Shown here piece by piece: positions 1 through 39,029 of a stretch of 39,029 nucleotides of DNA. The notes below the pieces were generated by a model that was given only the letters and a program-made list of their open reading frames with translations, had not been told where the DNA came from and did no database searches. Both the position numbers and the translations under genes were made by a program. How positions within the stretch are numbered: the stretch's first letter is position 1; every line of letters begins with the position of its first letter. The DNA is taken from positions 1-39,029 of the forward strand of contig JAGWOX010000007.1 in the NCBI GenBank assembly GCA_028877145.1, in the 5' to 3' direction. Source of the DNA: Acidobacteriota bacterium (lineage in GTDB: Bacteria; Acidobacteriota; Terriglobia; Acidiferrales; UBA7541).

Positions 1-542
<542 letters not shown>

Positions 543-566
543 GCTCGTTCTCCTCGACTGTGTCTT

Positions 567-2261
567 TTATGCGGACTTTACGGTTTTCCGTTCTTCGACC
601 GATTCCCATTTCGGAGAAGGAATCTCGGATTTCGGCTTGCCTCCGTTCACGGCCGCCTCGGAACCGGAAGCGAGAAAAATCGTCTGCGATGGAAGTGCGA
701 TCTGCGCTCCGGCCGCCTCGACACATTCCATCATGCCGAGCAGCAGTTCTTCCTGGATCATCAGGAATTCTGTCCAATCGCTCGCATGAACGTAGGCGAA
801 AACTTCCACTTCGAGAGAATAGGGACCGAATTTCAGCAGTCGAACGCGAGGCCCTGCCTCAACCGCCGGGCTCCGATCCAGCAGCTTGCGAATGCCGTCG
901 AGGACGGCGTGCATTTGCGCGGAGGTGGTCTTGTAACCGAGGCCGATGATCGGATGCAGCCAGAACTTGTCACGCGCTGAATAACTCTCCAGATTTACGC
1001 TGGCCAACTGCCCATTCGGGATTCTGAGCACGGACCGGTCGAGCGTCCGGATGCGCGTGGAGCGGAGGCCGATCTCCTCGACAGTGCCGACCGTGTCGCC
1101 CACTTTTACGAACTCCCCCACCTTCATCGCTTTGTCGAAAATCAGCGAGGCTCCGCCAATCACATTTTCCAGAGTCTTCTGCGCCGCCAGCGCGACGGCG
1201 ATGCCGCCGACGCCGAGGCCCGCCAGCGCGGCCGTCAGGTTCACGCCGAAATGGTGAAGCGCCACGAGGAATCCCGCGAAAACCAGCAGCAGGTTCACCA
1301 CGCCGCGCAGCAGGCGCAGCATCGATGTGGCTCCGGCAAGAGGGCGGCGCTCCATGCGCCGGCTGGCAAGCTTCTCGAACCATCCGGTGAGGAGAACCAG
1401 CAGCCACGTCGTGGCTGCAATAAAAATGACCGTCGCGACAGTAGCCCAGAATTGTCTCGCCAGAAGTGGGAGACTCACCTTGGCCAGCATCCATCGGACG
1501 ACAAGGCCAAGAAGGATCAGCCGCACGGGCGCCGGCAGGATTTCGAACCTGGACAGGCCCGGTCCTCCGAGCAATCTCCGCATCACGAAGTTCGCCAAAC
1601 GGCCGAGGAGACGGCCCAGCAGACCGGTGAGCAGATATACGAGCGGCATCCCTGCAAAAACGGCGATCCATTCAAACAGGGGTATGTCCGCCAAGCGTGT
1701 GTTCACCAGCCACTCCGGCAGGATCCTATCGACCGAGATCGCGCTGATTTCGTCGTAAATCGGCGGGATGGAAGTCAGCGTTCCCCTTGAGAACAGCCAG
1801 ACTTTCCCCTCCTTCTTGCGATCCACGCGCTCGACAATAATGTCCGTTTTACCCTGGGCACCCGTGACGACTCCGATCAGGTCCTGGTTCGGGTTCAGCA
1901 GGTCCGTCGCGGAACCTTCGGGGCTATCGCTGATTTGATTGAGCCGGGCGGGCAGCCTTGTGTTAAGCACAACGAAGAGCTCATGGGCCAATTTCTCGGC
2001 CGCTTTTCCGCGCCGTCGCGTATCCAGGTATTGCGCGGCGATTTCGTCATTTCCTTTGCGGGCGGCCGACAGGAAACCCAGGACCGTGCCCCGGGGCGTA
2101 GTGCGTCCGAGAGCATCCTTGGGAGTTTCCGGTTGAGCCGCTACGGGCGGAGGTGTTTTGAGCTTGCCGGGTACCTGCGACCAGGCGGGCGCGCACATGA
2201 AGCCGATGCCCAGAAACCACAGGGGAAACAGTCCAAACAGGCGTAAGTGTCGATGGCTCAA
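567..2261 (-). CDS. MscS-family mechanosensitive ion channel with extra N-terminal domain
   Basis: The 564-residue protein begins with a signal peptide (about 1-28, ending APAWSQ) and a soluble, presumably periplasmic domain (about 30-185). Several hydrophobic segments follow (about 195-220, 245-265, 275-295, 315-335). The MscS pore helix and beta domain come next: AGLGVGGIAVALAAQKTLEN at about 346-365, then FVKVGDTVGTVEEIGLRSTR and the RIPNGQL motif near 413. The C-terminal alpha/beta vestibule runs to about 525. It should form a homo-oligomeric channel in the inner membrane that opens under tension during hypo-osmotic shock. The start is a TTG with AGAGG about 10 nt upstream; it is preferred because it gives an intact signal peptide. 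A 20-bp palindrome lies 53 bp upstream and may be its operator. The family is clear, the gating properties are not predictable. Confidence 0.93.
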   Translation of the reverse strand: MSHRHLRLFGLFPLWFLGIGFMCAPAWSQVPGKLKTPPPVAAQPETPKDALGRTTPRGTVLGFLSAARKGNDEIAAQYLDTRRRGKAAEKLAHELFVVLNTRLPARLNQISDSPEGSATDLLNPNQDLIGVVTGAQGKTDIIVERVDRKKEGKVWLFSRGTLTSIPPIYDEISAISVDRILPEWLVNTRLADIPLFEWIAVFAGMPLVYLLTGLLGRLLGRLANFVMRRLLGGPGLSRFEILPAPVRLILLGLVVRWMLAKVSLPLLARQFWATVATVIFIAATTWLLVLLTGWFEKLASRRMERRPLAGATSMLRLLRGVVNLLLVFAGFLVALHHFGVNLTAALAGLGVGGIAVALAAQKTLENVIGGASLIFDKAMKVGEFVKVGDTVGTVEEIGLRSTRIRTLDRSVLRIPNGQLASVNLESYSARDKFWLHPIIGLGYKTTSAQMHAVLDGIRKLLDRSPAVEAGPRVRLLKFGPYSLEVEVFAYVHASDWTEFLMIQEELLLGMMECVEAAGAQIALPSQTIFLASGSEAAVNGGKPKSEIPSPKWESVEERKTVKSA

Positions 2262-2314
2262 GCCAGTCTGCCTCTGCTGTTACCCTCACTCTGGACGCAC
2301 GAGTCCTGCGCGGG

Positions 2315-2334
2315 TACTGGCAAAAGTGACAGTA
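2315..2334. promoter_or_regulatory. 20-bp palindrome, copy 1 (candidate operator)
   Basis: TACTGGCAAAAGTGACAGTA is an imperfect inverted repeat (TACTGGCA, 4-nt spacer, TGACAGTA; 7 of 8 positions symmetrical). It sits 53 bp before the MscS start. A second copy with one difference lies at 3210-3229 before the next gene on the same strand. Symmetry plus matching positions before two genes suggests a binding site for a dimeric repressor. No regulator can be assigned from sequence alone. Confidence 0.55.
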
Positions 2335-2411
2335 GGGACTCGAATCGAAGCGCCAAATACACTGCGGCGCGGGGACCGTCGGTCGGAAGGTGTTTTCCTC
2401 TTACCCGCGAT

Positions 2412-3149
2412 TCACATCTTCTGGTAATTGGAGTTCTGCATGGTGACAGTGAGTTGTTTGCTCACTCCGTTCACCGTCATGGTGTCAACGTGATTCGGCC
2501 CTCCGGGTATCCGGGCGTATTGCCCCGAAATCGTCACCGCGTCCTGCGGATTATCCAGATAGGAGGAAACATTCATCGACTGCAGCGCTTTTTGTGCCCG
2601 ATTGAAGACCAGTGTGACCGTATCGCCCTGCTTCACGTAGTTGTGGATCACCATGCGAATCAAGCCCGGCTCGCCACCTGAGCCCAGACTGATGTTTCCC
2701 TGCTGGTAGAGCTGTTGCAATCTGCCTGGCTCCGGCTGCGCGTAGCTCTGGGCGAGAGCCGCAACCTGTTTTGCGTACTGTTCGAAGTCTCCGATTTTCT
2801 TTTCCTGGATTCTGCCGCGCAATCCGCGATCGCGTCCACCATTCGAGGATTGCTGCTGAGGGCTGATTTGCGTCTTCTGCGGTTTGCCGTCTGGCCCCAG
2901 GTGGACCTGATACACGGCCTGTTTCTTCACGTCGCCCTTGATGCTGATCGTCTGCTGCTCCTGCCAGGTGTATTGAGCAAGGAGCTGTTTGTTTTGAGCG
3001 GACGCTTGGCGAATTTCCGCCACGCGTTCCTGCAACTGGGGGTTTTGAGCCTGTGCTATCGAGCCGGCCAGCTCTACAAGCCCGAACGCCGCGAGTGTCA
3101 AGATTGCGATTGCCCCAGTCGAATATTTCAATTGCCGTGCGTTGGTCAT
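2412..3149 (-). CDS. Secreted protein of unknown function
   Basis: This 245-residue protein has a clear signal peptide (MTNARQLKYSTGAIAILTLA at 1-20, cleavage expected near AQAQ at about 34). The mature part is soluble, rich in Gln, and has a basic stretch GRDRGLRGRIQEKK around residue 105. The C-terminus (GPNHVDTMTVNGVSKQLTVT) looks beta-rich. The ATG at 3149 is chosen over an in-frame ATG seven codons upstream because GGAGGGG precedes it with a good gap of about 4 nt. I recall similar exported proteins as common in Acidobacteria but know no function. It is divergent from the decayed gene at 3256, and a 20-bp palindrome lies 60 bp upstream, a twin of the one before the MscS gene, so the two may share a regulator. 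Confidence 0.75.
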   Translation of the reverse strand: MTNARQLKYSTGAIAILTLAAFGLVELAGSIAQAQNPQLQERVAEIRQASAQNKQLLAQYTWQEQQTISIKGDVKKQAVYQVHLGPDGKPQKTQISPQQQSSNGGRDRGLRGRIQEKKIGDFEQYAKQVAALAQSYAQPEPGRLQQLYQQGNISLGSGGEPGLIRMVIHNYVKQGDTVTLVFNRAQKALQSMNVSSYLDNPQDAVTISGQYARIPGGPNHVDTMTVNGVSKQLTVTMQNSNYQKM

Positions 3150-3209
3150 GATCCCCTCCGTGGGATTCATTGCCTTTTCTCATGCTACAAATCGGCGTTA
3201 CGGCCCGCC

Positions 3210-3229
3210 TACTGGCAAAAATGACAGTA
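3210..3229. promoter_or_regulatory. 20-bp palindrome, copy 2 (candidate operator)
   Basis: TACTGGCAAAAATGACAGTA matches the copy at 2315-2334 in 19 of 20 bases and keeps the same symmetry. It lies 60 bp before the secreted-protein start at 3149 and 26 bp before the ATG at 3256 on the other strand, so one bound protein could affect both directions. Confidence 0.55.
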
Positions 3230-3255
3230 TTGGAGAGAAAGAGTTATCGAGGAGC

Positions 3256-3759
3256 ATGGAAGTAGAGGCTCTCTGCAGGCATTCTCAATGGCGGAGGTTG
3301 CCGAATTCCGTCGCACGCCAGCCGCGACTCGCGAGAGAGGAGGCGCGGAAGGAGCGTATTCGAGACCGCCGCTCACTCGCCCTGCTTCTTTCCCTCGTCC
3401 TGTTCCTCTTACTCTTGCCGATTCTGGATGACACCGAGATCGGCGAGCTCATCCTGATTGTTTCGCTTTACGTGACGCTGGTGACGGCCGTGATGCAACT
3501 CGCGACGTACACCGGCAATAGGGGCGATTCGATGCGAAAGGCATGCGACATCACCACTTCATCTGCCACCGCTGCGGGCAACGTTGAGGACATCGACTGG
3601 TACGACGTGCCCAGACCTGCTTCGGGCTCCCTCGGCAAGCGGGTTCTTCGCGAATGCGAACTCATTTTCCGGGGGTTGTGCACGAAGTGCGCTCTGCGGC
3701 GCATATTGAGAGGAGCCATGCCGGAATTACTCTTGCCCGAGATGCGCGGCCGGGCATAA
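3256..3759 (+). pseudogene. Membrane-protein N-terminus fused to a Fur-family remnant
   Basis: The frame from the ATG at 3256 gives 167 residues that appear to be a hybrid. Up to about 3515 it encodes a basic cytoplasmic stretch (REEARKERIRDRRS) followed by two hydrophobic segments, SLALLLSLVLFLLLLPILDD and ELILIVSLYVTLVTAVMQLA. This resembles the start of small two-helix ion channels, though no pore motif follows. From about 3583 the same frame encodes VEDIDWYDVPRPASGSLGKR and a CTKC motif, which is the end of a Fur/PerR-type regulator. The intervening Fur segment is in another frame (see the separate entry). I infer two decayed genes joined by a deletion. It could still be translated, but the product would not be either intact protein. 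A local assembly error is the alternative. Confidence 0.55.
3522..3690 (+). pseudogene. Fur/PerR-family regulator, C-terminal remnant with frameshift
   Basis: One frame reads RFDAKGMRHHHFICHRCGQR and stops at 3585-3587. The neighbouring frame continues VEDIDWYDVP and ends FRGLCTKC. Joined across a one-base shift near 3583-3587, these make the Fur-family metal-binding half: the His-rich HHHF, the first structural-zinc pair CxxCG and the second pair CxxC. The N-terminal winged-helix DNA-binding domain is missing; a TAG stop and unrelated membrane-protein sequence lie directly upstream. This is a remnant and cannot bind DNA as a Fur protein. Confidence 0.7.
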
Positions 3760-3816
3760 GAAACTGAAACGCCGGTTGTTTCCCCAGACGGAACGTCGAG
3801 CCAAGAGCATCGCCGT

Positions 3817-4536
3817 TCACAAGGGAGTCAGGCTGCCAAATAGGGCCTCGTCAGCCAGATCGTCGACGGAGATCAGGAACCTTCGAATCCGCGGAATACG
3901 AAGCGTAAGAGAGAGAGAGGGCAGAAATTGCCGTATAAGGGACACGAGTGCTGTCGTCGCGCGCTGGTGTGAGCTCTTGTCCAGTAGCCACCACAGGAGC
4001 ACTGCCAGATGGACGACGTACAGAACACGCCCTAGCGCTGTGGCCAGCGGCCGGCTCGGTGCATCGCTTGATCCGGCGACCGCTCGTTCAAACACTTGCT
4101 GGATGCGGAGACTGGAGAAGGCGGTTTGCGCAGAAAAAATACCTTCTTCAGGATCGCCAACCAGTACCGGAGTGAGGGCCCGCAGGGCCACGCGGTGGGG
4201 CTCGAGAACATGCAGGCTCGTGTTCAAGGCGAAGACGAACCTGTCGCGCCACTTTCCAGGCGGAATTTCCGCGGCTTGGCGCGCGTACTCCGAGGACAGT
4301 TCGTCGTAGAGCGCGATGACGACGGCCTGTTTGCTCGGGAAATAGCGATAGAGCAGACCGACGCTGACTCCAGCCTCTTTCGCGATATCCCGGAGGGTCG
4401 TCGCTTCGTAGCCACGGTCGGCGATCATGTGTATCGCGATCGCATATAGACGATCACGTGCCGCGGCGCCCTGAGGGGTCTGGCCCGGTGGACGGCCTCG
4501 TTTTCGGTGCTTGACATTTTCAGTGAACATGTTCAT
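3817..4536 (-). CDS. TetR/AcrR-family transcriptional regulator
   Basis: The 239-residue protein has an AT-hook-like basic start (KHRKRGRPPGQ) and a TetR helix-turn-helix at about 28-75. Key pieces are ATTLRDIAKEAGVSVGLLYR followed by YFPSKQAVVIALYDE. The remaining 160 residues are a variable ligand-binding and dimerisation domain, so the ligand is unknown. It is divergent from the DCC-epimerase pair, with only 12 bp between the two start codons. A perfect palindrome (TGAACATGTTCA, 4524-4535) covers its own ATG region, which suggests autoregulation and control of the divergent genes. A second ATG at 4530 is an equally possible start, and neither has a clear Shine-Dalgarno site, so the mRNA may be leaderless. 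Confidence 0.9.
   Translation of the reverse strand: MNMFTENVKHRKRGRPPGQTPQGAAARDRLYAIAIHMIADRGYEATTLRDIAKEAGVSVGLLYRYFPSKQAVVIALYDELSSEYARQAAEIPPGKWRDRFVFALNTSLHVLEPHRVALRALTPVLVGDPEEGIFSAQTAFSSLRIQQVFERAVAGSSDAPSRPLATALGRVLYVVHLAVLLWWLLDKSSHQRATTALVSLIRQFLPSLSLTLRIPRIRRFLISVDDLADEALFGSLTPL
4524..4535. promoter_or_regulatory. 12-bp perfect palindrome at the TetR / DCC divergent start
   Basis: TGAACATGTTCA is fully self-complementary and lies within the TetR start region, 13 bp from the divergent ATG at 4549. A TTGACA hexamer at 4511-4516 on the + strand could be the -35 element of the rightward promoter, which would put the palindrome in its spacer. This is the usual arrangement for a TetR operator; binding itself is inferred. 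Confidence 0.5.
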
Positions 4537-4548
4537 TAATATTAGAGC

Positions 4549-5001
4549 ATGCTTCGCTCAGCGATTCAAGTGCCACCCCGGGTCGAAGGCTCTCACCTGG
4601 TGCTCTACGACGGGGTTTGCGGCCTTTGCAGCCGTCTGGTCCAATTCCTTCTCGAGCACGATCACCGCGCCGTATTCACCTTCGCTTGGCTCCAGAGCGC
4701 AATTGGGAAGTCGGCGGTTGAACAATTCGGTGTCAGCCCCAACGAATTGACCTCGTTTCACGTTCTGGCGAACTATCGAACAGATCACCCTCGGATGTTC
4801 AGCAGGAGTGGTGCTGCGCTTTTCGTGGCAGCGGAGCTCGGTTGGCCCTGGAAGATGGCCGTCCTGATGCGCGTCCTACCGACTCCCTCCCTGGACGCCA
4901 TTTACCGCGTCGTTGCGCGAATCCGATATCGGCTCTTCGGCCGTTTCGAACATTGCGTGACTCCGCGACCGGAGTTCCGGCGTCGGTTCATCGACGCATA
5001 G
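4549..5001 (+). CDS. DCC-family (DUF393) thiol-disulfide oxidoreductase-like protein
   Basis: The 150-residue protein carries the family signature LVLYDGVCGLCSRLVQFLLE near residues 22-41, that is DGxCxxC with two redox-capable cysteines, and a C-terminal basic region RYRLFGRFEHCVTP. DUF393/DCC proteins have a thioredoxin-like fold, but their substrates are mostly unknown. The gene is followed after 10 bp by a TIGR01777-type epimerase, a familiar pairing, and is divergent from a TetR regulator that probably controls both. The start has no clear ribosome-binding site; a GTG at 4570 is an alternative. Confidence 0.85.
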   Translation: MLRSAIQVPPRVEGSHLVLYDGVCGLCSRLVQFLLEHDHRAVFTFAWLQSAIGKSAVEQFGVSPNELTSFHVLANYRTDHPRMFSRSGAALFVAAELGWPWKMAVLMRVLPTPSLDAIYRVVARIRYRLFGRFEHCVTPRPEFRRRFIDA

Positions 5002-5011
5002 GGAGATTCCA

Positions 5012-5980
5012 ATGAAGATTGTCATTCCAGGGGGATCGGGACAGGTTGGGACCATTCTCGCCCGTGCGTTTCGCGCGGACGGCCACGAGGTGGTCGTGTT
5101 GAGCCGGCGTCCCGGCGTTCGCCCGTGGAGAGTCGTTGTCTGGGATGGGACATCCCTCGGCAGATGGCAACGCGAGATCGACGGGTGCGATGTCGTCATC
5201 AATCTCGCCGGCAGCAGCGTCAACTGCCGATATACGGCTGCAAATCGAGAAGAGATATTGCAATCCCGCGTATTGTCGACGCGCGTGGTGGGACAAGCAA
5301 TCTCGAAGGCGGAGCGTCAGCCACGCGTGTGGCTCCAGGCGAGCACTGCCACGATCTATGCGCACCGATACGACAGTCCCAACGATGAGCACTCGGGCAT
5401 TCTCGGTGGCAATGAATCGGACGCCCCCAGGTCCTGGCGATTCAGCATCGAAGTGGCGCGCGCGTGGGAATACACTCTTGAGGAGGCCATGACGGCCAAG
5501 ACTCGCAAGGTTGCGCTGCGGTCGGCGTTGATATTGAGTCCGGACCGTGGGGGCATATTTGACACCCTTCTTGGCCTGGCACAGCACAGACTTGGCGGCA
5601 ACGCCGCTGATGGGCGACAATTTGTGTCCTGGATTCACTACGCTGACTTCGTTGCGGCTGTTCGGTGGCTGATCGGCCACGATGAGATCGAGGGAATCGT
5701 GAACGTCGCGGCTCCAGGTCCGCTGCCAAACTCGGAGTTCATGCGAGTGCTCCGCCAGGCTTGTGGCGTCCCTTTCGGCCTACCGGCGAGCAAGTGGATG
5801 CTCGAGATTGGCGCAGTTTTCATGCGTACGGAAACCGAACTCATTCTGAAGAGCCGTTGGGTGGTTCCGGCTCGATTGATCGAGCACGGTTTCAAGTTCA
5901 AGCACCCTGACTGGCCGAACGCTGCACGCGATCTGTGCCATGAGTGGGAAGTGGCGCGCGACAAAACGCTCACTGCGTGA
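5012..5980 (+). CDS. TIGR01777-family NAD(P)-dependent epimerase/dehydratase-like protein
   Basis: The 322-residue extended SDR has the Rossmann nucleotide-binding motif at its start (MKIVIPGGSGQVGT; GGxGxxG), NLAGSSVNCRY near 68, ASTATIYAHRYD near 112 and the FVSWIHYADFVAAVRWLI motif near 210 that is typical of this subfamily. The C-terminal DUF1731-like part (ELILKSRWVVPARLIEHGFKF) is also present. AGGGAG precedes the ATG by 5 nt. Members include YfcH and SDR39U1; no reaction is established. It sits 10 bp after the DCC gene, so the two should be one operon under the divergent TetR protein. Confidence 0.9.
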   Translation: MKIVIPGGSGQVGTILARAFRADGHEVVVLSRRPGVRPWRVVVWDGTSLGRWQREIDGCDVVINLAGSSVNCRYTAANREEILQSRVLSTRVVGQAISKAERQPRVWLQASTATIYAHRYDSPNDEHSGILGGNESDAPRSWRFSIEVARAWEYTLEEAMTAKTRKVALRSALILSPDRGGIFDTLLGLAQHRLGGNAADGRQFVSWIHYADFVAAVRWLIGHDEIEGIVNVAAPGPLPNSEFMRVLRQACGVPFGLPASKWMLEIGAVFMRTETELILKSRWVVPARLIEHGFKFKHPDWPNAARDLCHEWEVARDKTLTA

Positions 5981-6016
5981 GGAGTCCTGGCCGCGACTCA
6001 CTTGGGAGGAATCGAG

Positions 6017-6556
6017 ATGAAGCGCATTCTGTTTCTGTTGTTCTTCGTTGCCGTAGGAAGCGTACCCTCGTTTGCGGCGGGCAATCGCCCGCTTTCTCCG
6101 GAGCTTCAGAAACTGGATATTTCCGTTGGCCGCTGGGTGTACCACGGCAAGACGCTGAAGACGAAGTCCGGCAAGACCGCGTCATGGACCTGGAATGAAG
6201 ATTGTCAGTGGTCACCCGACCACGTCTTTTTGGAATGCACCTTTACGAACGATTGGGCCGGCAAGATGGTCAAGTCCCTCGTGGTGGATACCTACAACAC
6301 CAAAGACCACACCTATTGGCATTACGAATTGTTCGCGAGCGGATCCGCCGGCGACTCTCCATTCGTTTCACGTATGACAATCAAAGGCAATACGTGGATC
6401 GAATACGGGCCGGATACGGACCACGGCAAGAAGGTGCACGAGCGCATCGTCTACCGCTGGGAATCTCCAACGCGGGTCAACGTGGCTATAGAAACCTCCA
6501 CGGATGGGGCGCACTGGGTAACGATCGATCAAGGCGAAGGGATAAAACAGCCGTAA
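6017..6556 (+). CDS. Small secreted protein, DUF1579-like
   Basis: The product is 179 residues with a signal peptide (MKRILFLLFFVAVGSVPSFA). The mature part is rich in aromatic residues and beta strands, for example DISVGRWVYHGKTLKTKSGK and TWIEYGPDTDHGKK, in the style of DUF1579 and related lipocalin-like exported proteins that open with a L-x-x-x-x-G-x-W core. The ATG is preceded by GGGAGGAATCGAG, an excellent ribosome-binding site, and is preferred to an in-frame TTG five codons upstream. It begins 36 bp after the epimerase stop and may be the last gene of that operon. Function is unknown; the family assignment is tentative. Confidence 0.75.
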   Translation: MKRILFLLFFVAVGSVPSFAAGNRPLSPELQKLDISVGRWVYHGKTLKTKSGKTASWTWNEDCQWSPDHVFLECTFTNDWAGKMVKSLVVDTYNTKDHTYWHYELFASGSAGDSPFVSRMTIKGNTWIEYGPDTDHGKKVHERIVYRWESPTRVNVAIETSTDGAHWVTIDQGEGIKQP

Positions 6557-6614
6557 ATACAACCCGGTGCAGGAAGTCCAAATTAGTAAGTGACTGAAAT
6601 TTCCGGCAGATGTT

Positions 6615-6690
6615 TGGTGGACGTGAGGGGATTCGAACCCCTGACCCCCTGCTTGCAAAGCAGATGCTCTCCCAGCTGAGCTACACGCCC
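6615..6690 (-). tRNA. tRNA-Ala(TGC)
   Basis: On the minus strand the gene starts GGGCGTGTAGCTCAGCTGG, has the anticodon loop CTTTGCAAG (anticodon TGC, bases 6655-6657), the T arm GGGGTTCGAATCCCC and an acceptor stem GGGCGTG/CACGTCC with one G-T pair. The CCA end is encoded (6615-6617). The length is the standard 76 nt. Anticodon TGC reads alanine codons, which fixes the identity. Confidence 0.97.
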
Positions 6691-6840
6691 ACAACGGAAA
6701 CTCCCCTTGATTCTAAGGCATTAGCAGCCACGCGAAAACTCCGAAAACCCACTTTTTAGCCCTCACCTCGTCGGAACTGTGTCATACCCCTGTAGTCGGA
6801 CCCGCGTCAAAACTCATAAGCGTACGCCCGTTATCCGGAA

Positions 6841-7497
6841 TCACACGCTCAATTTCTCCAGGCGCGCCCGGAAATGGCCTTTCCAGCTTTCGGGCAATGC
6901 AGCAAGACACAAAGCTCGTTGCACGGAAGCCAGGTCGTCTTTGTGCAACGTCTTCGCCATGTATAGCCGCGTGATTTCCGCAACCGGGACGGCGACCGGG
7001 TCCTGAGCAATTCTTTCGATCGTGTCTCCGGCCCCGACTTCACCTTCGCGCACGACCGCGAAATAGAAGCCTGTCCGGCGGCTCTCGAGAAACCGATCGG
7101 TCATGTCTTCCGCTTCGAATCTCATACAGAGCTTGTAGCAAGGGAGGCGTGGCTGGGTCACAACAATTTCCGCGGAGCCGATGCGGAACCGATCCCCGAT
7201 GTGGACGGAGCCTTCGAACAAGCCTTCCGTCGTGAAGTTTTCCCCAAAGCTTCCCATTGGCAACTCGCGCCCGGGAAATACTTCTTTCCAGTAGGGGTAA
7301 TACTCGATTGGGTAGCCGTAAGCGGCTTTATATTCTCCGCCGTGGACGTTGAGATCTGCCTGCCGGTCGCCATCCAGATTGATTTTCCGCAGGGCGACCC
7401 GGCCGGTGACAGGATATTTGTAAATCGCCGTGCTGAATTTCCTGCCCTGCCACTCGAATTCGCGTGGCAGGCCGGCATTGACGGAAATAAGTTTCAT
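6841..7497 (-). CDS. MOSC domain protein, YiiM-like
   Basis: The 218-residue protein has the MOSC core: ADLNVHGGEYKAAYGYPIEY at about 48-67, GSFGENFTTEGL at about 82-93 and the conserved cysteine in TQPRLPCYKL (Cys120). A C-terminal helical 3-alpha-type extension follows, as in E. coli YiiM. MOSC proteins bind molybdenum cofactor and move sulfur or act in reductase systems; YiiM-type proteins are linked to detoxification of N-hydroxylated compounds. No partner gene is nearby. The ATG at 7497 is the natural start because the family begins M-x-x-x-S-V-N. Confidence 0.9.
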   Translation of the reverse strand: MKLISVNAGLPREFEWQGRKFSTAIYKYPVTGRVALRKINLDGDRQADLNVHGGEYKAAYGYPIEYYPYWKEVFPGRELPMGSFGENFTTEGLFEGSVHIGDRFRIGSAEIVVTQPRLPCYKLCMRFEAEDMTDRFLESRRTGFYFAVVREGEVGAGDTIERIAQDPVAVPVAEITRLYMAKTLHKDDLASVQRALCLAALPESWKGHFRARLEKLSV

Positions 7498-7673
7498 GGC
7501 CCCTCGAATAAAAAGAACTCGTCGTTCCCGACTATCCTCGCCCCTCCACTCACGGGTTGCAAGGAAACCGGGGTGGCCCTGACGAACCCAGCGCCCGGCT
7601 GCGACTTCAAGGATTCGGAAATCTTTGGTAGCATAGGGGTTCCAAGTGTACCGATTCTTTCCCGGGAGTGGTT

Positions 7674-7865
7674 ATGTCAAAGCAGTGCGAAGTCTGCGGC
7701 AAGAAGCCGACATATGGTAACAGCGTAAGCCACGCCAACAACCTGACCCGTCGCCGGTGGGAACCGAACCTGCAGCGGGTGCGGGCGCTGGTGGGTGGAA
7801 CCCGCAAGCGGGTGCGTGTGTGCACGGACTGCTTGCGGTCGGGGCGAGTGACGAAGGCCGTTTAG
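7674..7865 (+). CDS. rpmB: Large-subunit ribosomal protein L28
   Basis: This 63-residue basic protein begins [20 protein letters not shown], the standard L28 start, and continues [14 protein letters not shown]. Two CxxC pairs (Cys5/Cys8 and CTDC near the end) make it the zinc-binding form. GGGAG sits 5 nt before the ATG; an in-frame GTG two codons upstream is less likely. It is a structural component of the 50S subunit. A parvulin-like lipoprotein gene starts 41 bp downstream. Confidence 0.96.
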
Positions 7866-7906
7866 GCCAGGCGCTGCGGGCGAATTTCGTCGTCCAAGAG
7901 ATCCAG

Positions 7907-9007
7907 GTGCTCAAACGTATCGTCTTCTCGGTGGCGGCCATAGGGGTTGTCTGCCTCGCCGCGGGCTGCCAACGCAATGCCAAGCCCGGGCCCGACGTGT
8001 GGGCCATGGTCAACGGGCACCCGATCCTGAAACAGCAGGTCGAGCGCTACTACCTCAGCCAGTACAACCAGCCCAATCGCCCCTCGCCCCAGGAAGCCCA
8101 GTTCCTCAAGCTCAACATTCTCGATGAGCTGATCAACAACGAACTGCTGCTCGAGCAGGCCCAGAAACTCGGGCTCGAGGCGACCGATAACGAAGTCGAA
8201 CAGAAGTTCTCCGAACTCAAGACTCCCTATTCCGACGAGCAATTCCGGAAGGAACTCGACCAGCGCGGCATCACCGTCGAACAATTGAAGAACAACCTGC
8301 GCGAGCGGATCTCGATCGAAAAGCTGATCAATCGGGAGATCACGTCCAAGATCGCCGTCACCGAGCAGGAGATCGCCGACGCTTATAATCGCAACCTCGC
8401 CGATTACAACGTGGCGGAGCCCGAATATCACATCGCCCAGATCGTCGTCACTTCGCGGCGCGATTCCGAGATTCGTAACCGCAAGAACGACGACGCGACC
8501 ACGCCGGCGGAGGCCCGGCGGAAAATCCGCATGCTGCTCGACCGGCTCCGCGCCGGCGTCGACTTCTCGGAACTCGCCATGGATTATTCCGAGGACCCGA
8601 TGACCGCTTCGACGGGCGGCGACCTCGGGTTCATTTCGGCATCGGCGCTCAACCAGGGCGACCCGGATCTCAAGCGCGCCGTGCTCGCCCTCAAGCCCGG
8701 CCAGATCAGCGGCGTCATCACCACCAAGGACACTTACCGGATCATCAAGCTGATCGCCATGCTTTCTCCAGGGCAGCGCAAGCTCTCCGACCCGCAGGTG
8801 CAGCAATCGATCCGCGAAACGCTACGCGACCGCAAGGAGCAACTGCTCCGCGCCGCCTATCTCTCCACGCTCCGCGACCAGGCCCACATCACCAACTACC
8901 TCGCACTCAAGATCCTGGCCACGGACGCCAACATGCCCGCCTCGACCGCGGCTTCGCAGGCCGCTCCGGCAACTTCGACTCCGCCACCCAACCCCTCGAA
9001 AGAGTAG
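7907..9007 (+). CDS. SurA/parvulin-like peptidyl-prolyl isomerase lipoprotein
   Basis: The start is placed at a GTG (7907) with AAGAG 6 nt upstream; the open frame reaches further back but overlaps rpmB. From this GTG the 366-residue product has a lipoprotein signal ending in LAAGC (lipid Cys21). Next come a SurA_N-type helical domain (about 30-165; NGHPILKQQVERYYLSQYNQ and repeated charged helices) and a parvulin domain (about 170-285; EYHIAQIVVTSR, AGVDFSELAMDYSEDP, GGDLGFI). The tail is low in complexity, rich in Pro, Ala, Ser and Thr. Such proteins assist folding of outer-membrane proteins in the periplasm. The lipid anchor distinguishes it from soluble SurA. Confidence 0.9.
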   Translation: MLKRIVFSVAAIGVVCLAAGCQRNAKPGPDVWAMVNGHPILKQQVERYYLSQYNQPNRPSPQEAQFLKLNILDELINNELLLEQAQKLGLEATDNEVEQKFSELKTPYSDEQFRKELDQRGITVEQLKNNLRERISIEKLINREITSKIAVTEQEIADAYNRNLADYNVAEPEYHIAQIVVTSRRDSEIRNRKNDDATTPAEARRKIRMLLDRLRAGVDFSELAMDYSEDPMTASTGGDLGFISASALNQGDPDLKRAVLALKPGQISGVITTKDTYRIIKLIAMLSPGQRKLSDPQVQQSIRETLRDRKEQLLRAAYLSTLRDQAHITNYLALKILATDANMPASTAASQAAPATSTPPPNPSKE

Positions 9008-9059
9008 GCGGTCGAAGGCAAACCTGTTCACACGGAGAAAACGGAAAGCGATGGAGGGT

Positions 9060-9080
9060 GCGGCGGGTCCGATACGCCGC
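9060..9080. terminator. Possible GC-rich hairpin between convergent genes
   Basis: GCGGCG (9060-9065) and CGCCGC (9075-9080) form a 6-bp stem with a 9-nt loop, followed by CTTT. It lies in the 112-bp gap between the convergent isomerase and biotin-carrier genes. The T run is short, so termination is only possible, not shown. Confidence 0.3.
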
Positions 9081-9119
9081 CTTTGGTCGTCAGAGCGTTT
9101 CCCGGCTTCCTGAACGCCC

Positions 9120-9614
9120 TCACGCGATCACGGCAAGGACGTCGCCCGCGTTTACCGCCTGGCCTTCCTTCACCCGCAGGCGCTCGACGACGCCCGCTTT
9201 TGGCGAGCGCACTTCGTTCTGCATTTTCATGGCCTCGAGCACCAGAATTCCCTGCCCCGCTTCGATCGACTTTCCTTGCTCGGTCAACAGGCGCACTACT
9301 TTGCCCGGCATCGGGGCGGTAATCTCCTGCGCACCTTCACGTTCCGCTTCACTGCGTTCGCGCCTGCGGCGTCTTGGATCGATCACTTCGGCGATCATGC
9401 GGCTCGACCCTACTTCGACCGTGAGCCCGCCACCCTGAGGCGCGACACGAGCTTCGAAAGACCTCCCGCCAAGCAGGATCGAATATACGCCGGAGGAGAT
9501 TTCCGCCACCTCGGCTTCGACCGCCTTCCCATCGATACGGAACGTCCAGGTACCGTCAAGCCGGTCGATCTCCACCACTCGTTTCTTGCCATCGAGGTGC
9601 ACTTCGCGCTTCAT
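9120..9614 (-). CDS. Biotin carboxyl carrier protein of an acyl-CoA carboxylase
   Basis: The 164-residue protein ends in a biotinyl/lipoyl domain (about 97-164) with APMPGKVVRLL and the biotinylation motif LVLEAMKMQNEV, modified residue Lys130. The first 75 residues form a beta-rich domain similar to the linker part of propionyl/methylcrotonyl carboxylase alpha chains. A basic linker DPRRRRRERSE separates the two. It starts inside the stop of the DUF1259 gene (ATGA overlap) and belongs to the operon of the biotin carboxylase at 10637-12160. It carries carboxybiotin from that enzyme to a carboxyltransferase, probably the PccB-like subunit at 14380-15948. Confidence 0.93.
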   Translation of the reverse strand: MKREVHLDGKKRVVEIDRLDGTWTFRIDGKAVEAEVAEISSGVYSILLGGRSFEARVAPQGGGLTVEVGSSRMIAEVIDPRRRRRERSEAEREGAQEITAPMPGKVVRLLTEQGKSIEAGQGILVLEAMKMQNEVRSPKAGVVERLRVKEGQAVNAGDVLAVIA

Positions 9615-10585
9615 GGCCGCGTCACCGGTGGCAGATGCTGCATGCGCTCGAGGGCTGCGCGCATCCCCAGCGCCAGTTCGAGTGGTTTGCCCCTGCCGAA
9701 GAAGTGCAGAAAGAAAATGCGCGGCTGCTCATCGGGAAAAGATTCGGCGAGCGCCACTGTTTCAATGCCGAAGACCTCCAGCGCCCGTTCCACCGGCCCG
9801 ACCTCATCATGCCGCACCGCCAGGCGTCCCGAAACGACTGCGCGTACGCCCTGCGGCTGAAATGCGATGCGCGATTCCATGCCGGTCACCGGCCCGAGTG
9901 AAAGACCGCTGAATACGAGCAACGGATCGTTCGAAAGGCCGCAGCATTTTATCTGTTCGGGGCGCGGGATGCGGAAGATGAGCGCTCCCGCATCCGGTTC
10001 GCCGCGCCGGCCGAGTACCTGTTCGATCCGCGTGACGTTCAGACGGCCCAATTCACCGCTTACCGCCTGGCGTGCCGGCCGAAGCGCCGGGCCGAGTGAC
10101 TTCTTCAATGTGCGAGCCAGGTCGGTCACGTCGCCCATTCCGCGGAAGTAAATAACAGTGATTGCGGGTGACGATCCCGGCAACGGGTCGACCACGCCTG
10201 TCACGTCCAGGCCATCGTGCGCCATCACGCCGGCGATTCTGGCGCCTTCGCTTGCGGGAAGCAGCACCCGACCAATCATCCACCCGAGCGCGCCCTGCTG
10301 TCCGAACGCGGCCCAGGACTGCTCGACCGCACCCGGCGCCAGAGCCACGCGGTGCATCCACACTCGCCCGGCGAAAGGAGCGAAGCCCACGCGAAACACG
10401 TCGCCGCGAACATCTCCCGCCACGCCCAGCGCATGCGCCACGGCAGCCCATTTGCCGGGTGCCACGCGTGCGGGCTGCGCCTGCTGAAGCGGCTGCTGTG
10501 CAAGAACGAGCGCCGAAACCAACGAGAGAAACACGTAGGCTTGTGCTGCGCGAACGCTCCATTGGCGAGAACCTTCCAGAAACAT
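9611..10585 (-). CDS. DUF1259 (LppY/LpqO-like) exported protein with two repeats
   Basis: The 324-residue product starts with a hydrophobic export signal (QAYVFLSLVSALVLAQ, about 16-31). Two copies of a DUF1259-type unit follow. The first (about 44-165) runs from GKWAAVAHALGVAGDVRGDV to a DGLDVTGVVDPLPGSSPAIT block ending YFRGMGD. The second (about 182-318) runs from RLNVTRIEQVLGRRGEPD to FGIETVALAESFPDEQPRIF ending FFLHFFGRGKP. The matching endings (x-Y/H-F-x-G-x-G) mark the repeats. I recall DUF1259 as the LppY/LpqO family, of unknown function. It lies between the biotin carboxylase gene (51-bp gap) and the biotin carrier gene (4-bp overlap), an odd place for an exported protein. The ATG at 10585 follows AGGGAG; a GTG at 10609 is the alternative. 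Confidence 0.78.
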   Translation of the reverse strand: MFLEGSRQWSVRAAQAYVFLSLVSALVLAQQPLQQAQPARVAPGKWAAVAHALGVAGDVRGDVFRVGFAPFAGRVWMHRVALAPGAVEQSWAAFGQQGALGWMIGRVLLPASEGARIAGVMAHDGLDVTGVVDPLPGSSPAITVIYFRGMGDVTDLARTLKKSLGPALRPARQAVSGELGRLNVTRIEQVLGRRGEPDAGALIFRIPRPEQIKCCGLSNDPLLVFSGLSLGPVTGMESRIAFQPQGVRAVVSGRLAVRHDEVGPVERALEVFGIETVALAESFPDEQPRIFFLHFFGRGKPLELALGMRAALERMQHLPPVTRP

Positions 10586-10636
10586 TCCTCTCCCTGCTTC
10601 CAAATCCACCGACGATATCGCTTTAAAGAAACGAAC

Positions 10637-12160
10637 TCAGCGTCGCGGCTTATTATCGAGCTGATCGACCCGGCTTTCGACCTTCCAGCGCGAATCCACC
10701 CGCGGCGTTGCCGGAGCCGCGGCCGCACCATTCGCCGATTTGGCTTCCCAAAGCGCCACGGCGAGAGCGGCGACGATCTGCTCCTCCGACTCCGGCGGCC
10801 CGGCCACGAGCGATTCGTGGCTCGCCAGCCACTGGTCGAGCCAGCGAGTATGGATAGCCCCGGCGAGAAATTCGGAATCACGGAGCACGCGACGGAACAA
10901 TCCAAGGTTCGTCTTGATGCCGACGACCCAATATTCGTCGAGCGCCCGCGCCAGGCGCGCCACGGCCTCGGCGCGATCGGCGCCCCAGGCGATCAGTTTC
11001 CCTAGCATGGGATCGTAATCTCCAGGAACTGTCCATCCGCTGACGACGCCCACGTCGTTGCGAATTCCCGGGCCTTCGGGCAGCCGCAGCGAAAGGATTT
11101 CCCCCGGCGACGGGAAAAACTGATTCTCCGGATCCTCGGCATAGATGCGGCATTCCATGGCATGGCCGCGCAGGGTTACGTCTTCCTGGCGGAAAGGCAG
11201 TTCCTCGCCCGCCGCGATACGAATTTGCAGCTTCACAAGATCGAGAGACGTTACGGCCTCGGTTACCGGATGCTCGACCTGCAGGCGAGTGTTTACCTCG
11301 AGGAAATAGAACTTGCCATCCTCGTCGACGAGGAATTCCGCCGTGCCCGCGTTCCGGTAGCCGGCCGCCCGCGCCAGGCGCACGGAAGCTTCGCCCATCG
11401 CCCGGCGCAACTCGGCATCGACGACCGGCGAAGGAGCCTCCTCGATCACTTTCTGATGGCGCCGCTGAAGGGAGCATTCGCGCTCGCCGAGGTACACCAC
11501 ATTCCCGCGATTGTCGCCAAAAACCTGAATCTCGATGTGGCGGGGACTCGTGAGGTATTTTTCCATGTACAGCCGGCCGTCGCCGAACGCATTGAGCGCC
11601 TCCGAGCCGGCGTTGCGCCACGCGCCTTCGAGTTCGGCTTTTCGCTCCACCACGCGCATCCCTTTGCCGCCGCCACCCGCCACCGCTTTCAGCAGGAGGG
11701 GGAAACCGATTTCCTGCGCCGCGTTGCGCGCCGCGGCTTCGTCGGCGATGGGGTCAAGCGTGCCGGGAACAGTCGGCACGCCCGCTTCCCTCGCCACATG
11801 CCGCGCCGCCGTTTTCGAGCCCAAGCGTTCCATCGCCTCCGGCGTAGGCCCGATGAAGACGATCCCGGCTTCCGCGCATGCCCGCGCGAGATCGGGGTTT
11901 TCCGCCAGGAAGCCGTAGCCGGGATGCAGGGCCCCGCATCCCGCTCGTCGCGCAACCCCGATGATTTTTTCGATGGAAAGGTAGCTTTCCCGGCTCTCTG
12001 CCGCGCCGATGGGATAGGCCTCGTCGGCCAGTTGAACGTGCAACGAGCCTCGGTCGGCCTCGCTATACACGGCGACCGCTTCGATTCCCATCTCGTGGCA
12101 GGCGCGCAGCACCCGCACGGCGATTTCCCCGCGATTCGCGATTAAAATTTTCCGAAACAT
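10637..12160 (-). CDS. accC: Biotin carboxylase subunit of an acyl-CoA carboxylase
   Basis: From the ATG at 12160 the 507-residue protein begins MFRKILIANRGEIAVRVLRA, the classic biotin carboxylase start; the open frame extends further back but that part lacks homology and lies in the divergent promoter region. An N-terminal domain, an ATP-grasp domain with the glycine loop AVAGGGGKGMRVV, and the catalytic stretch EVNTRLQVEHPVTE are all intact. The C-terminal extension (VAALAVALWEAKSANGAAAA) exceeds E. coli AccC by about 60 residues, as in propionyl-CoA carboxylase alpha chains. It uses ATP and bicarbonate to carboxylate biotin. The operon continues with a DUF1259 gene and the biotin carrier. 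The symbol marks the catalytic type; the physiological substrate may be propionyl-CoA or a longer acyl-CoA. Confidence 0.95.
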   Translation of the reverse strand: MFRKILIANRGEIAVRVLRACHEMGIEAVAVYSEADRGSLHVQLADEAYPIGAAESRESYLSIEKIIGVARRAGCGALHPGYGFLAENPDLARACAEAGIVFIGPTPEAMERLGSKTAARHVAREAGVPTVPGTLDPIADEAAARNAAQEIGFPLLLKAVAGGGGKGMRVVERKAELEGAWRNAGSEALNAFGDGRLYMEKYLTSPRHIEIQVFGDNRGNVVYLGERECSLQRRHQKVIEEAPSPVVDAELRRAMGEASVRLARAAGYRNAGTAEFLVDEDGKFYFLEVNTRLQVEHPVTEAVTSLDLVKLQIRIAAGEELPFRQEDVTLRGHAMECRIYAEDPENQFFPSPGEILSLRLPEGPGIRNDVGVVSGWTVPGDYDPMLGKLIAWGADRAEAVARLARALDEYWVVGIKTNLGLFRRVLRDSEFLAGAIHTRWLDQWLASHESLVAGPPESEEQIVAALAVALWEAKSANGAAAAPATPRVDSRWKVESRVDQLDNKPRR

Positions 12161-12298
12161 TGCTCCGGCACATTTTAACATCCGCTTCGCACAGTTCCGC
12201 GAGAGACCTCTTTCCAAGGAAATCGCGAAACTGGCGCTCGATGAACTCTTTTGCTGCCTGAGACGCGGGTACCGGGTGCTGCTCGTCACCGCTGGGGT

Positions 12299-12325
12299 AT
12301 GATGACAGGAAGCCCCGGTCATCAT
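12299..12325. promoter_or_regulatory. 8+8 bp inverted repeat upstream of the diguanylate cyclase
   Basis: ATGATGAC (12299-12306) and GTCATCAT (12318-12325) are perfect inverted arms around an 11-nt spacer, about 45 bp before the ATG at 12370. TATGAT (12298-12303) and TATAAA (12335-12340) nearby could serve as -10 elements. The repeat may be an operator or an mRNA hairpin in the 5' leader. Confidence 0.4.
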
Positions 12326-12369
12326 TGAGCAGGGTATAAAGCAGCGGGACGAGAAACGGACCGATCTCG

Positions 12370-13893
12370 ATGGCGAAGGAACCTTTGTCGGAAAGAGAAG
12401 CCGCGCGCCTGGCTGCACTCGCCGGATACCACATCCTGGACTCGCCGCCCGAAGCCGCTTTTGACGACCTCGCCCGCCTGGCTGCCCGGCTGCTCGCCGC
12501 TCCGATAGCGATTGTGTCATTCATCGACAGCCGCCGGCTGTGGTGTAAGGCGCAGGTGGGACTGGGGCTGAAGGAGACCTCGCGTGAATCCTCCTTTTGC
12601 GATTACGCCATCCTTCAAGACGACATTTTCGTGGTCCCCGACGCGCAAACCGATCCCCGCTTTTCCACGAGTCCCTGGGTAACTGAAGGGCCGAAGGCTC
12701 GTTTCTATGCCGGGGCGCCGCTTATCAACGCCGCGGGCCGGCCGCTGGGCGTGCTCGCCGTCCTCGACCGTGTTCCGCGCAAGATTGACGAAGCGCAGCG
12801 AGAGACGCTGCGGGCGCTCGCCCGTCAGGTGATGGCGCTCGTCGAGCAGCGGCGCGAGCTGAGCGACCTTTCCCTACGCAACTCCCAGCTCCATCTGCTC
12901 TCGGAGATGAGCCGCAAGCTGCTCGGCTGTTCCTCTCCGACCGATACGCATGCCATCATCGCCGAATTCGGCAGGCATCTGCTTCCGGAGGATTCGGGCC
13001 GCGTGTTTCTCGCCACCGGCCCCGCCGGGGACATGATTTCTGCCGCCTCCTGGGGCGATTTGCCGCGCCGGCCCGAGCGTGTGAGCCCCGGCGATTGCCT
13101 GGCTCTGCGCAACGGCCAGCCATTCATTTTCACGGCCAAAGGAGAGCCCCGCTGCAAGCACCTGGAAAACCTACCGCTTCAACCCTCGGTCTGCGTTCCA
13201 CTCGAAACTCAGGACCAGACGGTTGGCCTGCTGACGCTCATCGCCGGTCCCGCGGATCCAGAGCTTCCCGCGCCGACCGCAAAGCTCGGCGAAGCGAAGT
13301 GCTCGGTCGCGGTGGCCATGGCGGAATCGGTGGCGCTCGCGGTGGGGCAGCTGCGCATGCGCGAAACGCTTGAATCGCAATCGGTGCGCGATCCACTCAC
13401 CGCGCTCTTCAATCGCCGCTACCTTGAAGAGTCACTCGAGCGCGAACTGGCCCACGCCGCGCGCAATCGCCGCCCGCTTGGCCTGATCATGGTCGATCTC
13501 GACCGATTCAAGGGCTATAACGACCACCTCGGCCATCCGGCCGGAGATGAATTGCTGCGCCGGATCGCTGATCTTCTGAAGCACGGCGTGCGCGCCGGAG
13601 ACATCGCCTGCCGCTACGGAGGAGACGAATTCGCCATCATCCTTCCCGGCGCCGCTCTCGAAACGACGCGCGTCCGCGCCATCGAGCTGCTCGAAGCCGT
13701 CAAGGGTTTGAATGCGGCTTACGGCGGTAGCGCCCTGCAGACCGTGACGCTCTCCACCGGCGTCGCCGCATTTCCCGAACACGGAGCGAACGCGCACGAC
13801 CTGCTCCATTCCGCTGATGTCGCCCTGTACCAGGCCAAGGCGCAAGGCCGCGACCGCGCCGTCGTCTTCATCGGTCCCTCCCGTTCGGAATAA
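12370..13893 (+). CDS. GAF-domain diguanylate cyclase (GGDEF)
   Basis: The 507-residue soluble protein has an N-terminal GAF domain (about 25-160; FIDSRRLWCKAQVGL, ESSFCDYAI and FYAGAPLINAAGRPLGVLAV). A second, weaker GAF-like region follows (about 165-325). The GGDEF domain is at about 335-500 with RDPLTALFNRRYLEE, MVDLDRFKGYND and the intact active site YGGDEF (417-421). An RxxD inhibitory site (RAGD, 408-411) lies five residues before GGDEF, so product inhibition by cyclic di-GMP is expected. It should make c-di-GMP from two GTP in response to a signal sensed by the GAF domains. No membrane segments are seen. It is divergent from the biotin carboxylase operon. Confidence 0.95.
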   Translation: MAKEPLSEREAARLAALAGYHILDSPPEAAFDDLARLAARLLAAPIAIVSFIDSRRLWCKAQVGLGLKETSRESSFCDYAILQDDIFVVPDAQTDPRFSTSPWVTEGPKARFYAGAPLINAAGRPLGVLAVLDRVPRKIDEAQRETLRALARQVMALVEQRRELSDLSLRNSQLHLLSEMSRKLLGCSSPTDTHAIIAEFGRHLLPEDSGRVFLATGPAGDMISAASWGDLPRRPERVSPGDCLALRNGQPFIFTAKGEPRCKHLENLPLQPSVCVPLETQDQTVGLLTLIAGPADPELPAPTAKLGEAKCSVAVAMAESVALAVGQLRMRETLESQSVRDPLTALFNRRYLEESLERELAHAARNRRPLGLIMVDLDRFKGYNDHLGHPAGDELLRRIADLLKHGVRAGDIACRYGGDEFAIILPGAALETTRVRAIELLEAVKGLNAAYGGSALQTVTLSTGVAAFPEHGANAHDLLHSADVALYQAKAQGRDRAVVFIGPSRSE

Positions 13894-14379
13894 ACCGGAT
13901 TTCTGATGAAGCAAGCCCTTGGGGAAGGGTGGGCCCACAATGGCCGTCAAGATCGGCGAAGGTTTCCGGATGCGGCCCCCCGCCAGGTCAAGAATTCAGT
14001 GGGACCCAAAATAGAAGAACATGAGATTTGCGAAATACTGGCCAACCGTCCGGTGAAACTACCCTGAGGCTGGGCCACCCGCCTTACCCGCTGTCATCCC
14101 GAACCCAGCCGCGCCTTTCGCGGATGGAGGTGAGGGATCTGCTTTATGCTCGCGGCTGACATGAGTAGCTCCCCAACTATCGCTTCTATCAGTCTCGCGA
14201 GGTGAGGGAGGGCGAATTTGCCGGCCTGCCTATGCCGATGCACATGCATCCCGGTATAGCGTTCCTCCCATCGCGGACATTCCTGTCCGCGCGCTCGTGC
14301 CCTCCCCAAAAAGACGCAAAGAGCGCGGCACCCGAAAAATCACGTCGTGGGACCACCCGAGGATGGGCCACCTGCCAGA
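13894..14379. other. 486-bp intergenic region with degenerate repeats, no gene seen
   Basis: The region lies between the convergent diguanylate cyclase and carboxyltransferase genes. Short open frames have no Shine-Dalgarno site or recognisable product. It holds a CCCTT/AAGGG hairpin near 13916-13929, a stretch CTGTCATCCCGAACCC (14091-14106) leading to GAGGGATCTGCTTTATG (14132-14148), a GATGCA/TGCATC inverted repeat (14237-14250) and the strong hairpin at 14272-14291. The TGTCATCCCGA...GGATCTGC layout resembles intergenic repeats I recall as common in acidobacterial genomes. Confidence 0.6.
14272..14291. repeat. Perfect 8-bp-stem hairpin, probable intergenic repeat unit
   Basis: CGCGGACATTCCTGTCCGCG forms an 8-bp perfect stem with a TTCC tetraloop. 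No T tract follows on either side, so it does not look like a simple terminator. Similar palindromes are, from memory, dispersed in acidobacterial genomes; the copy number here is one. Confidence 0.5.
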
Positions 14380-15948
14380 CTAAAGGGGAATGTTTCCGTG
14401 CTTTTTCCGCGGATTCGTGTCCCTCTTGTTTTCGAGTGAGCGGAGCGCGGCAATCAGCTTGGCGCGCGTTTCGGCAGGTTCGATGACCGCGTCGACGTAG
14501 CCGCGTTCGGCGGCAACGTAGGGATTGGCGAAGCGTTCGCGGAATTCGGCCACGAGTTTACGCCGCAGCTCTTCCCGCTCGGCTTCGGGAGCGCGGTCGA
14601 GTTCGCGCCGATAGACGATATTCACTGCGCCCTCCGGTCCCATGACCGCGATCTCCGCCGTGGGCCAGGCGAAATTCACATCGGTGCGGATGTGCTTGGA
14701 CGCCATCACGCAATAGGCGCCGCCGTAGGCCTTGCGCGTGATCACCGTGATTTTCGGCACCGTCGCTTCGGCGAACGCGTAGAGAAGCTTCGCGCCGTGG
14801 CGGATGATGCCCCCGAACTCCTGTTGTGTTCCGGGCAGAAATCCCGGCACATCCTCGAACGTGATAAGCGGAATATTGAACGCGTCGCAGAAGCGCACGA
14901 ACCGCGCCCCTTTCACCGACGCGTTGATATCCAGGCACCCGGCCAGCACAGCCGGCTGGTTCGCCACGATGCCTACCGTTCGCCCGTCCAGGCGGCCGAA
15001 GCCCACGACGATGTTCTGGGCGTAGTGCTCGTGGACTTCGAAAAAGTGCCGGTCATCGACGACGGGCGCGATCACTTCCTTGATGTCGTAGGGCAGCGTG
15101 GGATCGGTGGGCACGATGCCGTTGAGCGAGGGTTCGCGGCGGTCGGGCGGGTCGGAGGTCGGATGGCGTGGCGCGTCCTCGAGGTTATTGGACGGGAGGA
15201 AGCCGACGAGTTCGCGGACCAGCGCGAGGCAATCGGCGTCGTCGCGAGCGATGAAATGCGCCACGCCGCTCGTGGCGTTGTGGGTCACGGCCCCGCCCAG
15301 CTCTTCCTTCGTCACTTCCTCGTGCGTCACGGTCTTGATGACGTCCGGGCCGGTGATGAACATGTAGGACGTGTTGCGGGTCATCACCACAAAATCGGTG
15401 ATCGCCGGCGAATAGACGGCGCCCCCGGCGCACGGGCCCATGATCGCGCTGATCTGCGGTATGACGCCGCTGGCCAGCGTGTTGCGCAAAAAAATGTCGG
15501 AGTAGCCGGCGAGCGAACGCACGCCTTCCTGAATGCGCGCGCCGCCCGAATCGTTCAAGCCGATCACCGGCGCTCCGTTGCGCATTCCGAGATCCATGAT
15601 CTTCGCCACTTTCGCGGCGTTCGATTCGGAAAGCGATCCACCAAACACGGTAAAATCCTGCGCAAAAACGTAGACGAGCCGCCCGTCAATGCGGCCGTAA
15701 CCGGTGATAAAGCCATCGCCCGGCGGGCGCTGCTCGGCCATGCCGAAATCGGTGGTGCGATGGAGGACGAACCGGTCGAGTTCCTCGAACGTGTCTTCGT
15801 CGAGCAGCAGCTCGATCCGTTCCCGGGCCAGCAGTTTTCCCGCCGCGTGCTGGCGCTCGCGCCGCTCGGCGCCGCCACCCTCGGTGGCCTCGCGCTCGCG
15901 GCGCCGCATCTCTTCGATTGGGTCGTGCTTCCTCTCTTCTGTCGCCAT
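14380..15948 (-). CDS. pccB: Acyl-CoA (propionyl-CoA type) carboxylase carboxyltransferase
   Basis: The 522-residue protein has the two-crotonase-fold layout of Pcc[20 protein letters not shown] near 132-150, [16 protein letters not shown] near 170, the second-domain motifs [10 protein letters not shown] near 364, [20 protein letters not shown] near 383 and the [14 protein letters not shown] segment. The end, RKKHGNIPL, is typical of propionyl-CoA carboxylase beta chains. It transfers carboxyl from carboxybiotin to an acyl-CoA such as propionyl-CoA, giving methylmalonyl-CoA. The biotin carboxylase and carrier it needs are probably those at 9120-12160, separated from it by the divergent cyclase gene. 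A DUF3592-like gene lies 3 bp upstream in the same operon. Confidence 0.95.
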
Positions 15949-15951
15949 CGG

Positions 15952-16437
15952 CTAGCGCCTTTTCCCTGGTCCGGCCGCGCTCGGGCCCTGTTCTCGTAGT
16001 CCCGACCAGTTCTCGGCCACCAGAATGGAGTTTCCGGGGTGGGCAGGATCATATTTTACGCTCACGACGCGTCCTTGCGCGGGCAGAGGAACGTCAAAGA
16101 GAATTCCGGTCAATTCCTGCGCGGTCTCGTAGCGAACACCGGAGATGGTATATCGATACAGAATGAGCCGACGGACAGAACGAGTGGTGGCCGCGGCGAG
16201 GGAAGAATGGAAAAGCACCTGGCGCGACGGCCGCGGTGGTTCGGCCTCGTGTTCGACAACTTCGAGGATCTCGGCTTGCGTGATGCGACCCACGCGGCTC
16301 ACATACTCGCGCCGCCGCCGCTCGGCTTCCTGCGGATCCCGCCTGCGGCGCGCCCACAGCCACACTGCCAGCCCGCCCGCGCCCAGGGCGCCAGCCGCCG
16401 AGCCCGCATACACCCACTCGAGCCTGGTCAACGTCAA
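15952..16437 (-). CDS. DUF3592-like single-span membrane protein
   Basis: A TTG at 16437 overlaps the stop of the aldolase gene (TTGA), a coupling arrangement, and gives 161 residues; the open frame extends 21 codons upstream inside that gene, which is less likely. One transmembrane segment ([21 protein letters not shown]) is followed by a basic stretch [17 protein letters not shown] beta-rich domain follows with [20 protein letters not shown] and [20 protein letters not shown], the pattern of DUF3592. Function is unknown. It is 3 bp before pccB. Confidence 0.7.
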
Positions 16438-17126
16438 CGGCCGATTTTCGGCGCTGTGGGCTCGACAATCTCGCCCAGCGATTCCCGCGCCTTCGCCCAA
16501 TCCTTCAGGAACGTCTCCAACCCACGGTCTGTGAGCGGATGCTGGAAGAGCTGCTCGAACACCTTGTAGGGCATTGTCGCTATGTCAGCGCCGATCTTGG
16601 CGGCTTCCATGATATGCATGGGATGCCGCAGGCTGGCCGCCAGCACTTGGGTTTCGAAATGGTAGTTGCGGTAGATGCCGACGATCTCCCGCAGCAGGCC
16701 GAGGCCGTCCTGCGCGATATCGTCGAGCCGTCCGAGGAACGGGCTGACGAAATAGGCGCCGGCTTTCGCGGCGAGCAGAGCCTGCGCGGGCGAGAAGACC
16801 AGCGTGACGTTGGTTCGGATACCCTCGTCGCGCAACAACCGGACCGCGCGAATGCCCGCCGGCAGCATCGGTACCTTCACCACGATGCTCGGATGCCAAC
16901 TGGCCAGCTCGCGCCCCTCGCGCACCATCCCCGCCGTGTCGGTCGACACCACCTCGGCATTCACCACGCCACCGCGCAAGATGCGGCACGCCTCGAGAAT
17001 CAGTTCCCGGAACGGCCGATTCTCCTTTGCCACGAGAGTCGGATTCGTCGTGATGCCGTCGAGGACGCCGAACTCCGCGCCACGGCGGATTTCATCCAGG
17101 TTGGCGGTATCGAGGAAAATTTTCAT
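16434..17126 (-). CDS. fsa: Fructose-6-phosphate aldolase / small transaldolase
   Basis: The 230-residue protein opens [20 protein letters not shown] and has [12 protein letters not shown] and the Schiff-base segment [12 protein letters not shown] with Lys84, matching the position in E. coli Fsa[21 protein letters not shown] and [10 protein letters not shown] follow. The length fits the short transaldolase/FSA group, single TIM barrels. It either cleaves fructose 6-phosphate to dihydroxyacetone and glyceraldehyde 3-phosphate or acts as a transaldolase of the pentose phosphate pathway; many such proteins prove to be transaldolases, so the activity is open. It is first in a coupled group with the DUF3592 gene and pccB. 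Confidence 0.9.
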
Positions 17127-17180
17127 TGCGTCACTCTCCCGCGGAGCGCGCCATTCGCGCAGGCGCCAGGCCGGAGCGGC

Positions 17181-17924
17181 CTAAAACCGTCCGATTATAT
17201 GCCAAACGGCAATCGCCGCAATCCGCATCACCAGCGTCGCCGTGAATCCAGAGCTGCGCAGCAAGATCGCTCCCGTCAGGTCCATTACGTAAACGAGCAC
17301 CAGCATGGCCACAAGCCCGGCCGAAGCCGGCGAGACGTGGAACAACGCCCAGTGGCGCTGCGCGGCCATCGTGAATGGCTCGATTGCCGATATGACCACG
17401 GCGATTATCCAGAACGTACCACTCGGCCAGCGCCGAGCCAGCAGCAGCGTTCCGATGAACCAGACCGTAAACGCCACGCCGAACAATGTGAAGAGAATGG
17501 CGGCACATATGGCGTCATAGCCCTGCACGAGCACCGAATGGGGAAACGGAACGCCGGGCGACGATGTGCCAAGCGCCATCGCATAGAGCCGTCCGAACCC
17601 GATGGCGTGATCGATCACTAGCAGCGCCACCCCGATCACGAGCCCGATGCCCAGCGGCGCCCAGATGCGCTGCCGATTGGTCACTTTTTCGTCCCACATA
17701 CCGGGAAAACCGATGATGTGGGCGAAGCCCGAGCCCAGAAGCAGCAAGGCGACGAAAAAGCCCAGGTCTTTCCAGGAGAAAATCGCCTGCTGCGAAGGGT
17801 TCATGCTTGGAACGTGAACCACCGTCTCGACAAGCTTGCCGAGAATGAGCAGGGCGACGACGGCCCACATCGCCTTGTGCGACGCCTTCAGTTTTCCGCC
17901 GGTCGTGGGTTCATTCTCTTCCAC
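17181..17924 (-). CDS. Polytopic membrane protein of unknown function
   Basis: The 247 residues contain about seven hydrophobic segments (about 19-38, 51-70, 86-106, 135-163, 172-190, 203-222 and 228-245). Charged ends (MEENEPTTGGKLKASHK) lie outside the membrane. Recognisable spots are HVPSMNPSQQAIFSWKDLGF, FGRLYAMALGTSSPGVPFPH and the end RIAAIAVWHIIGRF. I do not recognise the family. It begins 10 bp after the FAH-family gene, so the two are probably co-transcribed, but this gives no clue to function. Confidence 0.7.
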   Translation of the reverse strand: MEENEPTTGGKLKASHKAMWAVVALLILGKLVETVVHVPSMNPSQQAIFSWKDLGFFVALLLLGSGFAHIIGFPGMWDEKVTNRQRIWAPLGIGLVIGVALLVIDHAIGFGRLYAMALGTSSPGVPFPHSVLVQGYDAICAAILFTLFGVAFTVWFIGTLLLARRWPSGTFWIIAVVISAIEPFTMAAQRHWALFHVSPASAGLVAMLVLVYVMDLTGAILLRSSGFTATLVMRIAAIAVWHIIGRF

Positions 17925-17934
17925 GGGAACTTCC

Positions 17935-18717
17935 TTATCCCTTGCGCATCGCTACAGGATTCGAGAGCTTCCCTATGCCTTCGATCACGATCTCGACAAC
18001 GTCCCCGGCGGCCAGCGGCCCGATCCCTTCCGGCGTGCCGGTGGCGATGACGTCGCCGGGAAGCAGTGTCATGACGTTGGAGATGAAACGCATCTGCTCG
18101 TCGATCGCGAAGAGCATCTCCGAGCTGTCACCGTACTGGTGTACCTTGCCATTCACGAGAGTCTGAAGGCGAGCCTTTCTCCAGTCGAATTCGGTTTCGA
18201 GCACGGGACCCATCGGGCAGAACGTGTCGTAGCCCTTGGCGCGGGCGAACAGCCCGTCCTTTTTCTGGAAGTCGCGCGCGCTGACATCGTTCAGGCAGGT
18301 GAAACCTGCGATGTACGGCTCGATGGCCTCGTCGGGCCCGATGCGTGAGCATTTCCGTCCAATCACCACGGCGAGTTCGCCCTCGTAATCCACGCGAGCG
18401 GATTCCGGCGGCAGTTCGATCGTATCGTCCGGCCCGATGATCGACGATGGCGGTTTCAGGAAAATCAGCGGCTCCTCAGGCACCTGCCTCCCCATCTCCT
18501 CTGCGTGTTTGCGGTAATTCCTCGCCATGCCCACGATCTTCGACGGAGTGGCTATCGGCGCCAACAACTTGACACGGTCGAGCGGCCAGCTCTCACCGGT
18601 GCGCGACAGCCCGGCGGGCCATGCGCCCTTCACTTCATGAACTTTGTCGCCTTCGAGCACTCCGTCACGGATCGCTCCATCAGCGGAACCGGACACGCGA
18701 AACCGGCACAGCTTCAT
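17935..18717 (-). CDS. Fumarylacetoacetate hydrolase (FAH) family protein
   Basis: The 260-residue protein has a short N-terminal domain and the FAH catalytic fold. Motifs include KIVGMARNYRKHAEEMG (about 60-76), LIFLKPPSSIIGPDD, the metal-binding EGELAVVIGRKC, YIAGFTCLNDVSARDFQKKD (about 134-153) and the end LLPGDVIATGTPEGIGPL. The acidic metal ligands expected in EGE and D are present. Enzymes of this group hydrolyse or decarboxylate acylpyruvates and related C-C bonded diketones, or isomerise homoprotocatechuate products; the true substrate is unknown. A membrane protein gene follows after 10 bp. Confidence 0.92.
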   Translation of the reverse strand: MKLCRFRVSGSADGAIRDGVLEGDKVHEVKGAWPAGLSRTGESWPLDRVKLLAPIATPSKIVGMARNYRKHAEEMGRQVPEEPLIFLKPPSSIIGPDDTIELPPESARVDYEGELAVVIGRKCSRIGPDEAIEPYIAGFTCLNDVSARDFQKKDGLFARAKGYDTFCPMGPVLETEFDWRKARLQTLVNGKVHQYGDSSEMLFAIDEQMRFISNVMTLLPGDVIATGTPEGIGPLAAGDVVEIVIEGIGKLSNPVAMRKG

Positions 18718-18806
18718 TGCCCCTCCTGACAGGTCTGGAAATCCGGAACGACTTCGCAGCCGAACGGCCGCGCCCGGTTACGACATCAAGCGCCGAGCGG
18801 GTTTTC

Positions 18807-19988
18807 TCACCGCGGCCCGCCTCCCGCCTTCGGCACGCTGGCCGTGACGGGAGCGCTCGCCTGGCTCTCGTTTCCCGCCGGGTCCACCGCCGTTACCGTG
18901 TACGAATAGCTCCGGCCGGGCGTAACCGTCGTGTCCCGAAACGCAGGAGCAGCGAGCACTTGCCGGTTCAAGCGCGCGCTGCGCTGGCCCGGCTGCTCGC
19001 TGCGGTAGACATTATATCCGGCAAGATTCGCTTCGCCACCGATTTCCCAGGACAGGTCCACTTCCGGTGAACCGCCTGGTGTCCGCAGCGGGATTGCCGT
19101 CAGCCCCTCCGGCGCCGCTGGCGGCGCCAGGACGACCTGCACCACGACAGCCTCCGAATCCGCCGACTCCACCTCTTTCCCGTTCACTTGCGCGACGCCA
19201 CGCACAGTGTAGCGGTAGCTCCGGCCCGGCTCGACGGCGGTGTCGCGATAAGACATCCCTGTCGTCGCGCCCGATGCCAGAGGCGCAGCAGTCGCCGTGC
19301 CGCCCGGGCCGATCTCGGTCCGGTAGATCAGAAACGTCTCTGGAGATGGCGATGAGCCGGGCTGTGGCGCTTGCCAACGCAGGTCGACCGCGCCGCCGGT
19401 CATCGTGGCCGTCAACTCGCGCACCGGCTCGGGCGGAACAGCCAGCGTGACCTCCTCCGGCTTCGACGGCGCCGACCATTCGCTCGATCCCGCCGCCGTC
19501 CGCACTTTGTAAGTGACATGCTGGCCGCGATGCTGCTGAAATTCATCGGCAGTGAGCGCGTCGGTCCACGTGACGGTGTCTCCGGTCAGGTCGCCGGCAA
19601 GCTGATGCGCGCTCAGAGTAACAGTGGGAGGGCCGGAGACGGCCGCAGCCTGTGGTTGCGCAGCGGCGAACTGAAAATCGCGATAGATCTCGATGCGAGG
19701 AGGGCCGGCGAGCGATTTTCCTTCGGTGGACTGCCGAGGCAGCGTGAAGTGGAGCACCACCCCCGTGCCGGCCTGATGTATCTGGAGATCGGTGACGCTT
19801 TCCGGCACCAGTTCGCTTGGCGCACGCGGTGCGCCGGGCGCGGCGCATCCGGCCAGGGCCATGATCGCCGAGAGCAGGAGGGCCAGGGACACGCCCGGCT
19901 GGCGGCGCAAGTACTCGCGATGAAGGTTCGGCAACAGCCGCGTGGGGCGGCGCGGTGAGGCGCTCGAAAGGCCGTATCGAGTCGGCAA
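18807..19988 (-). CDS. Lipoprotein with fibronectin type III domains
   Basis: The protein carries a lipoprotein signal, SLALLLSAIMALAGC, then an Ala/Pro linker and three fibronectin-III-like units. The first starts about residue 63 (VTDLQIHQAGTGVVLHFTLP), the second about 173 (VRELTATMTGGAVDLRW, ending PGRSYRYTVRGV) and the third about 293 (EGLTAIPLRTPGGSPEVDLSW, ending TPGRSYSYTVTAVDPAGNES). FN3 modules usually mediate adhesion or scaffolding at the cell surface. The start is uncertain: the frame opens at a TTG (19988), but no ribosome-binding site is seen and a TTG at 19910 would give a typical short signal peptide. The gene begins 13 bp after hslU. Confidence 0.8.
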   Translation of the reverse strand: MPTRYGLSSASPRRPTRLLPNLHREYLRRQPGVSLALLLSAIMALAGCAAPGAPRAPSELVPESVTDLQIHQAGTGVVLHFTLPRQSTEGKSLAGPPRIEIYRDFQFAAAQPQAAAVSGPPTVTLSAHQLAGDLTGDTVTWTDALTADEFQQHRGQHVTYKVRTAAGSSEWSAPSKPEEVTLAVPPEPVRELTATMTGGAVDLRWQAPQPGSSPSPETFLIYRTEIGPGGTATAAPLASGATTGMSYRDTAVEPGRSYRYTVRGVAQVNGKEVESADSEAVVVQVVLAPPAAPEGLTAIPLRTPGGSPEVDLSWEIGGEANLAGYNVYRSEQPGQRSARLNRQVLAAPAFRDTTVTPGRSYSYTVTAVDPAGNESQASAPVTASVPKAGGGPR

Positions 19989-20001
19989 CGGGTTCAGAGA
20001 C

Positions 20002-21411
20002 TCAGAGAATGTAGCGGCTCAGATCCTGGTTTTTGACGATTTCCGCGAGCTGTTTCGACACGTAGGCGGCGTCGATTTTCACCGTCTTCTTCTTCAATTC
20101 GGGCGCCTCGAACGAGATGTCGTCGAGCACGCGTTCCATGATCGTGTGCAGGCGGCGCGCGCCGATGTTTTCCGTTTGCTCGTTGACGACGGCGGCGAAA
20201 TTCGCCAGCGTGGTCACCGCGTCGTCGGTGAACTGCAGGCGCAGTCCCTCGGTTTCGAGCAGCGCTGTGTATTGCTTGATCAGCGCGTTCTTGGGCTCGG
20301 TGAGGATGCGGACGAAATCGGCTTCGCTCAGCGTGCTCAACTCGACGCGGATGGGGAAGCGGCCCTGGAGTTCGGGAATCATGTCGGAAGGCTTGGTGAC
20401 GTGGAAGGCTCCGGCGGCGATGAAGAGGATGTGATCCGTGCGGATCATGCCATAGCGGGTGTTGATCGTGGTGCCTTCGACGATCGGTAGCAGGTCGCGC
20501 TGCACGCCCTCGCGGCTCACATCGGGGCCGTGGCCGGATTCACGCCCGGCCACCTTGTCGATCTCGTCGATGAAGATGATTCCCATCTGCTCGGCGCGCT
20601 CGGTGGCCGCGCGCGTCACCTGGTCCATGTCGATCAGCCGGTTTTCCTCTTCCTGCACCAGGTAGTCGAACGCCTCGGCCACCGTCACTTTCCGCTTCTT
20701 CTTCGTCTGGCCGAAGAAATTCGACAGCATGTCCTTGATGTTGACGTCCATCTCCTCGACGCCCTGGTTCGAGATGATCTCGAAGGCCGGCATCGCCCGT
20801 TCGCGCACTTCCACTTCCACCATCCGCTGGTCCAGCTTGCCTTCGCGGAGCTGGGTGCGCAGCTTTTCGCGCGTTCGGGCGGACTGTTCGGCGCGGGTGG
20901 GATCGATCGATGGCTCGGCCGAGCCGGGCAGCAAAAGGTCGAGCAGCCGTTCCTCGGCGGCCTGTTCGGCACGCTCGGCCACTTCGTCGAGTTTCTCCTC
21001 ACGCACCATGTCGATCGCCACTTCCACCAGATCGCGCACCATCGACTCGACGTCGCGACCCACGTAGCCCACTTCGGTGTATTTCGACGCCTCGACTTTC
21101 ACAAACGGGCATCCGGCCAGCCGCGCCAGGCGCCGCGCGATCTCCGTCTTCCCGACGCCGGTCGGGCCGATCATCAGGATGTTTTTCGGCAGAATTTCCT
21201 CGGCGATTTGCGGATCGAGCCGCTGCCGCCGCACGCGGTTCCGCAGCGCCACCGCCACGGCGCGCTTCGCCGGAGCCTGGCCCACGATGTACTTGTCCAG
21301 TTCGAGCACGATTTCCCGCGGCGTCAGCTCGTCGAAAGTCGGCATCGGCTCGGCTTCGTCGGCGGGGCGAGCGCCCGGCAGATACACCAGAGAATCCTTT
21401 TTTCCGTTCAC
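20002..21411 (-). CDS. hslU: HslU, ATPase subunit of the HslVU protease
   Basis: The 469-residue AAA+ unfoldase has [18 protein letters not shown], Walker [10 protein letters not shown] (82-90, Lys88), [20 protein letters not shown], the intermediate I-domain (about 130-250), Walker [21 protein letters not shown] with [16 protein letters not shown], and the C-terminal tail ending LSRYIL that docks into HslV. Both the pore-loop segment YVGRD and the sensor region are intact. Compared with E. coli it carries about 22 extra N-terminal residues. The start is a GTG overlapping the hslV stop by 4 bp. It unfolds substrates with ATP and feeds them to HslV. Confidence 0.97.
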
Positions 21412-21959
21412 AGTTCTTCGACCGTAAAGTGTTCGTTCGTATAGATGCAGAGTTCGCTTGCCATGCGCATCGCCTCCTGGGCGATGTCTTTCGCGTTCAG
21501 TTTGGTGTGCCGGGCCAGCGCCCGCGCCGCGGCCAGCGCATAAGGCCCTCCCGAACCGATCGCGCAGAGCCCGTCGTCCGGTTCAATCACGTCGCCGTTA
21601 CCGGAGAGCAGGAGCGTCTGCTTCCCATCGGCCACGACCAGCAGCGCCTCCAAATGCCGCAGCGAGCGGTCGGTGCGCCAGTCCTTGGCCAGCTCGACGG
21701 CCGAGCGCGCCAGGTTGCCGTGATGCTCCTGCAGCTTGGCTTCGAAGCGGGAAAAGAGGGAAAGGGCGTCAGCGGTGCTGCCGGCGAAACCCGCCAGGAC
21801 CTTGTCGTTGAACAACCGGCGGATTTTCTTGGCTGAATGTTTCACGACGGTGTCACCCATGGTGACCTGCCCGTCGCCCGCCAGCACGACTTTATTGTCC
21901 CGGCGAACGCACAAAACCGTTGTGCCGTGCATCGGTGCGAACTGTCGAGCTTGCTGCAT
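21408..21959 (-). CDS. hslV: HslV, peptidase subunit of the HslVU protease
   Basis: The 183-residue protein matches HslV throughout: [75 protein letters not shown] and the end [13 protein letters not shown]. The catalytic residue should be the first Thr of the TT pair (residue 13), exposed by removal of a short propeptide; an ATG at residue 10 (MHGTT) is an alternative start. HslV forms a double hexameric ring that degrades proteins delivered by HslU, encoded by the overlapping downstream gene. Confidence 0.96.
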
Positions 21960-22003
21960 TCGGCCATTATACCTTCCCGGCGTCCGGGCGGCATCCCGGG
22001 CTC

Positions 22004-22837
22004 CTAGAAGAAGTGTTTCTTCTTTTTCTTGCTTCCGCCGAGTTGGTTCCAGCGCTCCTCGAGCGACTGGCGGGTGAAAAGGTCGGATTTCAGTCCGGCG
22101 TTGTAATGGCAGGTTCTCACGAAAAACTGGAACACATTGTTCCCGTCCCGCGTGCGCGTGTCCTGAGACGGCGTTTCGATGCCTTCCAACTTCTGGTAAT
22201 TGGAAAACATCTCGGTTTCAATCGTCCGCGCATGCGTATTCGGGTCGCGGCTGATGTAATCGGCGCGCACGGGCAGATGCGTCAGGCGGGAGATGGCGAT
22301 CCTGATCGTGAGGTGTTCGGGGTTGGTCAGTTCCACCCAATCGACTTCCTTGAGATCGACCACGTCGCGTCCGCCATATTCGTAATCGAGTCCGGGCTCT
22401 TTCATCTGGAAACGGAACAGGTTGTTGATGTCGCGTTTCAGCCCCTTCTGAAAATCGGCGACCGCGTCGGGCGACATGTCAGTAACTCCGCCACGGTCCA
22501 GCGACCACCCCTGGTTGCCGTTATAGACGTCGATGATGTTCCGTTTCTCGGAATATTCGGTGCGCTCCTTGTCCGGAAACAGGCTGAAGTCGTACACCTT
22601 CTGGTAGTTGATCAACTGATTGTTGTGGCCGAAGAGGGCGACGCGGCCCTCGCAGGTCTGGTCGCGCACGTTGAGGTAAGTCTGGCCGCCGAGCGCTTCG
22701 ATCGCCTGCTGGATGATCTGTTTCGCCTTTGCAGCGCTCTGGGCCGGCGTCAGCACGCCTTCCTGGGCTCGGGCGCCGACCGCCGCTACGAGCCCCAGCG
22801 CCGCGACAACCACCATACGTTTCCAATTTATCCGCAC
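22004..22837 (-). CDS. Exported LolA-like (outer-membrane lipoprotein sorting-like) protein
   Basis: The 277-residue protein has a signal peptide ([19 protein letters not shown] within 8-26) and a mature beta-rich part with [20 protein letters not shown], a Trp-containing stretch [20 protein letters not shown], and [20 protein letters not shown]. This resembles the LolA/outer-membrane lipoprotein-sorting fold seen in many acidobacterial exported proteins of unknown role. The C-terminus is unusual, [11 protein letters not shown], with five lysines. The GTG start overlaps the SDR gene by 10 bp; an ATG at 22816 is possible. It appears to be the last gene of the run that starts at cobO. The fold call is tentative. 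Confidence 0.7.
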
Positions 22838-23592
22838 AATACCGATCCCCCGTTTACGTTGAGAATCTCTCCGGTGATAAAGGTTGCCAGATCGGAAGCG
22901 AGGAAAAGGACCGGACCGGCGATTTCCTCAGGCGTTGCCACCCGGCCGAGGGGGATCTGGCCGAGAGCGAATTTCCGCCCGGCCTTCGCTTCGAGTACCG
23001 GCTTCGACATATCCGTGTCCACCCAGCCCGGAGCCACGCAGTTCACCAGGATTCCGTAACGCGCCAACTCAGTCGAGAGGGCCTTGATGAAACTGATCAC
23101 GGCGCCCTTGCTCGCCGCGTAGTGCGAATGAAACGCTTCGCCACGCTGTCCAGCCGTCGAGCTGATCGCGATGATGCGGCCGGAGCGCTGCGCGATCATC
23201 GACGGCGCCGCGAAATGTGCGAGCGAGAAGACGCTCTTCAGGTTCGCCCGCATCATATCGTCCCACTGGCGCTCGGTCATCTGCTCGATCGGGATGTCTT
23301 CAGCGTTCCAGATGCCGGAATTGGCGACAAGGATGTCGAGCCGGCCCAGCCGCTCGAGCGCGAACTCGACGAGTTTGCGAGAATTATCCGCCACGCGCAG
23401 GTCCGCTTGCATCCCCTCGACGCGAGTGCCGTGCTTGCGCGCCTCCTGCTCGACGAGTCGAGCCGCTTCCTTGTCGCGGCGGAAGTTGAAGACCACGTCC
23501 GCGCCGGCCTGAGCGAACAATTTCACCATCGCCGCGCCGATGCCGCGCGAACCGCCGCTGATCAGGGCCCCCTTGCCCGCCAGAGAAATCAT
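22828..23592 (-). CDS. Short-chain dehydrogenase/reductase, 3-oxoacyl-ACP reductase-like
   Basis: From the ATG at 23592 (GGAGGG just upstream) the protein has 254 residues. It has the cofactor motif SGGSRGIG (12-19), NSGIW in place of NAG, the catalytic set Ser144/145 (ISSTAG), Tyr158 and Lys162 (YAASK), and VAPGWVDTDMSKP near 208. The end, [17 protein letters not shown], is normal for FabG-type enzymes. The fingerprint FNFRRD after the second strand suggests NADPH preference. It may reduce 3-oxoacyl groups, but many SDRs of this type act on other substrates. It starts inside the stop codon of the upstream GATase gene. Confidence 0.93.
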   Translation of the reverse strand: MISLAGKGALISGGSRGIGAAMVKLFAQAGADVVFNFRRDKEAARLVEQEARKHGTRVEGMQADLRVADNSRKLVEFALERLGRLDILVANSGIWNAEDIPIEQMTERQWDDMMRANLKSVFSLAHFAAPSMIAQRSGRIIAISSTAGQRGEAFHSHYAASKGAVISFIKALSTELARYGILVNCVAPGWVDTDMSKPVLEAKAGRKFALGQIPLGRVATPEEIAGPVLFLASDLATFITGEILNVNGGSVLCG

Positions 23593-24434
23593 CTGCCCTC
23601 CGCCTCGTTTTGAGCTCCCGCCACGCTTTCCGAACCGCGGCCGGTATCTCTCGACTCCCGCGCCGACCGCACCAGGTCCCGGAAGAGCGCCCGGGCCAAC
23701 CGCACGCCTGAATCCCCTTCGCTCGAGCTTTCGTTCCGCTGCCGCTCCGGGTGCCACTGCGCGCCAACCACCCAGTGAGCGCGGCTTTCCAGTTCCACCG
23801 CTTCAATGACGCCGTCGGGCGATATCGCCGTCACCCGCAAATTGCGGCCGGGCATCCGAATCGACTGGTGATGCGAGCTGTTCACCACCGTTTCCGCAGT
23901 TTCGCCCAGACGCGATACGACCGAGCCCGCCAGGAGGCGGGCCGGATGATGCGGTTCGGGCATTCCGCGCTCGCGTTCCCATTTGTGGGTCAGGCTGCCG
24001 CGCAATTCGCTCGGGATGTCCTGCACCAGCGTGCCGCCGCGGTAGACGTTCAGCAGTTGCGTTCCGTAGCAGATCGCCAAAACCGGCTTGCCTTCTGCGA
24101 AGGCCCAATCGAGCAGGACCAGATCGGTCTGCTCGCGCCGCTCGTCGGGCTCGGCCGTCTCCGCGCGAGACGTTTCCCCGTAACGCGCCGGGTTCACATC
24201 AGCCGGGCTGCCCGGCAGCACGATCCCATCCAGTTCGGAAGCTTGTTGCTTGAGTTGCTCCTCGGTAAGAAAGAGGGAAAGCGGTCGCGGCTCGCCCCCC
24301 GCAAGCTCGACCGCTCTGGCATAAGGCTCAATCTTTTCGCGGTTTCCAGCCTGTTCTTCGCTCGCGAGCCGAAAGGGAATCCCGATTCGCGGCCGGTTCT
24401 GAGAATCAAGTCCTGCGGCTTCTGTCTCCTGCAT
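23589..24434 (-). CDS. Class I glutamine amidotransferase-like hydrolase (peptidase C26, PuuD-like)
   Basis: From the ATG at 24434 the protein has 281 residues. The catalytic cysteine lies in AICYGTQLLNVYRGG (Cys122) and the His-Glu pair in GAQWHPER (His228, Glu230). VLPGSPADVNPARY near 73-86 and NSSHHQSIRMPG near 185 are also typical of gamma-glutamyl-gamma-aminobutyrate hydrolases. It should hydrolyse a gamma-glutamyl amide bond; the substrate is unknown because no polyamine genes lie nearby. A TTG at 24473 would extend it by 13 residues. It overlaps the SDR gene by 4 bp. Confidence 0.9.
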   Translation of the reverse strand: MQETEAAGLDSQNRPRIGIPFRLASEEQAGNREKIEPYARAVELAGGEPRPLSLFLTEEQLKQQASELDGIVLPGSPADVNPARYGETSRAETAEPDERREQTDLVLLDWAFAEGKPVLAICYGTQLLNVYRGGTLVQDIPSELRGSLTHKWERERGMPEPHHPARLLAGSVVSRLGETAETVVNSSHHQSIRMPGRNLRVTAISPDGVIEAVELESRAHWVVGAQWHPERQRNESSSEGDSGVRLARALFRDLVRSARESRDTGRGSESVAGAQNEAEGR

Positions 24435-24512
24435 AGATATAGAAAGCGTAGCATCCCAACGGGAGGGAGACAACGGTCCCGGCCAATCTCCCGCTCAGAC
24501 GAGCTGGCCGGC

Positions 24513-25883
24513 CTACCCCGCAATCCCTTCGGCTCTCGGCGTCGAAACAGGGTGGCGTGTGATTTCTTCGACGAGGGCCCGCAGGTCTCCGGCCAAGTAG
24601 AGAGATCCCGTGACGAAAACAACGTCGTTTGGGCCTGCAAGCTTCAGCGCCCTGCGCAACGCACCGGCCGGATCGGCGACCTGTTCGCAATGCGGGGCCA
24701 GGTGACCCGTCATTGCGGCGAGCGCGTCCACCGAGATGGCGCGGCCCTGGCGTGGCTGGGTCAAAATCACCTGCCCAGCGCGGGGAAAGAGCAGGCCCGC
24801 GATTTCGTCTACGGCCTTGTCACGCATGGCGCCGTAGACCAGCAGCACGCGCCGGCCTCCGAAGTGTTCGTCCCAGAAATCCGCCAGCTCCCTGGCTCCA
24901 GCCGGATTGTGCGTGCCGTCCAAATAGATCACCGGCTGCTCGCCAAAGCGCTCGAGCCGCGCTGGCCAGCGGGTTCGCGCGATTCCTCGTTCGATGCTCT
25001 CCCTCGTCACCGGCCGGCCACTCCGCGCCAGGATTCGCGCTGCCGCCAGCGCCGCGAGCGCGTTGCGCAGTTGATAGCGCCCGGCCAGTGAAGGTTGCAG
25101 CGCGAAGGCCTCGCCCGAATCGATGTGCACCGCGGTCGCGCGGTAACGGCCGTCCTCGTCCTTCACGCTCTCGAGGCGGAAATCGCGGTCGATCTCGATC
25201 ACTGGCGCACCGGCTTCCGCCGCCCGGCGTTCGACGACCTTCCGCGCACGTGGGCGCTCGATTGCCAGAACCACGGGCACGCCCGGCTTCACGATGGCCG
25301 CCTTTTCCGCGGTGATCTGCTCGATCGAATGGCCGAGGTAGTCCTCGTGATCGAAATCGATCTGGGTGATAACAGCGACTTCCGGGGTGACGATATTTGT
25401 CGCGTCCAGCCGCCCGCCCATCCCCACTTCGAGCACGGCGTACTCCACCTTTCGCCCCGCGAATATCTCAAACGCCATCGCCGTCAGGCATTCGAAATAG
25501 GTGGGATGCGCGGCAAGTTCCCCGCTTGCCAGCAGTCGTTCGATGAGTTCGCTCAGCACGGTAAAGCTCCGCGCGAATTCCTCGTCGGAAACCGGCTTCC
25601 CGCAGAGCTGGATTCGCTCGTTGATACGTTCCAGGTGGGGCGAGGTGTACAGGCCGGTCCGGAGGCCGGACTCGCGCAGCACCGCTTCGATCATCGCCGC
25701 AGTCGAGCCTTTGCCGTTGGTTCCCGCGACGTGAACTGAAGGGAACTTTGTTTGGGGCTCACCGAGATGGCGGGCCAGCAGGCGAATATTGTCCAGGTCG
25801 AATTTCTGCACCTTTGCCTGCCGGGGCGCCGCGAGTTCGCGCCCAAGGGTCAGCAGGTATTTCACCGCTTCCGCGTACGTCAT
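24513..25883 (-). CDS. folC: Folylpolyglutamate synthase / dihydrofolate synthase
   Basis: The 456-residue Mur-ligase-family protein has the P-loop AGTNGKGSTAAMIEAVLRESG (P-loop G54-S60), TGLYTSPHLERINERI, the omega-loop region FECLTAMAFEIFA and LEVGMGGRLDATNIVTPEVA (about 152-171), followed by IDFDHEDYLGHSIEQITAEKA. The C-terminal domain holds YLDGTHNPAGARELADFW. It joins glutamate to dihydropteroate and then adds further glutamates, consuming ATP, in folate synthesis. It starts 41 bp after accD, the same neighbour as in several proteobacteria. Confidence 0.96.
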   Translation of the reverse strand: MTYAEAVKYLLTLGRELAAPRQAKVQKFDLDNIRLLARHLGEPQTKFPSVHVAGTNGKGSTAAMIEAVLRESGLRTGLYTSPHLERINERIQLCGKPVSDEEFARSFTVLSELIERLLASGELAAHPTYFECLTAMAFEIFAGRKVEYAVLEVGMGGRLDATNIVTPEVAVITQIDFDHEDYLGHSIEQITAEKAAIVKPGVPVVLAIERPRARKVVERRAAEAGAPVIEIDRDFRLESVKDEDGRYRATAVHIDSGEAFALQPSLAGRYQLRNALAALAAARILARSGRPVTRESIERGIARTRWPARLERFGEQPVIYLDGTHNPAGARELADFWDEHFGGRRVLLVYGAMRDKAVDEIAGLLFPRAGQVILTQPRQGRAISVDALAAMTGHLAPHCEQVADPAGALRRALKLAGPNDVVFVTGSLYLAGDLRALVEEITRHPVSTPRAEGIAG

Positions 25884-25924
25884 TCTCGTTCCCTACTCCT
25901 GGCCCTTGGACGATGTCCACCCCG

Positions 25925-26776
25925 CTAGGCAAGAAAGAAATCGAACGCGTTTGTGATGTAGCTCTTCAATTCGCGCCGGTCGACCACCGCGTCCAGGAAA
26001 CCATGCTCGAGCAGAAATTCCGAGCGCTGGAATCCTTTGGGGAGCTTCTGCCGGATGGTTTGTTCGATCACGCGCGGGCCGGCGAAGCCGATCAGCGCTC
26101 CCGGCTCAGCGATGTTCAGGTCGCCCAGCAGCGCGTAGCTGGCCGTTACCCCTCCGGTTGTGGGATCGGTGAGCACGGAGATGAACGGGACGCGCCGTTC
26201 GTCCATGCGCGCCGCCGCCGCGGAAACTTTCGCCAGCTGCATCAGGCTGATCACGCCCTCCATCATTCGCGCGCCGCCGGAGCAGGAAACAATCACGAGC
26301 GGCGTCGCTTTCTCCGCCGCCAGTTCCATGGCCCGCGTCACCTTCTCTCCCACCACCGCTCCCATCGAGCCGCCAATGAACCCGAACTCCATCGAGCAGC
26401 AGATCACACCCCGCCCGTTCATTTGACCCTCGACGGTGACGATCGCATCGGCCATGCCCAGCCGCTGCTGTGCATCGTGCAGGCGGGAGGAATAGGATCG
26501 CGTGTCGACAAAACCGAGCGGGTCGCTTGAGGCCAACTCCGCGTCGTGCTCGATCCAATCGCCCTCATCGAGCAGCAGCTCCAGCCGCTTCGCCGCGCTC
26601 AGGCGGAAGTGGTAGTCGCACTTCGGGCACATCTGCCAGTTCTGTTCCAGGTCCTTTTTCCAGATGATCGCGCGGCATTCGTCGCACTTCACCCACAGCC
26701 CTTCGGTGCGAACCCGGCGCTCCTCTTCCGGGGGCGTCTCGATGGCCTTGCGGTCGCGTTTGAACCAGGTGGTCAT
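25925..26776 (-). CDS. accD: Acetyl-CoA carboxylase carboxyltransferase subunit beta
   Basis: The 283-residue protein begins with the four-cysteine zinc ribbon (Cys31, Cys34, Cys50, Cys53; WVKCDECR and QMCPKCDYH). The crotonase-like domain follows with FGFIGGSMGAVVGEKVTRA, SCSGGARMMEGVISLMQL, VLTDPTTGGVTASYALLGD and AGPRVIEQTIRQKLPKGFQR. With AccA it transfers carboxyl to acetyl-CoA to make malonyl-CoA for fatty-acid synthesis. No accA is in the window. It is 3 bp after cobO and 41 bp before folC. Confidence 0.96.
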   Translation of the reverse strand: MTTWFKRDRKAIETPPEEERRVRTEGLWVKCDECRAIIWKKDLEQNWQMCPKCDYHFRLSAAKRLELLLDEGDWIEHDAELASSDPLGFVDTRSYSSRLHDAQQRLGMADAIVTVEGQMNGRGVICCSMEFGFIGGSMGAVVGEKVTRAMELAAEKATPLVIVSCSGGARMMEGVISLMQLAKVSAAAARMDERRVPFISVLTDPTTGGVTASYALLGDLNIAEPGALIGFAGPRVIEQTIRQKLPKGFQRSEFLLEHGFLDAVVDRRELKSYITNAFDFFLA

Positions 26777-26779
26777 GGG

Positions 26780-27316
26780 TTAGTAGTCGATTCCGCGCTG
26801 CGCCAGGATTCCCTTGGTGTAGGGATGCTTCACCTCGCGCATCTCCGTCACCAAGTCCGCCGCCTCCACTAATTTAGGATGCGCGTTCCTGCCGGTGCAG
26901 ATGATATGCTCCCGCTCGGGCCGCTTCGCCAACGCCTCGACCACCTCCTCGGGGTCTAGCAGTTTGTAGCTGATCGCGTAGTTGATCTCGTCGAGTATCA
27001 CCAGATCGTATTTCCCGCTCTGGATCCGCTCCTGGGCAAAATCCCAGGCTTCACGGATCATGCGCGCGTCCTCGGGATCAGTTTCCGCGCCGCCGACCTT
27101 GATGAAGCCACGTCCCATGGGCAGAATCTCGAACTTGTCATCGCCAAGCATCTTCGCGGCGTCCAGTTCGCCGTAGTGCCAGGAGCCTTTTATGAACTGC
27201 ACCATCAGCACGCGCAGTCCCTGCCCCACAGCGCGAAACGCGGTTCCCAGGGCGCAAGTCGTCTTCCCCTTGCCCGGGCCGGTGTAAACAATCAGCAATC
27301 CCTTCCCTTCCGGCAT
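26780..27316 (-). CDS. cobO: Cob(I)yrinic acid a,c-diamide adenosyltransferase
   Basis: The 178-residue protein has the P-loop YTGPGKGKTTCALGTAFRAV (12-20 core), VQFIKGSWHYGE, DLVILDEINYAISYKL and the end MREVKHPYTKGILAQRGIDY. All are characteristic of the BtuR/CobO/CobP type. It adenosylates corrinoids with ATP, for synthesis or salvage of adenosylcobalamin. No other cobalamin genes and no recognisable cobalamin riboswitch lie in the 149 bp upstream, so a salvage role is plausible. It heads a tight group with accD. Confidence 0.95.
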   Translation of the reverse strand: MPEGKGLLIVYTGPGKGKTTCALGTAFRAVGQGLRVLMVQFIKGSWHYGELDAAKMLGDDKFEILPMGRGFIKVGGAETDPEDARMIREAWDFAQERIQSGKYDLVILDEINYAISYKLLDPEEVVEALAKRPEREHIICTGRNAHPKLVEAADLVTEMREVKHPYTKGILAQRGIDY

Positions 27317-27410
27317 ATATCGTTTTTCTCGAGTCTAACCGCCAATCCTTCATACTGAGCGCGCCCCCAAGGCCCGTCAAGTCACAGGCCGTAGCGCGCC
27401 TGCCCACCTC

Positions 27411-27463
27411 GTCATTCCGAGCTAAACCCTTTGCGGCGAAGGGGGGACAAGAACGGCGGATCC
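27411..27463. repeat. Degenerate intergenic repeat
   Basis: GTCATTCCGAGC followed by ACCCTTTGCGGCGAAGG and a GGATCCTC end has the same layout as the TGTCATCCCGA...GGATCTGC stretch at 14091-14148. It lies between cobO and the small unknown gene. It is probably a decayed dispersed repeat; the assignment rests on memory of such elements in related genomes. Confidence 0.3.
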
Positions 27464-27465
27464 TC

Positions 27466-27840
27466 TCAGCCGATGCCCAGCGTCTCACGAAGTGTCGTGG
27501 CCAAGGCTTCCACCTTTGCCTGCGCCTCAGGCGACATTGGCGTGTGGTCCGGCGCGCCACTTTCCCGTACCACCAGCCACAGACCGGGCCGGTGGACGTT
27601 CCCTTCGTGGCAGATGGCGCCGGTCAGTTGCGCGATTTCGAGAGGGCCTGCCGCCGTTTCGCGTTCGACGACGGCTCGCGCTTCGTCGAGCAGATCCTTG
27701 AATCCTTGCGAGGCCAGCAGGGGATCGACATCGCGCGGCGTCGGCCGTTCGATTTCCTCGAGATCGTAATCGGGCAACGGGTGGAGGATAGGCAGCTCGA
27801 TAGATGCCGTTGGCGCCTGGTGATCGTGTCGAATTCGCAT
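27466..27840 (-). CDS. Small conserved-looking protein of unknown function
   Basis: An ATG at 27840 with GGGAG six bases upstream gives 124 residues, MRIRHDHQAPTASIELPILH at the start. It has no signal peptide or membrane segment. It is acidic, with DYDLEEIERPTPRDVDPLL near 25-43, a helical stretch LLDEARAVVERETAAGPLEI and the end KVEALATTLRETLGIG. I do not recognise the family. It follows rlmH by 31 bp and probably shares its transcript. An ATG two codons earlier is possible but lies too close to the ribosome-binding site. Confidence 0.6.
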   Translation of the reverse strand: MRIRHDHQAPTASIELPILHPLPDYDLEEIERPTPRDVDPLLASQGFKDLLDEARAVVERETAAGPLEIAQLTGAICHEGNVHRPGLWLVVRESGAPDHTPMSPEAQAKVEALATTLRETLGIG

Positions 27841-27871
27841 ATTCATCTCCCGATTTGTACAACAGGACGGC

Positions 27872-28297
27872 TCATTTCGGGTAGGGGTGTCCGGCGAGCA
27901 ACGCAAAAGCCCGATAAATCTGTTCCGCCAGCACTACCCGCGCCAATTCGTGCGAAAGCGTCAGACGGCTAAGCGAAAGCTTCTCTCGCGCCCGCTTGCG
28001 CCACGGGTCTGGAAATCCCTCCGCGTCCCCGCACAGGAACACCACTTCCCGCACTCCACGGTCCCGCAGCCCACCGAGCCAGCGCGCGAAACCCTCGGAA
28101 TCGACTTCCCGGCCCCCGGCGTCGACCAGTACCCAGTCTGCCGTTGGCTCGACCCTCAGCCGATCGAGGGCGTCGGCCCGCCTCAGCTCGTTCGTCTCGA
28201 CCGTTGCGAACCGCCGCACGCGCTCCAGGTAGTCTTCCACCAGCGCGCGGAGTTCCGCGCGCCGTGTCTTACCCAGCATCACCATTCGCACTTTCAT
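27872..28297 (-). CDS. rlmH: 23S rRNA (pseudouridine(1915)-N3)-methyltransferase
   Basis: This 141-residue SPOUT protein has the expected middle (DWVLVDAGGREVDSEGFARW), the knot-forming FLCGDAEGFPDPWRKRA and the conserved SLSRLTLSHELARVVLAEQI YRAF region before GHPYPK. The final His-Pro-Tyr is the usual RlmH ending. It methylates pseudouridine 1915 in helix 69 of 23S rRNA with SAM. It follows rsfS after a 104-bp gap in which no feature is evident; the rsfS-rlmH order is common in bacteria. Confidence 0.95.
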   Translation of the reverse strand: MKVRMVMLGKTRRAELRALVEDYLERVRRFATVETNELRRADALDRLRVEPTADWVLVDAGGREVDSEGFARWLGGLRDRGVREVVFLCGDAEGFPDPWRKRAREKLSLSRLTLSHELARVVLAEQIYRAFALLAGHPYPK

Positions 28298-28401
28298 CGG
28301 AATGCCGTGACAGCCGCGGCAAGTGGTTCTCTACCCGCGGGATTTCTTCGGCGGAGAGTCCACGGTCACCGGCCCGCGGCGAGGGATTCGCAACGGACGC
28401 T

Positions 28402-28778
28402 TCACCTCGTGGCGGCGCGCTCGCCGCCCGGCTCGGGAATGTGGATTCGCCGTCCGCTCCGCCACAACCGCTCGAGATCGTAATAGAGGCGCGCCTTCTC
28501 GCTGAAAATATGCGCAACGAATTCGCCGTAATCGAGGAGCACCCATTCGGCGGCGTCGTACCCCTCGCGGTGCGCGAGCCGCCCGCCGTGCTCGATCATT
28601 CGGCGATTGATCTCATCCGCGATAGCCTGAATCTGCGGCGTGCTCAATCCTGTGCAGACCAGAAAATAGTCGGTGAATGCTCCCGCCTCTCGCAGATCGA
28701 GCACGACGATATTCTCCGCTTTTTTATCGAGTGCCGCATCGACCGCCATCGCGAGGCGCGGGCTGGGAAGTTGAGGGA

Positions 28779-28782
<4 letters not shown>
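28402..28782 (-). CDS. rsfS: Ribosome silencing factor RsfS
   Basis: The 126-residue protein shows the RsfS core: AENIVVLDLREAGAFTDYFL, VCTGLSTPQIQAIADEI, REGYDAAEWVLLDYGEFVAH and IFSEKARLYYDLERLW. The acidic YDLERLW end of the domain is followed by a short basic tail. RsfS binds ribosomal protein L14 and blocks subunit joining when nutrients are scarce. It overlaps nadD by 4 bp (ATGA), a widely conserved pairing. Confidence 0.96.
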
Positions 28783-30577
<1,795 letters not shown>

Positions 30578-30808
30578 TCAAAGGATACGATACCGCCAAG
30601 CGCAAAACCACCTGGTGGCGTCGGCCCGTCGGGCACTGACCTCGGAGGCGGAAAGGTGGACCGGACCCCGAGGAAAGCGCACCACGGAAAACCCATTATA
30701 CCGATGGGATTGCGTACATATCGGCTTGTAGCCCTGGCACAAGCCCGCGCGTACAATCGACACTCGTGGGCAGCCGCCGTCAGTGGGCGTTGCCAAGGGA
30801 CGATTCGC

Positions 30809-31251
30809 ATGAAGGGCGCCATCGTTTACGGATATGACTGGGCTGCGGGCAGCGCGGTCGAACGTATCGCTTTGGCACTGGCCCGCTCTGGCGCGAGGAT
30901 CCTTCATTGCGATCGAATCTGTTCCATCCAGCGGCGGCCGGACACCAGCTTACATGAGTTGGAGGCAAACCTGTTCACGTTCAAGCCGTGGGTGTTGCCT
31001 TCTCGCCTGAATCGTTTCCCCGGCGTCCCTGATATCCAAGGCAAGATTGTGGCCAAGAGATACTTCGGCATTCTCGGCACTACGATGGTTTGGTCTATCT
31101 GGGTGAAACGGCGAAAGAACTTGAACTGGCGATGCAAACCCCGCACTTTCGGAGGCGCTCGAATAGCTTTTTGCGGCAAAAGCGCAAGGAACTGGCCGCA
31201 AGACGCTCCGTTGAAGCCCTCGGACGAACGCTCGAAGCCCTTTTGGGCTGA
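30809..31251 (+). pseudogene. Glycosyltransferase, decayed (frameshift and internal deletion)
   Basis: From the ATG at 30809, one frame gives a glycosyltransferase-like N-terminus: KGAIVYGYDWAAGSAVERIA, then HCDRICSIQRRP and WVLPSRLNRFPGVPDIQGKI. Near 31056 the sense shifts to another frame, which reads ILRHSRHYDGLVYLGETAKE, LELAMQTPHFRR and KELAARRSVEALGRTLEALL and ends at TGA 31251. The second part resembles the C-terminal helix region of GT-B glycosyltransferases (Y/V-Y-L-x-E-T-x-x-E, then RxxxAxxxSWxxR-like). The two halves total about 145 residues against the usual 350-400, so the central donor-binding region is missing. It is not functional as read. Its closeness to the lasso cluster may be chance. 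Confidence 0.6.
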
Positions 31252-31313
31252 CCGTCACACCACCACGCCTGTGACGAGATCTCCGTGCCGCAGGAAATTT
31301 TCCCAGTCCGGCC

Positions 31314-31790
31314 CTACTGGGACTGGCTCTTGGCGTTCACTACCTGAAACCTGTACCAGGACGTTCCCGTCGGATATTGCACGTCGCTGAATTGAGCGGT
31401 CTGCTCCCCGTTCGGCCCGATGGTGACGGGAATCACGCCCGTATTCTGCGACAGAATTTGGTTGTCCGCGCCAGCGTAAGTGGTCTGGTACGAGATGGCG
31501 CTATAAGTGTAAACCGGTGACAGGTTATGGATGTCCACCACCCACGTTGCGACGGTTCCGCTGCTGTCTTTCTGCATCTGGGCGCTCACGACTTGCAGAT
31601 CGTGAGCTGGATCGGCTTTCTGGTTGGCCACGGCCGCTGGATGGGCTTCTGCAGCTGCCGTCTTGCTTGTTGTACTACCTTTCGATCTCAACAGAAGCAC
31701 GACGGCGACGGCAAGAACGATAATAAGCGCCGCCGCAATCCAAATTCCCTTCTTGCTCTGTGGTTCCAATTCCAGCGGCTGTTCAAACAT
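31314..31790 (-). CDS. Membrane-anchored protein of unknown function
   Basis: The 158-residue protein has a short cytoplasmic start (MFEQPLELEPQSKK), one transmembrane helix (GIWIAAALIIVLAVAVVLLL) and an Ala/Thr-rich linker. The extracytoplasmic beta domain (about 62-155) includes TWVVDIHNLSPVYTYSAISY and GPNGEQTAQFSDVQYPTGTS. That domain resembles the FxLYD-type Ig-like fold, a guess only. GGAGG lies 7 nt before the ATG. It stands 206 bp beyond the nucleotidyltransferase gene of the lasso cluster, on the same strand; membership of that operon is unlikely given the gap. Confidence 0.7.
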   Translation of the reverse strand: MFEQPLELEPQSKKGIWIAAALIIVLAVAVVLLLRSKGSTTSKTAAAEAHPAAVANQKADPAHDLQVVSAQMQKDSSGTVATWVVDIHNLSPVYTYSAISYQTTYAGADNQILSQNTGVIPVTIGPNGEQTAQFSDVQYPTGTSWYRFQVVNAKSQSQ

Positions 31791-31996
31791 AGCAGCACCT
31801 CCGTGTCTGACTTACCGCCTTCCCAAATCTCTGATTGAGTCGAATAGTGCTCCGATGCTTTCGCCGAATTCCATGTGGGCTTACCTGCCTCACTTGGCAT
31901 GGCTCCTTGGGCGAAGGTTACCACGGAGGCACCGCAGGTTCAACATTGCCAAACGGCCCAGAGCCAGCGCACCCAGCCGTCCCCCTAGCCTGGCAG

Positions 31997-33133
31997 TTAA
32001 CCTTTCCTTCGGCCCAGCAAGCGCACGGGTCGCAAGAGAAAGTAGGCAAATCCGAGCGGGGCGGGCAGGCGAAGCTTGTCCCAATCGTCAGCGGCGGGTG
32101 TGGTCGCGAGACGCGCTACGTACCGGACGCCGGGCCAGAAACCCTCCACCATGCGCATCCGATAGCGTAGTTGTTCGCGACGGCCAAGCGCCTCGGAGGC
32201 GAATAGGCGGGTGGCCAGCCATTGCGCCAACTCTCGCGCTCCGGCATCCGCCGCGACCGCGCGCAGAACGTTCTCCGGCGTCGTCGCTCCCAGAGTTTCG
32301 TGTGCGAGAAACAGGGCAACGTTTGTCATTCGCCGGCAGCTTGTCTGGTCGGCCCGGTTGAGCGCCTTACCCCAATCGAATCCCCGCGCCGTAACGAGCC
32401 GGGCGATATCGCAGATCCAGAGCAACTGCGCCCAGAAATCCTTGGCACCGTGCACGGCCAGCAGCGTAAGCGTGTCCTCGCGCGAAAAAGTCAGCACACG
32501 CCGGCCCGCCAGCGTCACCTCTTCCCGCTCGGCAAGGAGCGGCTCGAGATCGGGCGGTTCTGGGAAATGGCGCAGAGTCAATTCAGTATGAACTTCGATC
32601 TGAACGCCTTCACGTGAAAGGAAGACGTATTCACCCGGAACCGGCGCATTGGGAGCCGCCAGAGCCGGGCTCACCGGCCGGTAGCCCAGTGCTTCGAGCA
32701 AACTCCATGCGGCGCGCAGGTCGCGATGCGGAAGGATGAAATCCAGATCGACGAACTGGCGCAGCCCCAGGCTTTCATATGCCATCTCGGCCAGGACGGC
32801 TCCCTTGTATGGAATCAACGGAATCTTTTCCGCTTCGGCGCACCCGGTGATTTCCACTAGTTTCGCCGCGAGCTGCAGGTTCCGCGCCGCCGTCGCCATC
32901 GCCTCGGCACGGAACGCCGCCAGCACCTCGGCAGGCACCACCGCCCCGCCCAATTCCTGAAGCACCGGATAGCACAAGGCCGCCACGCGTTGCGCACGCG
33001 CATTCTCGAACACGAGTTGCCAGTCGAGCGTCCCCTGAAGCAGTGTGCCGATCTGCGGGCGTCCATCCGGCTTCAATGGCACGCCTACGCAAGCCAACAG
33101 CAGTCGATGCTCGGGCCGCAGACCCGCACTCAT
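31997..33133 (-). CDS. Nucleotidyltransferase-family protein of a lasso cluster (NTP_transf_5-like)
   Basis: From the ATG at 33133 the protein has 378 residues. It matches the uncharacterised nucleotidyltransferase family found in RiPP and exopolysaccharide clusters: IPLIPYKGAVLAEMAYESLG followed by LRQFVDLDFILPHRDLRAAW, where DLD would be the metal-binding acidic pair, then EVHTELTLRHFPEPPD and VHGAKDFWAQLLWICDIARL. These correspond to the KG-x-x-L, D-x-D and H-x-x-K-D-x-W signatures. It should transfer a nucleotidyl or related group to a peptide or sugar. The open frame extends to an ATG at 33280 overlapping the kinase by 44 bp; the shorter start is preferred because the family begins near AGLRPEHRLLLAC. 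In the lasso literature I recall such genes beside kinases in pseudomycoidin-type clusters. Confidence 0.85.
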   Translation of the reverse strand: MSAGLRPEHRLLLACVGVPLKPDGRPQIGTLLQGTLDWQLVFENARAQRVAALCYPVLQELGGAVVPAEVLAAFRAEAMATAARNLQLAAKLVEITGCAEAEKIPLIPYKGAVLAEMAYESLGLRQFVDLDFILPHRDLRAAWSLLEALGYRPVSPALAAPNAPVPGEYVFLSREGVQIEVHTELTLRHFPEPPDLEPLLAEREEVTLAGRRVLTFSREDTLTLLAVHGAKDFWAQLLWICDIARLVTARGFDWGKALNRADQTSCRRMTNVALFLAHETLGATTPENVLRAVAADAGARELAQWLATRLFASEALGRREQLRYRMRMVEGFWPGVRYVARLATTPAADDWDKLRLPAPLGFAYFLLRPVRLLGRRKG

Positions 33134-33236
33134 GGAGAGCCAAGGCTCCTGTGCAACGTTGTCCACCCACACATTATGTTCTCGGAAGGAGGAGACTGCG
33201 AGGAATGCGGATGGCGGAATCCACGCCCGCGGGCTT

Positions 33237-34244
33237 TCAGTGGGAACGGCCGGAAACTGCGGCGTTGGCCGCGTGAACATCGTTGATCACCAACTCGCAC
33301 AGTTGACCCAGCTTGTTGGGATCGCTTGATGGCACCAATCGGCGGACCAAGGCAGTTCGAGCGACCTCTGCTTGCAGTTGAAACTCGCGCCCACGGTGCT
33401 CGGAAGCGAGCGCTGAACTGACGAATCCATTGACGAGGAGTTCGAGCAGGCCGCCCGTCTGATCCAATGGCTCGATCGAAGGAGCGCCGGGGTCATCGCT
33501 TCTTGGGGCGAGCAGATAAACAGCGCCGAGCGGCGCCGGCTCATCCTGGTATTTGCCCGGAGACCGGCCTAAGCGAACAAGCCGCTTGTTCTCCCAAGGG
33601 ACGAATTCGGGTAACTGTTCGGCCGCATCGGCGCCATATACGAATTCGGCCGAATCGGGCCACAAGCAGACGCGCGGCGGTCCGGGAAGCGCCAAGAGTC
33701 CGGTGCCGGGATCAGATCGGAGCACTGACACGTCGTCCGCCAGAACCGGGCAGCCCCGCTCGGCAAACGCGGCCGCCGTGCTCGATTTGCCCCTCCCGGG
33801 ATTGCCTGCGAACAGTACCGCCCGACCCTCGATCACCACCGAACTGGCATGGAAGCATATGCAGCCGCGGAGGTGGAGAACGAAAGCCAGGACCTGACTG
33901 AGGAAGAATGCGGTGACCAACTCTTCGGTGATACCGTCGACCCAGCGCGCCCAAATCCGGGCCCCATCCTCGTCGATCAGAAATGTCAGCCCCTCGCAAT
34001 ACTGGAAGCAATAGAGCTGGCTTGAGGAGTCGTGCCAAACCCGAAGGATCGGCACGCCCTGAGCATCGAGGATGCGGCTGGAATAAGTTGGCTTCTGCTG
34101 CTGTAGGTTGGCGGCGTCGAATCCCGTGGGCAATTGGCCGAGCCGGCAAACCACATCGGGCTCACGGGGGGCGTCGGACGGATCCAAGCCGGTCAGGGTC
34201 CGGTCCGACGCCATATCCATCCCGTAAAGCCGGTAATGCACCAA
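33237..34244 (-). CDS. HPr-kinase-like protein of a lasso cluster
   Basis: The 335-residue protein has an N-terminal domain of unknown fold (about 1-110), then FVLHLRGCICFHASSVVIEG and a Walker A loop FAGNPGRGKSSTAAAFAERG (147-154, Lys153). The HPr-kinase signature DDVSVL comes next, at about 170-175. The rest matches HprK-like proteins that lack HPr as substrate and occur in RiPP gene clusters. In lasso clusters of the paeninodin type, a related kinase phosphorylates the precursor at a Ser. Here it follows the precursor gene by 30 bp. The start is a TTG at 34244 with GGAGA upstream; the next codon is a GTG that could also serve. Confidence 0.85.
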   Translation of the reverse strand: MVHYRLYGMDMASDRTLTGLDPSDAPREPDVVCRLGQLPTGFDAANLQQQKPTYSSRILDAQGVPILRVWHDSSSQLYCFQYCEGLTFLIDEDGARIWARWVDGITEELVTAFFLSQVLAFVLHLRGCICFHASSVVIEGRAVLFAGNPGRGKSSTAAAFAERGCPVLADDVSVLRSDPGTGLLALPGPPRVCLWPDSAEFVYGADAAEQLPEFVPWENKRLVRLGRSPGKYQDEPAPLGAVYLLAPRSDDPGAPSIEPLDQTGGLLELLVNGFVSSALASEHRGREFQLQAEVARTALVRRLVPSSDPNKLGQLCELVINDVHAANAAVSGRSH

Positions 34245-34274
34245 GGAAGGGCTCTCCGGTCGCGAGACACGCCC

Positions 34275-34430
34275 TTATGGGCAGGTGCTCATGGTGACGT
34301 GATGTGGGGCGCTCGAACAGTTTGGCGTGAAGTCGATGCCGCCTCCGCTCGCCGTGAGCGTCAACTCACGCAACGTACCGTACCGGCGGAGTTCTGGAGC
34401 GCGATAAGGCGCCTTAATGGATGTGGGCAC
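34275..34430 (-). CDS. Lasso peptide precursor (A gene), newly identified here
   Basis: A 51-residue frame starts at a GTG (34430) and ends TAA (34275-34277). The leader contains YRAPELRRYGTLRELT (residues 9-24), an exact match to YxxPxLxxxGxxxxxT, the motif read by lasso B1 proteins. The conserved Thr at position -2 is Thr24, so the core should start at Thr26: TASGGGID, then FTPNCSSAPHHVT and MSTCP. Asp33 is the only acidic residue after the leader and falls at core position 8, the right distance for a macrolactam. Cys38 and Cys50 are core positions 13 and 25. It overlaps the end of the synthetase gene by 17 nt and has a perfect AAGGAGG six bases upstream. The kinase and nucleotidyltransferase genes follow. 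Core start at Thr1 is unusual, so the exact cut is uncertain; the precursor role is well supported by motif and location. Confidence 0.88.
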   Translation of the reverse strand: MPTSIKAPYRAPELRRYGTLRELTLTASGGGIDFTPNCSSAPHHVTMSTCP

Positions 34431-36297
34431 GAAATTCCTCCTTCTGGGGCAGTTTATACGCGTATTGGGATTCCCATTGCAACCAGTAATTCAAACTGAT
34501 AGGGCGAAGATGCACCGCCACCTGCCACGGAGCCGGGTTTTGGGCAGATTCCATCGCTCGTTTCACATCTACGTACCGGTTGAGTCCTTCGACCGGTCCA
34601 AACTTTTCCAACCAGGGTTTCCGGCTGGTGCGGTAAAACGCCATCAACAGATCGGTAACAATCGGCCGCTTCCGACGCAACCTCACCTCGTCCGGCAGCA
34701 TTCCACGCATCGAACGCCGCAGCAATTCCTTGTCAGAGCACCACGGAAGAGCCGGCAGGCTGAGGACATAGCGCACCACTCGTAGATCGAAAAACGGGTG
34801 TCGGGCTTCGATGCAGGCACCAAAATTATCTGCATCAAATTCCTCGAACAGACCTGCCCAGATGGGTGCTTCCATCAATTGATGAGCTTCGGGGCGGACC
34901 GCTCCCGCCGGCGGCGTCTTCCAGATCGGCGTCCGGCCGTATTGTTCGTACCGCTCACGCAGGTGCAAGCGGCACTCGAAATCGGGATTCAGCCAGCCGG
35001 GATACGCATGGATAGGAATCCGCTCATGGAAAATTTCGCGTAGGTGGCCCACAAGATAGAGGCGCCACATGCGCCCGTCAGAGAGCAGATGCCCGGTCAT
35101 TTCTTTAGCCAGGAGAAGCCATCTCCCTTCCCGAACCCGCTGGCGACAATGGCGCGAGCGCAAACTCGAGAAAACTCCGTCACTGCCCTGTCCGGTCAAA
35201 ACCACTCGCGCGTCCCCGGGCTGACCCAACACTTCAGCCAGTGTCCAATCAAACAACGGAGTTTTCCAGGGCTCCGCCCGGCGAAATTCGGGACGATTCC
35301 AGAAGCCGAGCAACTGCTTTTCGTCGAGCGGAAACTCCTCCCACGGGATTCCGATTTTTTTAGCGGCCAGGCTGGCGAGGCGCCCTTCTTCGTAAGGAAT
35401 GAGGCGTCGATAGCTCTGCGTGTGGGCGGAAAGGGCGCAGTGGCCGCCTTGCTTGGCCGCCACGCGGCCTGCCATTGCCGCAACCGAACTCGAATCCATC
35501 CCCCCGCTCATCATCAACGTGACGCGATCCGTGCGCAGGCGGTCGGCGACGGCACGTTCGAAAAGCTCCAGGAAGCGTTCAACGTAGTCGCGCGAACGGC
35601 GAAAGACCGTCGGCGGGCCGGCCGGCAAAGTCCAGTAACAGCGAGTTCGCACTTCTCCATCGGAAACGATCAGCACGTGTGCCGGCGCCAGACGACGGAT
35701 GGCTTCCCGCGCCGTTCGTCCGGGGTCGAAACCCACACCGGCCACGAGATAATCGCCAATGGCCGGTTCGTAGATGTCGTCGGGAACGCCGGGATGCAGG
35801 CGGGGGGCGTCGATGGCGTTGCTGAAGACAAACGTCCGCCCCTCGTGCGCGTAAAAGAACGGCCGAACGCCGAAATGATCGCGTGCGCAGAAGAGTTTTC
35901 GTTCGCGCGTGTCCCATATGGCGAAGGCAAAGTCGCCCAGAAGATGGTCGACGCATGCTTCGCCCCAAGCAGCGTAGGCGTGAAGGAGCACCTCGGCGTC
36001 GGGCCGCTCGATCGAGCAATCATGTCCGCGGCCGGAGAGTTCGCGGATCAAATCCTCGCGCGCGTCCACACGCGCGTCGGCCACGATCCACGATTTACCA
36101 TCGAGGGTCATGGGTTGCCGTTCGCCGCGCGATTCCCGCGTTGTCACAAAGAGCGTGTGCACCAAGCCCACGTTCCCTTCGACCCATTCGCCCAGGCCGT
36201 CCGGTCCGCGGTAATGAAGGAACTCCCCGAGACGTCTGACGAGCGCGCGATCGACGGGCGCTCCATCCAGATTCACGATTCCGGCAAATCCGCTCAT
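34414..36297 (-). CDS. Asparagine-synthetase-like lasso macrolactam synthetase (C protein)
   Basis: From the ATG at 36297 (ATGA overlap with the B2 gene) the protein has 627 residues. An N-terminal Ntn-type glutaminase-like domain (about 1-210) starts MSGFAGIVNLDG: residue 2 is Ser, where active glutaminases have Cys, so ammonia is not expected to be made. GDFAFAIWD and ARDHFGVRPFFYA follow. The synthetase domain has the PP-loop LMMSGGMDSSSVAAMAGRV (264-270) and LTGQGSDGVFSSLRSRH. By analogy with McjC it would activate the Asp side chain of the precursor with ATP and let the N-terminal amine attack it, closing the ring. The frame extends upstream inside the B2 gene but the Met-Ser-Gly start is clear. 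Its 3' end contains the precursor start. Confidence 0.92.
   Translation of the reverse strand: MSGFAGIVNLDGAPVDRALVRRLGEFLHYRGPDGLGEWVEGNVGLVHTLFVTTRESRGERQPMTLDGKSWIVADARVDAREDLIRELSGRGHDCSIERPDAEVLLHAYAAWGEACVDHLLGDFAFAIWDTRERKLFCARDHFGVRPFFYAHEGRTFVFSNAIDAPRLHPGVPDDIYEPAIGDYLVAGVGFDPGRTAREAIRRLAPAHVLIVSDGEVRTRCYWTLPAGPPTVFRRSRDYVERFLELFERAVADRLRTDRVTLMMSGGMDSSSVAAMAGRVAAKQGGHCALSAHTQSYRRLIPYEEGRLASLAAKKIGIPWEEFPLDEKQLLGFWNRPEFRRAEPWKTPLFDWTLAEVLGQPGDARVVLTGQGSDGVFSSLRSRHCRQRVREGRWLLLAKEMTGHLLSDGRMWRLYLVGHLREIFHERIPIHAYPGWLNPDFECRLHLRERYEQYGRTPIWKTPPAGAVRPEAHQLMEAPIWAGLFEEFDADNFGACIEARHPFFDLRVVRYVLSLPALPWCSDKELLRRSMRGMLPDEVRLRRKRPIVTDLLMAFYRTSRKPWLEKFGPVEGLNRYVDVKRAMESAQNPAPWQVAVHLRPISLNYWLQWESQYAYKLPQKEEFRAHIH
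34437..34443 (-). promoter_or_regulatory. Shine-Dalgarno site of the precursor gene
   Basis: AAGGAGG, a full anti-16S match, sits inside the 3' end of the synthetase coding sequence with a 6-nt gap to the GTG at 34430. It argues that the GTG is a real, highly expressed start, raising precursor output relative to the enzymes in the same transcript. Confidence 0.8.
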
Positions 36298-36746
36298 CGC
36301 CAGCTCACCCGTGCCGGCGCGAAATCCCGGTCGAACGCGGCGTAGCGGTCGCCAATATCCTGGCCTTCGTTGAGGCTGACCCCGGCCGCTTCCACCCAGG
36401 CGTGAGCTTCGAAGCGATTCTCGCCCTTGCGCACGCCGATGCGCATTTGCGCGGGAATCCCTTGCCGCTCGAGCAAACAAGCAAGCACGACCGAGCGCGC
36501 CAGGCACGTGCCGCCAGCGTATTGCGCCGCCACGGCCACCAATCGTGACGTGCGCCGCGCGTGGCGCAACGCACCACCCGAATCCACCGGCCCGGCAGGT
36601 CGCAAGCGGGGCCCAAGCACCGCTTGCGCGCGGCGCAATCCGAACACCTTCAGCGCCACGCGCACTGCCGGCAGCAGCATGAGGGCCGTCAGGAACAAGG
36701 ATTTCTCCTCGGCCGGAAGTCGCCAAAATTTACGCCAGTTACTCAT
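36294..36746 (-). CDS. Lasso leader peptidase, transglutaminase-like (B2 protein)
   Basis: The 150-residue protein has the lasso B2 layout: an N-terminal hydrophobic helical part (LFLTALMLLPAVRVALKVFG) and the cysteine-protease core GGTCLARSVVLACLLERQGI (Cys81), RFEAHAWVEAAGVSLNEGQD (His115) and DRYAAFDRDFAPARVSW. The third catalytic residue would be an Asp in McjB; here the matching position is Glu127, with Asp130 nearby. It should cut the leader off the precursor with the help of the B1 protein. The ATG lies 8 bp inside the B1 gene. Confidence 0.92.
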   Translation of the reverse strand: MSNWRKFWRLPAEEKSLFLTALMLLPAVRVALKVFGLRRAQAVLGPRLRPAGPVDSGGALRHARRTSRLVAVAAQYAGGTCLARSVVLACLLERQGIPAQMRIGVRKGENRFEAHAWVEAAGVSLNEGQDIGDRYAAFDRDFAPARVSWR

Positions 36747-37023
36747 CGCTTGTTTCGAGTAGGCCGTTCCCCACCAGGTTCTCGATCAATTTTTCAAGGT
36801 CCTGCCGCAGGCGTTGCTCATCAACATCGTAGACCGAGAGCAATTCCTGATACGCCGCCTCGACGGTATTCGCTTTCGTCAGCGCTTCCCACATCCGCGT
36901 GCCCACGGGGTCCAGCCCGAAATAGCATTCCTTTTCCAGGTTCAGCAGAACCGATTCCTCGCCCACCTGCTGCAACAGGACGTGCGAAGGCACCACGACG
37001 CGAGCGCTGAACGAAATCGGCAA
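36739..37023 (-). CDS. PqqD-like precursor recognition element (B1 protein)
   Basis: A TTG at 37023 with GAGGG seven bases upstream gives 94 residues. The RRE/PqqD winged-helix pattern is clear: ISFSARVVVPSHVLLQQVGE, SVLLNLEKECYFGLDPVGTR, MWEALTKANTVEAAYQELL and VDEQRLRQDLEKLIENLVGN ending GLLETSDE. B1 proteins bind the leader of the precursor and deliver it to B2 and C. The open frame reaches back to a TTG at 37089, but the likely promoter lies at 37080-37088, so the longer version would begin upstream of its own transcript. This gene is the first of the cluster. Confidence 0.9.
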   Translation of the reverse strand: MPISFSARVVVPSHVLLQQVGEESVLLNLEKECYFGLDPVGTRMWEALTKANTVEAAYQELLSVYDVDEQRLRQDLEKLIENLVGNGLLETSDE

Positions 37024-37079
37024 TACCTCACCCTCGCAGGAACAAATCCAAACTGTACTCGAGTCTCGACTCGCGGGCG

Positions 37080-37088
37080 ATTGTAACA
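37080..37088 (-). promoter_or_regulatory. Probable extended -10 promoter of the lasso operon
   Basis: The minus strand reads TGTTACAAT: a TACAAT hexamer (37080-37085) preceded by the TG of an extended -10 element. It is about 55 bp before the B1 start. No good -35 match lies 17 bp further up, which fits extended -10 promoters. The start site would be near 37073. Confidence 0.4.
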
Positions 37089-37289
37089 AAGTCGGTCTTC
37101 AGAGAACAGACGGTGTGTTCGTCCCGACAGTACCGGAAGTACCAAAACGGACGCGTGATTGGTCTGTTAACTCTCCAGTAAACACTTGGCTATCCCCGCT
37201 GGCGCGCCACACCTTTCGCACCGGCGGAGGACCGGTCGCTGGATTTTTCGCCCGCTTTTCGTTATAACGGCAAAGCGCAAGGGCCTGAC

Positions 37290-38093
37290 GTGCAAGCCAT
37301 CCTCGTCGAGAAACTCACCAAGCAATTCCCTCCCGCCTATTCCGGCTGGCGCACGTTCCTGCAGGTGGTGGTGCCGGCGACAGTGCGGGCTCTCGGCGGC
37401 GTCTCCTTCCACGTGGATGAGGGCAAAGTGCTCGCGCTGGTAGGGGAGAACGGAGCGGGGAAATCCACGCTGCTGCGAATTCTCTCGACGTTGCTCTTGC
37501 CGACCGGCGGCCGCGCTGCGATTGCCGGCTTCGACGTCGAGCGGGAACCTGCGCTGGTTCGCCGCCATATCGGTTATCACAGCGGCGCCGACTTCGGTTT
37601 CTACGGCCGACTGACAGGTCGTGAAAATCTGGAATTTTTTGCATCGATGAACGGGCTATCCCGGCAGGAAACCGTCGCCCGCGTGGCCGAATTGACCGAG
37701 CATCTGGGTCTTGCGCCCGCCCTCGACCGGCAGGCCCGCGGCCTTTCTTCCGGAACCATCAATCGCCTCGGCCTCGCCCGTGCCATCCTGCACCGGCCGC
37801 CGGTTCTCCTGCTCGACGAGCCGACCCGCAGCCTCGATCCGGTTGCCTCGGCGGAATTTCGCGTTGTGCTCAAGGACTTCGTGCGCCGTTACGGCGTGAC
37901 CGTCCTATTCGCTTCCCACATCCTGAGCGAAGTGGAGGAGCTTGCCGACAGCGTCGCTCTGCTCAGCGGCGGTTCGCTCGTCGCTTTCGACACGCCCGAG
38001 GCATTGCGTGCCTCGACCGGCTGTGCGACGGCCTCCCAGGCAATCGAAATGCTGCTCGCACACGCAGCGGCCAGCACCGGGGTGCCGCAATGA
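37290..38093 (+). CDS. ABC transporter ATP-binding protein
   Basis: The 267-residue protein has Walker A VGENGAGKSTLLRI (52-60), IGYHSGADFGFYGRLTGREN in the Q-loop region, a signature LSSGTINRLGLARAIL that deviates from LSGGQ, Walker B PVLLLDEPTRSLDP (Asp176, Glu177) and the switch His in FASHILSEVEEL. This is a drug/polysaccharide-export type of ABC-2 subunit. It begins with a GTG and overlaps the permease gene by 4 bp. It is divergent from the lasso operon across a 200-bp gap, so it is a candidate exporter of the product, but general housekeeping use is equally possible. Confidence 0.92.
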   Translation: MQAILVEKLTKQFPPAYSGWRTFLQVVVPATVRALGGVSFHVDEGKVLALVGENGAGKSTLLRILSTLLLPTGGRAAIAGFDVEREPALVRRHIGYHSGADFGFYGRLTGRENLEFFASMNGLSRQETVARVAELTEHLGLAPALDRQARGLSSGTINRLGLARAILHRPPVLLLDEPTRSLDPVASAEFRVVLKDFVRRYGVTVLFASHILSEVEELADSVALLSGGSLVAFDTPEALRASTGCATASQAIEMLLAHAAASTGVPQ

Positions 38094-38923
38094 GTGCACG
38101 CGGGGCGAAATGGCGCGAGCTCCTGCGGCAAATCGGTCAGCTTTTTCGCCGGGATATGCTCACCGCGCGTACCTATCGCGTGGCATTTCTTTTCGACGCC
38201 GTCAATGCTCTGTTCGGCGCCGCCTCCTTCTATTTTCTTTCTCAATTCGTCGCAAGCGACAAGCTGAAAAGCAGCCTGGATGGCGCTAGCTACTTCGCCT
38301 TCGCATTGATTGGCCTGGCATTTTTCGACTACCTCTCGGCCGGCTTGAACGCCTTCGATACCAGCATCGACGATGCCCGCCGCAACCGCACCCTGGAGGC
38401 TTTGCTCGTCACCGAAGCCTCCCTGCCCGTCATCCTGGCCGGATCGGCAATCTATCCCTTCGTTCTTACCTCAGTCCGCACGGGCGTATACCTGGTTTGG
38501 GGAGTGATCCTGTTCCATCTGCCGCTGGGCTCGGCCGACTGGCTCGGTGCGCTTCTGATTCTCCTGTTCTCGATTCTGGCGTTCGCCGGTCTGGGCATCA
38601 TCTCGGCGAGTTACCAGATGCTCTTCAAGCGTGGGAATCCGGCGAAGTGGATTTTTCTCGGAATTTCTGGGCTGCTCGGCGGAATGATGTACCCGGTCAG
38701 CATTTTGCCGCCCGTGCTGCGGACCCTGGCGCGCCTGATACCACTTACGTATTCCCTCGAAGGCATGCGCGCGGCGCTGCTCGAGGGGGCGGGCATCGGC
38801 CGTCTGTGGCCCCAGATCACCGCTCTCGGAATTTTCGCCGTAGTTCTGCTGCCGCTTTCGTTCCTCGTGTTTGCGTGGGCGTTGCGCCGCACCAAAATCA
38901 ACGGCACCCTGACGCACTTCTAG
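38090..38923 (+). CDS. ABC-2 type transporter permease
   Basis: The 277-residue integral membrane protein has a short cytoplasmic N-terminus (GQLFRRDMLTARTYRVAFLF) and about six hydrophobic segments. The ABC-2 hallmark sits near 195-225 (FLGISGLLGGMMYPVSILPP followed by VLRTLARLIPLTYSLEGMRA), and it ends WALRRTKINGTLTHF. With the overlapping ATPase it should form an exporter in the inner membrane. The substrate is unknown. Beyond it the window holds 106 bp without a gene. Confidence 0.9.
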   Translation: MSARGAKWRELLRQIGQLFRRDMLTARTYRVAFLFDAVNALFGAASFYFLSQFVASDKLKSSLDGASYFAFALIGLAFFDYLSAGLNAFDTSIDDARRNRTLEALLVTEASLPVILAGSAIYPFVLTSVRTGVYLVWGVILFHLPLGSADWLGALLILLFSILAFAGLGIISASYQMLFKRGNPAKWIFLGISGLLGGMMYPVSILPPVLRTLARLIPLTYSLEGMRAALLEGAGIGRLWPQITALGIFAVVLLPLSFLVFAWALRRTKINGTLTHF

Positions 38924-38991
38924 CGCAGTCTCTCAGGGCGCATTTCAGACAGTTTTCTCTCTTCCTCGCTCTTCCTGCGGCTCGTCTTGGT

Positions 38992-39009
38992 GCCGCCCTG
39001 AAGGGCGGC
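38992..39009. repeat. GC-rich hairpin, probable intergenic repeat
   Basis: GCCGCCCTGAAGGGCGGC gives a 7-bp stem GCCGCCC/GGGCGGC around TGAA, about 70 bp after the permease stop. The following bases (TCTACGC) are not a T tract, so it is not a clear terminator. I recall similar GCCGCCCTGAAGGGCGGC units as dispersed in acidobacterial genomes. Confidence 0.45.
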
Positions 39010-39029
39010 TCTACGCACGAGCACCGCAC

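Follow-up and report, generated by a model that had tools for sequence, protein, structure and literature searches.

Does the short frame at positions 34275..34430 (minus strand) encode a genuine lasso peptide precursor and, if so, what would its product look like? On the sequence evidence, the frame is a real lasso precursor gene (A) in a complete cluster of an uncultured acidobacterium; lasso peptides are natural products with a knotted fold. Within the window, by which we mean the whole 39,029-nt stretch analyzed, the frame comprises 51 codons, starts at GTG, ends at a stop codon, and shares the last 17 nt of the neighboring C gene. An AAGGAGG Shine-Dalgarno sequence (34437..34443, minus strand) lies inside the 3′ end of C, where it supplies the codons for KEE of the C protein, at a spacing of 6 nt from the GTG. 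The coordinates, strand, start codon, length, and ribosome-binding site that an earlier note gave for this frame all match the sequence. Residues 1 to 25 of the product form the leader, and residues 26 to 51 form the predicted core, TASGGGIDFTPNCSSAPHHVTMSTCP. The earlier note also called the frame too short for most gene callers, a weak point, as the NCBI model NF033521 already names such peptides and 153 nt is above the minimum length of common gene callers.

The leader carries Y9, P12, L14, G18, and T24, an exact YxxPxLxxxGxxxxxT at all fixed positions within residues 9 to 24, as had been claimed. Against NCBIfam NF033521 (lasso leader), the peptide scored 22.2 bits, above the curated cutoff of 19 bits. 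The window holds the strict motif a single time, and none of 200 versions of the full 39 kb generated with a first-order Markov model and scanned in six frames contained it; thus, a chance origin of the motif is excluded, in agreement with the earlier judgment that chance was very unlikely. A different precursor elsewhere in the genome, which the earlier note had named as a result that would count against its reading, was also sought and rejected: in the 91% complete genome, no second precursor scored above the NF033521 cutoff, with the next-best matches reaching 11.6 and 10.8 bits. The genome carries one B2 gene and one above-cutoff precursor.

The surrounding genes form a minus-strand operon in the order B1-B2-C-A-kinase-nucleotidyltransferase, joined throughout by overlaps or short gaps, and A sits between the C and kinase genes as originally described. 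The lasso operon is a complete and otherwise ordinary gene set, with B1, B2, and C adjacent as in lasso clusters (PF05402, PF13471, PF00733, and NF033537). C (34414..36297, minus strand) is a 627-residue, asparagine-synthetase-like lasso macrolactam synthetase (PF00733/PF13537) with an SGGMDS motif. It scored 347 bits against NF033535, under the cutoff of 525. Assignment of C as an asparagine synthetase was rejected, because Cys2 of the glutaminase is missing from its N terminus (MSGF) and the gene is grouped with B1 and B2. In a plasmid search with C, all matches were below 60% identity. B2 (36294..36746, minus strand) is a transglutaminase-like leader peptidase (PF13471, Transglut_core3) that scored above the NF033537 cutoff and contains the motifs CLARS and HAWVE. 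B1 (36739..37089, minus strand) is a PqqD-like RiPP recognition element (PF05402) that matches TbiB1, a solved lasso recognition element (5v1u/5v1v), with an E value of 4.4e-9. Because most relatives align from approximately codon 23, the TTG at 37089 is probably upstream of the true B1 start.

On the other side of A lie an HPr-kinase-like peptide kinase, K (33237..34244, minus strand), and a nucleotidyltransferase-like protein (NTP_transf_5) of uncertain start codon (31997..33280, minus strand; PF14907, E value of 2e-57). Downstream of the latter, a 158-residue protein (31314-31790, minus strand) has an N-terminal hydrophobic stretch and no clear family match. Divergent from B1 is an ABC-2 pair (37290..38923, plus strand; PF00005 and PF01061) consisting of an ATPase (37290-38093) and a permease (38090-38923). 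Of the five nearest relatives examined, four (L115, L116, L117, and L119) have this candidate exporter next to B1.

Conservation also supports a real gene. The same operon, with a short frame in the same place, was found in four genomes of the same genus (L115 to L118) and one of the same family (L119), with protein identities of 46 to 64% over the aligned parts. The GTG start and the Shine-Dalgarno sequence inside C are kept in three of the four same-genus frames (L115, L116, and L118); L117 and L119 start with ATG. Within the genus, the precursors have similar leaders and diverged cores. Over 240 codon pairs of the leader, identity is 0.66 at the first codon position, 0.75 at the second, and 0.33 at the third, a pattern that indicates selection at the protein level. 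The search for homologous short frames beside C in related genomes, suggested by the earlier note, retrieved a leader-motif frame between C and the kinase in 28/28 order loci, counting from the locus table only those loci that hold both genes. The motif is therefore conserved in orthologous clusters, and its absence there was the other result that the note had set against its own reading. Across several phyla, a leader-motif frame lies just 3′ of C in most of 80 loci. Taken together, the NF033521 score, the conserved orthologues, and the complete B1-B2-C operon support the reading as a lasso precursor.

In lasso leaders, Y, P, and L occupy positions -17, -14, and -12, with the usual Thr at -2 (PMC10368454). 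Applying this register places the predicted core start at T26 and Asp33 at position 8, and no other start combines Thr(-2) with an acceptor Asp at ring position 7 to 9. The core thus has the Asp or Glu expected at positions 7 to 9, and all five genus members have Thr at residue 1 and Asp at residue 8. Elsewhere in the order, the acceptor lies mostly at position 9 (21/28 precursors). By the same register, residue 1 of 28 order precursors is Thr in 13, Ser in 6, Ala in 4, Lys in 2, Gln in 2, Arg in 1, and Gly in 0. Further frames at other loci were recorded. At L055:7737-7958, a precursor-like frame accompanied by C and a kinase has the core TTGKTASPHQEIGHTTYRTY, in which ring positions 7 to 9 include neither Asp nor Glu. 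Two others (L128:4052-4204 and L136:8066-8248) place the acceptor Asp at position 10, beyond the usual 7 to 9. In addition, two precursor frames lie in tandem at L139:8229-8624, and the register gives their cores Arg1 and Lys1.

Among the first residues observed in lasso peptides are Gly, Cys, Ser, and Ala, with Asn reported as new (PMC12670498), and residue 1 of leepeptin is Leu (PMC6856326). Membership of the class does not require a first residue already known from experiment. The predicted Thr1 falls outside these examples, and the literature searched yielded no report of an experimental Thr1 lasso, which, at partial coverage, is weak evidence of absence. The ring probably starts with Thr, the one mildly unusual trait of this precursor.

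The register is where the most substantial alternative arises. A real precursor might instead be cut so that the core begins at L25, giving a 9-residue ring, or at A27, giving a 7-residue ring. Asp33 would then fall at position 9 or 7, either of which is an allowed ring size, and the former is the placement seen in most other clusters of the order. Either start, however, removes T24 from -2 and shifts the Tyr, Pro, and Leu off -17, -14, and -12; moreover, within the genus residue 25 varies (Leu or Arg) and residue 27 varies (Ala, Gly, or Ser), while T26 is invariant. We therefore regard another register as unlikely, though the least unlikely of the alternatives considered. Distinctly less probable is that the frame is translated and no lasso results, either because the product is unthreaded or because this strain carries a silent or decaying cluster. 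The assembly is likely metagenomic and the nearest relatives are metagenome-assembled genomes, which leaves some room for such a reading; against it, all six operon frames are open, the catalytic motifs are retained, and within the genus the leader shows constraint at the protein level. That the frame is a functionless chance occurrence in the gap between C and the kinase has in its favor a short length and a non-ATG start. This explanation was rejected as extremely improbable, given the empty Markov windows, the orthologues with conserved Shine-Dalgarno sequence and GTG, and the presence of the frame at every order locus counted. The preferred reading is thus a functional lasso precursor with its core starting at T26.

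The tailoring genes predict, by family assignment, phosphorylation and further decoration of the lasso. K retains the His (H132), GxxGxGKS (GNPGRGKS, 147 to 154), and Asp-Asp (170 to 171) of PadeK/ThcoK/BsfK-type kinases and resembles BsfK (E value of 7.6e-13). A weak match to PF07475 (Hpr_kinase_C) is present in 17 of 18 members of its family, and K itself scores below the Pfam gathering threshold. Its AlphaFold model (pLDDT 91) matches the PEPCK/HprK superfamily, which led us to reject an unrelated P-loop protein. The best fold matches are PEPCKs, at low TM-score, with HprKs appearing from rank 33, and the fold is thus consistent but not specific. Every tabulated core has Ser or Thr among its last five residues, and four of the five genus cores have Ser3; in BsfA, Ser3 is the site phosphorylated by BsfK (PMC10368454). 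Four of the five genus cores also contain two Cys at varying positions, making a disulfide in the core possible.

Comparison with known systems places the locus in familiar company. BGC 44.1, an acidobacterial lasso cluster from a soil metagenome, likewise has an ABC permease and ATPase followed by B1, B2, C, and A (permease, 822 bp; ATPase, 810 bp; A gene, 150 bp), all with acidobacterial best hits; judged by its published table, it differs in having no kinase or nucleotidyltransferase (PMC9064862). The Bradymonas BsfA/BsfK cluster shares separate B1, B2, C, and kinase genes, the YxxPxL leader from -17 to -12, and an Asp8 ring, but BsfA has Ile(-2) and Gly1 where this precursor has Thr(-2) and Thr1 (PMC10368454). 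An HPr-kinase homologue is also found in the paeninodin and pseudomycoidin clusters, the latter with a nucleotidyltransferase as here and with hexoses added onto the phosphate; in both, a C-terminal Ser is phosphorylated, whereas the present peptide has TCP as its C-terminal residues, and its nearest hydroxyls are Ser48 and Thr49 (PMC8498205 and PMC9266682). Metanodin, also from a soil metagenome and missed by automated annotation, shares a noncanonical first ring residue and Thr(-2), but it has Asn1 and is gammaproteobacterial, in contrast to the acidobacterial Thr1, 8-residue ring, and two Cys described here (PMC12670498).

Unusual lasso loci were also noted in other genomes. Four genomes of genus g2 in the order appear to have their lasso genes divided over two contigs (L121/L161 in G024, L131/L160 in G026, L126/L162 in G030, and L130/L163 in G008), with B1-B2 lacking C, kinase, and precursor on one contig and A-C-kinase with no detected B1 or B2 on the other. 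Fragmentation alone is an unlikely cause, because G026 is 97% complete in ~60 contigs; the leader-removal pair B1-B2 would in this arrangement act in trans. In-frame stops were reported in the matched C region of G057:C80:90470-92326 and in the C genes of G089 and G090, and may reflect alignment overrun, assembly error, or decay.

For the present locus, the analysis shows that the gene is real and conserved and establishes which genes make up the operon and which families its enzymes belong to. Where the precursor is cut, how its ring closes, where it is phosphorylated, how it is exported, and what it does are inferences, and we propose the following pathway. A would be translated from GTG via the Shine-Dalgarno sequence inside C, in probable translational coupling with C. 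B1 is predicted to bind the leader through Y9, P12, and L14; B2 would cleave after L25; and C would activate Asp33 and join it to the Thr26 amino group, so that an 18-residue tail would thread a Thr1-Asp8 ring of 8 residues. K would most likely phosphorylate a core Ser or Thr, either in the tail or at Ser3 as in BsfA, the nucleotidyltransferase may add to this phosphate, and the ABC-2 pair may export the product. As a whole, this explanation (lasso precursor, Thr1-Asp8 ring, kinase and nucleotidyltransferase tailoring, and ABC-2 export) appears to us very probable. Its extension, that the genus makes phosphorylated, possibly disulfide-bearing lassos with a Thr1-Asp8 ring and that the cyclases of the order take Thr, Ser, Ala, Asn, Gln, Lys, or Arg as the first core residue but not Gly, is favored only slightly.

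The stress that the earlier note laid on novelty and on the frame being unannotated was overstated. This kind of lasso has already been described from soil Acidobacteria (PMC9064862); what is new here is the precursor sequence. Product data seem to be scarce for this acidobacterial lasso lineage, to which the finding contributes a well-supported precursor; it also provides a concrete case for asking whether lasso cyclases close rings on Thr and where acidobacterial HPr-like kinases phosphorylate.
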